From Tremella fuciformis (Eukaryota > Basidiomycota > Tremellomycetes > Tremellales > Tremellaceae), in the NCBI GenBank assembly GCA_032768795.1, contig CP136492.1, positions 806,001-870,000 of the forward strand: 64,000 nucleotides of DNA, in the 5' to 3' direction. Below are positions 1 to 64,000 of the stretch, piece after piece. Within the stretch, counting starts at the first letter, position 1. Every line of letters starts with the position of its first letter. Position numbers and translations under genes: made by a program. A model generated the notes under the pieces. That model made no database searches and was not told the DNA's origin. It was given only the letters and a program-made list of their open reading frames with translations.

Positions 1-540
1 GTACCGGGACGAGGCGTCGTCATCTACCTGCGGCAGGAAGGACGCGGTATCGGCTTGCTCGAGAAGATCCGCGCGTACAATCTCCAGGATTTGGGGCACG
101 ATACCGTGACAGCCAACCTCATGCTCGGGCACGGGGCCGACGAGCGCAAGTACGGCGTGGCGGCCGAGATCATGCGCGACCTGGGCCTCGGCGGCAGTGC
201 TGGCGAAGCGGCAGATGCCGCAGATGCAGGTATCCGGCTGTTGACGAACAACCCGGAAAAAGTCGAGGGGCTCGCCAAGGAGGGCATCCAGGTCGTCGAA
301 CGCGTTGGCATGGTGCCGCGCGATTGGAAGTGCGATGGCCAGGACGAGGGGTACGGCGAGTGGCAGCTACGCCGCAGTGGTGCGGGCATGATCGGGGCCG
401 GTGTCACCCACGGTCCGGAGCTGGAAAAGTATCTACGAACAAAAGTCGAAAGGATGGGTCACAGTCAGTCACCCGAACTCGATGATGAACGCCTGCTGAC
501 TGCTGCAGTGATAGACATCCCCGAGAACCGACGGATATGA
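1..540 (+). CDS. RIB1: GTP cyclohydrolase II, C-terminal part
   Basis: This is the 3' part of a riboflavin-pathway enzyme that opens the GTP imidazole ring, releasing formate and pyrophosphate, as the first committed step of FMN/FAD synthesis in the cytosol. Frame 1 is open from the first base. It shows the family signature [20 protein letters not shown], then [20 protein letters not shown] and [12 protein letters not shown], all hallmarks of the RibA/Rib1 fold; R and G of the QEGRGIGL loop belong to the active site. The frame ends at TGA 538-540. The N-terminal half, with the zinc cysteines, lies outside the window. It converges on VPS1 with about 170 bp between the stop codons. The tail after the core (about residues 125-179 of the visible part) is not conserved in a way I recognise. 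Confidence 0.95.
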
Positions 541-711
541 TCTATCAACAGTCCCGGATTCGATTGCAACATCTACACACTGTCATCTCTTGTACAACAC
601 GCCCCAGAGCGAATCTTGACACATCTACCATTGAGACCAAGCTTGATCGTGATATATGCATGTCATACAATCTACCGGAAACGACGCAGCATTCAGCACA
701 AGTCCAGACAT

Positions 712-3161
712 CTAGACAGCGGCCACGATCGCCTCTGCGGAGTTGAGCGCTCCGACCATCTTGATGCACTCTTTCCGTCTGCACAGTTAGCTGACATCCG
801 ACCAAGACCGAGGGCAGCTCACCTGGCAACAACATCCGGGGCCTCTTTGAGCAACTCTTCCAGTACTTCAGGCTTGTATAGGTGCTCTAGCAGCTCCTTC
901 TGCAGGTTCTCCTTCGAGTAGTTGACCAATGTAAGTGAGATCGCTTTCGGGACCATGTCGATCATCTCGCGCTTGACAACCGAGAAGTATGACTGAATGA
1001 GGAGCTCTGACGGTCAGCGAGAAACGGAGCGAAGGGCTGTCACGTACTGATCACTTCGGTCTCCATCGATTCTCGTTCACTGAAGCTCTGCGATACGGGT
1101 TTGATGACAGGCGGCGGTGCCTCCATGACAGCTCCCTTCCTTTTGGCTGCTGCTGTCTTGTCCTTTGAGAAGAAGCTACCGAAGAAGCTCTCTTCTCGCT
1201 TCATGTCGGCGTCCAAATCTTTGCCATTGTTGAGCGCGCCCGGTGCAAGCTTGCCAGACTTAGGGTCTACAGGCTTTTCTGGAGGCTTGTTGGCGTTCAG
1301 GCGCTCCTGTACGATAGCCATTGCCCGGTGACCGTTCAGGAAGTCTGGATGGGTCGTGTTGACATAGCATGCCTGCATGGCGACCATATCCGAGACCAGC
1401 TTGTTGGTCGGTGTCATGCACGCCTTGAAGAAGTTGATCACAATGATGTTGAAGCGCTCCTTCAATTCTGGGTATCGCTTGAAAGTCTGGGTCTTTGCAA
1501 GGAGCTGGCCGAGGATGCGAATCAATTCGTCGTAGACTAAAGCGCAACACCGAAGGGAGGGGTCCTCCAGTCGACGGATTTGCTGTTTGACAATGATTTC
1601 AAATGCCGCTGTGCCAACAAAGAGTGATGGCGTGGAACCAGACGAGTTGTAGAGGATAGTTCGAATGTCCCCGTCTTTGACCTGGTCGAACGGATCGATG
1701 GACTTGACTCCATTGTTGAACAGCTCGTGGAATACGAAGGAGATACGGGCACCACCGGAGAGCTCGTTGAGTGAGAGGTCGTTGGTGTTACCATCGATAG
1801 CTGACCTGAACTCGGCGCAGAATTCAGTGATCGTTGAGAGCACAACACTGCCAGGGTTTGTCTCGCCCATGGGACCTCCGAGTGCCGCCAGCTCCATCTG
1901 ATATTTCGCTAGCTGTTGACTGATACGAGCTTTGATGTCCGGCAAGGTGTTGCGAATGTGGTGCATGAGAATCTGTGAGTCAGCTGCCGATTTGTACGCT
2001 CTGAGCTGTGCAGCTCACGATGTTGAGCTTCCTTGCCAACCATGGTGTACCGCAATATGAGGCCTTACTGGCGTAGCTCGGATGAGTCTCAAAGAACTTT
2101 CTCTCGTTGTCCAGTGCAGAGGCAATCGATTTGCTCTGGTCAATGTCCCTTTGTCCTCGGTTGACCACCGGCACGTATCCCAAACGCAAGGGAATGACCC
2201 GTCCAGCCAAAATGTCCACAACATCCGTCCCCTGATCCATCAAGTCGACCTTGGTCAAAACACCAATCGTTCTGGTTCCTTCCGGGTCCACTTCTCGAGC
2301 CAGCTTCAAACCATCAGAATTGGCCAAATCGGTATTGGCGGCGGTAACAGCAAGAATGATGGCGTTGGGTTTGGAGATGTAGCGCATGAGCATGTCTCTG
2401 ATCTGCTTCTCGATATCCCGGGGTTGGTCGCCGACCGGGACTTTGGTCAAACCAGGCAAGTCGACCAATGTGAGGGTGAGGACGTTAGGCGAGAACACTC
2501 GCAAGTTGATGGGGTTTGGGGAGATTCCTGGCCGTCAACAAACTTGCAGCGCACGGCACACGCAACTCGCCTGCATTCTTGCCGGTCATCTTCTCGGTGT
2601 CGCGCACGATCTCCTCTCTGATCTTGTTGAAGTCGTGGAACTTCTGACCGGGGAGATGAAGGAACTCTCCCCACTCATCGGGATTGTTCTCGTTGATATG
2701 GGTGCGCGACATCGCCTCCTCTGCTTCTGTCAGTTTTCATCGCGTGTCGCCATCGGAACAGCTGACCTGGTTTCTCTGAAGCAGAGACGCCATTTGGCTT
2801 GCTTGTGGCCGGTCGATTGATCAATTGCAGCACAAGCGGCCGACGAGTGACGATACCCGTCCCTCGAGGCAAGAAGTCGCGACCAACGATATTCTAGCCA
2901 TCAGAACAGACTGGTACCTCTCATCTGAGACGCCTTACCTCGAGAACGGACGATTTGCCACTGGATTGCGAGCCAATGACAGTGATTTGGGGAAGATCCT
3001 GTCCAAGTTAGCCTTCATATGCCGAGCTGACGTGTTGTCTCACCAAGTTGTTCTGCACGCCGATTGATGTGAAGACATCTTGCAGCTGTGCATGTTAGCG
3101 AAGTCAAGGGACCTCGGAGCTGGCTTGCCTTGTTGACCAAGCTGATGAGTTGCTGGTCCAT
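712..3161 (-). CDS. VPS1: Vps1-type dynamin-related GTPase
   Basis: A large GTPase that assembles on Golgi/endosomal and peroxisomal membranes and drives fission. The start ATG (3159-3161) opens [11 protein letters not shown]. Splicing then gives [20 protein letters not shown] (G1 P-loop), the [13 protein letters not shown] switch I region, [16 protein letters not shown] (G3) and VLTKVDLMD (G4). The middle domain follows ([14 protein letters not shown] onward), then a charged linker with an FFGSFF patch, and a GTPase effector domain ([20 protein letters not shown]) ending in a TAG stop at 712-714. There is no PH or proline-rich domain, as expected for Vps1. At least six short introns are inferred; two appear to be GC-AG (3086-3128 and 2528-2570). 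[15 protein letters not shown] across the second matches the usual Vps1 wording. Vps1 rather than Dnm1 because of the short insert B; the Dnm1 paralog is at 31.4 kb. Confidence 0.95.
2528..2570 (-). other. GC-AG intron of VPS1 after the KNAG motif
   Basis: The minus-strand exon ends ...AATGCAG, followed by GCGAGT, and the intron ends GGCCAG. Splicing yields [14 protein letters not shown], as expected before the LVDLPG motif. An alternative GT donor slightly downstream also keeps frame but inserts ELR, which disturbs a conserved stretch, so the GC donor is preferred but not certain. Length 43 nt. Confidence 0.6.
3086..3128 (-). other. GC-AG intron 1 of VPS1
   Basis: On the minus strand the exon ends in AACAAG, the intron begins GCAAGC and ends ACAG, and the next exon starts CTGCAAGATGTC. 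Joining in phase 0 gives LVNKLQDVF, the standard N-terminal run of dynamin family members. I saw no GT donor that restores this frame. Length 43 nt, typical for this genome. Confidence 0.75.
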
Positions 3162-3460
3162 GTTGAGGGAAGCGTTCGGGTCGTGTGGGTCGTTGTCAAA
3201 GAGATGGCTCAGGCGGGGCGGCGTCCGTCAACGATGCTGTCACGCTGTCTGAAGCCGAGGCGTTAGAGCAGCCGTACTTGGCAGACCGGACTGCAGACGA
3301 GGGAATAATAGGGAGGAATGTGAAAGAGAGATGAGATTGAGTGGCAGTGTCAGTGTCAGTCAGATGCGTGGCGAGGACGTGCTGGCATCTGGCTGGGGCC
3401 CGGTCGAGAATTGCCGAAAGAGGAAATGCCCTGCTGCGTCACTTGGTTCGGTGGCCATTG

Positions 3461-4143
3461 TCAGCGTAGCTCTTACGGGGCGAATTTCTGCGGGTGTCCC
3501 TGGAACGAAAACGGTAAATGGGGGAATTAAATAAGAAAATTCCGGCCATTCTGATTTCATCAGCACAATCCTAATATGCATTGTGTCCTTGCCAAATTGC
3601 CTTTCATCAGAGAATAAAGATCTATGCATGAGGCTGATGCATGGAATGATCTCTGTAGCAGAACCAATCGCCTACATAGCTACTGCCATACCCTGCCCTA
3701 TCATTGCACCAAAATGGTTACAATAGCGCAAGTCTGACAAGACTGCAATAGGCTTGCCAGGTGGCAGCTGTGACATAGCCCCTGTGACCAGCTTGGCATG
3801 CCTATGATCATCTGATCAGCCTAGCATGCCCAACAAGCACTTGCGCATCTCTTGATGAAGTGCTTTAGCTTGCAACTAATCAATGTTCTACAGTACATCC
3901 GGCTTTGCCGGATGCTTGACCCGTAAGGGCTGCGATGGCTGCGCCGCTAGGCGCAAGGGGGGGTCTTGGGGGGGTGTCCCACCCCCCCATGTCTAACGGA
4001 ACCAAAGAACAAGGAATTGCATTAGGTTTTCCAAATTGCCTGAGAACCAATAACTTGAATACCTGATTAGAAATTCAGAGCTAAAAAAGAATTGAAATAA
4101 CGAGCTACGCCCTATCGCGCACTTTCCTGCACGATCTACCTAG
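3461..4143 (+). mobile_element. Helitron-like non-autonomous element, copy 1
   Basis: A 683-bp sequence that recurs at 57660-58342 and 60888-61570 with the same length and no difference that I could find by eye. It begins TCAGCGTAGCTC and ends CTAG, with the next host base T. A stem-loop (TCGCGCA at 4115-4121, loop CTTTCC, TGCACGA at 4128-4134, one mismatch) lies 5 nt before CTAG. These are Helitron traits. The base before the TC is G here but A in the other copies. The 9-mer GCGTAGCTC near the left end is repeated inverted as GAGCTACGC at 4102-4110, like the asymmetric terminal inverted repeats of Helentron/Helitron2 elements. No target-site duplication and no transposase coding are seen. 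It sits in the divergent promoter between VPS1 and the gene at 4237, ending 93 bp before that ATG. Confidence 0.75.
3896..3988 (+). repeat. Cluster of three perfect hairpins inside the repeat element
   Basis: Three stem-loops follow each other: CATCCGGC-TTT-GCCGGATG (3896-3914), TGCGCC-GCTA-GGCGCA (3940-3955), and a seven-G run at 3968-3974 that pairs with seven C at 3982-3988 across a 7-nt loop. A further seven-G run at 3957-3963 could compete for the same C run. The cluster is retained in all three copies. If the element is transcribed into the downstream leader these would form strong RNA structures; that is inference. Confidence 0.7.
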
Positions 4144-4236
4144 TGGAGGACGTCCAAGCTGGCTAAAGCTCTTCTGGTATCGTTCGACACCTCAGATCAC
4201 CGTAACTCCAAGTTCTCTGCCATCGGTTTGTTCAAA

Positions 4237-5249
4237 ATGCCTTACATATCTACAGAGGCACTCGTAGGCGCCGCACTCCTTGTTGTGCTCGCTTTTGGCT
4301 ATCAATATCTTCCGTCGGCGTCCACAGATCCAGCCTCGACTACATCAAAGCCATCCAAGAAGAAACAGAAGAAGAAGGCCAAAGCACCGTCAAGCACGGC
4401 GAGCGTCAGAACAGAAGCGCCCTCAATCCCCCAGCTTTCGTCTGTACCGTTACCACAAGCCCCGAACGGTACAAGCAGCTCGCAAAAGACATCGAGCGGC
4501 TCGAGCACACAGAGTTCGGCCTCGTCGCCTGGCACCGACCCTGTCAAGCCCAAAACACTGGCAGAGAGAATAGCTCCCAAGCCTCGAAAATCGAAGGTCG
4601 ACGAGTGAGCGTATTGAGGAGTCTTGCCTTGAGCGAGCTCACGAGCAGCATGCTTGCTCCAGAAGATCGTCCGCCCACCCATGCTAGAGTGATGAAGATC
4701 TCCCCTGGGGAGAGCTCATCGCCAACTCTCTCTCGTGAGGTCGACCCACCTGTAGAGCAAAAGATCGAAAAATTCTCGGACGACTACACCGAAAGCAGTG
4801 ACGAGGACGAGGGGACAGCCAAGACTGAGGAAGATGATGGTTGGGATGTCGTGGCGAGCAAGAAGAAAAGTCAGCTGCTCTATTGCCGATCTATGCAAGC
4901 AAGGCTGATACAGCAGAGCCGGTGTCCATCTCCCTCGGGCAGAGTGCAGCCACCCAGTCGACATCGCTTCCCTTACCAGTGTCGACCAAAGTTCAGCGTA
5001 AGAACGCAAAAAAAGCAGAAGCGAAGAAGGCCGCCAAAGCGGCTGATGAGGCGGAACGACTGAGGCGCTTGGCAATGCACAAGAAGGATCTGGAGAGGTA
5101 TGTGGGCGCTGCCGCGGGGCTTGCTCACAGACAGAGAACGCATCAATGACATCTATGGCAGCAAGAAAGCTGCAGACAAAAAAGCACAAGCAGCTAGTAA
5201 CATGGCTCGAGCGCAGCTGGACGCGAAGGGCCAGCTCATTTGGGATTGA
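4237..5249 (+). CDS. Small lysine-rich protein with N-terminal membrane anchor, unknown function
   Basis: I do not recognise a named family. The first ATG in frame (4237) gives MPYISTEALVGAALLVVLAF, one hydrophobic helix of about 18 residues. A lysine-rich stretch (KPSKKKQKKKAK), a Ser/Pro/Thr-rich linker and an acidic segment follow, with a DDGWDVVASKKK motif. The rest is a highly charged, probably helical tail rich in K, A and E that ends AQLDAKGQLIWD. Introns are inferred at 4605-4648 (GTGAGC donor), one near 4870-4910 after ASKKK, and one from about 5099 to 5130 whose splicing gives LERERINDIYGSKK. The order anchor-linker-charged helix suggests a tail-out membrane-tethered protein, perhaps of ER or mitochondrial outer membrane; that is inference. 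Repeat copy 1 ends 93 bp upstream. Confidence 0.7.
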
Positions 5250-5498
5250 GAGGGCATGTCGTTTTGCATAGCATAGCATAGCCATCCATCAGCATCTGTA
5301 AACCATTGCATGTGACACTCATTGTCGGTGGGCGGCGACTCGGTTCCGCCACGAGCAATTTCAGACCGCAACGCGTCGAGTGACCACATTTTGGTGGTCC
5401 ATCTAATCATTACTGTCCAACCGTACTCCCCTGCTCACAATTGTGCATACATATCTGCATCTGCTCTCGCCTCTTGTCCTTTGCTGTGCTCATGCACC

Positions 5499-8400
5499 AT
5501 GTCGTCCGCCGTAGAGGAAAGCCGTAGGCGTCGCGTGAGTCTTCCCTCCTTTGTGTGGACTCGGCTGAGGCGGGCAGGAGGCGTTGGAGGCCATGAAAGC
5601 TCGGCGAACTGGTGGTGTCACCAGTATAGGCTTTTCTGACACCACGACACGACCCACTTCATCTCCAACCAGATCGCCAGAGCGCGTCCTCGTTCCCGCA
5701 TCATCCCCTGCTGGGCCTTCAATGCAATCGAAGTATTTTTCTGGAGCGAGTGCCGCAATACCTCAAATTGGAGCAGGAGGCGTCATCCCAAGCTCGAATA
5801 TCAACCGAGCCAACGGCTCTTTTACACCCTCTGGAAATGCAGGTAGCCCAGCAGCTGTCATGGCGTCCATGCTGAGCCGACGAAACGAGGATACTGGCCC
5901 AAGCACAGTAGCTCGAGGCTCTGGCTCGCTCTCTTATGAAGGGACATCGACCGCTGCTTCGAATACCCTGGTCGATTCCCCCTCATCACCTCAACCTCTG
6001 AGCCGTTTGAAGTCGAAGTACGCCGACGACACGCCAACTCGGCCCTCGCCATCGAGCTCACAGCTGGGGCACTCCCAATCGACACCAATCAGGTCCCCTC
6101 TTCCGTTGCTCGTTCAAGCGGCCCAAGAGCAGCATGCGCTGACCGAGGCTCAGAATCGAGCGATTGCCCAGCTGAGGGGACGTTTCCCGCTCATCCGGCC
6201 CGACCGTATCTACCAGATTGTACGGGCGCATCCCGGCGACATCAATGGCGCGATGGTAGAGGCCGAAGAATTGGCAAGGCGAGAGGGAATCCTAGGTCAT
6301 TCGATAAGACCCCCTGGTCAGCCTGGAAAGATGAAACCTAGACCACTTGGCTCATCACCATCCGCTGGACAGCCTATCTTCCAGCAGTATCAGCCTGGCG
6401 CTCATCGTCCGGTTCCTGTCCCGGTTGTGAACCGGGTATCCCCTGTCAAGCCGCCAAAGCCGAAGAAGAATGAGAAGTCTGCCATCTACGCAAACAGGAC
6501 CAACGGAAAATTCAAAAGGAGGGACCCGGATGAATCCGAATCGGATGCCTTGGGGAGCGACGCGGAGAGCGAGGTTGACTGGTCGGGAGATGAAGGACCC
6601 AAGAGGAAGAAGCGGAGGGGAGAAGCCGATATCGATCCGGAGGGCGCGTCGTTGAAGGCTTTCAACGAAGTGACGCCTGAAGAGCTGACCGGGACCATTG
6701 GTGAGTCTGGGCGACGGCCTCTTGGTTGTGGCTGATGTGTAGCATGCAGTGCCGATCAGGCCGCCAAGATCGTCAGCTTGCGCCCTTTTGCCGATGCCGA
6801 CGAGCTCCGCGCTAAACTCAACAAAGCTCGAGGTGTTTCTGCGAAGCTATTCGAACAATACGTGGAGATCATGGAGGGATATGTCCAGATCGACGCATGC
6901 CTCAACAAATGCGAGTCGATCGCCTCTGATGTGGCGAACACCCTTGCAGTCTGGCGAGGAGCGTCACACACTTCAGACAGCGTGGTCGGGACACCTCGCT
7001 CGGACGGTTTGAACGATGTCAAGGTCGATATCACGAAAGTGGACGAGCTGCTCCGAAACGAGGTTGATCCGCGCAGACGCAAAATCCTGAATTCGTATAT
7101 CAAACAGCAGCCCGCAAGTTTGTCAAAGGGGACCGTGCTCAAGGACTATCAGCTGCTTGGGGTCAACTGGCTCAACCTCTTGTGGTCGAAAAAGATCGGC
7201 TGTATCCTTGCGGATGAGATGGGACTAGGAAAGACGATCCAGGTCATCGCCTTCCTGGCGGCGTTGAAAGAAAGAGGGATGAAAGGGCCGCACATGATCT
7301 TCGTGCCCGCATCCACACTGGAGAATTGGATCAGAGAGTTTGAGCGCTTTGCTCCAGGCATCGACGTCCAAAGCTATTACGGTTCACAGGCGGAGAGAGC
7401 CGAACTGCGCGACGACCTCAAGCGACGTTTCAGAGCTGGAAAGCTCGAGGTAGTGTTGGCATCGTATACGCAAGTGGCATCATATGACGATCTGAGCTTT
7501 TTCCGAAAAAAGATCGAATTCCAGGTGGGTACCTGGCGTGATTTGTAGGAACTGGAGGCGTTTGCTGACTTTAGATATGCGTGTACGATGAAGGCCACAA
7601 GCTGAAAAGCTGCACGACCAAAGCCTATTCGGATCTTATGTCCATCCAACCACGCTGGCGTCTACTTCTCACCGGTACACCACTGCAAAATAACTTGCAG
7701 GAGCTAGTCTCTCTTCTCATGTTCATCCACAAAGACACATTCGCCGACGCAGAACCCTATCTTCGAGCCATATTCAAATCCCAGGGTCAGGCGAATCTGC
7801 TCTCGCAGCAGCGAACCTCCCGAGCACGGACTATGCTCACCCCTTTCGTTCTGCGTCGCCGGAAAGCCCACGTCTTGCAACTTCCCCCAAAGATCGAGAA
7901 AATCGAGCACTGCGAGATGTCAAAGGTCCAGGCCAAGCTGTATCAGGAAACGATGAAACGTTCTCGCAAAGTCCTTGAGGAGATGGATGACGATGCGCTC
8001 GAGCAGCAAGCGGCAGTTGACGAGGCCGAAGGTGCAGGCGGCAAGAAGGCGACCGGACCCAAAGGTGGCAAGAAGGGGAAGAGCGGGACGGCCACTCCAA
8101 CCGAGAAGAAGAGTCTCCTGTCCAGCTCTTCTCATATTCTCATGGATCTCCGAAAAGCTGCCAGCCATCCCTTGCTCTTCAGGCGCTTATACACCAACGC
8201 GAAGATTCGACAAATAGCCAAAGCCTGCTTGAACACCCCGAAATGGTGCGACTCGAACTACGACTATGTCGTCGAAGACCTCGAGATCATGAGCGATGCC
8301 GAGCTGCACCGATTCTGTACCCTGTCCGAATTTGACGAGCTGCAGAAGTTCGCGCTCAAACCCGAATCTTTCCTCGAGGGCGGCAAAGTGGAAGCGTTGC

Positions 8401-9160
8401 GCCGGCATATCGAGCGCTGTAAAGCCGAAGGGAAACGGATGTTGCTGTTCTCGCAATTCGTCATGATCCTTGATATCCTCGAAGTGGCTTTAGACCATAT
8501 GGACATACAATTCACTCGACTGGACGGGTCGACCAAGACCGATGAGCGACAGGGCCTGGTGGATCAGTTCAACGATGATCCGGACATCACCGTCTTCTTG
8601 TTGTCAACGAAAGCAGGAGGCGTGGGGATCAACCTGACGGCGGCGAGCGTGGTCGTCATCTATGATCAGGACTTCAACCCTCACAACGACCGGCAGGCCG
8701 CCGACCGCGCATATCGAATTGTCGGTCTCCTTCTTCTTGCTGCATTCGAAACTCGCTGACGTTCTAGGGCCAAGAGAAAGAGGTCGAAGTGATCAAGCTC
8801 ATCACCAAAGGCTCGATTGACGAGGATATGCTCACAATCGGCGAGCACAAGCTTCGGCTCGACGACGCTGTTGGCGGAGATGAGATCGCACTTGACTCCA
8901 CCGCTGGGGAAGGCAAAGACGACAAGACGGCGAAAGAGATGCGTAAATCTCTCTTGACAACTCTGCGAAACAAGTTCGAGTCTGCGCCGTCAAAGCAGGC
9001 GAATGGCGGCGAGCTGGGGTCGCTGAAAGAGGAGGGTGGTGTGGATGATAGCGTCTCGGAAGCAGGCGAAGGCGAGGAGAAGAAGCCGATTGTGAAAGTG
9101 GCTCGGGCGAGTATTGCCAACATCAAAGACAGCCAGGTCGAGGTGGAGGAGACCTTGTAG
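5499..9160 (+). CDS. FUN30: SNF2-family chromatin remodeler, Fun30/SMARCAD1 type
   Basis: An ATP-dependent nucleosome remodeler, in the Fun30 subfamily known for heterochromatin silencing and DNA end resection. Exon 1 (5499-5534) encodes MSSAVEESRRRR; intron 5535-5580 leads to ALEAMKARRTGG. A Ser/Pro-rich N-terminus holds a CUE-like helix set (ALTEAQNRAIAQLRGRFPLI to AMVEAEELAR), a feature of this subfamily. After an acidic-basic region (SDALGSDAESEVDWSGDEG) comes a Fun30-like DQAAKIVSLRPF segment, then the helicase: DEMGLGKT (Walker A), DEGH (motif II, VYDEGHKLKS), LTGTPLQNN (III), TRLDGST (near IV), STKAGGVGINL (V) and DRAYRIGQEK (VI), split by an intron at 8721-8767. Introns are also placed at 6701-6742 and 7525-7574. 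Predicted length is near 1160 residues, usual for the family. The motif set looks intact. Confidence 0.95.
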
Positions 9161-9274
9161 GGGAGGAGGCGGGGCGATCTACACTGAGTCCCCCACATTG
9201 GGTGGTATAGGCGGAGTTCAAAGTAGCGTGTTGCTGCTACATGTGCAATGCTATGCATAGAACGTAATAGAGAT

Positions 9275-10057
9275 CTAGGCGAACATCGATAGTCCCCGCA
9301 TGTGCCGGTCGACTGCTGCTCTGAACTGGTCGAGTCAGTATGCATCTGCACGTGCCGAGGACGCAGCGCACCAGATCGTTGTCCACGCCCTCTGATCTTG
9401 AGTCGGGCGTGACCAGGGGATTCCGCACCACGTAATCTACAAACGGTCCGGTGTATATTTGCTTCAGAACGAAGCGCAGGCTGTCCACTGCCAGGTCGGA
9501 AAGGAGGACAAAGCGGTATCCAGTCAGAGTCTCGTAGAGGTGCAAGCGGTACTGGGGCGTGCGATAGGACGTGAATGCTTCGTCTCTACCAATGAGCACT
9601 GACCGCGGTCACTTCTGATTGATGCGATGGGGACAGCCAGCGCACACACCTTCCCGATAGCTTCTTGACCATATTCCTCAAGCTCAGTACGACACCGTAG
9701 ACCAGCTTGGCCTCTTCGTCAAACGGCAATCCCCTGTCCCCCTTCACGGGGCCGGCACCCGCTGGCGCCCGAGGTCCTACCGCGTATCCTGCGCCATCCT
9801 GTACTGATGGAGATGAGGACTGGTTCGTGTTCGATGTGGCGGTGGAGAAGATACTTTCGCGAGGCGCTGCGGCCGATGCGGGAGGAGGCAGACGATGTAC
9901 GCCCGGATGGAAGTTGGCAGTTGAGGGTGCGCGGATGGGCCGCGTGCGATGCCAATCTTGGTAATATACGCAGTCGCAGTGGCTACTGTCAGCCGCTGGA
10001 GGGCTTTGTCAGGCAAGACACTCACCGGTCGAAGATGTACAGCGAGTAGATGGTCAT
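9275..10057 (-). CDS. BET5: TRAPP complex subunit Bet5 (TRAPPC1)
   Basis: A longin-fold core subunit of the TRAPP tethering complexes, which act as Rab/Ypt1 exchange factor in ER-Golgi traffic. The start (ATG 10055-10057) gives MTIYSLYIFDR; splicing adds SHCDCVYYQDWHRTRP. A Ser/Pro/Ala-rich insert of about 50 residues follows, then KLVYGVVLSLRNMVKKLSG, RDEAFTSYRTPQYRLHLYET, TGYRFVLLSDLAVDSLRFVL, KQIYTGPFVDYVVRNP, and a last exon FRAAVDRHMRGLSMFA with TAG at 9275-9277. The conserved blocks match Bet5/TRAPPC1 closely. The insert makes this protein longer (roughly 215 residues) than animal TRAPPC1 (about 145); fungal Bet5 proteins often vary here. It converges with FUN30, with 114 bp between stops. 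Confidence 0.95.
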
Positions 10058-10469
10058 CTCGACATTGTTCCCGGTCGTCAAAGACCGTCGACAGACGAAC
10101 GCCTGATGAATGGTCGCCTGCGCGCTGGCGAGTGGAGGTAGAATGAGTGTATTACGTAAGTGAGCCCACTGAAGAGCGGATTGATCCCGCTCGGAGCCAG
10201 TTGATAGTTCGGCAAATTACGTCAGTAGCTTTGTCCCTGGCGGTCCCTGAGTTCCTCACCCCTGTCCTGACTCTTCCACCCACCGATTCCAGAACAGAGC
10301 TTGACCATCGATGTTACGCTAACTCAACTGACCGACACACTCGTTCACCGTGTAACATCGACCCCCCGCCTCGCACCCACTCGGCACGCAGCGAGAAACT
10401 GGCTTCGAGTCGTCCAGCAAGACCGTCGCTGTCCCTGCGACGGCACATCGCCATCGGCGTGGTGGAGTC
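10058..10469. promoter_or_regulatory. Divergent intergenic region BET5 / histidine kinase
   Basis: These 412 bp separate two start codons that point away from each other, so they must hold both promoters. I see no clear TATA box, repeat or RNA gene here, only moderately pyrimidine-rich sequence before the kinase start. Confidence 0.5.
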
Positions 10470-13400
10470 ATGTTGCCGTCCACGAGTCCCGCAACTTCAC
10501 CAGACCTCCTCGGCGGCCAACATGACATTGACCTCTCTGGCATCCCGGTCTCATACCTCGAGGTGAGCTGCTCTACTCCGTGCGATCAGAAGCTCACGCC
10601 CAGGCATACCCCTTCCCCGCGTTCGTGCTTGTGCTGCCCATCGCCCGACGGCGTCCGAAATTGGTGTCGAGGGATACAGACGTGACCGTCAGGCACTACG
10701 ACGAATCGCCCCTCTCGCCCGGCAGCGCGCCGCCATGGCCCGGCTACGCATCGGCAACTGCAACACCTGGCGCGGGCCCCTCGACACTCCCTGCGTGGAG
10801 TGTGGGCGTGGCCTGGGGCAACGAGAAGTGGCTGCAGATGACACGCGGGCGGCCGTTGGGAGACTGTGTGGACCAGCTCGTTCTGCACCGCTTGCAGGCG
10901 TGGCTCGAAACGGAGGACGCGGAGGACGTGTTTGTGCTGGAAATGCGGCGTCCGGTTGGGACAGTGTGGAGCCTGACCAAGGCGATCACTCCGCTCCTCC
11001 CGCCTTCGAGCACGCACTCGCTCTGCATCGTCACTTCCCAGCCTGCGCCCACGGGACGATCGTTCGGCTCGAATTTCCCCTCCTTGTCAGATTCCAGCGA
11101 CACGATAGGGTCTCAAGCCCACCGAGCGTCGACCGATACGAGAGCTTCCTATTCCACTGATCACCGGACCTCGGTGTCTACCGATCTCAGCTCTAGCGAG
11201 CCCTCTCCGCCAGTCGAAAACCAGTCTCAGGGATCCTACTTCCCGCCAACTCGCCGCAGTGAGGACTCGGGTGCCGGACGAAAATCCAAGTCGAGAGCCA
11301 GCAGACGTAGTCCGCAACCGAGCAATCTCCGGCATGCCTCAATAACATCGAGCACTGAGCAGTGTTGGCGCTGGGTCGATGAGACCGACTGGTCTCTGAC
11401 CCCCCTCGGACCCCGATCGGAGTGGAACGAGTACATGAACCCAATACTCGCGGTCACTTTCTCGTCGATGTCAGAGGACGCGGCATGGCTGGGTGACGAT
11501 CTCAACATCATTTAGTGAGTGCAACCGCAGGTTATCGACTGGAAACTGACGTTCAGTAACAAGCCATACTCGGCACTGGTTGGCAGCACAACTAATGGCG
11601 ATGCTCGCAAGTCGTTCGGTCTGCCAGCAAGGGAGGTTTGGTCAACTGTTTGGGACTATATCGAACCGATGGTCAACGATTGTCTCAACGGTATACCGAC
11701 ATATCGGGAAAACGACCCGGTCTTCTGGCGGAGATATGGCAACGGCATTCTTTTGGAACACTATCATACTTGGCGATACGTACCGATTACAGCCAAGGAC
11801 GGAAAGGTGGTCGGAATTTTCAATCAGTCGCTCGAGACAACCGATACAGTCCTTGCGGAACGTCGGCTGTCGACGGTGCGCGAGCTTTCCGAACAACTGC
11901 TCCTTGCCCGAACGACTAGGGAGTACTTTGATGCGATTGTCGATTCTTTCGAGCAGAATCTCAAAGATACGCCATTCGCATTGTGCTACAGCGTGACCGA
12001 GAAGGACAGGGCCGATTCAGTGGTCAACGTGGACCTTCACCTCGAGACTTCAAGCGGAGTACCGGAAAACCACCCCTCAGCCCCGAGGAGCATGTCTTTG
12101 TCGGTCGGCATCAGGCCTCGAAGCTCGTTTGGACCCAATGCCGAGCGAATGTCATCGCCGACCCTCTCAGCCATCTCCGCGCTTTCCTCTGGCAGCGGGA
12201 GACGAGTGCATACGTCTTACGATAGCGCCTGGCCCATTCGCAAAGCTTTGGCGACTCGGCAATGCGTGATTATGGACGACTGTCGCGAGCTCATCCGAGA
12301 TTACCCAATACGTGTTTGGGACGAGCTGCCCGTCTCCGCCATCGTTGTACCAATCTGCAGCGAGTCAACCATGGACACTCCTGAGGCGGTCTTGATTCTG
12401 GGAATAAACATTCGCCGACCTTATGATGCCGAATACGACAGCTGGGTCCAGGTCATCCGCGCTCACCTCACTTCAGCCCATTCCTCAGTGAAGGCCGCAC
12501 AAGCGGAAGCGCAACGGATTGAAGATGCTGCTAGGATGGATCGTGCCAAGACTGCGTGGTTCAAAGGCGCCGCTCATGATCTACGGGGGCCTCTTACTCT
12601 TATCGGTGGCCCAATCGGCGAGCTATTGGACGACCCGCGTCTCACTCCCGGACAGCATCAGGCATTGTCGACCGCCAAGCGGAATGTGGATCGTCTCACT
12701 CGAGTGATCAACGCTCTGCTCGATTTCTCCCGTGTCGAAGCCGGCAGCATGGAAGCCAAGTTTGTTCCATTGGACCTTGGCGCCTTCGTCACTGAGCTGG
12801 CCGATCTATTCCGAGGCGCCGTGGAGCGGCTGGGTGTGGACTTCTTCATCGACGTGCAGCCCTACGATAAGCTGGTCTTCGTCGACCCGACCTTGTTCGA
12901 AATGGCGCTCAGCAATTTGATCGGCAATTCTCTCAAGTACACGGAGAAAGGCAGCATCAGCCTACGTGTACGCTTCGAGGAAAAGAACGCTTTCATCACT
13001 GTAGCTGACACCGGTGTGGGTATTCCCGCCGCCGAGATCTCCATGGCAACTCAGTGGTTCCATCGCTCCTCGACCGTTCTTCATACAGGATCCCAAGGCA
13101 CTGGTCTAGGTCTCGCTCTGGCCCAGGAGCTCATGCGGCTTCACGACGGAGACTTGTCGATCAGTTCCGAGACTGAGGGGGATGCGCATGGATCCAGCTA
13201 CACCATCCGACTACCCTTGGTCAATCGAAAAACAGCGATCGAGCCCCTGGAGAAGATGCCGGTGTTTGGTCGCTACGGGCAAGCCACGGTCAACGAAGCG
13301 CTACGATGGGGCTCCGCCGATCTAGAGGATATGTCTAGCGAAGAGAACTCGTCGGGGACGAACCGTGATGCCTTCGTCTTCGAGAAAACCGATGTTGTCC

Positions 13401-15860
13401 TCGTTGTCGACGACAATCGCGATATGCGGGAATACCTGCACCGGATGTTCTCCCCGTTCTGCAAGGTCAAGCTCGCCCTCAACGGCATCGAGGCCTTGGC
13501 TTCCATCAAGACCACAATTCCAACGCTCATCATCACTGATGTCAATATGCCGAAAATGGGCGGTCTCGAATTGATCCAGAAACTGCGGGAGAGTGATTCG
13601 ACCAAGTACATTCCGGTGATGGTCCTCTCCGCGATGACGGACGACATGACTCGAGTAGACGCTTTGATGATGGGCGCGGAGGACTTCATGCCAAAGCCTT
13701 TCAAGCCGAAAGAGCTGTTGGCACGCGCAGGTCTGCATATGCAGGTCGGCAAGAAACGCGTCAAGTTGGAGCAGGCCTTCGCCGAGCGCGAGATGGAGAT
13801 GGCTCTCGTGGGCACCTACTGTCCGTCTGGTATCATCCGCACGGATGACACAGGTCACATCACCTTCGTGAACGCGGCTTGGCGGCGCGCAGCCGGCATG
13901 GCCGATGACCATGACCCCAACGACTGGGGACAGTATTGCAGCGAGGAGACCACCAATCGGGTCTGGGGCGAATGGAAGGGCGCTATTGAGTCTGGGGCCA
14001 AAGAGTTCAGAATCAACTGGAAGTGGGCCAACGGCACGAGCGTCTCGGGCATATTCGTCCGTCTGGAGATGGTCATGCCTAGTCTGCGCGGCCTCCTCGG
14101 CTGTCTCACGGATGTGACGCACGAGGAAGAAAGGGTAATCGAGGCCGAGAATCGTCGCAGAGAGGCGGAAGAGAGCAGGCACCAACAGGAACTGCTTATC
14201 GACCTCACCTCCCACGAGATTCGCACGCCTGTCTCCGCTATCCTCCAATGCTCCAGTCTGGTCAAGGAGAACCTGCAGACGCTGGCGGAGCAACTCAGAG
14301 CGAGTGGTACTCTTGGTTTCAAGCCGACTCCCGAGCTGCTTGACGATATTGCCGAAGACATCGAGGCTCTGGAGAGTAAGCTATCGACCCGCCTTCGCTA
14401 GAAACCTTCAACTGATGCTCAGGTATCTACCAATGCGGCCTCGTTCAGGAGCGCATTGCAGGCGATGTCCTATCTCTCACCAGGATCCAGCTCGGCATGC
14501 TATCATTACACCACATCGAGATGGATCTGCGGAAGGAGGCTAAGAAGGTCTTGTCGGTCTTTGCTTCCGAAGCTCGCACAAAGAAGATCGACCTTCTGCT
14601 CGAGTTCGGCGAGACCCTAGAGCAGACACAGGTCAGCGGAATCAAGACCGATCCCGTGCGTCTAGGCCAGGTCGTGACCAACCTCATCTCCAACGCCATC
14701 CGCTTCACAGCCACGTCCGACACCCGCCGAATCACCGTCCGTTACGATGTCTCTTTCCTGCCGCCGGCAGAGCATGATTGCGCAGTCCCGTCGCCGATTG
14801 GCGCGCCCAAAGAACTGCCCGCCACTGAAGATACTCCCATTTGGCTGTTCGTCAGTGTTCGCGATACTGGTCCCGGTCTCGGTCCAAAAGAGCTGCAAAT
14901 GCTCTTCAAGCGGTTCTCGCAAGGCAACCAGATGATCCATACACGGTACGGCGGATCAGGTCTAGGCCTGTTCATTTGCCGACAAATTACTGAGCTTCTT
15001 GGCGGTCGCATCGAGGTCAAGTCACAACTGGGTGAAGGAAGTGTGTTCCGCTTCTTCATCCAAACGAAAACTATACGACCTTTATCGCCTCTTGCAGCAT
15101 ATGTCGACGCGACTACTTCGGCTCCACCCGGTAGTCTCGCGGCAACGGCGGGCAGCCCGTCTATACCTGCCTCTCTCAATATCACGCGGTCAATGACCCC
15201 CTCTTCGTCCGTCACCTCGCCCATGATGTCGCCAGTGCCGAGCAGCATCTCGATAGCTCAGGACGAGCGTGGCGACCCTCTGCATATCTTGATTGTTGAG
15301 GACAACATCATCAACCAGACTGTACTCAAGCGTCAAATCGTCAAATCGGGCTCCACGTGTGATGGTGAGTTTCCGCCACAGATCAAGCATGGATCAAGCT
15401 CATCCCCAGTCGCTAATAACGGACAAGAGGCGCTCGACTTCATCTACGCTGTCGAGAATCAGCTGCGTCGGGGTGAGAGCGGGCCGCGCAAGCCGTACAA
15501 CGTCATCCTGATGGATCTTGAGATGCCAGGTCAGCATTTCCCGGACACTCTCGTAAGGTTGTTCGTCTGACCTGCAGTCATGGACGGTCTCACGTGTATC
15601 AAGGAGATACGTGTGGCGGAGCGTGAAGGAAGGCTCCGCAGGCATATGGTCGTTGCTCTGACAGGCAATGCCCGTCAAGGGCAGATTGACCAGGCCAAAG
15701 AGGCCGGTATGGACGAGGGTGAGCGCAACTTTTTGAATTGGCTACGAAAGCAGAGCTGATTCGCTCAGTCATCATCAAGCCTTACGTCCTCAAAGATCTC
15801 CTCAAGAAACTTCAGCAGTACAACGGGGCCAAGCACAGTCCCGAACGATCGCCAGCCTGA
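10470..15860 (+). CDS. TCO2: Double hybrid sensor histidine kinase (Tco2-like)
   Basis: A cytosolic two-component sensor with two kinase modules and two receiver domains in one chain. Exon 1 starts MLPSTSPATSPDLLGG; intron 10563-10603 leads into AYPFPAFVLVLP. Rough order on a protein of about 1700 residues: PAS/GAF-like sensor region (PYSALVGSTTNGDARKSFGL); HisKA 1 near residue 670 with phospho-acceptor H in AAHDLRGPLTLIGGP; HATPase 1 (NLIGNSLKYT, DTGVGIP, GTGLGLAL); receiver 1 (VVDDN, acceptor D in ITDVNMP, KPF); a PAS domain (IRTDDTGHITFVNAAWRRAA); HisKA 2 (LTSHEIRTPVSAIL); HATPase 2 (NLISNAIRFT, GSGLGLFI); receiver 2 (IVEDN, ILMDLEMP, IIKPY). All phospho sites look intact. Cryptococcus Tco2 has this double layout and feeds the Ypd1-Ssk1-Hog1 relay; the assignment here is by architecture. 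No transmembrane segment is seen. Ends at TGA 15858-15860. Confidence 0.93.
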
Positions 15861-16264
15861 TCGGCGCACGACGCGCAGGTCCCACCGACCCAAATGTAGC
15901 GCTACAGAATCGATATATTGGGCCCCTGCCCCGCATCATGTTGTATCCATAGGACTTTATCACTGCACTATAGCTCATACTGTAGCAGCCGCGTCTGGCT
16001 TTGCCGGTCAGACACATAGCATAACAAATTAGACCGCAAGAACATACAGTATATTACGCATTGTACCGCATCACATAACATGGCATGTAGCGCGCATCGC
16101 ACCGCACCCATCTCAGTGCTTGACCTGGACGTGGTGACTAGGTGTACATCTGACATCTGACATCTGTCTGACATTTGTATGTGGAAATGCGGGAAATGCT
16201 GCGATACACCCAGAAGATGACGACCCCGTACCCTACTCCAGACACTGCTCTAGCTCGACCTGCC
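15861..16264. other. Convergent 3' intergenic region with a short tandem repeat
   Basis: About 400 bp between the stop codons of the histidine kinase and the SGNH-type gene. It is more A/T-rich than its neighbours. Around 16148-16172 the unit CTGACAT recurs several times in a row (CTGACATCTGACATCTG and a shifted copy). I see no gene. Confidence 0.6.
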
Positions 16265-18253
16265 CTAGTCGTACATGATGGCGATGAGGCGGAACTCGTG
16301 CCCGCCGCCCGGATCAAGCGTTTCCTCAATCACCTCGCAGTGCAGGACGTGAGAACCTGGCATGAGGCCGCTCGCGACCTCGGCGACCGACCCCATATTG
16401 CGCTCGCGGATAGGCCACCATCCGTCCACTCTGGAACCGTTGTCTACATCGTCGTCGACCCAGCAGTACACGCTGCCGAGGCCGAACGTCGCGGACTGCT
16501 GGAAGGATATCCCGACTGTATTGGTCCCTTCGGCTTCTTCTCGGCGGATCGGGAGGTCGGTGCTGAATGCCTCGAAATCCTCGTCGGGGGCTATTGTCGG
16601 CAAGCCCGTGTAAGGCGAAGGGGCAATGAACTCGATGGAGACCCGAGCACCGACTTCCCGTGCTACGAGATAACGTTTCTCTTTCCACTGCCATGGCTCC
16701 CTGGACATCAGTCAGCCTCATTGCTGATATTGAGAAGAACCTACCAGCCGTGAGAGCCATGCGCCATCCGCAAGCCCGCAACGGGTGCGAGGGTCGCATC
16801 TTCGACGCCTTGTAGGACGTGTGGATGTAGGCGGGCCGAGTTGAGAGAACGACAGTGTGGCTCGCGAAGTGACATCGAGACCAGCGGTTCGAAAGGGGAG
16901 GTGAGCGGGGTCTGCAAAGTCAACTCCACCCTATGGACAATTCGGAGAGACACGTCCTGGAGGGATATCTGCTATGCCCAGATCGGACGAGTCGCGCAGA
17001 TGACCCGCAGAAAATCTGCCAAAAGTGCCCTTCGAGCGTTGATGGATCTGCTCGGTGAGATAGCGTATCGCCAGGCCTGCGGCTAGCGCATGGCCCAAAG
17101 CCGACAGCTTGCAGGATCAGCCATGGTCCCCTTGAAGGATGGAGAGGCTCACGTGCATCATGTCGACGGGAACTCCTCCCCAGGTGATGACTTTCGAATC
17201 ACCCTCGACGACTGTCTCGCCCGTGCGAAACCATCGTGGCATCTCTTCGTCGGGGTTGTCGGTGAGCCGAGCAAGCAAGACGTCGCGCAGTGAGATCGTG
17301 GGAATATCGTAGTACGTCACCACATCCCCGTGGAGGGACGAGGACGACAGCTTGGTGGAAAAGAGGAGGGTGAACGTCCTGCAGATCAGCACTGTCCCCG
17401 ATACAACATATAGGCAACACAAACTCGATGTTGATGATGGCCGGTCGCGAGTCAAGCTGCAGTATACTCCGCACGAGATGTTCGTACGACTCGATGACTT
17501 CGAGCTGGATGAGGTCGTTGATGCCGAGCTCGAGCAACACAAGGTCCGGATCCACAGGGATATGCTCCTCTGCCTCCGTCAGCTGTGAACTCCCAGGCTG
17601 TTCCAGGACGTACTAAAACACCATCCGAAATAGCCAGCGCCAACTCCGCCCTGAGCGCCATTGACAAGCCTGTTCTCCGGGTGGGGAAACGTCTTGTTCA
17701 GGAAGTCGAAGATCTGGACATGCAAATTCTCGTGCGAGTATAGCGTCGTCGCCCCGAGCACAGCGTTCGCCCCAGCTGTCGGCGCAGACTCGGTGTCTGA
17801 GGCGTCATCGTTCAATGGCAAGACCGCAGCGTTTTTGGGCGAGTCCGCGAGCCACGTCGGTGCTGGACGAGGAGGCTCAGGCTGTCTCCTGCGCTGAGGA
17901 GCGGGCGGTGTCAAGCCACGTCCCTTGGAAACTGCCATCAGCTCACCACAGCGCAGACCGGGAGGAGACGCACCGCTGCCGCCAATGACCGCAACGGTGA
18001 ATGGCCGACCAGACCGCGCCTTGTCCAAGAACGCCCGGATGCGCTCTCCTGTCCCCTCGTAGGTCAGAGCGCGTCGGTACTCCCAGTCGCGCTCGGCGTC
18101 TTGCATCTTGGACGACCATGCCCAGCTGCCTTGACGCGTTTTCTCGACCACATCGCGGATCGTCCGGTGAGCCGGCGTAGAGATTGGGGCCACAAAGAAC
18201 AAGATCACGAAAAGGAGGATGAAGACGGAGAAGCGGATGTAGCGGTTGTACAT
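16265..18253 (-). CDS. SGNH/GDSL-like hydrolase with N-terminal membrane anchor
   Basis: The start (ATG 18251-18253) gives MYNRYIRFSVFILLFVILFF, a short basic tip and one strong hydrophobic helix, so a type II membrane or secreted protein. The SGNH signatures follow: VAVIGGSGAS (block I; here the Ser sits in GGSGAS), NGAQGGVGAGYFGWCF (block II region) and LLELGINDLIQ (block III N-D). Between block I and II lies a low-complexity PPAPQRRRQPEPPRPAP insert. The C-terminus (PGSHVLHCEVIEETLDPGGG then HEFRLIAIMYD) is a beta-rich ending that I recall from fungal surface proteins of this type. Several introns; the stop is TAG at 16265-16267. The likely role is de-esterification of a cell wall or capsule glycan at the Golgi or surface, which is inference. 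The substrate cannot be read from the sequence. Confidence 0.8.
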
Positions 18254-18640
18254 GGCGACTGCCTAGTCCACCGGCGTTCAGACGCTGCAATGGCTCAAGC
18301 TAGGTAGAAGGATGGATCAGACGGATGGCCTTGCAGGCCGGAAATGAGGATGGCGGGGATCGCTCTGGCTCGTTTGGATCGTCCGGGCATACTGCGACTG
18401 GTCTAGGAGGTCATGGCGTCGGCTTGACGGCCAAGTGGCCGAGGTGCTCGCACTTGTAGTCGACGAAGAGAAGGAGGGGTAAAAATGGTAGATGTGTCAG
18501 AGAAGCCAACCATTGGGTATAGGCACTTCCGACAGGGCTATTTTTAAGGTTCAGAGATCGACCACCGAAGTCAATGGCCAATACTGTACATCGGGATACA
18601 ATGTGCGCATCTACCCTCTACATGTCTACGGATCTCATTT
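18254..18640. other. Intergenic region upstream of the SGNH-type gene
   Basis: These 387 bp carry the promoter of the SGNH-type gene and the 3' end of the transporter gene, both on the minus strand. No gene, repeat or clear regulatory motif seen. Confidence 0.5.
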
Positions 18641-20188
18641 TCATCGCGCACCCAATAGCTCCTCGTCTGGGCCTTCATCTTCTTGGTCCGCCGACTCATG
18701 AGCGGCTTGACGCTTGCTTTCGATATACCCTTCCACCCCCAATTGCCCAAATCCAGCGCAAACCAGAGTCGCGCCCGCGAACACCATCAGGGGCGGAACG
18801 TACCCAGGATTGAGAAGCATCGTGACAACGAGCGAGATGGGTATCGTCATGGATATGCCGACTGTCACGACCATCGGAGTGGTCTTGAGCATCGCTGCGG
18901 GTGAGTCTTCACTGGGCGAATCAATGAAACCCCTGACCGAGAACATATAAATAGTCACTCGACAATGTGATGCACCCGTTGATGACGCAAATGATCCATG
19001 CTTCCCTAGAAGGTGGCAGCTCGAATGTTTCCCAGCCCAAATAGTGAAGGATGGGAAACATGGGAATGAGGCAGACAGTGTTGAACAGTCCCGCGAAGCT
19101 GTTATCAGCTCGGCCCATCGTCTGGCATATGGATGCTCACCCAAGCATCATCTGCATATCCGCTCGGTCCTCATCACCAACCCTAACCTTGAGAAGGATG
19201 ACATAGACTGCGTAAAAGCTGGCCGATAGAAGGGCGGCGCAATCTCCCAGTACCGGTCGCGCCGGTGTGTCTATTATCGTGGAAGAGATAGTAGAATCCG
19301 AACGAGTGACTAATACCACCCCGATGAAGCCGAGGGTCAGCATGTATGATTTTACTACACGAAAACAGCCTACCTCATGAGCACAGCGGAGAACTTTATG
19401 TTATTGATAATCTCGACGCCGCAAAGTGCTCCTAGCGCCAGCGTGAAGAATCCTGAGGGGATAAGCAAGTGGCACCACGGCAAATGGACCACACTTACCA
19501 CTGGTACCGCTAAGAATTGTTACACTAGCCACGCTGGTCCATGCCAGACTGGCATTTACGGCCCAATTCGCGATGAACCACACAGCGGACCACCAAGCTG
19601 CGATCTCGGCGGTTTCTCGGATACTAAGCTTGGCGGCTGCGGCCGTCGAGTCTCCACGCGCGGGCTCTGGCAAGTCGAGCGAATGTACGGGTGCCCTAGG
19701 GGATGCTTGGGGTAATGTCCGGGTCAACGATGCACTCCGTCTCGGGATCTCGTCTGATGTTCGCAATTGCTCAACGCTTAGACGAGACCTTTGCAGGCGG
19801 TTCGCTTCGTTCTGAGGCAGCGGCTCGTATTCCACATATGTCCTCTCGTCGGCCAACTGACCTCGCTTCCATCGCCACGCGGTCGGAAGAAGGTAAAAGG
19901 TGAAAGACGCTGTGCTGAGATACGTTATACTGGGGATCATCAAGCGCCTTCCCGAGTGTAGAAAGCTATACGAACAGGAAAGGCTTGTTCCAGCTGTCCT
20001 CCCCAGTCTCCAGTTTATTCGTTATGAAGTTCGAAGTGGTCCAAAGCTACTTCGTGAGCGCTGAGCCGACGACCGAGACGTCAACTGACCACGACAACGG
20101 CAAAAAGAAGGATCACTCCGACCAGATAGCGTCCGGCACGCTCTATCAATCTCTGCGGCATCTTCGGCAAGAGATTGTCAGTCTCCAT
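18641..20188 (-). CDS. SLC35F-like (EamA/DMT) membrane transporter
   Basis: A drug/metabolite-superfamily carrier related to human SLC35F5 and yeast YML018C (vacuolar membrane; substrate unsettled). The N-terminal exon reads MPQRLIERAGRYLVGVILLF, then SYFVTNKLETG and NKPFLF. Next come ITYLSTASFTFYLLPTAWRW, a long Ser/Arg-rich cytosolic loop (SASLTRTLPQASPRAPVHS), and IAAWWSAVWFIANWAVNASL. The second half has MLTLGFIGVVLVTRSD, LLSASFYAVYVILLKVRVGD, LFNTVCLIPMFPILHYLGWE, INGCITLSSDYLYVL, MLKTTPMVVTVGISMTIPIS and FAGATLVCAGFGQLGVEGY, together about ten membrane helices. Stop TGA at 18641-18643. The start is uncertain: ATG at 20188 or a second in-frame ATG at 20161; the upstream sequence does not read as coding. 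It is divergent from the nuclease gene, with a shared 220-bp promoter. Confidence 0.85.
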
Positions 20189-20410
20189 GTCACCGAGATT
20201 GGTGTGTCGTATAAACTCGATATGGCCCCAAGTCGCGCTGCATGCCGTGTCGACGAGAGCGATAAACGAAACGCAAAAGGAACCTGCTCGCCAGACGATA
20301 GACTTTGAAACGGAGTTCGCCGGTTGGCCGTGTGGGGTGTGGTCACAATGGTTCTTGTCATCGTCCGAGCGCTTCACATCGAAACATGTCGCAATAACGA
20401 GGTGACCGTG

Positions 20411-22228
20411 ATGGGCATCTCAGACCTTGTCGCTTGGATCAAGAAGGCTCACCCCTCGGTCATAAAGACCTTTCCGAAGCGATGGGCGGACCCGGCGATC
20501 AGAGGGAAGAAGGTGGCCATCGATGCCACCCTCTTGACGAACCGATTTCATTTTGCCCCTGGCGAAGTGATACCGGACAAGCAGGCGCTCATAAGATGGT
20601 ATCAGTGCGTCATGCCGCTGATGGGTTTGTGCTCAACTCAATGGCAGTCTCATCAACCTCATGCGTGCCCATGATGTACAGCCCATCACGATATGGGACC
20701 AAAGAGGAGTGAGAGATTGGAAAGCTCTCGAAGCTCGGAAGCGCTTGGGTGCCCGAGCGCTCAACTTGGCCCGACGCGCGCATGAAGACGCACGCAAAAA
20801 GCGTCTCATGGAGCTCCGGAAAGCGGTGACAGCCTACGCTACTTTGGGACATGAGCAACGTGAGGAACTTGCGCCCTATCTCGAGAACATGCGGACGGAG
20901 GCGGAGGACATGCAGAAGCATCGGTTAGTCCCACAGCGGACGGAAGGCACTCAGACCGCATTGGACACATCGAATGCCGTGCTGGCGGCGGATGACGCAC
21001 CCAAACCTGCTCCTGGTGCCGCTCTCGATACCTTCATCACCATCGCTGGACTTTTCGGCCAGTATAGGGATTCGGTTTTCCGGCCACGGACCCTGGCATC
21101 CCCGGACGAAGTTGCCCAAGCTCTGGACCATGTCCGAGATCTAGAAAATCTGCATTTGGTAGTGGGCCAACCGTCTCAGCCTATCGATATTACCTCCAGT
21201 CCCTTGGACGACGATACGTCTGTCGAGGTTCTTGACGAAAAGCTCGGAGAAATCGTCCCAGCTCAGCTCATGAAAGAATCGCCTAGGCAGGCCGATCTCA
21301 CACGCCAGGAAGGTGATATCTACTCGACGTTGCTGGCTCTACCGGAGAACGGGGAGATGCAGAATGTCTTTCGAGACGTCGATAACCTCGTCAGGGCAGT
21401 ACCGGAGGTACGCGCCACATACGAGAAGGCTCTCGATATGCCCACGCGAAGACACCTAGATGAATGCAAGGAGCTACTACTGATCATGGGGGTTCCCGTT
21501 ATCGAAGCTATGATACCTTATGAAGGGGAAGGTCTGGCGGCAAGTTTGGCCCGAGCCGGAAAGGTGGATTTCGTGGGGACAGAGGACTCTGATGTCATTG
21601 CCTACGGAGTACGCTCGACTTCTCTTGATGGTCCCGTATGTCAATTGACGTTCAGGGGCCCCTGCTGAAGAACCTATCATCCTCTATTGAGCCACTCGTT
21701 CTCATTGACGGATGTGAGGTACAAAAGTCTTCGCAGCTGCCTGAAGCCGCGTTTCTCGACTTTTGTGTAATGCTCGGAACCGATGCTTCGCCCAGAATAC
21801 CAAAGGTAGGGCCAGCGACTGCCCTGAGGTTGATCACGAAATACGGCTCGATTGAAAATCTTCTGGACAACGAGCTAAAGGTCAAGGAAAGGATCACGGA
21901 CCTCGGTGCCTTCATGGAGCAGATCAGAAACGCCCGCAAATTGTTCAGCGACCTGCCTCCTATACCACCGGACGTGGATCTCAAGCCTGGCCATTGCGAT
22001 ATGAATATGGTCGACCGTTTCTTGGAAGAGGAGCATGGGGTGATCATGACCGAGGTCGACGCTGATTTCAGCCCAGACACCGGGAGTGAGAGGTTCTCAG
22101 AACTCGAGGGGATTGGCGAAGGACTTGTTTTCGACAATCCCCCAAGACCGGTCGAATGGGACGATAGCTGGGGAGATCCTTCAACAGATCACAACATCGA
22201 GAGGGACGTCTCACAGAGGATCACTTGA
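20411..22228 (+). CDS. FEN1/XPG-family 5' nuclease-like protein
   Basis: A PIN-like structure-specific nuclease of the Rad2/FEN superfamily; I cannot assign the subfamily. The start at 20411 gives MGISDLVAWIKKAHPS, then KKVAIDATLL (first catalytic Asp), intron near 20595-20643 (GTGCGT donor) and HLINLMRAHDVQPITIWDQR. A helical arginine-rich stretch and an insert of about 170 residues (20930-21400) separate this from the XPG-I domain: LLLIMGVPVIEAMIPYEGEG, KVDFVGTEDSDVIAYG. After an intron (about 21607-21655) PLLKNLSS leads to the H3TH motif VMLGTDASPRIPKVGPATAL. Acidic residues in IDAT, EGEG, TEDSD and GTD match FEN1 positions, so activity is plausible. The tail has no PIP box that I can see. 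FEN1 proper has only about 50 residues between its halves, so this is closer to an XPG- or Gen1-like layout. Confidence 0.82.
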
Positions 22229-22436
22229 CCTGACTGGTCACGCTATCGAGCGCCTCCCCACAGGATCGCCGGACGTCGGTGCAGAACCCAGCCGTTGTCC
22301 TACTGCATATACATCGAGCATTCGTCACAAACCTCATCAATGGCCAAGACCAGCCACTGCCAAGTGATCTGACCACGAAGGTAGACACGAAAGGCGGATC
22401 GAAAGAGGCGCTCGACCGTCGTTCGCTTTCGGATAT

Positions 22437-22799
22437 ATGCGTCGACTCATATCAGTTGATCTGTATCAGCGCCTCAATCTGCCCGTGCGATCCAGCGCCC
22501 TGAATATCGAATCGAAGAACGCCGTCATCAACGGAATGGAAACCCTGTATCAATGCAGACAGTATGTCTACTGTCTGATCGAGAATTCGACCCGATGCAC
22601 ATAGGCACCGTCGGCAGCTACCAGAAGACCAGTCTTGATGGTGTTCGAAATCCAAGTTGCGATTCAAGCCATGCAACATCGACAACTGCTGGTGAAAAGA
22701 CTGCAATACATGCCCATCAACTCGTTCCTCGAAGTCTTATCATTCATCCCGCAGATGTGGACCATTTTCGGCCAATTCGCAAATGCGGATCAACCCTGA
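22437..22799 (+). CDS. Possible small two-exon gene, unknown function
   Basis: Exon 1 from ATG 22437 reads MRRLISVDLYQRLNLPVRSS then ALNIESKNAVINGMETLYQC and R; a perfect GTATGT donor follows at 22562. With an acceptor at 22624 or 22627 the frame continues VLMVFEIQVAIQAMQHRQLL, VKRLQYMPINSF, LEVLSFIPQMWTIFGQFANA and ends at TGA 22797-22799, about 100 residues. The mix of helical, aromatic and conserved-looking residues at the end (IPQMWTIFGQF) is unlike random translation. I cannot name a family. An open frame on the opposite strand overlaps it, so strand is not certain. It lies just 3' of the nuclease gene. Confidence 0.4.
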
Positions 22800-23941
22800 G
22801 AGCGATCGAAGGTGGCTGTGTGCACGGGAACTCTCAATTTGTCGGATGATCTACCAGTCGAATAGATCGTTTCACTATGGAGGCAACGCTGACTAATGAT
22901 TTGGGATATGCTTATTCAAGGCACATCGTGACAAGATCCAGTGCAGTTTGTCCGCATTGCTTCGTCGTCAGAGCTGGGCGGCTCGGAATCAGTCGAGACA
23001 CAGCCCTTTGCGCATCACCTTACTCAATTACTGTCCACGTCAGACATTCGTCGACTGACACCTTCAAGCCACAAGCTGAATCTGTCTCAGAGCAGATGGA
23101 GCGATTGAGCGTGATCGAGGCGCTCTGAAGATTGCTTTTGTCCAGCAACCGTCCCGTTCATTCTGCGTGTCTCTGCATTCAATCTGGCCGACGCAAGGGC
23201 CGGGCTGATCGGCAAGTAGGCAGACTTGATCACGCAGATGTCCCATAATGGCCAACGCGCGCGCACGGAGTGTCAATCCTCACAGGCACCGCCAGCAGAC
23301 ACGCGGTGACTTGTCCAACGTGTCTTCAGTTGGCTCCTCACAGCACACCGTCGCACAGAGGGGATAGGCGATCAAGTGCTTGAAAAGATGCCCACGACAG
23401 GGACGAGGCATCGCTTGAAGAGCTTAGAGGCGATGCTCGAAATCGAGCTCTCCGCATCGAGTTCAGCCGCTCTCAGATCTCATGGGTCAGGTCAATAACT
23501 GCAGGTGGCTCCCGCTGAAGACGGCAAGCAGGAACGTCGTCTTGCCCCTATCCGCTTCATTCGGCTGCGAGACGTCAGGTCATTCGGGGCTCATGAGTCA
23601 CTGATGTCGCTCATCTCGTCTCTTTCTTGTTGAATTCAGAAGCTGGGCTCCGCATGTCTGCGGAAGAAGATTCGCACCTGCGTGTCGTCGGGGGAGACCA
23701 TGAATCGGCCGCCGTCCCTTTGTTCGCGGCTTCCCTGGTCCCCCTTTGCTTGGCATCGAGCGAGAAGCTGCTAGCTTGCTCACCTTCCTTTCACCAGGAG
23801 TCTGATCAAAGGTCGGGGTCAGGGTATGGCCATTCCGAGAAGCGCCTTCAAGCCTCTTTTCATATGAACTGATTCTCCTACCACAGTCGTGCAGCGAAGA
23901 GGCAGATCGGCGGCAGCTTCCCACATCGCATTTCTGGAAGG
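22800..23941. other. 1.1-kb region without a convincing gene
   Basis: Open frames here are short, lack conserved wording and sit on both strands. No relic of the downstream paralog family was found by eye. It could hold the promoter of the first paralog or an unseen non-coding transcript. Confidence 0.5.
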
Positions 23942-24571
23942 ATGGCTCTCAATACGACAATCATGGGGAACAAGGCAGCATCAACGCACCCGCAACTACA
24001 TCAGACTGCCTCATCAGGAACAGATGCGGGCGAAAATTCGCCCACAGCAAACCTCGGCGATCGCCACAAAGTACCCTTGAGTCTGTTCCATTTGCAGGTA
24101 CTGAAGGACCAAGAGCATGGCCTTCACATGCCCGTCACAAGTATTGAAGACTCATCTGGATTGGAGTACAGCATGAGCACCGTAGCTCATCTTCCGGTCG
24201 GTCTCGGACGGCCGGACGCTATGACCTATCCGATCTCCGGAACTGTACTGGGATGTGTGCTGAGCGACTTCATAGTCCGGATCGAATCCCAACTGACTGA
24301 GCCAAGTGAGTCGGAGCTAGAGTTGTCCTTCCGCAGGGTAGCCGCGCGGGACTGGACTTCAACGGCGAGGGCCAAGACTATGGAGCGCTTGAGCACCAAC
24401 GAATGTCGCCTTCATCTCTCAGAGGTTGACGTCACGATTCAATTCAATCCACCCATCATGGACGAGGATGTTGAGGCACTAAGGGCTGTGTTTTCCACGG
24501 GATATGTACAAAGTCTCCAACCTCGCCAGAAGAAGCGGCACTCGAAGGTTTGCACGTCCTCAGCATTGTGA
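23942..24571 (+). CDS. Tandem paralog family member 1, unknown function
   Basis: Single exon of 209 codons from ATG 23942 (MALNTTIMGNKAAST). I do not recognise a domain. The first 60 residues are polar and probably disordered. Block 1 of the family reads SGTVLGCVLSDFIV...LELSF, and block 2 CRLHLSEVDVTIQFNPPI followed by a short helix (DEDVEALRAVF). A basic tail (RQKKRHSK) ends the protein. There is no signal peptide or membrane helix. It is the first of six same-strand intronless members between the nuclease gene and DNM1, and the most diverged in block 1. The intact frame with both blocks argues for a real gene. Nothing in the sequence shows its biochemical role. Confidence 0.7.
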   Translation: MALNTTIMGNKAASTHPQLHQTASSGTDAGENSPTANLGDRHKVPLSLFHLQVLKDQEHGLHMPVTSIEDSSGLEYSMSTVAHLPVGLGRPDAMTYPISGTVLGCVLSDFIVRIESQLTEPSESELELSFRRVAARDWTSTARAKTMERLSTNECRLHLSEVDVTIQFNPPIMDEDVEALRAVFSTGYVQSLQPRQKKRHSKVCTSSAL

Positions 24572-25081
24572 TCTCATCGCCCAGTCCGTGTGTCCCGTTC
24601 CGCATCTTCCCTGGCTCAGGACGTTTATGAATACAGTATACTTGCCTCTCCCTCCCCACGCAACCCTGTGATGCAACCTATTTGAAGTTCTTGCTGCATA
24701 TTGGAGACTCAGATACCTGGTCAGCTGATGCTGCACGTCAAGAGACCTTAGATACCAGTTCACACCTTGAACAGCCTTCTCGGCCAGGTCTCTTACTGAA
24801 ACCTGAAAATACCTCATGACTGACTGACAATACGAGACTGCCTTGTAGCTCGACAAGGCTCTCGAAACCCCTATGCTAAACTTTACACATCGACAGTCTG
24901 GTCTTGACGACCATTTCCCCACGGCGACGAAGCGCTGTTGCAAATCACATATGGCAGTTCAAAGGATGCCCGTGTCTGTCAAGATTTCAACCGTGAGACT
25001 TGAGATCCACTTTCACAACCGTTCCCCTTCGGCCTCCAGCATCACCGACCAGCACCTATACGAGTATCTCAAGAGTCCCTG
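24572..25081. other. Spacer between family members 1 and 2
   Basis: About 510 bp, fairly A/T-rich, with no gene or repeat that I can see. It should hold the terminator of member 1 and the promoter of member 2. Confidence 0.5.
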
Positions 25082-25750
25082 ATGTTCCGTAAATCTCATC
25101 GTGGCCGGGGCGCTGACACTCAAAACACAGTCGAGCGCACGCCACTTCCCACTCAACCGGAATCGGTGCCTCGAGGAGAGCAGGCTTCTACGCTGTCTTT
25201 CGTCCCCGCGTCCCATTATGCTGCCACGGCCAGCCATGCCTCGGTCATCTTACCGGCTCAGTCTGCTTCTTCACAACTCGCCGCCATCTCACCCAGCTGT
25301 GAACTAGAGCCGTGGCCTCTCGAGAAGTTGCAATTCCTCACCGATATAGGTAACTTCTATAACGCAGGAGCAAAATCACACTCTGACACCGAATATACGC
25401 TGTTCACAACTATCCACCAGTTCGATGGCCTAAGAAATTTCAATGTGGGCCTTATGGACGGCCCCACTATCGCGGCTACGCTGGGCAATGTCGCGGCCGA
25501 ATTGCTGAGCACCCGTGCAGGGGACATCGTTGAGCAGCTAAGTGACAGCTTTAGTATCATCGCGAGACCATTCCACGCCGGAAAGCAAGCGAATCTACAG
25601 GACGTTGCCCAAACGTCTTGCTCGGTCTCGCTCGATAAGCTTGGTCTCGACAAGGTCACCATCTACTTCAAGCCGGAACTGACTTACGATCAAATGATCA
25701 AACTCAAGAAAGCTACCTCTGGATCTGAGGTGTTCGGCCTTACCTGTTGA
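25082..25750 (+). CDS. Tandem paralog family member 2, unknown function
   Basis: Single exon of 222 codons from ATG 25082 (MFRKSHRGRGADTQ). A basic, Ser/Pro/Ala-rich first half of about 100 residues leads to a strand-like segment YTLFTTIHQFDGL. Block 1 follows as GPTIAATLGNVAAELLST...IVEQLSDSF. Block 2 is CSVSLDKLGLDKVTIYFKPE, followed by a helix (TYDQMIKLKKAT). The order strand-helix-helix-strand-strand-helix is shared by all six members, which suggests one compact alpha/beta domain. No catalytic motif is evident. The frame is intact, without intron signals inside the conserved part. Confidence 0.7.
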   Translation: MFRKSHRGRGADTQNTVERTPLPTQPESVPRGEQASTLSFVPASHYAATASHASVILPAQSASSQLAAISPSCELEPWPLEKLQFLTDIGNFYNAGAKSHSDTEYTLFTTIHQFDGLRNFNVGLMDGPTIAATLGNVAAELLSTRAGDIVEQLSDSFSIIARPFHAGKQANLQDVAQTSCSVSLDKLGLDKVTIYFKPELTYDQMIKLKKATSGSEVFGLTC

Positions 25751-26437
25751 AACACATTACATCCTTCTGGTATAACCTGTATGTATCGAATCCATCCTCA
25801 CTCGTTATGTATGTATATCGACCGACTGACAAGCACCTGTGAAGTGGCTTCATGAGGATCGCTCCGACAAGTGACTCGATGCAGCGGGCGCTCTTGTCTA
25901 GGCGTTGGGTCTTTTGCCGACGCGTGGGGAATAGAAAACAGGACCGTGCACGAGCCATCGTGTGATCTGGGAGATTCGGATCGCTTCGGCTGCAGGGAAA
26001 CACCTCCTGCTCTTGAAGCTCGAGTGCTCTGACAGTGGTGTCAGGAGAGATGAGTGGGGTTCGCTTTGCACGCCGGCCAGAAGGCGACAGACGAAGGGCA
26101 GGGGTTTCGTCTGACATCTTCTAGGCAGGGAAGTCCGCCAACCTGCCTCTTCTCACGCATGCGAATCCGCGCACCCACATACTCATACGAAGCAGCGGAG
26201 CCTGATGAAGGGAAGGCGTGACCGTCGCGATTCGTTCACATGCAGCCATGTGGTATGCGCAGCATCCCACTGTTCGCTTTGCAGATTTCCCACGCTGAAT
26301 TTGCGCGCGCGAGGCGGGGGCTCACGATATGAGTGGCAGAAAGGTATTTGTACAGGGCTATTGCCATCGGGAAGAACCATCTGTTTCCAAACCAGTGTCT
26401 TCTACACAATACACTTCCATCTCAAATACAGATAGTA
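25751..26437. other. Spacer between family members 2 and 3
   Basis: About 690 bp with no gene. The open frame of member 3 runs back to about 26333 but lacks an ATG before 26438. I see no decayed family copy here. Confidence 0.5.
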
Positions 26438-27064
26438 ATGCCTCGCCGCTTCTCCCGCAGCAGCCGCTCTACACGCCAAGGGGGATATGTCCCGCTTGTC
26501 GAACATCCAGACACCGGAGTCGATTATGGCAGCATCCCAGCCACGAGCACACAATCCTCTGTCGAGGCGGGACTTCAGCCGCAAGAGGAGGCAAGTGCGT
26601 CCTCCGCAATCCGGCACCGCAGGAGTGAGTGGAATCTGCAGAGATTGAGAGGACTTACCAGATTGCAAAACTGGTATAGGATCTCTGTGGCAGTGTACCC
26701 CTACAGCCACGTCGTTTTGGACAGCGAGACCCAGCAGATGGTGGGGTACGAATGGATGACTGCGGCCGCGCTGGGGGGCGATGTGATTGCGGCGACGCTG
26801 TCCGAGTTTATTTCAGAAATGCCTTGCCTTGATTGGTATGAGATTGAGGAAACGTTGCAGAAGAGTTTCAGGCGAGCGATCCGAGGGGCGAATACTTCCA
26901 ACGAGACATGTACAAGGGTCAGCGACGTCACCAATAGATCTTGCAAAATACATCTCGTGGGTAATGATCCTCAACCGATCAAGCTCGTCTTCAGTCCCGA
27001 GCTCTCACAGCAGCAGCTTGACGAGTTTTCTCGGGCTCTGCTTCCTGGAGGTGAGGCGACATAA
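26438..27064 (+). CDS. Tandem paralog family member 3, unknown function
   Basis: Single exon of 208 codons. The first in-frame ATG is 26438 (MPRRFSRSSRSTRQGG), which opens a basic, probably disordered leader. The conserved part reads WYRISVAVYPYSHVVL (strand), then block 1 GGDVIAATLSEFISE...IEETLQKSF and block 2 CKIHLVGNDPQPIKLVFSPE with the closing helix SQQQLDEFSRALL. Block 1 and block 2 align with the other five members without large gaps. No domain recognised; no signal peptide or membrane helix. The stop is TAA at 27062-27064. Confidence 0.72.
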   Translation: MPRRFSRSSRSTRQGGYVPLVEHPDTGVDYGSIPATSTQSSVEAGLQPQEEASASSAIRHRRSEWNLQRLRGLTRLQNWYRISVAVYPYSHVVLDSETQQMVGYEWMTAAALGGDVIAATLSEFISEMPCLDWYEIEETLQKSFRRAIRGANTSNETCTRVSDVTNRSCKIHLVGNDPQPIKLVFSPELSQQQLDEFSRALLPGGEAT

Positions 27065-28147
27065 CTTTTCTGATGCATGCACTGTCCTGTTATCACCAAA
27101 CGTGTCTGCTTCCCGAAACAGGATGACAGACTTGTTGGTGAACTCCTGCTTCTCATTGGCCGTCCAGTGCTGTAGCCGCTGCCAAACATTGGCATGTCTT
27201 TACCTTGTACTAGTACTACTTGTGCTGTTGGTGCTAGAAGAAAACTTCACTGAGAGGTGACGCAGGAAGGCAGCCTATCGCAGACAAAGCCAGGCTCCCC
27301 CGATCCCTTAGTGTCCTCGATGACAAGCTCTGTCCCGAGCCGTAAAGCGAGAGCACTCCTCCCCACGGTTGAGCCGACCTTCGTAGGCTGTGTCGCGGTC
27401 TTTGCCTCACCGCCACACAAGCTTCAGCAAGTCAAGAAGCAATGACAGAGAAGGGATCTGTTGCGAAGCGCTGTCAGCGTGAACGCCTCAGGTCCTAGCC
27501 CTTGTCTGAATCGCGCAATGCACGCGTAAGGCATTCGCTGCATCATAGCCCTCACATTCGGGGTCGCACTTCACTTCAAGCGACATGCACTCAAGTCAGT
27601 GCTCCTCGTGATTGTAGCTGCTACGGCCTTGGCAGAATCAAACCTCCAGTTCCGCGCGCGCGTGCGGTCATGGGCATCATGCGCTCCCAGTACCTGTCTC
27701 GAACAGTCATGGCATTGTGCGACACACAGTCTCCCGGGGCAGGTACTGCTATGCTCGTGACAGTGCGGCTCGGTACTGGCAGTTTGACAAATCACAGGTT
27801 TAAAGCACGCGCTCGTGTGGTGCTCTCGTGCTGACGAGGAGACTGATTCAGAATGGTCCGTGCGGACCGCCCACAAGCAGCCGAACTGATTTTGTGCCCA
27901 ATTTCGGCTAATGGAATTCAGCAGTCCTCAGCGCTCTGCTGCGACTTGCTTCGACGAAAGGATGTCTAGAGATAAGTCTGTCTTTCCGCGGTCGGTCGTT
28001 GAACATCGCAATGACCTCTTTTGACGAGCATCGATCGCAGGCCACACCTTTGAAAGGGCCGCCTCGCCACAAAGATGCCCTCGACCGAGCTTTCATTTCA
28101 GGTTGATATAAGAATACCGCATTGTAACCGAAAGCATAGAATACGGA
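27065..28147. other. Spacer between family members 3 and 4
   Basis: The longest gap in the array, about 1.08 kb. Only short, unconserved open frames are present on both strands. A GATATAAG stretch near 28106, some 40 bp before the next ATG, could be a TATA-like element. I see no relic of a lost member. Confidence 0.5.
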
Positions 28148-28789
28148 ATGCGTCGAGCCAGTACAGGTGGCAGTGAGGCAGCCCCAACGCGACCTCTCAC
28201 CGCTTTTGCGAGTGGCATTGACCAGTCAGAACTTCCCTTGGAAGGTCGCAAGGTGGCGAGAACCCAAATGGAACGCCTCAAGACGTCCTACCTGTCGTGG
28301 CAAGAGATCAAGGAGCGCCACTGGCACCAATCCCTCTGTATAAACGTCACACATCACAAGCAGACCGATGAGGAGCCAGAAACATACGAGTTGGACACGC
28401 GGATCCGATTTCGAGATGCCGGCCCGAAGGAAGGCTTGGTCCATGGTCACACTTCGGCGGAAGTGCTTGCGCTCTTGTTTGGCCACTTCACATCTTGCAG
28501 TGCGTCCTTGACTGACCCCGCAGAGATCCGCGATCAGCTGCTGGACTCCTTCGTAGTAGTTGCCTCTCATGGATTCTCGGAAATCGGACAGATCAACGAT
28601 ATCAAGGACATCTCTTCCGTGGGATGCTTCGTGCCACTGGGAACCGTGGGGGACAGACAAACTGTTCGATACATCCGGGTGACCTTTGAGCCAGCTCTTG
28701 AGCTAGAAGAAAGCAAGCAATTGGCAAGCAAGGTGAGCGCAAATGACCACAAGTTCGTGACACCAGTACCTTGTGAGCATACTCTCTGA
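28148..28789 (+). CDS. Tandem paralog family member 4, unknown function
   Basis: Single exon of 213 codons from ATG 28148 (MRRASTGGSEAAPT). The leader is shorter and less disordered than in the other members and includes RLKTSYLSWQEIKERHWHQS. A strand-like segment YELDTRIRFRDA precedes block 1, SAEVLALLFGHFTSC...IRDQLLDSF. Block 2 is VGCFVPLG then VRYIRVTFEPAL, with a helix LEESKQLASKV. Block 2 wording (VGCxVxL...FxPxL) is closest to member 6. Function unknown. Confidence 0.72.
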   Translation: MRRASTGGSEAAPTRPLTAFASGIDQSELPLEGRKVARTQMERLKTSYLSWQEIKERHWHQSLCINVTHHKQTDEEPETYELDTRIRFRDAGPKEGLVHGHTSAEVLALLFGHFTSCSASLTDPAEIRDQLLDSFVVVASHGFSEIGQINDIKDISSVGCFVPLGTVGDRQTVRYIRVTFEPALELEESKQLASKVSANDHKFVTPVPCEHTL

Positions 28790-29289
28790 TCAGATGATTT
28801 GGGAAATCACACCTAACGTTGAGGAAGAGCGCCACATGCATGTGATAGAGTCTACCTTTGGCGACGATCCCGTTCGAAGCACACACCGTGACTGAGAGCC
28901 ACGCTGGGTGGAGTTGGACTCATTGTACATGGGGTCCTCCAGAGGGTATAGAGTCAGACACCTGCGCTCGCCGCGGGTATAGGGGGATCTCGGACGGAGT
29001 GGCGACGGTGGCGACGATTCGTGTGGGAGAATCATCCAGGCTTTGCACTATACGACCGATCGACTGAGTTTGCTCCATCCCTTGTGAGCAAGCAGGCGAA
29101 AGGAGCGTCGTTTATAGTCTTGACTTGAGCCCGTAGCCTCGAAAATCAGTCAGCGTTTCTTCATACACGGCGCATCAGCTATACCCACACTAGCTCGCTC
29201 AGATCTCGCAGATTGAACCCGTTCTCCTCTCTTTCAACAAGGGTCAAGCACTCCTCGAAGAAATCCACAGCCTGAGCCCAACGCTAAAG
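28790..29289. other. Spacer between family members 4 and 5
   Basis: About 500 bp without a gene. No repeat or clear promoter motif beyond a TTTATAG stretch near 29110. Confidence 0.45.
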
Positions 29290-30081
29290 ATGAGCAGCAA
29301 GTCACAAGAGCGTCCTTCTCACGCCGCCGAGAGAAGGCGAGCCGGTCCAGGCTCCACCCCGCCTGGCATGCCAGGTCAGAAATCCGCCATTTCTGGTGCG
29401 TACGGATCAGGGGTTGAGAGCTCAGACTCACGGTCCTCTGGCCCCAAAGCCCGAAACACGATCCTGACATTCGGGCAAACGTCGTCTGTTGCATCTACAG
29501 CTTTTCCGACGTCTACTCTCCCTACTTTATCGGAAAGCGAATTGCAGTACCAGATTCACACATACGGGGTAAAGCTGTCCTTAGGAAGGAACCCACCCCC
29601 AGTAGACGATGATGACCTCAGCAGAGCTGCTCGCAGGATCATAGTAAGCACCGAGATATACGACGACTTTGGACAGCGAAGATCCTCCGTACCAGGCGAA
29701 CTGTTGGCTCGGACCTTGGAGCACTTCCTGCTAACAAACCGCAGCATAAATCGCCATGTGATACAAACTGGGTTGCAGCACAGCTTCTCAATCTCGCTTG
29801 CCATCTCGTCAGTCGATCCATACGACCAGCTGGTATCCGACCTGGCACAAGAGCAGTCGGTTCATGCCATCTCCTTGTTGAGGCCGGACGATATCAGCCA
29901 CATAGGCTTTCAAATTCCCCTGCCAGGAGACGGCAAGGTCACTCGGGCTGAGGTATTCTTCGACCCCCCCTTGAACGATCAGCAGCTGAAGGGTTTCACA
30001 GAAGGAATGGAAAGCGTGGTGCTTAGAGCGATCGACCATGGCAAGCTGATCAGCTGGCGCTCCGCAAAGCGCCCTCGTTGA
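29290..30081 (+). CDS. Tandem paralog family member 5, unknown function
   Basis: Single exon of 263 codons from ATG 29290 (MSSKSQERPSHAAERRRA), the longest member. The first 90 residues are Ser/Gly/Pro/Arg-rich. The conserved part starts RRIIVSTEIYDDFGQR (strand). Block 1 is PGELLARTLEHFLLTN...IQTGLQHSF, and block 2 IGFQIPLPGDGKVTRAEVFF then DPPL, with helix NDQQLKGFTEGME. About 30 extra residues lie between the blocks. A basic tail (KLISWRSAKRPR) could act as a nuclear signal, which is inference. Members 5 and 6 look closest in block 1. Confidence 0.74.
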   Translation: MSSKSQERPSHAAERRRAGPGSTPPGMPGQKSAISGAYGSGVESSDSRSSGPKARNTILTFGQTSSVASTAFPTSTLPTLSESELQYQIHTYGVKLSLGRNPPPVDDDDLSRAARRIIVSTEIYDDFGQRRSSVPGELLARTLEHFLLTNRSINRHVIQTGLQHSFSISLAISSVDPYDQLVSDLAQEQSVHAISLLRPDDISHIGFQIPLPGDGKVTRAEVFFDPPLNDQQLKGFTEGMESVVLRAIDHGKLISWRSAKRPR

Positions 30082-30405
30082 ATTGAGAGTATGTTACGTC
30101 CGACGTCAGGCGAGTCTGTGTCAATATGTGCCCCGAATGTGCCAGCGCGCGAGTCATTTCGCCTCACGTGGGAATGTATGCAGGTGTCTATGTTGCAGAT
30201 TGCTCGCAGGATCCGACCTCGTGCACAATGTTGCTGCCTCGATGCAGTGTACTTAATGTTCCCCGAGACGAGCTCCACGCGGTCAGTAGTTGCTCCTTTC
30301 TGGCTGCGCTGTGGCGAACCTTTGTCCGCAGAACCTAAGCTCTTGCTGATGATAGTCGTCCGGCCACTCACTGTTTACCGACTCTTTAAAACTGGTTATA
30401 ACAGC
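30082..30405. other. Spacer between family members 5 and 6
   Basis: About 320 bp. The frame of member 6 is open back to an ATG at 30091, but the upstream residues look unlike a family leader. A CTTTAAAA stretch near 30384 would fit a TATA-like box for a start at 30406. Confidence 0.5.
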
Positions 30406-31128
30406 ATGTCGCGTCAAGATAAGCCCAAACGCCGCCCCAGCTTGGAGAATGACGCCAACACAGAGGCGCACCGTACCTCGGTGTTCGCCACCGGGTACGA
30501 GAGAGTATATGAAGGCGACCTGAGGCGACGCGGAGGCGCTCCCTCCATGCGCCCGGGGTCCACCATCCGCGAACTTGCTCCAACTCCGCTTTGGAAGCTG
30601 CCAATTTCGCATCTGCCTCTGCTAGATGCAAAGGACATGCGTGAGCTACAGAGTCAGGGCGATTCGTTGAGCATCTCCTGCACGATCATCTCGCAAAAAG
30701 CGAGACTGCCCAAAAACCGTCACATGCAGATAGAACTCACAATCGAAGTCTATTCGACGCGTCGAGAGAGCGTGCTCGCCAGTCTGCCGGCCGATCTGTT
30801 GGCGGCCAGTCTGAAAGACTTTGTTGTCCGCAATGGCAGTTCTGTGCCCAGTGAAATTTGCAATCAGCTGGAACAGAGTTTCCAAAACGCCCTGATTGGG
30901 TCGGAACCCTCTGACTGCAGCGACAGCAGGATCGAGAAGGCCAACTCCGTCGGTTGCAATGTGGTCCTGCCGCCGGCAACGGAGTCCAGGAAGCTGACAA
31001 TTCTGTTTCGTCCTCCGCTGAGGCAAGACCAATCCAGAAGGCTCTCAACATTGTGTGGGACTGCGAATACAGATAACGATAGCAATGCTGAGCAAGGTTG
31101 GCGACGTGACTGGCTTCCTCGAACATAA
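30406..31128 (+). CDS. Tandem paralog family member 6, unknown function
   Basis: Single exon; ATG 30406 (MSRQDKPKRRPSLEND) gives 240 codons, in the size range of its paralogs. An earlier in-frame ATG at 30091 would give 345. The leader is basic and polar. The conserved part reads MQIELTIEVYSTRRES (strand), block 1 PADLLAASLKDFVVRN...ICNQLEQSF, and block 2 SVGCNVVLPPATESRKLTIL then FRPPL, with helix RQDQSRRLSTL. This member shows the clearest version of both blocks and is a good query for the family. The gene ends 283 bp before DNM1. No known domain. Confidence 0.74.
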   Translation: MSRQDKPKRRPSLENDANTEAHRTSVFATGYERVYEGDLRRRGGAPSMRPGSTIRELAPTPLWKLPISHLPLLDAKDMRELQSQGDSLSISCTIISQKARLPKNRHMQIELTIEVYSTRRESVLASLPADLLAASLKDFVVRNGSSVPSEICNQLEQSFQNALIGSEPSDCSDSRIEKANSVGCNVVLPPATESRKLTILFRPPLRQDQSRRLSTLCGTANTDNDSNAEQGWRRDWLPRT

Positions 31129-31411
31129 AGTGGGTGTATCGATTAAAAGATCTCAGCTGGTCCTTGCCGGGAGCCCAAGCAAGCGGCGGGATCTCTTGCT
31201 GGAAACACCTCCCGCCGAGCTTGTCGCATTGTCTGTCAATATCTCTCGCTCTTGGTCAAACACAACGCGCGTCCGGTCGTCTGCTCTTCCCTTACGCGCC
31301 CCATCTGTAGCTCCACGTCTCGTCCCGTCCTGAAAGCCTCCAGGACGCCTCCACCCCGTGTGTTTGTAGCAGCTTCATATCCCACGACCTTCACCCATCA
31401 CTTCTGCCAAC

Positions 31412-34291
31412 ATGTCCATGGACGGCGACCTCATCGCGCTTGTCAACAAGCTTCAAGACACCTTCAATGCCATTGGAGGCGACTCGGTGGACCTCCCGCA
31501 GATCGTCGTCGTCGGCTCGCAGTCGTCCGGCAAGTCGTCCGTCCTAGAGACCATCGTCGGGAGGGACTTTCTCCCTCGAGGTCAGGGCATTGTCACCCGT
31601 CGCCCTCTCGTTCTGCAGCTTATTCATACACCTGGACCGGCGTCCTCGCCTCGCAGTGGACCCAATGATTCCCTCGCGTCGAGCTCGACCGCAGGTGCAG
31701 CCAGCTTTCGCCGGTCGCCCAGGATAGACGGCAACCTCGCTCCCGCAGATAGGGAGAATGACTACTTGCCACAACTGGAGCAGACGCCGACAGCGGGTGC
31801 TGGAGTGATGAGACCAGGCGGTAGTCGTATGGGAGGTAGCAGCGGGGCGGAATATGCCGAGTTCCTGCACATTAACAGGAGATTCACCGACTTTGACGAG
31901 ATCCGTAAAGAGATAGAGGCCGAGACCTTCAGAGTGGCGGGGCAGAACAAGGTGAGTCTAAACTCCTGCTGTCAGCGCGGTGGGTCGCTCACGACATGAG
32001 GGCGTTTCGAGATTGCCGATCAATCTCAAGATATACGGGCCGGGCGTCCTCAATCTCACTTTGGTCGACCTTCCTGGTTTGACCAAGGTTCCAGTAGGAG
32101 ACCAGCCTACCGATATTGAGCGGCAGATCAAGAGTCTTGTGGTTGACTACATATCGAAGCCGAACTCGTCAGTCTATGCTTCCTCCAGCTTGCAGTCACT
32201 TACGGTCAGAGTCATTCTTGCCGTCTCGCCAGCCAACGTGGATTTGGCCAACTCGGATGCCCTGAAGCTCGCGCGCTCCGTCGATCCTAGGGGACTGCGG
32301 ACATTGGGCGTTCTCACAAAGCTGGACCTCATGGATGCTGGCACAAACGCTCTCGATGTTCTCACCGGCCGGACATATCCCCTCAAGCTGGGCTTCGTCG
32401 GGGTGGTCAACCGCAGCCAGCAGGATATCATGACGGATGTGCCTATGGATGATGCGCGAAGGAAAGAAGAGGAGTTTTTCCGAAGTCATCCAGTCTACCG
32501 CAACATCGCACATCGCTGTGGCACGAAGTATCTGGCGAAGACGCTCAACACAGTCAGCTGGATGAACATAGAATTTCTGAGCTGACAAGCAGGTTCTCAT
32601 GTCCCACATCCGGGAAAAGCTCCCGGACATGAAGGCCAGGCTCAATACCCTGATGGGCCAAACACAGCAGGAGCTGTCAGCGTTCGGGGATGCCACCTTC
32701 CTCGGTGAACAACATCGCGGATCTCTCATCCTCAAGCTCATGACCGAATTCTCGCGAGACTTCGTCTCCTCCATCGAGGGCACTTCATTGGAGATCTCCA
32801 CGAAAGAGCTTTGTGGCGGAGCTCGGGTATACTACATCTTCAACGAGGTATTCGGGCACGCCTTGCAATCTATCGACCCCACGCAGAATCTATCGTTATC
32901 CGACATTCGAACCGCCATCCGCAACTCGACCGGGCCGAGGCCAAGCTTGTTTGTGCCTGAAGTAGCATTCGATCTTCTCGTCAAACCGCAAATCAAACTG
33001 CTCGAACCACCGAGTTTGCGATGTGTGGAGTTGGTTTACGAGGAGCTGATGAAGATCTGCCATAATTGCACCAGTCCCGTAAGTCGCTCGTCATCGCGGA
33101 CTGTGTCAATAGCTGACTTTACAGGAATTGCAGCGGTTCCCTCGCCTATTGACTCAGCTGGTCGAAGTGGTATCGGAGTTGCTACGCGAAAGGCTTGGAC
33201 CGACATCAGAGTATGTTTCGAGCCTAATTGCGATCCAGGCTGCGTATATCAATACCAATCACCCGGACTTTGTTGCTGGCTCTGCGGCGATTGCTCGTCA
33301 AGGTCCCAAGCCGATAGCTGCACCCAAAGAACCGTCGCATCACTCGTCGGTTGAAGAAGATGAGGAAGAAGACTCTGATGCCGGATCGACTGTCCCAAAT
33401 GGCACGACTCCCGTCAACAACGTCCACCATCCTCGTTCCGCATCTACTTCAGTGCAGGAGAAGCGGCCTCTAGTACCAGCCAAAAGCATCAATGATGCTA
33501 AACGGCATCACCATCGCGCAGCATCGGGTGGGGCCGCAACCCAGCTGCAGAACCATCTCGCCCCGCCTCCTCCGGCATCAATCGCCGGCACATCGCCTCA
33601 TGGAGCGAAGGAGACGTTCTTGAATTACTTCTTTGGCGGTCCAAACTCTCCAAATGCGCCGTTAGTCTCGTCTGCTCCAGTTACTCATGCCGCCTCGCCT
33701 GCCTCGACCGACGGTCGAATGGAGCGGGCCGGATCCAGATCGAGAGCGCCACCTTCCGCCTTTGTGAACCGCGAAATCTTGCCTGATCTCAACAGCGGCC
33801 GAAGACAAGGCAGCAGGAGCGGACTGGAGAATGGCACGACTGCGTTTGACATGAAGAGTTTGGGCAAGCATCTCGAGGCGGTGAGCCGGTCCCAAGGCGA
33901 GAGGCATTCACAGTTGACATCCAGGGCCCGCTTGACCAACCTTTGCACCTTTCGCCGAGAGAAGAGATGGAGACCACGCTCATTCGATCCCTGATCGGGA
34001 GCTACTTTGGGATCACTCGTCAGACGATCCAGGACCTTGTGCCAAAAGCTATCATGCACTTGCTCGTGAGTCAGCTTGAACATGAACGTATCTACAGCTG
34101 ACGCTAAGGTCAACTTTTCGCGCGATGCGGTGCAACAAAGGCTGGTCACGTCACTGTACAAGCCGGAACTGTTTGCGGAATTGCTATACGAGGACGATGC
34201 GCTCGTCTCGGAGCGCACAAGGGTCAAGGCGCTGCTTGATGCGTACAAGGAGGCGTTCCGGGTGTTAAGCGAGGTGTCGTTGAAAAGCTGA
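31412..34291 (+). CDS. DNM1: Dnm1-type dynamin-related GTPase (mitochondrial/peroxisomal fission)
   Basis: A cytosolic GTPase recruited to mitochondria and peroxisomes, where its ring drives fission. ATG 31412 gives [19 protein letters not shown], then [20 protein letters not shown] (G1) and [18 protein letters not shown] Ser/Pro-rich insert follows in the GTPase domain, then [39 protein letters not shown] (G3) and [13 protein letters not shown] (G4). The middle domain begins [15 protein letters not shown]. The long variable insert B (about 33300-33860) is acidic, Ser/His-rich and includes [10 protein letters not shown]. The effector domain reads [20 protein letters not shown] and ends [19 protein letters not shown]. 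About six introns, for example 32168-32210 and 33859-33920 (acceptor choice uncertain). The long insert B and the opening [10 protein letters not shown] fit Dnm1/Drp1 rather than Vps1. Confidence 0.95.
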
Positions 34292-34585
34292 GCTGGGGAG
34301 TGAGGACGGAGCTCTGCGCCAGTCGGGTGTGATATACGCACACGGCGATCATCTGTAGACTATACGAGCAACAGGCACTGTGACATTCACAAAGACACGA
34401 CCATTCCTGCATGCATGCATTGCGAGAGCATGCTCTGAGGGAGGTGAATCGGTGTGACCTCCACTTCTCCCGCCACGCGACGCGTCTTGACGAAATGACC
34501 GGGTGCTCTCGATGAAGGTGGAATCAGTCGGTCTTCCATCGTCTATTGCAACACAGCTGGAGGTGCACTTGGGAGACAAGACGAG

Positions 34586-36130
34586 ATGGCAGACCAGGAA
34601 GACATGGCCGAATGGCTGTGCGACTCTAACGACGCGCTGTCGCTGCAGCTGGGTGGGTGGTCGTCCCTCTCCTCCAGTCTTCCCCGTGCTGGCCACCTGG
34701 CATGCATAAAAAGCTGATACGGTATCGCAGTCCGCTCCAGCGCCGAAGTCGACGCCCTCGTCGCATCCAAAGAAGACCTGACGCCGATCGAACCATTCCA
34801 CCCATCCTTCACGTACCCCATATTCGGGGAACACGAAAAGATCTTCGGCTACCGCAACCTGCGCGTGCAGCTGCACCTCGCGTCCGGATCCCTGCGGCAG
34901 CTCCTGCGCATCACGTACGACGCGCGGCTCGAGTCGAGCGACACGCCCGCGGACGACGTCGAGGGCACGCTGTTCCGGTTCGTCCCGCCGGACTATACCA
35001 AGTCTGAGCGAGTTTTTGGGGATCTCGTCGAGAGTGGCGCGAGGGAGTTTCGGCCCCTCGGCGAGCGCATTGGGGAGTATACGCGGCCGAAGGTGCACGC
35101 GAAAGGCAAGGGGAAGGGGAAGGGGAAGGGGCGGGCGAATGGGAGTGGTGCGAAGGGCAAGCGGGTGGAGGAGGGGGAAGAGGAGGGGGTGACCTTTGAG
35201 ATGTACAAGGTGGGTCTGCCTGCGACTTTACATGGAGCATGGAGGGCTGACGCAACGTGCAGTCGTCGTGGAGCACGCCGGGGTTCCGCGAGTATCATCG
35301 CCGGATGCAGCTGTTCATCCTCCTCTTCATCGAGGGCGGGTCGTATGTCCACGCGAGTCCCCTGGAATCTACACGAGCCAGCGCTGATCAGGAAGGAAGA
35401 CGAGGACGCCTGGGAGTTTGTCACGCTGTTCGAGCGCCGGCCTCTACCGCCTCCTGCACCTGAAGAAGAAGAAGAAGACGAGACCGAAACAACACCAGAA
35501 CAGCCCGCCTACTCGTATCATTTCGTAGGGTACACGTCCGTCTACCCGTTCTGGTGCTACCCCGACCGCGTCCGCCTGCGCCTGAGCCAGTTTGTCATCC
35601 TCCCGCCGTACCAGCAACAAGGGCACGGCTCGGCGCTCTACTCGGCGCTGTACCAGCACGTGCTGGGGCGCGCCGAGGTGGCCGAGCTCACAGTCGAAGA
35701 CCCTGCCGAGGCGTTCGAGGATCTGCGCGATCGCAACGACCTGCGGTGGTTGGTGAAGGAGGGCGTGCCGGACGACCCGCTCTTCCGCGAGATTGGCAGC
35801 AAGCGCGCCGACAGGGTCAAGTGGGAGCGCGACTTGCGGGAAAAGTACAAGATTGCCCAACGGCAGTTTGACCGCTTGCTCGAGATGCTCCTCTTGCGGC
35901 AGCTGGACCGCAAGGACGCGCAGAAAGTCCGGGCGTACCGCCTACATGTGAGTTGGAGTGAGCACAGGTGATGGTGGCTGATGGCTGATGAGCAGGTCAA
36001 GGCGCGCCTGTATCGCTTCAACTATGAAATGTTGTCCCAGATGACGCCCGAGGAGAGGAAGGAGGCGCTGGCCAAGACGTACGAGTCGGTCGTCGAGGAT
36101 TACGACCGGATACTGGCCATGACGTTTTAG
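34586..36130 (+). CDS. HAT1: Histone acetyltransferase type B catalytic subunit Hat1
   Basis: Acetylates newly made histone H4 (K5/K12) before chromatin assembly, usually with Hat2. ATG 34586 gives MADQEDMAEWLCDSNDALSL; splicing adds VRSSAEVDALVASKEDLTPI and EPFHPSFTYPIFGEHEKIFG, typical of the Hat1 N-terminal domain. A run of alternating Lys and Gly (35101-35140) forms an unusual basic insert. Then come STPGFREYHRRMQLFILLFI, EGGSYVH|EDEDAWEFVTLF, YHFVGYTSVYPFWCYPDRVR, and the acetyl-CoA loop LPPYQQQGHGSALYSALY (Q-x-x-G-x-G/A type). The junction at EGGSYVH|EDEDAWEF requires a GC-AG intron (35353-35395). The last exon starts VKARLYRFNYEML and ends at TAG 36128-36130. Active in nucleus and cytoplasm in other fungi. 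Confidence 0.95.
35353..35395 (+). other. GC-AG intron in HAT1
   Basis: The exon ends TATGTCCAC, the intron starts GCGAGT and ends GGAAG, and the next exon is GAAGACGAGGACGCC. Phase 0 joining gives GSYVHEDEDAWEFV, the wording expected for Hat1. The GT donor three bases on needs a different acceptor and gives a less conserved junction. Length 43 nt. Confidence 0.65.
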
Positions 36131-37601
36131 CAGATCTCACAGTGTACATGCGATGAGATGTATGTCATGCCTGATCAGGCCTGAGATGTTATGTCAAACC
36201 CATAGTCATGACATCAATAGAGTAGCGGAGCAAGGGGCGGAGTTAAGCACGTGCGTCACTAGGAACGCCGAGTCTCAGGTACCGTCGCCGCAACTGTTCA
36301 TGGCCGCCGCCGAGCCGCTGATGGTCCTTTGGCCCTTTCGGCAGGGCTCCTCTCTCGGCCGAGGGTGTCGTTTGGTGACTACAACGGGCATCCGGCATCG
36401 GCAGCGATCGCATGCATCTCTGCTGGGTGATTGACGCCGCATGCATGCCGAGAAGGATGGAGCAGAGCAGGCAAGAAGCAAAGGCCGCGCACCGGAATGA
36501 ATAGGACTAGGGCTAGGATCGGAGTGTGGTGCTGCTGAGGTGATAAGCATGTAAGCAGCAGGCAGGCATCTCGCAACTTTGCTCGGTCTCGGGCGTCCGT
36601 CTCGCTTTTTCTTCTTTTTTTCGATTGTAAGCGAACATGACAAAGGCATGCCGGGTTCCGGCGGTAAGCACCGTGTAGTGGTTGTGAGTCAGCCATGCAT
36701 ACCAATTAAATAGCGCACGGTGGAGATGCATGTGGTGGAGAGGAGACGAGCCGAGTCGACAAGTGCTCACAAGTTCTCACGGCCGCGGGGCAGGCAGGGG
36801 GTTATTGCGGCATGCACCTGCGGCAATGGCTGATCTCTCTCCGAGCTTGTACTTTGCAGCTATGCACATCGGCCAAGGCGATCGAGCAGGAAAGAGAGAC
36901 TCGGCGTCCTTCGGTGTTGTGTCAGAACAGCTCGGTTACCTGGATCGGACTGGATTCGTGCGATGGCTTGGCTCTGCTCTGGCTCTTGGGCTTCCAAGGC
37001 TTCAAGGACGAGCTGGGCTAGGGTGCCATGACTAACCGGGGCATGCTCAGCTCGACTCGACCCGCTGCACCTTTCCTTCGGATCTCCTTGCCTGCCTGCC
37101 CCGCGTGTCCGACGTCCGTCCCACCCCATCATCCACCTCGGCCACGGCCTGCGGTCAACGGCACGGCCTACGGTCACACCCCTTCCCCTTCCTGATATAA
37201 TAACAATCAATGGCTGATCATGGCCGCCGCCGAGCGTCCACCCATTCTCTTGACTCTTCGCGATCCGTCCCGTTCCATTCCATTGACAACCACTACCACA
37301 CTGAACATACCCACCTCCATCCTCCACTATTCCTACCTGACTCACCCTCGCCATTGTGATTACTCAGACTCCGTCCCTGCCCGAGGGAACCGCCAGTCAG
37401 CCAGCCTCAACGCCCACTATCACGGCATACAAGTATTTTTCCAATCGCCGTCGGTCCCCATAACCCACACCCACGACCCACCACCCACCACCAAGCCCCC
37501 CCTACCACGACCCCAAGTAACATTGGTCCTTTGCATTCCATGACTCCCTAACTCCCCCTCTCACCACCGTTCGACCGTAGCGCCCGCCCATAGCGCCCAC
37601 G
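36131..37601. promoter_or_regulatory. Long 5' region of the bZIP gene
   Basis: Nearly 1.5 kb between HAT1 and the bZIP start. It contains pyrimidine tracts (CTTTTTCTTCTTTTTTTC near 36606) and C/A-rich stretches just before the start (37460-37515), as in long fungal leaders. An ATG at 37210 opens a small upstream frame (MADHGRRRASTHS...). The 18-mer TCATGGCCGCCGCCGAGC occurs twice, near 36299 and 37217. No RNA gene found. Confidence 0.45.
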
Positions 37602-38826
37602 ATGGACGCATCGCCAGCCGTCGCGGCGCCCGTGCCGGCGCCCGTGCCAGGCGCGGGGCCCGCCCCGTCAGAAAAGTCGGGTCTGCTGGTAAGTCGCCCT
37701 CCCTTCCTTTCGCTTGGCAATACACTGCGCTGTACAGCATGGCCATGGCTGACCGCTGAGCAGAGCCAAGTGCCCGCGTGGGGCTCGTACCTGTACCAAA
37801 ACTTCCTCCTGCCCGCGCTCTCGCCCAACCTCGCCACCCAGTGGCTCAGCTCGCCCTTCTCCACCGACCCCTCTGCTGCCGGCGCCAACGGCGCCAACGC
37901 CCAGCAGCCCAACGACTACTTTTCGAGCCAGTGGGCGGGCCTGCCGGGATCCCCGACGGTCTCGTCCATCTCCATCCCTCAGCCGGGGCAGACCCAGCCG
38001 AACCAGAACCAGTTCGGCGCGCAGCCCATAGGCGTCGACCCCAAGCTGTGGTTCCAGCAACAACAGCAGCAGGCCGCGCAACAGCAGCAACAGCAACCGC
38101 CGCGCGCCGCTACCTACCCGCTGCCGCTCATGTCAATGTCGATGCCGCTATCGCTGCCGCCGTCGTACGTCGCGGGCGGCGCCGCCGGCCCGGCACAGCA
38201 GCTGCAGGCGCACCAGCTGGCGCAGCTGGGGTTCCCGCCCAGCATCGCCACGTCGCTCATCGCGCCCATGCCGAGCGGCGGTGGCGGCATGGGCATGGAC
38301 ATGCTCGACAGCGTCGAGCTCACGCGCACGCCCGAGTCGCTCCCGCAGTCGGTGGGCCACTCGCCCATCCTCGGCAACGCCGCCGTGCGCCCGTCCCACC
38401 CCCACGCGAGTCGCGCGGGCGGCGGGGGCGGGTCGTCGTCGCACAGAAGTAAGCGGCGGCACAGCACGACGACGGACGAGGAGGAGGACGCCGAGGGCGA
38501 GCCGGACGACGCCGACGAGGTGCCCGAGGGCGTCGAGCGCGACGGCATGATATGGGGCATGAAGGTGGAAGACTACCGCAGCCTCAGCGCGAGGGAGCGC
38601 AAGCGCGTGCGCAACAGGATTAGCGCCCGCACGTTTCGCGCAAAGAGAAAAGGCGAGTCTCCTCTTCCCTTAGCTTTTGGGTTCGCGCTGACGGCCAGAA
38701 CACCTCTCTTCGCTCGAACATACTCTCGAGGCCAAGGATATGGCCATCAAGGCCGCGAACGACGAGGCGGCCCGCCTGCGAATAGAGGTGCGCGACCTCA
38801 AGCGTCGATTGGCCAAGTACGAGTAG
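37602..38826 (+). CDS. bZIP transcription factor
   Basis: A nuclear DNA-binding regulator. ATG 37602 gives MDASPAVAAPVPAPVPGAG; intron 37689-37763 leads to SQVPAWGSYLYQNFLLPALS. The middle is low complexity: Gln runs (QQQQQQAAQQQQQQ near 38055-38095), Pro/Met/Gly-rich stretches and an acidic patch (TDEEEDAEGEPDDADE). The basic region reads RERKRVRNRISARTFRAKRK with the N-x7-R signature. After a GC-AG intron (38653-38698) the zipper is EHLSSLEHTLEAKDMAIKAA, NDEAARLRIEVRDL, KRRLAKYE, ending at TAG 38824-38826. The basic region resembles fungal factors with RNRISARxFR and not Gcn4, Hac1 or Yap1, so I give no symbol. Both introns lack in-frame stops, so unspliced forms remain open (see findings). 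Confidence 0.9.
38653..38698 (+). other. GC-AG intron between basic region and leucine zipper of the bZIP gene
   Basis: The exon ends AAGAGAAAAG, the intron starts GCGAGT and ends GGCCAG, and the next exon starts AACACCTCTCTTCG. The junction codon GAA gives RAKRKEHLSSLEH, a continuous bZIP. No GT donor near the border restores this. Length 46 nt. Confidence 0.8.
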
Positions 38827-39078
38827 GCACCGTGTTCATATGGGGACGAAGAGGTAGAAGAGAAGCAAGAAGAGGCGGAGTGCATGTGGATGATCATGGA
38901 GGAGGCAAGAGGCAAGAGTCAGAAGAGATCATATCGCCGTATCACACGCTGTAGCCATATCTCAGTGCCATGTACTCTCACCTGTGTTGTTCGTCATACC
39001 ACTCAATGTCTACTAGTACACACAACAGTGCGTCACGTCCAAGCCTCCAAGAGCCCGACCTCACCAGTCGACCAATCG

Positions 39079-41760
39079 TTAAGCCTCATCAGACCCACCG
39101 CCTCCCATCAAGCCCTTCCACAACTGCCAGTCAGCGCCGATCATCCCGTGCACCAAGAGACCCACTGCCCCGCTCAGCGCTTCACCAATCTTCCGCCTCC
39201 CTTCACCTTGTATCCTCTCCGCGAAAAAACTCTCAGGAGCTCGTTTGCGCTTTTTGCCTTTGTCATCCACTTCTTCCACGACACCAAACTGCTGGCGCTC
39301 CTTCAATGCGATCCACAGGTCTCGAGGCGTTTCAAACTCGTCCAACAGAGCCGAAACCCGCTCCGCGCTTATACCCTTGACACATAGCAGCATACGTCCA
39401 AGCTGCTCACGAAGAGTACGGGAAGCCGTTTTGTCGTTCAAATCTTGATACGCTTGGAAAGAAGTCAGGTACCGTTTGTCGGGGTAGCGCTGCCTCAAGC
39501 TCGCCTGAAGAGTCGTATATGATGCGCGCGAGATCAAGCGGGTCGGCAGAACGTACAGATCTTGCCGCGAGTGCAAAGACGTGATCACATTCGTCATCAT
39601 CGCCAAGAAATCGATCGTCTCCGACAGTCTGTGCGTCTCTTTCAGGATGAAGCTGTTATGGACTTGCAGCTGCGACTTGGCCGTCATGATTTGCAAACCA
39701 TCGTACGCCATGCGCTCGGCCAGTTCATAGTCCTCCACAATGTAGAAGACATTCGAGATGGCCGAATTGCCCAGGCGGAACTGGAGTGAGCAAGGTTCGA
39801 TATTTCAGCCAAAACGAACTCACACATTGCTCAGTATATCTCCCGTCCTTGATGCTTCCGCATAGATCGTCTAGACGCTTGCGCTCAGCAACATAGTCGA
39901 GAACACATTCGTCCTCCTCGCCGCCCAATCCGTCGAGCTTTCGAGCGATCCAACACATGTCTGCAAGCCGAAGAGCCCGTTGTTCCATCTTGATGCCCTT
40001 CTGCAACAAGTTTTCCGCGAAGTTGTCCCGATGCTTTCTCGATTCGACCTCCCGTGTGTCTAAGATCAAGATTACCTCGAAGGATCCAGCAGGCCAGACG
40101 GTGACGTCGGCCGGATTGAACGGAGGTACGTTTGACGATATTGGGCTTTGTCCAAGCTCTCGTAAAGGCGTTGGAGCAGGCATGTGCGACGACAGTCTCG
40201 GACCACTGTGCGGTAGTCTCTTCGACTCGAGACCAAGGGACCCGTGGACACCTAGGGGCTGGATAGGCTGTGAGGCACAGCGGTCGAATGAAGACGCGGA
40301 CTTGCTAGGCAATCCCTGCACCGGTAGAGGTTGAGCGGGAGCAGACACTGTGCGGGCAAAGGTTGTATCTTTGGGCCTGGTCGGCGTCGGGCCGCCGGTA
40401 TAATCCATGCTGATGAAATCGTCATCCTCCTCGAAGATAGTTGGTTTCGAAGGGGATGGAAAGGTAACTGTCGCACCCGGATTTTCAGCCGAGGCAAATG
40501 TAGAGCATCTGGGCGGGGCGTGTTCCTCCAAAATGTATGCAAACAAAGTCGACTGCGACCCGTCGTTGTCCTGCGGTGTCGAGTCGACCAACTTTAGCTG
40601 AGCCGTGAACGCGTGATCTTTCTGGTCATACAGGAATTCGATTTTGCGGATATTGACAAAATCTTCGGGATCCAGTCGAGCTAAAGCGGAGCCCATCTCA
40701 TGGACTCGGTTACCGAGAGGATCTGTCACGTTCAGCCACCTCAACGGGCAAGCCTTGCGGACGAACCTATATACCAGAACTCGAACTTGTCAAAAGATCT
40801 CCTTGGCCGGGTTCCGCCCGCTTTTTGCGGGCTCACGCTGCCCATAGGCTCAGACATCTTTGGTACATTTGGCGCTGCCTTTTTGCTCGGTCCCGCCATA
40901 GCCTCTGTCGTCTGAGGCGAGGGAGTGGTCCGTGCTAGCTCCGGGACCATATTCCTGATGATCACTGCGACTTCGCTACAGCTCAGCCACTGCCTGAATA
41001 TGCTCCCAACCTCGACTCACTGGCCTTCCTCAGTTAGGCAGTATTTGTGGGGATTCCCAGTCACATAGACATACCCCTTGCCAATCAAGGTCTTCATGCT
41101 GCCCCAAGCCGTGAAATGCGTGCCCTGTGAGCTGCGATCATAGCTTGACTCGCAGTACGGTTGGCCCGCCCGGATGACCTCGCCTTTGGTGAGGAACACT
41201 TGTGTGGTCTGTGCGGGGTTGTCAATCGCCAAGATGAGGGCCATGAGGATCCCATATCCCCCCGAGCCTTTCTGTGGCACATAGGCTTTTGGCTTTGCGG
41301 GTTTTCTTTTCTTCGCAGGTGGTTGGGATGTGGCTGCATTCTCATCGCCCCCTGGTTTGAGAGATGGAGAAGGAGAAGCTCTTTCCTTCCCTTTCTTTTC
41401 TGCCGTATATTCAGCCAGACTCCCCTCGCTCGGACGCATGACCGACTCTGTGGGGTGCCCGGTATCGGAAGATCGTTGGCCGCGCAGTACTCTTTCCATC
41501 GCTTCTCCAAGATTGTTACGATTTTGGGACCAATACCTTGTAGACATACAAGCTCCCGTGGTCTTGCATAGGGTATAGGACAAGCAGCCAAAGATTTGCA
41601 AGCTTTGCCATACGTCTCGCCAGACTTCATATTCTTGGATCGGGCTTCATCTCGGAGCTCTACAAAGGTCAGCAGCCCGCACGGCACTCTGAAGGCTCTA
41701 TCACAAACCTTCCATCCAAGAAAGGAAGAGCGGGTTGCCGCATGCTACCTTGGGCGGCAT
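39079..41760 (-). CDS. MUS81: Structure-specific endonuclease subunit Mus81
   Basis: Catalytic XPF-family subunit that with Eme1 cuts 3' flaps and recombination intermediates in the nucleus. ATG 41758-41760 gives MPPKVACGNPLFLSWMEELR; then the N-terminal HhH region (CLQGIGPKIVTILEKRWKEY) and a winged-helix part (GSGGYGILMALIL, GKGYVYVTGNPHKYCLTEEG). A Ser/Pro-rich linker holds SMDYTGG-like text. The ERCC4 nuclease core reads VILILDTREVESRKHRDNFA, VLDYVAERKRLDDLCGSIKD (the ERKxxDD motif), then KFRLGNSAISN and YDGLQIMTAKSQLQVHNSFI. The C-terminal HhH is LGRMLLCVKGISAERVSALL. Stop TAA at 39079-39081. Catalytic residues look intact. Exact exon borders near 40750-41000 are uncertain. Divergent from NOP12 with 225 bp between starts. 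Confidence 0.95.
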
Positions 41761-41985
41761 CGCAAGAAGACACAGGGCCAGCACAAGACTTCAAGCTATG
41801 GACATGGAGAGATGGAGAGAGGGTTGACTGGACGGATTGACTTTGCTCTTCGTTCAACCTCCACCCCAGTGGCGACGCGTTGAACCAGAGAGACGGAAGC
41901 AAATTTCCCCGGAGCCGAGTCTGGAGGAGTGGCAGCAAGTTTTCCGAGCCGCAGTGTCCTCATTACAACGTCTCGGATCAACAAA

Positions 41986-43942
41986 ATGGCCAAAGACAAG
42001 GCTAGCAAGGGTGGCAAGAAGGCGAAGACGGCGCCAAAAGAAGCCGAGGTATCGGTTACGACCGATTCTGGGTTCTCAATGTTCGGAGCCAGCAAAGACA
42101 CCGAGCTGGACGATGTGTTCAGTAAAGGCGTCAGTCATTCCCTACTTGTACAAGGGGCTCACCGCTGACTTTGCAGGCATCTTATGCAGCGCCCGTGCCT
42201 ATAACCCTGCCTGAGCCTCTACCTGCTGCGACTCTCAGCCAGCCGAGACCGTCCAAGTCACCAAAGAAGGCGAAAGTAGCCGAATCTCTACCCGCAGAAG
42301 AGGTCGTGGAGCAAGCGGAGGCTGGACCATCTAAAGCCATTGCGCCGGCTCCGGGGACGGATAGCGAAGAGGACGAAGAGGATGCGGAGGACCCGGAACA
42401 GGCAGATGACGATGAGGAGCTCGTGCATGAGAGCTTGAAAGGCAAGACCGCGAAGTCCAAGCAGGCAAAAGAAAAGAAAGTCAAGAAATACGTACCAGCG
42501 GACGAGACCTCAGCAGACCGGGACAGGCGAACAGTATTCGTTGGCAACTTGCCCATTGAATGCGCAAAAAGCAAGGCGAGTCCGATCGGATCTGCGCCGA
42601 CACAGCTGACATACAGCCCGCCCTGCATCAGCTCAAAACGCACCTGCTGACATTCGCACCAATGGCCAAGATTGAATCGGTTCGCTTTCGCTCGGTGCCG
42701 TTTGCGACGCCTACGGCAATACTGCCGTCAGAAGACCCCGAGAAGGATGAGAGCAGACGAGTCAAGCGGGAGAAAGAACGTGCATCCGCCTGGCGGACAC
42801 AACAGGAGGAGGAGGGGGAGGAGGTCGGCAAGGGGAAGGGCAAACGCGCCCGGGAGGACGATAACGTCCCCGACAATGCCAAGGTATTCTTGGACGCCAA
42901 AGGCAAACGCAAGGTGGCATTCATCAAGAAGGACGTGAGCCAACTCTGTGCCTATCTTCTTAGCAATGGGCTGATGACAAGTTTCACGCCGAGGGTGGCT
43001 CTTGCAATGCCTACGTGGTGTTCGAACACCCGCATCCCGAGCGCTCGAAGAATGTCGCTCCGATACTAGACCCTTTCGAGGCTGCAGAGCTGGTGCTCAA
43101 AGCCAACGGGTCATCTTTCATGGAGCGTACGATTCGAGTGGACGCAGTGCGCCTTCCCTCCTCAAAGGCGTTAGCATCGGCATCGACTGCGCTGGCTAAG
43201 AGAGATGCCTGGCTGCCGAGCGGGACCGACCCGAAGAAGAGTCTCTTTGTGGGCGGGCTCGACTATGCTTCCAAGGAAGAGGACCTTCGTGCCTTCTTCG
43301 AGGAGAAAGTCAAAGAAGAGCGCGGGGTGGCCCCGGATGGAGGACGATGGGTGACTGGCGTGAGGATCATCCGAGATCAGGAGACACAGCTTGGCAAGGG
43401 CTTTGGTTATGTGCACTTTGTTGTGAGTCTGCTCGCTCCCTCATGTATATGGTCTGATGGCATAGGACCGAGAAAGTGCCGACGAGATTCTGGCGCTGGG
43501 CTCCAGCAAGCTCAAGTTTGCCAAGCGATACATCCGAGTCCAGCCCGCCAAGACGCTGCCGTCGTCTGTGGTCAAATCTACTCCGACAGCGAACGGCAAG
43601 GCTGCCCCGACTGCTGGACTGAAGAGCGCCAGCGGTAAGACGAAAGCCGTGCCCAACGTCAAGCCTGCCCCCGCTCCCAAAGGCAATCCTCTGCTCGGAG
43701 AGAAGCTGAAGGATATGTCAAAAGAAGAGAGGAAACTTGCGAAAGCGACCGACGCGGACAGACAAGCTCGAAGATTAGCCAAGAAGAAGATGCGGTCGGG
43801 CATGTCGAAGCAGACAGAGACCGGCGCGGTCAAGCTCAATCCGAGCAAAGGCGAGAAACACGCTCGGACAAAGCCGAAAGCCAAGAAGGGGAGGGTGAGG
43901 AGCGAGAAAGCAGTCGCGAAGATGAAGGGCCAGCGGCAGTGA
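41986..43942 (+). CDS. NOP12: Nucleolar RRM protein Nop12
   Basis: An RNA-binding ribosome biogenesis factor (60S, 5.8S rRNA processing in yeast). ATG 41986 gives MAKDKASKGGKKAKTAPKEA, then an acidic-basic low-complexity region (GTDSEEDEEDAEDPEQADDD). RRM1 is RRTVFVGNLPIECAKSK|PALHQLKTHLL, joined across a GC-AG intron, with an insert of charged residues before NAYVVFEHP (RNP1-like). RRM2 is KSLFVGGLDYASKEEDLRAF (RNP2), then LGKGFGYVHFV (RNP1). The tail is lysine-rich (RLAKKKMRSGMSKQ), as usual for nucleolar proteins. Further introns lie near 42133-42176, 42934-42985 and 43422-43466. Ends TGA 43940-43942. Confidence 0.93.
42576..42616 (+). other. GC-AG intron in RRM1 of NOP12
   Basis: The exon ends AAAAGCAAG, the intron starts GCGAGT and ends ATACAG, and the next exon is CCCGCCCTGCATCAG. 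Phase 0 joining gives AKSKPALHQLKTHLL, which restores the first RRM. Nearby GT dinucleotides do not. Length 41 nt. Confidence 0.78.
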
Positions 43943-44214
43943 GACCGCCGTGTATGACATTTCTATGCACGTATATGACACGCTACCGCGCTGCATCTGA
44001 TGCTGCTGCAACTCTGGTGCTTCCTGATTGTCATGCATAGGGAGGTAAGAATAGCACGAGGCCGCAGTTTGTGAGGCTGGCAAATCCGACTCCGAGCCGC
44101 CAGCCCCGCCCGCGCAGCTCGGCCGCAAACAAACCAAACCAAACGATTCTTTCCCACAACACCTTTGCTCCTTCTTTCTCATTGCTGGCTGTCCCGTTGC
44201 ACGATCCCGACCTT

Positions 44215-47048
44215 ATGCCCATCGCGGTGCCGAGGATGCAGTCGCCCGATGCACTCGGGCCCAACTCGCCAAGCTCACCGCGCACGACCAAAGCCGCCTT
44301 TTTCAGGACCCGCTCGCCGCCCATCGCCGAACGACAACAACAGACGCCTTCGCCATTCGGCGACCCGACGCGTTTCGCGCTCTCTTCTGCACAGCATTCG
44401 AGGCTGCCCCCGCCTGCGGGTCCGTCGCGCTATGCATATGGCGCAGATGACGATCTGCGCGCCCCGAGCGCCCTGATGGACAGGGAGAGGGAAGGGAGCT
44501 TTGCCAGTAGTGCCGGGGGCGCCACCGCGGGCCATGCGCCGCTGGGCGAGTCGTCCTTGGGCAACGGCATGCTCGAACGCAGGGAGGTCATGACGCCTAG
44601 CACGTCCCAGAGCGAGCATATCGACCGTACGAGCCATTTGGGCCATGACGACCAGGCGGATCAGACGCCGGATACGAGCATGTCCGGGCGCTCGGGGTAC
44701 GAGGAGATGCTTGGCGACCATGCGGACGGCGGGCAGACTTCACATTCTCTGTCGACGCATGAGACGGGGGAAGATAGGACCATGGGCAGAGATGAGATGA
44801 TGTTGACGCTGCTGGCCGGCCAGGCGGCCGTCGACTGCGAGCAGCTGCCAGTAGGTGGCTGGGAAGAGGTGGAAGGGTGGAAGAAGGTATGCCGAGACGA
44901 TCCCATGCTATCCATGATGGCATTTTGACTCCACAGGAATTGTCGCTGCTCTCGAATCGCCTGTCCTCGCTCGTCGCGAGACACCAGCGCGAGGTCAAGA
45001 TTCTCACGGCTGCGCGGACGCTGCAGAAGCTGAATAACAACAATAAGCGGTACGTGGAGCTCCTGCAAGAGTTCAGCAGCTCACGGATAGGATGTCCAAG
45101 CAGACCCTGGAGAGCCTCGAACAGTCTGAGAAGCGGGTCGAATCTGCTGAGAAGGAGGTCCTCGTCCTCCGCGACCGAGAAGCGAGCCTGCGTCGCCGAC
45201 TGATGGAGCACTGGTCAGGCGTCATGGCTTGGGAGGTCCGACGGCTGGAGAAAGCGCACGCCGAAGCTCAGGCAAGATACAACCGCCAGACCAAGCAAAT
45301 CACAGCGACGGCGGATCGAGAGCGCCAATTCGCAGAACAGATCGATGGACTCAGGTCCGACCTCGAATCGCGGCATGGGCGGGTGTTGGAGCTCGAGGAG
45401 ATTGTGCTCGAACTCGGGAGACGCGAAAGGGCCATTGAGGACGAGGTGGCAATTGTCGAGAAGGAGCGAGCCGCGTTAGAGCAAGAGAAAGTCGGGTGGA
45501 CACGAGAGAGGCAGATGTTGGCGCAACGTCAGAAGAGCCTGGAAGAGGAAGCTCAGGCTTTCGAGAAGGAACGCTCGGGCTGGGCAGCGGAGAAGAGGAT
45601 GTTTGCGGAGGAGAGGCAGAGGTTGATGGGAGAGTTCGACAAGTTGTCGGAGACCGGGAAAATGTCGGACAAGGATAAAGCCATGCTTGATCAACTCCGA
45701 GCCGGGCTGGGCGGCATGCTGGGGAGGAAGGGGTTAGCAGTCACAGAACTGGTCGATGCCCTTGGAGAGGTACGGATGTTGATGCAGCGGCGGGAGAAAG
45801 AGGTGACTACGCTGCGGGAGGAGATGAAAGAGGTCAATATGGGTCTCGAAGAGGAGGTGCGGCGGGTATCAAGCGATCGTGACATGTGGAAGGCAAAGGC
45901 GGATGGCGCTACACAATCGTCCTCGACTCAAGTCGCCACACTAGAACGGCAGCTCCGCGTACGTGGCCTTTAGTGAACTCGAGCCCTACTGACGGAGCAG
46001 GCAAAGGCCGAAGAAGCCTCTGACTTGAAGCTGCGCAACGAATCGCTGTCTACTTCTCTCAATGCAGCCCAAGCGGCGGTGGCCTCGATGTCGTCGCAGT
46101 CATCTTCGAACAAGGCCCTGCAGACTCGCGTGGATGCTCTCACTGCCGAGCTCGACAGCATCGCCGGCCAATTCTTGGAGGTGTGGTCCATCCTGCCGTC
46201 CCCTGCCAAAAGACAACAAGCCGATCTTGTGACTGCCAGCGGTTCCCCAAATCTCGCAGCCGCCTCGCCAACGCGCAATGTCAACTTTGCCGCGTTGCAA
46301 GATCTGTACCGGCCTTCAGGAACTAAGGAGGACTTCAAGGGGATCGACGAGATGCTGCGCAGGGTTCGGGGCATGGTGGACGACGGCAAGATCCTGGTCA
46401 GCCGGATGGAGAAGCTCAACACGGAGCGCGAGGTGCACAAGTCGAATGCTGCCAAGGCCAAGAAGCTAGTCGAGGACAGCCGGCAGAGTCTCGAGACCTA
46501 CCAACAGCAGGTCGCCGTGCTGGAGGACCGCCTGGCCAAGACTGGCTCGTCCGAGTCGCGCTTCTTGTGAGTCTGCTGACTGCGCTGAGGTTCTTGCTGA
46601 CGCGAGCAGGGAACAGCTGAACGAGCTCCGGGGTGCTCTGGACGCGGCCAACGGCGCCAAGAGACAGCTTGAGGCTAAAGCGGCCGAGCAGGCCGAGCAG
46701 ACGACCCGACTGGAAGAAGCCAACAACACGCTCTCGGCCAAAGCGCTGACGATGGCCGACGAGGTCGAGCAGGACCGCAAGGCGCTGACTGTCAAACTCC
46801 AAGCGGAGATCGATCGGCTCAAGGAGGAGCTGCGCGAGTGCCAGGAGGAAGCGGACGAGCAGCGGAGTCGGGGCCAGAGTCAGCGTATACAGCTGCTGGA
46901 CGAGGTGAGTGATGGTTCTCATCGAGAGGTTTGTCCGGTCCGCTAACGCGTGCAGCTCAACTCGCTCCAGGCTGAAGTGGGTGATTTGAGGAAGCAGCTG
47001 CGGAATGCCCAGCGTGGACCGAGCGCGGGCAGTGTGGCGGGCAAGTAG
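44215..47048 (+). CDS. Uds1-domain coiled-coil protein
   Basis: ATG 44215 gives MPIAVPRMQSPDALGPNSPS. A Ser/Pro-rich, probably disordered N-terminus of about 190 residues leads to the conserved segment MMLTLLAGQAAVDCEQLPVG, VEGWKK|ELSLLSNRLSSLVA and REVKILTAARTLQKL. This fits the 'up-regulated during septation protein 1' domain of fungal proteins. Almost all the rest is coiled coil (for example EKEVLVLRDREASLRRRLME, EEMKEVNMGLEEEVRRVSSD and AEIDRLKEELRECQEEADEQ), interrupted near 46190-46320 by a Ser/Pro/Asn-rich hinge. Introns are placed at about 44888-44937, 45051-45089, 45961-46000, 46567-46609 and 46904-46956. The likely role is in septation or cell-polarity scaffolding by family name only. 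Stop TAG 47046-47048. Confidence 0.8.
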
Positions 47049-47418
47049 AGCTAGAGAGATCTTATCATCCTTATGAATATCCTGTACGCTGGTAACTGCG
47101 TGGCTTTGACAAATACGAGGGACGATCGCCACAGGCACGACTCGGACACTTCAAGCATGACCAGCTTATCCAGTTTGCAATCAGAAAGAGTATAGACACT
47201 CGCAGCCCGCATTGCGCTTCATCACCTGCATACGCACTTCTCTCATAGCTCAATAGGCTACCATCACTCGCCGTCCGAAGGAAAGAAAGGAAGAAAGCAT
47301 TATAGGCGGCAGACAGACAGGGCAGACACGTCGACGACAAGAAAAGACAGACGACACGACACACTCCTGATCCGTTCCGACGTTGTCCGTTGCATGTTGC
47401 TGATCAAGACCGGGGCAC
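47049..47418. other. Convergent 3' region
   Basis: About 370 bp between the stop codons of the coiled-coil gene and the hexose transporter. It has purine-rich runs (GAAAGAAAGGAAGAAAG near 47280) but no gene. Confidence 0.5.
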
Positions 47419-49233
47419 CTAGGCGATGTTGGCGGTGGCCCTCTCCTCGTGCTGCTCGGCAACCATCTTGCCCTCCTTGGTAAGACCCATCTCGGCGGCA
47501 AAGGTGGTGTGGGGCTTCCAGCTGGCCGACTTGCGGGGGGATCCGGCCTCCTCCATCATGCGGTCGACCTGCTCGAGCGAGAGACCCTTAGTCTCCCACA
47601 CGAAGAGGTAGGCGTAGACGAAGCAGAGGACGCAGGTCGAGCCCCAAATGAAGAAGACGCGCGAGCCGAGGTTGCCCTTGTCGGTCGAGACCATGTAGGG
47701 GGTGATGACGGTGATGATGCAGTTCCAGAGCCAGTTGGAGGCGGTGGAGAGAGCGACACCGCGAGATCGGATAGGGATGGGGAAGATCTCGCCGATCACC
47801 ACCCAGGCACCAGGTCCCCAAGTGCTGGCGAAGAAGAAAATGTAGATCTGATGACGTAATCAGCTTGGCACATGTTCCGTGCGTCGATTCAACTCACGCA
47901 GATCAATGAAATCTGTCCCTTTACTGCATTGTGGTTCGAGCCGTCGGCAACGCCGATGATAGCGCAGATGAACTCGCAGACGAGCATGCCGAGGGCACCC
48001 CAGATGAGGAGCGGGCGACGGCCGAACTTCTCGATTGTCCAGAAAGAGATGGGGGTCGAGCACACATTGACGAGAGTGGTGATCAGAGAGATCAGGAAGG
48101 GGTTGCTGATCGTCCCAAGCGTCTGGAAGAACGTAGTCCCAAAGTAGAAGATGAAATTAACGCCAGTCCACTGCTGCATCATCTGAATCGAGCTCCCTGT
48201 GCGTTAGAGAGGGCGCAGGAGGTCACAGGAAGGGCAGACGCACCGAGGATGGTGCGGCGGAGGTTGGAGCCCGGGTTGCGGAGGCCCCCGGTGAAGCAAG
48301 CGGCCCACGACTCGAAGTAGGTGCCGGCAGGGATGAGCTCAGTCTCGTACTCGTGGTTGGCGATGATCTCGGCGAGCTCCTCCTGGATGTAGGCCGAGTC
48401 CTGGGGCTGGCCACGGATGCGCGAGAGGGCGTGGGCGGCGGCGTCGACGCGGCCCTTCTTGACGTACCAACGGGGCGAGTCAGGCAGGAACATCAGACCA
48501 CCGCCGAGGATGATGGCCCAGAGGAACTGGATGGCAATGGGGATGCGGTACGAGCCGGTGTCGGTGCGGTTCTCGGTAGCGTACGAGACGCACGAGGCGA
48601 GAAGGAGACCGATGGTGATGCAGAATTGGTAGCCCGAGACGATGGCGCCACGGACCTTGCGGGGGGCGATCTCAGACATGTAGAGGATGATGATGGCCGA
48701 GATGAAGCCTACACCGAAGCCGGAAATCAGACGACCGGCAATGAGCTGAGAGCGAGTCAGCATTCAGTGTGAGTGAGGGCCAAAGGAGGGGACTCACGAG
48801 GCCGAAACCGTGCGAGGCGGTCTGGAGCACACATCCGATAATGAAGATACCGCAGCCGATAATGACGGTGATACGTCGACCGATCCACTCGGCAACGTCG
48901 CCAGCGATGAGGGCACCGAAGAAAGTACCGGCGGAGAGGACAGAGGTGATGGCGGACTTCTTGCTGGCCGGGAGGGCGAAGGCTGCCTTCTCGGCGTCTG
49001 TGGCGTTGGGACCAGGGATGGGGATACCGGTGATGAGGTTGATGAAGTCTGAAGTCTGTCAGCATAGTCCGCAATAATACAAGGGGTGGGAGCTCACAGT
49101 TCATGCCGAGGACACCGGACATGTAACCAGAGTCATAACCGAAGAAGATACCACCAAAGGAGGCAAAGACACAGAGGAAGTAGGCCTTGACCGTGACAGG
49201 GGCCTCGATCCTGTCCGGGTTGTTTGTCGCCAT
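47419..49233 (-). CDS. MFS hexose transporter
   Basis: A plasma membrane sugar porter with 12 predicted helices, similar to glucose transporters of Cryptococcus (HXS/HXT group). ATG 49231-49233 gives MATNNPDRIEAPVTVKAYFL, then FGGIFFGYDSGYMSGVLGMN (helix 1), FFGALIAGDVAEWIGRRITV (GRR loop), GFGVGFISAIIILYMSEIAP, FLPDSPRWYVKKGRVDAAAH (the P-E/D-SPR motif), QQWTGVNFIFYFGTTFFQ (QQ-TG-N sugar motif), EKFGRRPLLIWGALG and FVWETKGLSLEQVDRMME (PETKG-like). The C-terminal tail is about 45 residues. The third codon position is strongly C/G, which suggests high expression. Four or more short coding introns are seen, and a longer one is likely in the 5' leader (49254-49399). Stop TAG at 47419-47421. Confidence 0.93.
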
Positions 49234-49253
49234 CAACACTGCACCGCCGGGCA

Positions 49254-49399
49254 CTGGGCATCAATCCATGATCGACATGGGCGTGTGGGGGCATGACGAT
49301 CCTGCACCCGCCGCCAGCCGTGACGGCTGACCAAGCGATCGGCCATCAGGCGACGAGAGGGGTAACGTGGACATAGTGGGAAGGCGGTCTGTGACTCAC
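49254..49399 (-). other. Probable 5'-leader intron of the hexose transporter gene
   Basis: On the minus strand GTGAGTCAC (ending at 49399) and ATGCCCAG (ending at 49254) make a canonical donor and acceptor 146 nt apart, about three times the usual intron length here. The acceptor lies about 20 nt before the start codon and no ATG is seen in the upstream exon. Splicing would also remove upstream ATGs present in the intron. Confidence 0.5.
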
Positions 49400-51567
49400 T
49401 CTTGACGACGTGCTTGTCTTGCTAGTGGTGATTGTCGAAGGGGTAGGTTTGTTGTCGGTAGTGAGTGCTACCAGAAGAGGGTGTGAGAAAAAGTCAAAGG
49501 AACGCGTTGGAAGGGGCTTCTTATATGTTGCGCGACGGGGAAGGGGAGGGGCGTAGTTCGGGCGGGAGGGAGATCGGGCGTGTGTGAGACAAGACCAAAA
49601 TTTGGCAATTGGGCAGAAAGAGGGGCGAGGGGAACCCCGGGGAGGCGTTCTTTCGTTAGTGCGAGAGACGTATGGGGCACCCCCTCGTGTATGCTTCTCT
49701 CCCCTTCTGTCTCTGCTCTCCCGCAGGTGGGAAGCCAATGCCGGTAACCGGGTGGGCGGCGAGGGGCCCGGGTTTGACGGTCTTCTCTGTCCTTTGAACG
49801 GGCAATAGCCAAAACGGGACCATTCATGTGCCTCGCCCTCCCTCTAGCGGTGCCCTGCAGAAGCCCCAGGTTGGCTGGGCCGCATGTCGGACGACCGAGT
49901 GTGTGTCTCTTGTTCCCGCGTCGCAAGTGGGATCTCGTGAGTTGGGTCGGTATCACAAGTCAGTCGCCGTTCAGTTCATCCGCAGGCGCCAAGGCTTTGA
50001 AACGCTGCGATCGAGAACAGGAGAGAAAAAAGTCCAATGACGTTGTCCGTGCCTTACCACATGCTGCATCTGGATCCGTGTTTATCGGAATGCAGGAGCC
50101 AGAGCAGAGAGTCACCGGTCAGCGGACCGGCAGTCCCGGTGAACACGCCGGTTCGGTTAGTGTCGATAATTGTCCGCGGGGCTTGTCGAACCCTCATTCC
50201 CGCATGTCGAGAAGCATGGTACAGCCAAGGGAACCAAGCGCAGAAGAACTTGCGGCATGCGGCAATGGGAGGGCGACCCTAGAGTTCGCTTGTTCCAGAG
50301 TCTGGAGCATGCTTGGTCGTCCGACGCGCGAGGCGGCGAGCCAAAAGCGGCGCAACATCACAGAGTTCCGCCACTGACTACTGTCGACTCGCCCATCACC
50401 GGTCAGAACGGGTCAGATCATAGCCGGGTGGCAGACAAGATCCAGCCGGATGACCAACACGTCCCACTTCACGCCGCGGGGAGTCCCCGTCGTGTGGGTG
50501 AGAGCGAGGCGGGATATGCTGTGGGAATGCGGCACGGATCTACAGTGCGTCGACGTCGTCCACGGGCGCAAAAACAAAAACTTTCGGCCGTGGGGATCGC
50601 CGTGCCGAGTGCCTCGGCCTCGACGCGCCCGCGTCTGTGGGTACGGTGGGGCAGTGGTGACTGACCTTTGGGGCCAACTGACGGCCCCAATCCGATGCGG
50701 GCGTGGGAATTGTGAGATCGTTGATCTGCGGTGTACCGTGCGGTGTCTGGACGTCGAGAGCGTCGTTGTGGGGATGGAGGCCGAGATGCAGTGTTCGGTA
50801 CGCTACACAGAGTCGACTGTGCGTGGGAACGAGTGGTATCGCAGGAAGGGCTTGGGCGAGATGCGCGACTTTGTCGATGGCCGGCCTGATTGGATGTGGA
50901 TGGTCTGTGCGAGATCCGACAGCGAGGTTGTCACCCAAAGGAAGGGATGAGTAGTGCGACTCAAGTTACCCATGTTGAGAACGACGCACGGTGTCACTTT
51001 GTCGTTTACTCATATCGCTCAAGACATCATTCACAAGAAGAGCAGGGAACATGCAAGCCGTCGATAATCATATACATGCGGGGCTGCAGGATGCGGCCAC
51101 AGTCGGACCGATATGGGCTTATCTTCCCCACACTATACCGCGCCGCACAGCCGAACATCCGCCTTTTCTCGGAGTTGCAGTTTCCCATCCCTTGCCGCAT
51201 GGTTCAAGATCGCTGATCGTCGCCCCGCCTTGGATGCAGACGGCCCATACTGCTCCGTCCATCCAGTCGCGTCGAGCACAGTGACCCGTCGGACCGAGAG
51301 AAGCCGATATGTCAGGCGCAAAGAGCAAGCCGGAGTTTCTTCGGTAGTCGTATATAGCAGAACCGAGCGAACCGACGGCGACGGCGAGGGAGCCCTGGAA
51401 TGAGCGCTTGGAGGGTGCTGGTCAACCGTGTGTTCGGCTGAATGCTGGAGCTAAGAGCAGATAGATGCGAGCAGCAGGCGATCGATATTTCTTCTGCTGC
51501 TTATAGCTCACTCGTCCACTGACCCCTGTCTCTCAATCCTCTCACCCTCAACGGCATCCAGCGCAAG
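49400..51567. promoter_or_regulatory. 2.2-kb gene-poor region between transporter and dehydrogenase
   Basis: It holds both divergent promoters. The transporter side has G/C-rich boxes such as GGGGAAGGGGAGGGGCG near 49535, which resemble fungal Mig1/CreA-type targets; that is inference. Open frames up to about 180 codons occur around 49826-50950 on both strands, but none has recognisable wording, and overlapping frames in G/C-rich DNA arise by chance. A non-coding transcript or a very diverged gene cannot be excluded. Confidence 0.45.
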
Positions 51568-52564
51568 ATGAACGCCTTCGGCCCCTTCAACGCCGCAGCA
51601 CTCTTCAGCCTCAAGGGCTATGTGACGGTTGTGACCGGGGGCGGGACGGGCATTGGCCTGAGTGAGTTGCCTCACTCGTGAGGCTGGGTGGGCTGACGCG
51701 CAGTGTGCGCCAAGGCGCTGGCTGCGAACGGCGCAAAGGTGTACATCACCGGCCGACGGCTCAACGTGCTGGAAGAGACGGTCAAGAAGGTCTCGACGCC
51801 CGAGCTGCTCGGCTCGGCCGGCGGGTCGCTCGTGCCGATCAAGATGGACGTGACGGACAAGGCGTCCATCGCCGAGGTGGTCAAGGAGATTGGGTCCAAG
51901 GAGAAGTGGGTCAACGTGTACGTATCAGCCCTGCCGCCGCGCAGCGGCGCGCTCACTCCCACTGGGCCCATTTGGCTGACAGACATGCAGGCTCGTCAAC
52001 AACGCCGGTATCTCTCTGACCAAGGCCAACGTGGCCGCTGCTGCCGACGGGCCTGAAGCCCTGGCTGCCGGATGCTTCGGGGACGACCCCGCCTCGTGGG
52101 CGCAGACATTCGAGACCAACGTCACTGCCAACTTCTTCGTCGCGAGCGCCTTCTTGCCCTTGCTCGTCAAGGCCAAGCAGTCCCCCTCCGCACACCCGGG
52201 CAACATCATCAACATCTCCTCCCTGTCTGGCCACACGCGCCGCTCGCAGAACGGCCAGTTCAGCTACAACGCGAGCAAATCGGCCAACGCCCACCTCACG
52301 CGCATGATGGCGCACGAGTTCTCCCACCCCAATGTCGGCGTGCGCGTCAACTCGATCTCGCCGGGCTACTACGCCTCGCAGATGTGCGGCGACGACTCGT
52401 CTCACATCACCGGCAGGGGATTCCGTGCAGAGTCTTCGGTCCCGGCGGACAGGTATGGCTGGGAGACCGAGATGGCCAAGGCCGTCTTGTGTATGGCGAC
52501 CAACGAGTACGTGTACGGCGCGGATCTCTTGGTGGATGGTGGTCTCCTCATGGCTCTTCCGTAG
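51568..52564 (+). CDS. Short-chain dehydrogenase/reductase
   Basis: A classical SDR of about 285 residues with NAD(P)-dependent oxidoreductase activity; the substrate is unknown. ATG 51568 gives MNAFGPFNAAALFSLKGYVT, then VVTGGGTGIGL (TGxxxGIG cofactor loop, split by an intron near 51661-51703). Next come AKVYITGRRLNVLEETVKKV, KMDVTDKASIAEVV (D of the adenine pocket), LVNNAGISLTKANVAAAADG (NNAG), IINISSLSG, and YNASKSANAHLTRM (Y-x-x-x-K). NSISPGYYASQM and YVYGADLLVDGGLLMALP close the fold. The arginine pair after the second strand (TGRR) favours NADP(H). The second intron is at about 51918-51990. No membrane or targeting signal. Gluconate/sorbose-type fungal SDRs look similar, but I do not assign one. 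Confidence 0.9.
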
Positions 52565-52759
52565 ACTTGGGGGCGCAGCGTCAGAGTGACAAAGGGAATT
52601 GGGCACTGGGTTCACATAACTATGCATGCCTATCAAACCGCCAAGACTCGCCGGCCCGGGCAACTCGGCCGTGCCTGCCGCACTGCATCGCCGACACCCC
52701 TCCGTAGAGCGTGAACATTGTACAGGCTTTGCTTGCGTCTCTTCTCCCACACGTCCAGC

Positions 52760-54952
52760 ATGACGCTCGGACGGCTGGCCAGGCGGTCAGCCACCAGCGT
52801 GAGACAGCCGCGCAGGGCTCGTTCACGATCGCTGGCTCCCATTGGCCCCAGTTGCCCCATACCCTTCTCCCTCGTTGGTCAACGGACTCTCCACGCTTCA
52901 AGCACTCGACATGACAATATCCCTTCGTGGCCTGCCCCACCTGTTCCTCAGCCGCCCGTCACACCTTCAGACCCTCCACCACCATCTTCGTCTTCGCAAA
53001 ACAGCTCAGGCTCTGGCTCGAGCTCTCAATCTGGATCCAAATCTCAATCGTGGTTCACCCAATGGACATCGTCCGCCAGCTTCCAGGCGGCGCTCACCAC
53101 CGTCGTCGGGCTCGGCATGGTCTTTGGTGCCGGTGTAGGCTACTTGGAGTGGTACAAATCCCACGTCCTCCATCGCGTACGCCCCTTTCACCTAAGAAGC
53201 GAAGGGCGGGCTGACCGAGAAGATAGAGCGTGCCTTTGCACCCGGATACGACCCCGCTTTGGAGCTGTCCACCCTACATGCACCCAACGCGGCCCACATC
53301 AAGCGCGTAGAGCAGGAATTGATCGATCGCATCGTTCGAGGGGACGAACAAGGAGGGTACTACTTGATCATTGGGCCGAAGGGCTCCGGAAAGGGGACGA
53401 TGGTGCTGGATGCCATGAAGAAGATCAACGCCGAGGGAGCGTCATTCTGCGAGGGTGAGAGAAACCCTTTAGCTCATGCCCCCGAATCATGGTGACTGGC
53501 CGGAAGCTGATGGCAGCCCATCCCGACCTCGAAGTCTTCCGCCTTCGACTCGGTAAAGCTCTCGACTTTGACTTTTACGAGGACTGGCAGGGCAGCTTGT
53601 TCTCCCGCGCCGACCCGCGCAATGGTGGTCCAGCCCTAGACGTCGAGCGCGCGATGAACAAACTGGAGAAGGTCGCGTTGAGGTACGCGAAGAAGCACGG
53701 CAGGCCGCTCGTTCTGGCATTCAACAGTATGTCTGCTCTTGTTGACTGGGAAGCCGTCCTGACTGAGCCAGACGTGCACCTCTTCCCAAATACCCCGGAA
53801 GGACACGGTCTCCTCCACCAGCTGCAGCAGCGTGCAGAGGCGTGGGCTGAGGGTGGAATCCTTACGATGATCCTCTCGACTGACGACTTTTGTAAGCAGC
53901 TGAAGTACTCCCGGAGGAAAGCTGAGCTCCAGGGTGCCTCGACGTGCTGCGCAAGAACGCCTCGCGTATGCGTATCCTCAGTGTCTACGACCTGCCAGCT
54001 GCAGAGTCCATTCGTGCTCTGCGCAGCCTCCGACTACAGAATCTGGCTTTCCAATATCCGGGGGTCTCTCCGAATGAGGTGCCGGTGGAGGACGACAAGA
54101 TCCTACGTGAGGTATATGAGCTGATTGGGGGCCGGACGAGCTACCTCGGGAGGGTCGCAAGGGCGCCTGATATGCTTGAGGAGGCACGGCATATGGTGGA
54201 GATGGACAAGCAGTGGCTGCTGTCAAAGTGAGTACCGCTTGGTCCTCTCTCAGACAGCCAGTCTGACGCCCAGGATTGGCCTCATTCCCGAGATGGACGA
54301 TGACGTGATGGATGAGCAGAAGTGGGCCAGGTGAGTCACAGGTGGGTCCAGTTGTCGCTGGCTGAGACCCAGCTGCTCGTGGCTTCTCCTGCGTCATCTG
54401 GCCAAGATGGCCAATGCAGCAATTGCCGAAACGCCAGACGACACGGTCGACATGCAGTCCATCGGCGAGGATCTCGTCCTTCCAAAAGTAACCTTTGAAG
54501 AAGCTCGAAAGATCATGACGCGCACAGACTTTCTCGAGCCGCTCGATCATGCTCATGTACGCTGTGACAGTCATTGAAGGAGACCATTGGCTGAGACATT
54601 GCAGATCATCTCGATCGACGTGCACCACCACGTCCGACCCGATTCGGTCCTGCTCCTTCGGGCTGCGCAGGATGTCATCGCTGAGGAAGGCTTTGATGAC
54701 GCGTTGGACCAGACACGGGACCGTATAGACGAGATTGAGGGTGAGTGTCATTTAAAAGCAGACTCAGTTCGAGTCGCGCTGACGTGATGTACAGGTCTGC
54801 ACCGGCAGTCCGAACTAACGGTGAAGGAGCCGTTCCGGGTCATGGTGGACAAGAATGCTGGACGGACAGTCATTGATGTCATTGGGCTCGGCGGGAGCTT
54901 TGTCCCCGCGGAGGAGGAAGAGGAAGGCGAGGATGCCAAAAGGCTTGTATGA
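52760..54952 (+). CDS. Predicted mitochondrial P-loop ATPase, unnamed
   Basis: ATG 52760 gives MTLGRLARRSATSVRQPRRA, an Arg/Ser/Ala-rich presequence typical for mitochondria. A Pro/Ser-rich linker and one membrane-like segment (AALTTVVGLGMVFGAGVGYL) follow. The ATPase part has HIKRVEQELIDRIVRGDEQG, YYLIIGPKGSGKGTMVLDAM (Walker A GPKGSGKGT), GRPLVLAFN (Walker B-like strand without a clear D-E pair) and GILTMILSTDDF. The C-terminal half reads ILSVYDLPAAESIRALRSLR, DILREVYELIGGRTSYLGRV-like text, and later VTFEEARKIMTRTDFLEPLD and IISIDVHHHVRPDSVLLLRA, which suggests a winged-helix ending. It has about eight introns. I believe it belongs to a fungal AAA-type inner membrane family without a standard name. 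The stop is TGA 54950-54952. Confidence 0.8.
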
Positions 54953-55513
54953 TCTCGAGTGTATCTTGGGCATCTTGGTGCATCGCGCATGTCGTCAGTG
55001 AATGACTGAGCTGCGGCTTCGGCGTGACGTGATGCAAGGTTTCGGGGTGCTATGAGCACAAGAAATGGGCGATACAGGGGTGATGGAGATGAAGAGAGAC
55101 GCGACGTGAATGTGCCCTTTGGGATATCCCTGAACTGTCCAGTCCGAAACAACCTCTCATGTCCCGATCGAGTAATTTCCCGTTCTGGTGCCTGAATACA
55201 ATGTACCTCCACGCGCGAATCCAGTCGTCAACAGCGACCGCAGCCTGTCTCATTCTGCTCTGCTCTTCGTCTTGGATATCGACATTACCGCTCATCACTC
55301 ATCGCATAGATCATAGACGTGTCTTGGACCTCGACCCGCTGTCTCGTCTCTCCCTCCCGTGCCCTATCTCCCCCCTCCCCCTCGCTCCTCGCGTCCCCCA
55401 GTGCAGTCCAGGCTCCCCCCAATTCCACCGGCTCCACCGACTCATTTCCCAGGAAGGGACGCGCCGTCTCACTCAGACTCAGACCGGTGCACACCATCGA
55501 CCTTCCCGTGGCC
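54953..55513. promoter_or_regulatory. 5' region of the homeodomain gene
   Basis: 560 bp with a strongly pyrimidine-rich half (55330-55440, many CTC/CCC), common upstream of tremellomycete start codons. The downstream frame is open from about 55319 but has no ATG before 55514. Confidence 0.5.
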
Positions 55514-57494
55514 ATGTCCCACACCGACGAGAACTCCCCGGTCCTGCGCACTCCCAGCAAGCACTCTGCCCCGATCGGGTCCTGCCCTCCGTCTGTATCG
55601 GCGCGTCGACCGCTGGGCAATATGGATATGAATATGAACGCCAACGTCCCCCTCGTCCCTCCTCAGACTCTTCACCTTCCTCAAGAGAATCGCAAACTCC
55701 CTCTACCTGTTCAACTTCCCAACTCGACCTCTGCATTCCAGACCCCCACTGCTACACCTTTCGCAAATCGCACTCATCCCCTTCTTCCCCCTCCCTTCTC
55801 TCGCACACACTCCGAGCCCCTCCTGCATCACCGCCACCATCAACCCCAATACTCGCAGCCGCCCATCCCGCCCGTTCCGGGACTGACGCCCACTATGCCC
55901 CGGCTCAAGCGCGCGCCGACATCGCGCAGTGTCCACTCGTCCTCTCCGACCGACGCGTCCACGACCTCCTTCCCCTCCTCGTCCTCGCACTCGCGCGCCT
56001 CGGTATCGACCTCGGCCACGCTCTTCGAACCTGAAGTCACGCCGACCAAGATGCCGGAGCTGCTGAGCATCACCAACACTTTCGGCCTCATGAGCCCCGC
56101 GCCGTTCCCCGGCCCTTACCCGTCCGGATTCCTCCAATGCGAGCCGTGCCCGTGGACGGAGAAGGAGCTGCGGAGAATGCGCGAGACCAACTCTTTCAAG
56201 GTCAACGAGTCGAGCTTGAACCCCTGGGACTATATCGTACGAGGTGGCGACAGCGAGAGCCCCAAGATCCGCCCGGTACCCCTCCTTGATGAGGTGGCCA
56301 TCGGTGGAAAGCGCAAAGTCAGGAGGCGGTTCAGCAATGAGGAGCTGCAGTGCCTCGAGATCGTCTGGTCCATCTCGCATGATCACAAGAAGTACTCGAA
56401 GCAACGTCTCGGCGCGTGGATCGGCGTCCCCACCAAGCACATCACGTACTGGGTATGTTCCTTCCGTACCCCAGCACGCGTCCGTCCTGACATGCCAGCT
56501 GCAGAACCGCAGGCAGGAGTTGAAGAAGGCCAAGCTCGACGGCCTGATCACGTCCGACGACATGTCTGCCGCTGGCGGCAAAGGTACCTTCGACCCAACC
56601 ACTGGCAAGATGCGAACCGTCCCCCCTTCCTGCATCACCGCTATCTTCCCTCCTTCCCCACATCGCACGGCCTTCCTCAACAGCGTCCTTGTTGGCGATT
56701 TCACCCGCGAGATGTACTACGAGGCGATGGCGCCCAGTCCTACTCTAGCCGGATCGGCCGGATCACCAGTACCGAAACTCCCCATCAAGCCTCTGCCTCA
56801 ACGGGCACCCAGCGCCAGTCTCGACGATGTGCAGAAGCATCGCGAAGACGGCTTTGGCGCCGGGATTGGCAAGCGTAAGAGGCAGACCGGGGGATTGGTC
56901 CTCGCCGACGACTCGCCCGCGAGGAACGAGCAGCTCCTGGCTCTCATGTCGAGTGACCCACCTTCCGAGCCGGACGGTCCCGACGGTGACGAGGAGGTCG
57001 ACCATCGTGTGCCACTCGGTCGCGGTCGTCCCTCCACTTCGAGGGCAGTTGGCAGGGTTTCCAGACCGATCTTTGGACGCGCCACCTCTCATGACCTCAT
57101 GGCGTCCAGTCAAAGAGCCAGGGAGCTCATTGCCCAACAAGGCCGACATGCGACGGATCCCATCCATAGCCGACCACCACCGATGCTTCAGCCGGGAATC
57201 AAAAGGCGGCTTCCGCCTGTGCCGACGCACGAGGACGCCGTCAACAAGTATGCCAAGGTCAGCGCGACCCGCTCGGTAGTGCGCTCCCTCTCTGCGTCAG
57301 ACGCCGGCGCAGATCTGCCCCCCGTCGGCGACTTGCTGGCCTCGGTCGCCGGACCCAGCGATTGGTTTTCTCGTCACAACTCGCTCACACTGCCGGTGCC
57401 GGCTCGGCTGAAGGAAGAAAGAGAACAAAACGGTCAAGATGCAGAGGCGGACTGGGCGGCCAGTCTCCTGTTGTCCTTCTCTCAAGGGGCTTAA
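55514..57494 (+). CDS. Homeodomain transcription factor
   Basis: ATG 55514 gives MSHTDENSPVLRTPSKHSAP. A long Pro/Ser/His-rich region is followed by a conserved-looking stretch MPELLSITNTFGLMSPAPFP, GFLQCEPCPWTEKELRRMRE and VNESSLNPWDYIVRGGDSES. The homeodomain is KRKVRRRFSNEELQCLEIVW, SISHDHKKYSKQRLGAWIGV, PTKHITYW|LQNRRQELKKAK; an intron (about 56453-56499) cuts helix 3 between W48 and L49. The usual F at position 49 is L; N51 and R53 are kept. The C-terminal half is disordered with basic and acidic patches and ends WAASLLLSFSQGA (TAA 57492-57494). Yeast Yox1/Yhp1-type cell cycle repressors have a similar single homeodomain in a disordered chain; this is a possible relation only. There is no sign of a mating-type locus (no divergent partner gene). 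Confidence 0.88.
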
Positions 57495-57659
57495 GTATTC
57501 GAAAGGAAGGAACAAGAAGTATAGCATAGCATAGTTGTCTGGGTGGCCTGTCGTTGCAATTTATTGTCATGCATTTTATCGAGGAAGAAAGCAGTCGCGT
57601 CGATCCGGGTCTGAGTCCGGAGTTCATCACCCGAGATCGACGTCGCTGTTCACTTTTCA

Positions 57660-58342
57660 TCAGCGTAGCTCTTACGGGGCGAATTTCTGCGGGTGTCCCT
57701 GGAACGAAAACGGTAAATGGGGGAATTAAATAAGAAAATTCCGGCCATTCTGATTTCATCAGCACAATCCTAATATGCATTGTGTCCTTGCCAAATTGCC
57801 TTTCATCAGAGAATAAAGATCTATGCATGAGGCTGATGCATGGAATGATCTCTGTAGCAGAACCAATCGCCTACATAGCTACTGCCATACCCTGCCCTAT
57901 CATTGCACCAAAATGGTTACAATAGCGCAAGTCTGACAAGACTGCAATAGGCTTGCCAGGTGGCAGCTGTGACATAGCCCCTGTGACCAGCTTGGCATGC
58001 CTATGATCATCTGATCAGCCTAGCATGCCCAACAAGCACTTGCGCATCTCTTGATGAAGTGCTTTAGCTTGCAACTAATCAATGTTCTACAGTACATCCG
58101 GCTTTGCCGGATGCTTGACCCGTAAGGGCTGCGATGGCTGCGCCGCTAGGCGCAAGGGGGGGTCTTGGGGGGGTGTCCCACCCCCCCATGTCTAACGGAA
58201 CCAAAGAACAAGGAATTGCATTAGGTTTTCCAAATTGCCTGAGAACCAATAACTTGAATACCTGATTAGAAATTCAGAGCTAAAAAAGAATTGAAATAAC
58301 GAGCTACGCCCTATCGCGCACTTTCCTGCACGATCTACCTAG
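57660..58342 (+). mobile_element. Helitron-like non-autonomous element, copy 2
   Basis: The same 683-bp sequence as at 3461, in the same orientation, with A before the initial TC and T after the terminal CTAG, which is the classic Helitron A|T target. It lies between the homeodomain gene (165 bp from its stop) and SLX1, whose start codon is only 24 bp beyond the element. The SLX1 core promoter and leader must therefore lie largely inside the element, unless transcription starts upstream of it. Confidence 0.8.
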
Positions 58343-58366
58343 TCGTCTTTGATCGCTGTATGTGTC

Positions 58367-59938
58367 ATGTCTGATTGCGACGCCAGCTCGTCCGAGCCCG
58401 AAGAGCCCCTCGAATCAGACTCAGACCTCGCGTCTTCGCAAGCTGGCCCGTCCGACACGCAAGATCCAGATGCTGGCAAAGGCAAGGGCAAGGGCAAATC
58501 CAAATCGACCTTGTTGGACGGTAATCATACCTTTCCTCCATTCTACGCTTGTTACCTCCTGCGCTCGCGTGCGACGCCCAATTCCCAGAGAACCTACGTG
58601 AGCCTTACTCCTCTGTGCTGGAGGTCTGAGGGAAGAGGAGAGGGGAGAAGCTGAGAAGCAGGTCGGGTCGACGCCGAATCCGCCTCGCAGGATCAGGCAG
58701 CATAATGGGGAACTTACGCAGGGCGCATGGCGCACCTCGCGTTTCCGCCCATGGGTAAGTGCTCCTCCCTGTACAGTATCCGCCCTGCCACCTCCCCCAC
58801 AACGAACATGGTGAGCTAGGAATGAGAGGCTAGCTGACAAGGCAGGAGATGCAGATGATCGTCTATGGGTATGTCCTATGAGAAGAAATGAATCCTGCTG
58901 ACGGCTAGTTTCCCGAGCAAGCTTACGGCGCTGCAATTTGAGTGGGCGTGGCAGAAGCCAGAGCTATCTCGGCATCTGCGCACCAGCGTGAGCGACGGGC
59001 AGGCGGCGGAGCCGTTGCCCATGTTCAAGAAGGACACGAAGCGCAATACGCCCGAACGCAAAGTATCGTGAGCACCACCGCCTGTCCCCGCAGCGCTGGC
59101 CCGGCTAAAGTGGCAGAGTGGCCATTGCGCTCCTTACGCTGCCGCCATTCGCCCGCCTGCCGCTGCACGTACGCTTCTTCAACCAAGTGACACACGACAT
59201 GTTCCACGATATCGCCTCACGCTCTTCGGTCCCCGTGGTGCCGGGCAAGGGCAAGAAGCCCGTCGGTATTCCCCTTCCGGCGCTGCATGGGAGCGTGACG
59301 ACTATCCTTGATCTGGGCGGCGTGGCGGGCGCCACGGGCAGTCGGCGCAGAAGCACGACGGGTGTCACGAGCCTAGATGGGCCGATCGACGTCACAGATG
59401 CAGAGTTCAGGCAGGGCGACGGAGTATGGGGCAAGTGGGTACGAATAAGATCAACCATTGGGCCTACTACACCCTGTGGGATCTGCCGTGCGCCTTTGGG
59501 GTACAAGGTGAGCATGACCTCAATAAGCAATAAGCGAGATGAGCCTCATGTTAGTCCCACCTCGACTTTACGCTCTGTCCCGCGCCGAGCGAATGTGGGT
59601 ATGTCGCACACCTGCTATGCCTCGCGAACTCGTTCAATGAGGGGAGCAGCACTCGAAACGTCCTCCCGAGAGGAGGCAGGTGTCCGGGATGTCGGGCAGG
59701 AATGGAATGGGGGCAGGTTATCCGGTCCTGCTATGCCCGACAGGATGAGGAGCTTGCGGAGAAGGCTAGAAAGGTCAAGATGGCTGAGAAGGAAGCCAAG
59801 GAGTCGGAGCGAGTAGCCAAGCGCGCGGCGACAGCTGCTGGGAAGAGGAAGAAGGGTAGGCGGAAAGAGGTGCACGTAGGTGAAAGCGAGGAGCAGGACG
59901 AGTCTGGAGAGATCTTGTCTGTCTCGGAAGAGGACTGA
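58367..59938 (+). CDS. SLX1: Structure-specific endonuclease subunit Slx1
   Basis: Catalytic GIY-YIG subunit of the Slx1-Slx4 nuclease, acting on branched DNA in the nucleus. ATG 58367 gives [20 protein letters not shown], an acidic leader and a Gly-Lys run. The nuclease domain reads [40 protein letters not shown] (GIY-YIG with R and N), [33 protein letters not shown] and [12 protein letters not shown] (E of the active site in FEWAWQ). The C-terminal zinc finger is [11 protein letters not shown], then [30 protein letters not shown] and [17 protein letters not shown], a complete C4HC3-type RING/PHD. The tail is a Lys/Glu-rich helix. About six introns. The stop (59936-59938) is only 23 bp from the DPH3 stop on the other strand. 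Confidence 0.94.
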
Positions 59939-59961
59939 TACATCTTGCATCGACTCTGCGA

Positions 59962-60518
59962 TCAGGACTGATTGGGTACATCTGTATCCGTGCTCTGCTG
60001 GATCTTCAATGTGGCAAGCTGGTCGGCGACGTCTCCTGGCTTGTCGGGCGGCTCGGTCTCCTTGTTCCCGTGCGAGTCGACCTTCGCGTCGCTACTGAGC
60101 CCCGATTCCCCATTGTTGTCGTCTTTGGCTATAGCAGCCTCGTCCTTGTCGCCCTTTGCAGGCTTGGCGATAGGGGAAGGGGACGGAGGCGTGTTCGTAC
60201 CAGGCGTACCGGTCTCCTCATCTTCTCCTTCCTCGTCCGACAAGCCCTCCTCCTCGTCTGTAGTTGTATAGTCCTCCCAGTCGAGCTGTCATGAGCTCCT
60301 TCTCCTTTGAGGTAACTGCGATCAAGGCAGCTCACATAGTCGTATATGACCCGCACGATCAAGCTGCAGCTCGGGCACGTCGCAATCTCCTCCCCGTCCC
60401 GCAACTGGGCTTTACTGATCTCGAATCGGTCGCCGCATGGACAAGGGTAGTGGAAGACTTTGGCCGTCGCGTCCCATGCGAAATCCTCGATCTCGAGCTC
60501 GTCGTAGTAGTTGACCAT
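59962..60518 (-). CDS. DPH3: Diphthamide biosynthesis protein Dph3 (Kti11) with long C-terminal extension
   Basis: A small CSL zinc/iron protein that passes electrons to Dph1-Dph2 for diphthamide on EF2 and also serves Elongator-dependent tRNA wobble modification. ATG 60516-60518 gives [20 protein letters not shown], then [20 protein letters not shown] and [17 protein letters not shown] with the four metal Cys (CxC...CxxC). An intron (about 60287-60335) leads to [20 protein letters not shown]. Usual Dph3 proteins end near residue 80; here about 100 further residues follow, acidic and low complexity ([20 protein letters not shown]), to a TGA stop at 59962-59964. The core is canonical; the tail is odd. 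Confidence 0.92.
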
Positions 60519-60887
60519 GGCCCGCCGCTAGCCGCTGTGGCTGGCTGCGTTGTGCGTTTGATATAAGCAGGTAAAATGGTGGAGAGCAGATTCAGTCGGT
60601 CGGACTGGACTGGGTGGCCAAAAAAAAGGAACAGCCGGGAGCTCACGCGCCTATATCTCCCGGCTCCGAATGCGGGGTCCGGCATGCCTAATTGTCTTCC
60701 GCTCTTCCGAGCGGGGCGCGAGAGAACGTCACATGCGCATGCATCTGAGATCTGGTGGGAATGTCAAGTACGACTCGGCGTCAGCTGCTTGGCCTGCTCG
60801 AGGGAAGAGAGAGAGAAGGAAGATATTTTACGTCATTCGTAAAGGTTGCTCCGTGACCCCCGATTTCCGAGCTAGTTCTTGGCGTCA
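60519..60887. promoter_or_regulatory. Promoter side of DPH3 before repeat copy 3
   Basis: 369 bp upstream of DPH3. It has a run of A (GGCCAAAAAAAAGGAAC near 60617) and no gene. Repeat copy 3 begins at its far end. Confidence 0.45.
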
Positions 60888-61570
60888 TCAGCGTAGCTCT
60901 TACGGGGCGAATTTCTGCGGGTGTCCCTGGAACGAAAACGGTAAATGGGGGAATTAAATAAGAAAATTCCGGCCATTCTGATTTCATCAGCACAATCCTA
61001 ATATGCATTGTGTCCTTGCCAAATTGCCTTTCATCAGAGAATAAAGATCTATGCATGAGGCTGATGCATGGAATGATCTCTGTAGCAGAACCAATCGCCT
61101 ACATAGCTACTGCCATACCCTGCCCTATCATTGCACCAAAATGGTTACAATAGCGCAAGTCTGACAAGACTGCAATAGGCTTGCCAGGTGGCAGCTGTGA
61201 CATAGCCCCTGTGACCAGCTTGGCATGCCTATGATCATCTGATCAGCCTAGCATGCCCAACAAGCACTTGCGCATCTCTTGATGAAGTGCTTTAGCTTGC
61301 AACTAATCAATGTTCTACAGTACATCCGGCTTTGCCGGATGCTTGACCCGTAAGGGCTGCGATGGCTGCGCCGCTAGGCGCAAGGGGGGGTCTTGGGGGG
61401 GTGTCCCACCCCCCCATGTCTAACGGAACCAAAGAACAAGGAATTGCATTAGGTTTTCCAAATTGCCTGAGAACCAATAACTTGAATACCTGATTAGAAA
61501 TTCAGAGCTAAAAAAGAATTGAAATAACGAGCTACGCCCTATCGCGCACTTTCCTGCACGATCTACCTAG
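60888..61570 (+). mobile_element. Helitron-like non-autonomous element, copy 3
   Basis: Third copy of the 683-bp element, same orientation, A before TC and T after CTAG. It occupies the divergent promoter between DPH3 and the Ca2+/H+ exchanger gene and ends 94 bp before the exchanger ATG, almost the same spacing as copy 1 to its gene (93 bp). Confidence 0.8.
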
Positions 61571-61664
61571 TTAAAAGGCCAAGCACGGGCACAGCCTCTC
61601 GTCCATCTCTCAAAAGTACCTCTTATACTTGCTTGTGACTCACCAAGTGGTCATCAAGCCCATC

Positions 61665-63291
61665 ATGCCCCCGGCAGAGAACACCCCACTCCTGCCCACT
61701 GGCCCCAACGGCCAGTCGAGCCCCGCGAGGCAGTTCGACCCGCTCGGCTCGACAAAGCATCTCTTGCTGGGATCATGGATCAACGTGCTGCTCGTCTTCA
61801 TCCCGCTGGCTTTTGTCTGTATGCCCTTCCCCTCATCAACTGTACGAGTTGAGCTGATGGTCAGCGGAGCATGTGGGGTGGAACGCCGCGACTCGCTTTG
61901 CCATGTCTTTCCTTGCTATCGTGCCGCTTGCCAAGGTGACCCGCCTTGCCTGAGGTCTTGGACGGCGGCTGATCCGCAGTTGTTGGGCGACAGCACCGAA
62001 CAGCTGTCGATGAAGGTCGGCCAGACTCTCGGCGGGCTCCTGAATGCTACGTGAGTGTCTTTTCGCTGCTGCGACGTGCAGCTCATCTCAGCTTCGGCAA
62101 CGCAGTCGAGCTCATCGTCGCCATTGTCGCTCTCAAGCAAGGTTGGTCTTGGCTTGACAGGGCTCGCTGTAGCTGACAGTCCTGCAGACCAGCTGCGCCT
62201 CGTGCAGACTTCTCTTCTCGGTAGCGTACTGTCAAACCTCCTGCTCGTACTCGGCATGTCTTTCTTCGCGTGAGTCTACCACCTCCCCTTGACCTGGGGT
62301 CTATGCTGACGCACAGATCCGGCTTCTTCTTCTTCGAGTCCACCTTCCAAGCGACGGCCGCCCAGGCCAGCTCGTCCTTGCTCATGCTATCAACCATCAC
62401 CCTCATCCTGCCTGCGGCATGTACGTGCACCTGTCTCTTCGGTCTTATTCAAGTGGCTGACCGCAGACCACGCATCGGCGATTGACGGCGGCGAAGACTT
62501 CTACAACCTCCTCGTCAAGCACAACAGCGGCGGCGGGGCGCCCGACCCGCCCGACAACTCGCTGCACGGCCTGCTAATCCTCTCCCGGGGCACGGCCATC
62601 ATCCTCCTCGTCACGTACATCGGGTACCTGTACTTCCAGCTGCGCTCCCACTCGAGCCTCTTCGAGGCCGAGACCGCCGAGGAGGAAGAGGAGGCCGATA
62701 TGGACGTGTACTCGGCCGCGGCGTGGCTGGTCATCATCACCGTCATCACCGCCTTTGCAGCCGACATCCTCGTAGGCAGCATCGACGAGACGGCGCAGGA
62801 GTGGCACGTGCCAAAGAGGTACCTCTTCAGCTGACCTTCGCTCGCACGTCGAAGCTGAACGGCAGGTTCATCGGCCTGATCCTCCTTCCGCTCGTTGGGA
62901 ACGCCGCGGAGCACGTCACATCCGTGTGGATGGCCTGCAAGGGCAAGATGGAGCTCACGATCGGCGTGGCCGTCGGCTCGTCGATCCAGATTGCGGCTGG
63001 CATGATCCCGCTCCTGGTCATCATCGCCTGGCCTATGCACAAGGACCTCACCCTGTTCTTCGTCAGTCAGCAACACTCGGCCTGAACCGTGCAGCTGAAC
63101 TCTAGGCCAACTTTGAAACCATTGTGCTCTTTGTGTCGGTCGTTCTTGTCAACTACCTCTTGCAAGACGGGAAGACCAACTGGCTGGAGGGCGCTTTCCG
63201 TCAGCTATTACGCTGAGATGATGCGGATTGAGCTGACGCGTCAGTCATGTCCCTCTATCTCGTCATCGCCCTGTCGTACATCGTCTCGTAG
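61665..63291 (+). CDS. VCX1: Vacuolar Ca2+/H+ exchanger (CAX family)
   Basis: An antiporter that loads Ca2+ into the vacuole using the proton gradient. ATG 61665 gives MPPAENTPLLPTGPNGQSSP, then LLLGSWINVLLVFIPLAFV (helix 1). Two diagnostic repeats are present: c-1 FGNAVELIVAIVALKQ and c-2 LVGNAAEHVTSVWMACKGKM, each with the G-N-A-x-E core. Between them come LLGSVLSNLLLVLGMSFFA, FFFFESTFQATAAQASSSLL, GTAIILLVTYIGYLYFQLRS, an acidic loop (EAETAEEEEEADMD) and AAAWLVIITVITAFAADILV. The C-terminal helices are NFETIVLFVSVVLVNYLLQD and SLYLVIALSYIVS, with TAG at 63289-63291. At least ten short introns cut the gene. The length, near 400 residues, and the acidic loop fit fungal Vcx1. Confidence 0.93.
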
Positions 63292-63483
63292 GCGTGTCAC
63301 AAGAAACCCGAAATTGCAGGGCGAGTCGAATATATACGAGAAGCAGCGATACCAGCGGCATCAAGCTCAAATCATAGCTCATGAGAAAATGCAACGTGAT
63401 AGAGTTTGGTACAACAAATACAACTGGCTGTCTGCTCTGGTCGTAACACTCCGTCGGCCTCGCATATACTTGGCAACGACGGC

Positions 63484-64000
63484 TCATAATTCACCCCGGA
63501 GGATGTCATCCGCCCATCTGCGGCCTCTGTCTTTCTCGCCTTCGGGCAGTGTCACACCGCTCTTCTCTAGCTTCTCCTCGGCCCACGCCATGAGCCTCAC
63601 CAGGCCACTCAATTTTGTTTCCGTGCCCTGGCCACCGTTCTCCAAGATGGCGCTGTTAAGCTCTTTGGCGACCTTGATACGCTGAGTGCGGCGCATGAGC
63701 TGGACAATAGGTGCGAAAGCCGGGTCTTGCAGCAGTGACATGGTCTCTGGAGATGGGGCTGGTGCCGGAGCGTCCGAAGCGTCATCCGCAAATTTGGCGA
63801 TATCGGGAAAGGCAAGCAAGGCCATAGTCTTCTCAAGATCTTGGAGAAACTCGGGATTCTGAGCACCTCGTGGCGCGAGCTCACGTGTGGCGAAGTCGAG
63901 CGCGGCGTCCACTTGATCCAAGCGGATGAGCTCGATGAGACGGAGAAGGTGGAGGTGAAAGAGGAGAGGCGGGTTGTTGTCGAGGATCTGATGTTAAGCT
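63484..64000 (-). CDS. GID8: GID complex subunit Gid8, C-terminal part
   Basis: Scaffold subunit of the GID/CTLH E3 ubiquitin ligase, which degrades gluconeogenic enzymes after glucose returns. The last exons read LLFHLHLLRLIELIRLDQVD, AALDFATRELAPRGAQNPEF, LQDLEKTMALLAFPDIAKF, then QLMRRTQRIKVAKELNSAIL. These are the CTLH and CRA helices typical of Gid8/TWA1. A Pro/Ala insert (DASDAPAPAPSPET) sits in the CRA part. The stop is TGA 63484-63486. An intron border (TCAG before ATCCTCGAC on the minus strand) lies close to 63988; the N-terminal LisH part is beyond the window. It converges with VCX1, 192 bp between stops. Confidence 0.9.

What the first reader, a model, noticed from the sequence alone, without database searches (positions are those of the whole stretch)
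23942..31128. Tandem array of six diverged, intronless paralogs with no recognised domain
Six consecutive same-strand open genes (209, 222, 208, 213, 263 and 240 codons) share an order of elements: variable basic/Ser-rich leader, a strand, block 1 and block 2. Block 1 in short form: SGTVLGCVLSDF (1), GPTIAATLGNV (2), GGDVIAATLSEF (3), SAEVLALLFGHF (4), PGELLARTLEHF (5), PADLLAASLKDF (6), each followed about 15 residues later by a helix ending in SF (LELSF, QLSDSF, TLQKSF, LLDSF, LQHSF, LEQSF). Block 2 has C/G-x-V/I-x-L and then FxPxL/I: QFNPPI, YFKPEL, VFSPEL, TFEPAL, FFDPPL, LFRPPL. Most named genes around them carry several introns, so an all-single-exon cluster is notable. Strong divergence with intact frames suggests old, possibly fast-evolving tandem duplication. 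No catalytic motif, signal peptide or membrane helix seen. It is the best candidate here for an undescribed system; its function is open.
Basis: seen in the sequence. Interest (0 to 1): 0.88.

Follow-up and report, generated by a model that had tools for sequence, protein, structure and literature searches.

The report
Intronless orphan gene family in fungus
Six neighbouring genes in an unnamed fungus, plus three more found nearby, form a protein family that matched no known protein family or solved structure here; it is real, but its function can only be guessed.

Summary
The six single-exon ORFs are homologous: each is recognised by a profile of the other five at E 8e-7 to 3e-19. The family is larger than reported: a second same-strand cluster, two intact genes and one with an in-frame TGA, lies 62-65 kb downstream on the same contig, outside the window. 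Single-sequence searches of the 28 Mb genome confirmed no member elsewhere, but they are insensitive. A close relative of gene 6 exists on a public contig (83%, no gaps). No significant Pfam, PHROG, PDB-sequence or viral relative was found. An AlphaFold2 model of the gene-3 domain is fairly confident (pLDDT 83, pTM 0.81): alpha-beta3-alpha2-beta2-alpha, with no convincing structural match. I infer soluble, non-enzymatic, adaptor-like binding proteins: a basic tail, a shared helix/strand scaffold and a more divergent beta meander as the member-specific surface. Support for that last step is weak: not significant when counted by structural element. 'Fast-evolving' is not supported for gene 6. 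Function is unproven.

The parts
23942..24571 (+). g1, 209 codons; domain from about 24071
   Evidence: leave-one-out E 9.7e-10
25082..25750 (+). g2, 222 codons; domain from about 25304; closest to g3 (25% over 169 aa)
   Evidence: (E 2.7e-10)
26438..27064 (+). g3, 208 codons; domain 26621-27061, the better modelled one
   Evidence: E 2.8e-17; pLDDT 83.3, pTM 0.81
28148..28789 (+). g4, 213 codons; domain from about 28280; the same protein is listed in the protein database (P0001, longest contig 966 nt)
   Evidence: (E 7.5e-11)
29290..30081 (+). g5, 263 codons; domain from about 29512
   Evidence: E 8.4e-7
30406..31128 (+). g6, 240 codons; domain from about 30607; start uncertain (30406, or 30349 because similarity to P0002 runs on upstream)
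   Evidence: (E 2.9e-19)

Best explanation
A lineage-restricted family of small, soluble, non-enzymatic intracellular proteins made of a flexible basic N-terminal tail and one alpha/beta domain of about 135 residues. Shown: the members are homologous, have open single-exon frames, lie in two same-strand clusters on one contig, and start with a net positive stretch; the six window proteins have no transmembrane stretch. Inferred: one intronless founder was duplicated in tandem, and a copy seeded the second cluster. The helix after the meander and the last two strands (ending in FxPPL) are the shared scaffold. The more divergent beta meander is the member-specific contact surface, so each paralog binds its own partner, as adaptor families do. 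The basic tail may serve nuclear entry or contact with nucleic acid or membrane.
For: Homology: (profile-profile of n7 and n8 against the six: probability 95.6%, E 1.2e-8 for that single comparison). Domain: the AF2 models of g6 (pLDDT 56.7) and g3 (pLDDT 83.3) give the same main order of elements. Between paralogs conservation is highest in H2, E4 and E5 (mean BLOSUM62 1.33, 1.28, 1.31) and lowest in E1 and E3 (-0.27, -0.22). Between g6 and P0002 it leans the other way: residues 67-118 (first helix and first two strands) 3 changes in 52, residues 119-222 21 in 104, Fisher p 0.019. No Asp, Glu, His or Lys is invariant. The first 20 residues carry net +21 over 8 proteins, against a mean of -4.7 for random windows elsewhere, 0 of 20000 draws. 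Highest 19-residue hydropathy in the six window proteins 1.45; the peak lies inside the domain in 6 of 6.
Against: No expression, binding or localisation data. Counted by the elements of the g6 model, the reversed conservation is not significant: meander strands 2 changes in 25, H2+H3+E4+E5 8 in 44, p 0.31; against H2+E4+E5 6 in 27, p 0.25. Much of the contrast thus sits in loops, and the segments were set after I had seen the alignment. The leader does not fit either: its mean paralog score (0.31) is not lower than that of coil (0.18). It is one pair of proteins, without DNA, so no dN/dS. The better model rests on 7 sequences, and its four sister models score pLDDT 50-69. One polar residue, the Ser of block 1, is invariant in the six, though n7 has Ala there.
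Confidence: 0.32

Rival explanations
1. Conflict genes: self/non-self recognition, spore killing or restriction of mobile elements, diversified by an arms race.
For: Tandem copies of which one of nine is broken, strong divergence between paralogs, few relatives found, and a genome with at least 42 identical full copies of a 684-bp repeat on one contig.
Against: g6 is well conserved against P0002 (83%, no gaps), no faster than the neighbouring EXO1-like exon (77%). No transmembrane stretch in the six.
Confidence: 0.17
2. A catalytically dead relative of the nucleotidyltransferase (pol beta, cGAS, TUT7, NF90) palm fold.
For: The structural second looks list this fold often: many of the 50 rows (TUT7, cGAS, NF90, GLD-2) and 50 of 50 rows (pol beta, DncV). 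That these share one fold is recalled.
Confidence: 0.12
3. Domesticated protein of a virus or mobile element, which would explain the lack of introns.
For: Single exons in an intron-rich clade (PMC8022950 and PMC3990503, passages).
Against: P0002 has no relative in viral contigs, the six domains none in PHROGs at E up to 1, and the g3 model none in BFVD better than E 0.17. Only short, chance-like repeats around the copies.
Confidence: 0.13
4. A known family diverged beyond sequence recognition.
For: No library of predicted cellular structures and no profile-profile library was at hand; Foldseek can miss small folds.
Against: Pfam at E up to 10 gave only DUF2470, in 1 of 6 domains, E 0.14; PDB profile search best E 0.16, lambda integrase, two helices; Foldseek against PDB best E 0.14.
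Confidence: 0.25
5. Chance open frames with chance resemblance.
For: No codon bias in favour of the frames.
Against: Leave-one-out E down to 3e-19, gapless relative of g6, second cluster found by the profile.
Confidence: 0.01

Closest known systems
Intronless genes of Cryptococcus neoformans (35 expressed genes without introns, 10 of them unique to the species; PMC3990503, passage seen)
   Same: Intronless genes in an intron-rich tremellomycete, partly without relatives elsewhere
   Different: Those are a genome-wide list; here one homologous family sits in two tandem clusters. No gene-by-gene comparison was made
Nucleotidyltransferase palm (DNA polymerase beta, cGAS, NF90/NF45)
   Different: No invariant acidic residue, score in the noise range, about half the domain aligned
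DUF2470 (PF10615)
   Same: One of six domains at E 0.14
   Different: Not significant; the other five give nothing

Membership tests
Lineage-restricted tandem paralog family | Members homologous to each other | tested here: met
Lineage-restricted tandem paralog family | Head-to-tail, same strand, adjacent | tested here: met
   second cluster
Lineage-restricted tandem paralog family | No relatives outside a narrow clade | tested here: inconclusive
   Only g4 itself and P0002 in the 5.8-billion database at E up to 10 (2307 candidates), which does hold named Tremellomycetes; but word seeding may miss distant members, and no fungal genome other than the own was searched
Nucleotidyltransferase fold | Conserved catalytic acidic residues | tested here: not met
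   Invariant columns contain no Asp or Glu
Nucleotidyltransferase fold | Palm topology | tested here: inconclusive
DUF2470 | Score above the Pfam cut-off | tested here: not met
   1 of 6 domains, E 0.14; 0 of 6 full proteins
Secreted small effector | Hydrophobic N-terminal signal sequence | tested here: not met
   First 20 residues net positive in 8 of 8; hydropathy peak in the domain in 6 of 6. No dedicated signal-peptide predictor was available
Tyrosine recombinase core-binding domain | Significant profile match | tested here: inconclusive
   lambda integrase E 0.16, two helices only

The most novel reading that the evidence does not exclude
A new protein fold and family in which one scaffold carries paralog-specific binding surfaces, forming a small repertoire of recognition proteins (partners perhaps other nuclei's products or mobile elements) that arose in one fungal lineage and escaped intron gain.
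Probability: 0.1. Interest if true: 0.8.

Novelty: new variant of a known kind. Interest (0 to 1): 0.48.

Why it matters
In Cryptococcus neoformans only 35 expressed genes lack introns (PMC3990503, passage), and another paper states that 99.5% of 6795 annotated coding genes have introns (PMC8022950, passage). A whole intronless family in what looks like a related fungus, with a fairly confident model that matched no solved structure, makes a compact test case for how orphan genes gain folds and diverge in function.

Tried and rejected
Profile A1 (full length) against 5.8 billion proteins: nothing at E up to 1 among the 8000 candidates scored; the domain-only profile A2 did better. The six single-protein searches of the own genome found only the array, apart from two weak places on C2. 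They missed the second cluster, so they are no proof of absence.

A weak hit on C2:1856716 (E 0.086; reciprocal 0.165) proved to belong to another local family (C1:2765981 and C1:2769590). By eye it shares a WTRASIA-type motif that I do not see in the array proteins and lacks block 2; the six-member profile gives it 3.5 bits. I do not count it; I did not run a profile-profile test of that family. Weak hits of the cluster-2 genes on C2:3160884, C7:874614 and C1:573198 contain stops and could not be fetched.

The first AF2 model (g6, pLDDT 56.7) was too poor for fold assignment; I take its STING and cGAS rows as noise. No k-mers shared by the upstream stretches above the threshold used; only short repeats of 16-34 nt in the region. 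Codon usage did not separate frames. One search was my mistake: a wrong family accession (RAMP4) was searched and says nothing. Rfam: no match in the window at gathering cut-offs.

Papers: searches listed nothing that describes this family. I saw titles and beginnings of abstracts of the rows shown only (15 of 21, 10 of 23, 10 of 39, 8 of 109, 8 of 76, 8 of 247, 5 of 312); the library holds open-licence PMC papers. Of PMC3990503 and PMC8022950 I saw passages.

Full report
What is there. Six + strand ORFs at 23942-31128 code for proteins of 209, 222, 208, 213, 263 and 240 residues. The window is C3:806001-870000 of a 28.14 Mb genome in 11 contigs. The flanking genes are an EXO1-like XPG nuclease on the left (PF00867) and a dynamin on the right (PF00350 and PF01031 in separate ORFs). 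The nuclease exon's named relatives are in Cryptotrichosporon argae (40%), Naematelia encephala (37%), Cryptococcus wingfieldii and Vanrija albida (36% each) (32 hits among the 7995 candidates scored). That fits a tremellomycete without a close named relative in that search; the species is not identified.

Is it more than chance. A profile built from any five of the six recognises the sixth at E 9.7e-10, 2.7e-10, 2.8e-17, 7.5e-11, 8.4e-7 and 2.9e-19 (g1 to g6; 610 window ORFs, 1800 shuffled proteins and the six). With the profile of all six, the best shuffle scores 9.5 bits. Identity to the first sequence of each alignment is 14-24%. Evidence that does not help: codon bias favours the true frame in only 1 of 6, and a Markov model of the region expects 0.49 stop-free runs of 220 or more residues against 6 seen (300 simulations).

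How large is the family. Single-protein searches of the whole genome found only the array, apart from two weak places on C2. A profile search of 22 fetched stretches of 10 kb (C3 flanks 120 kb, C1 60 kb, C2 40 kb) found two further genes on the same contig, n8 at C3:899178-899861 and n7 at C3:900829-901500 (E 0.11 and 9.9e-6; coordinates). n8 is weak against the six on its own, but matches n7 at 1.6e-15. None of 5000 shuffles of either protein reached its score, and a profile-profile comparison of n7 and n8 with the six gives probability 95.6%, E 1.2e-8. Searching with these two added a third at about C3:902.17-902.61 kb with one in-frame TGA (E 0.0089 and 2.2e-4). So at least nine genes, eight intact, lie in two same-strand clusters 62 kb apart. 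Most of the genome has not been searched with the profile, so more members may exist.

Relatives elsewhere. In 5.8 billion proteins the domain profile found g4 itself and one protein, P0002, from a 2041-nt contig. P0002 matches g6 over all 240 residues at 83% without a gap; I take it as an ortholog from a sister species. There is no Pfam family at E up to 10 for any of the six full proteins or for P0002, and no PHROG at E up to 1. Scanned as isolated domains, one of six touches DUF2470 at E 0.14. The PDB sequence search gives lambda integrase at E 0.16. P0002 has no relative in viral contigs.

How it may work. The first 20 residues are net positive in 8 of 8 intact members (+1 to +5, sum +21; random windows elsewhere average a sum of -4.7). 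The six window proteins have no transmembrane stretch. Among paralogs the helix after the meander and the last two strands are best conserved, and strands E1 and E3 of the meander worst. Between g6 and P0002, residues 67-118 (first helix and first two strands) changed in 3 of 52 and residues 119-222 in 21 of 104 (p 0.019). But a recount by the elements of the g6 model gives 2 of 25 against 8 of 44, p 0.31, and the leader does not follow the pattern among paralogs. A shared scaffold with paralog-specific surfaces is therefore only a lead. The first 24 residues changed most (13 of 24).

Evolution. Lack of introns is striking for the clade: 5.7 introns per gene and only 35 expressed intronless genes in C. 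neoformans (PMC3990503, passages), and 99.5% of 6795 genes with introns (PMC8022950, passage). But paralogs inherit the state of their founder, so this is probably one event, not six. g6 is not evolving faster than the EXO1-like neighbour (77% to P0003), with the caveat that the two relatives may come from different species.

Verdict. A real, apparently undescribed, lineage-restricted family, larger than first reported. Mechanism inferred as paralog-specific binding or adaptor proteins (0.32).

Noticed in passing
3461-4144, 57660-58343, 60888-61571: A 684-bp repeat, 100% identical in all three window copies. The own-genome search lists 42 full-length copies at 100% identity on contig C1 alone and had 242 first-look candidates, of which only 40 were scored. 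Termini TC...CTAGT, no target-site duplication seen, A before the 5' end in 2 of 3 copies: Helitron-like by recalled rules, and apparently a very recent burst. The 3' hairpin is not better than in shuffles (z -1.04).
   Followed up: partly
C1:2765981-2766334, C1:2769590-2769982, C2:1856629-1857540 (loci L018-L020, outside the window): Another small family with long open frames in this genome: WTRASIA-type motif, C-terminal Cys-rich part in two of three members by eye.
   Followed up: partly
55319-57494 (+): A homeodomain gene apparently split by an intron (a 50-residue piece matches PF00046 at E 7e-4, below the curated cut-off). Whether it belongs to a mating-type locus was not tested.
   Followed up: no
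1040-1966 (-) and 31412-33354 (+): Two dynamin genes about 30 kb apart in the window (PF01031 in both).
   Followed up: no
30349-30405 (+): The stretch upstream of the g6 start codon is still similar to P0002 in the same frame by eye, so the true start may be 30349.
   Followed up: no
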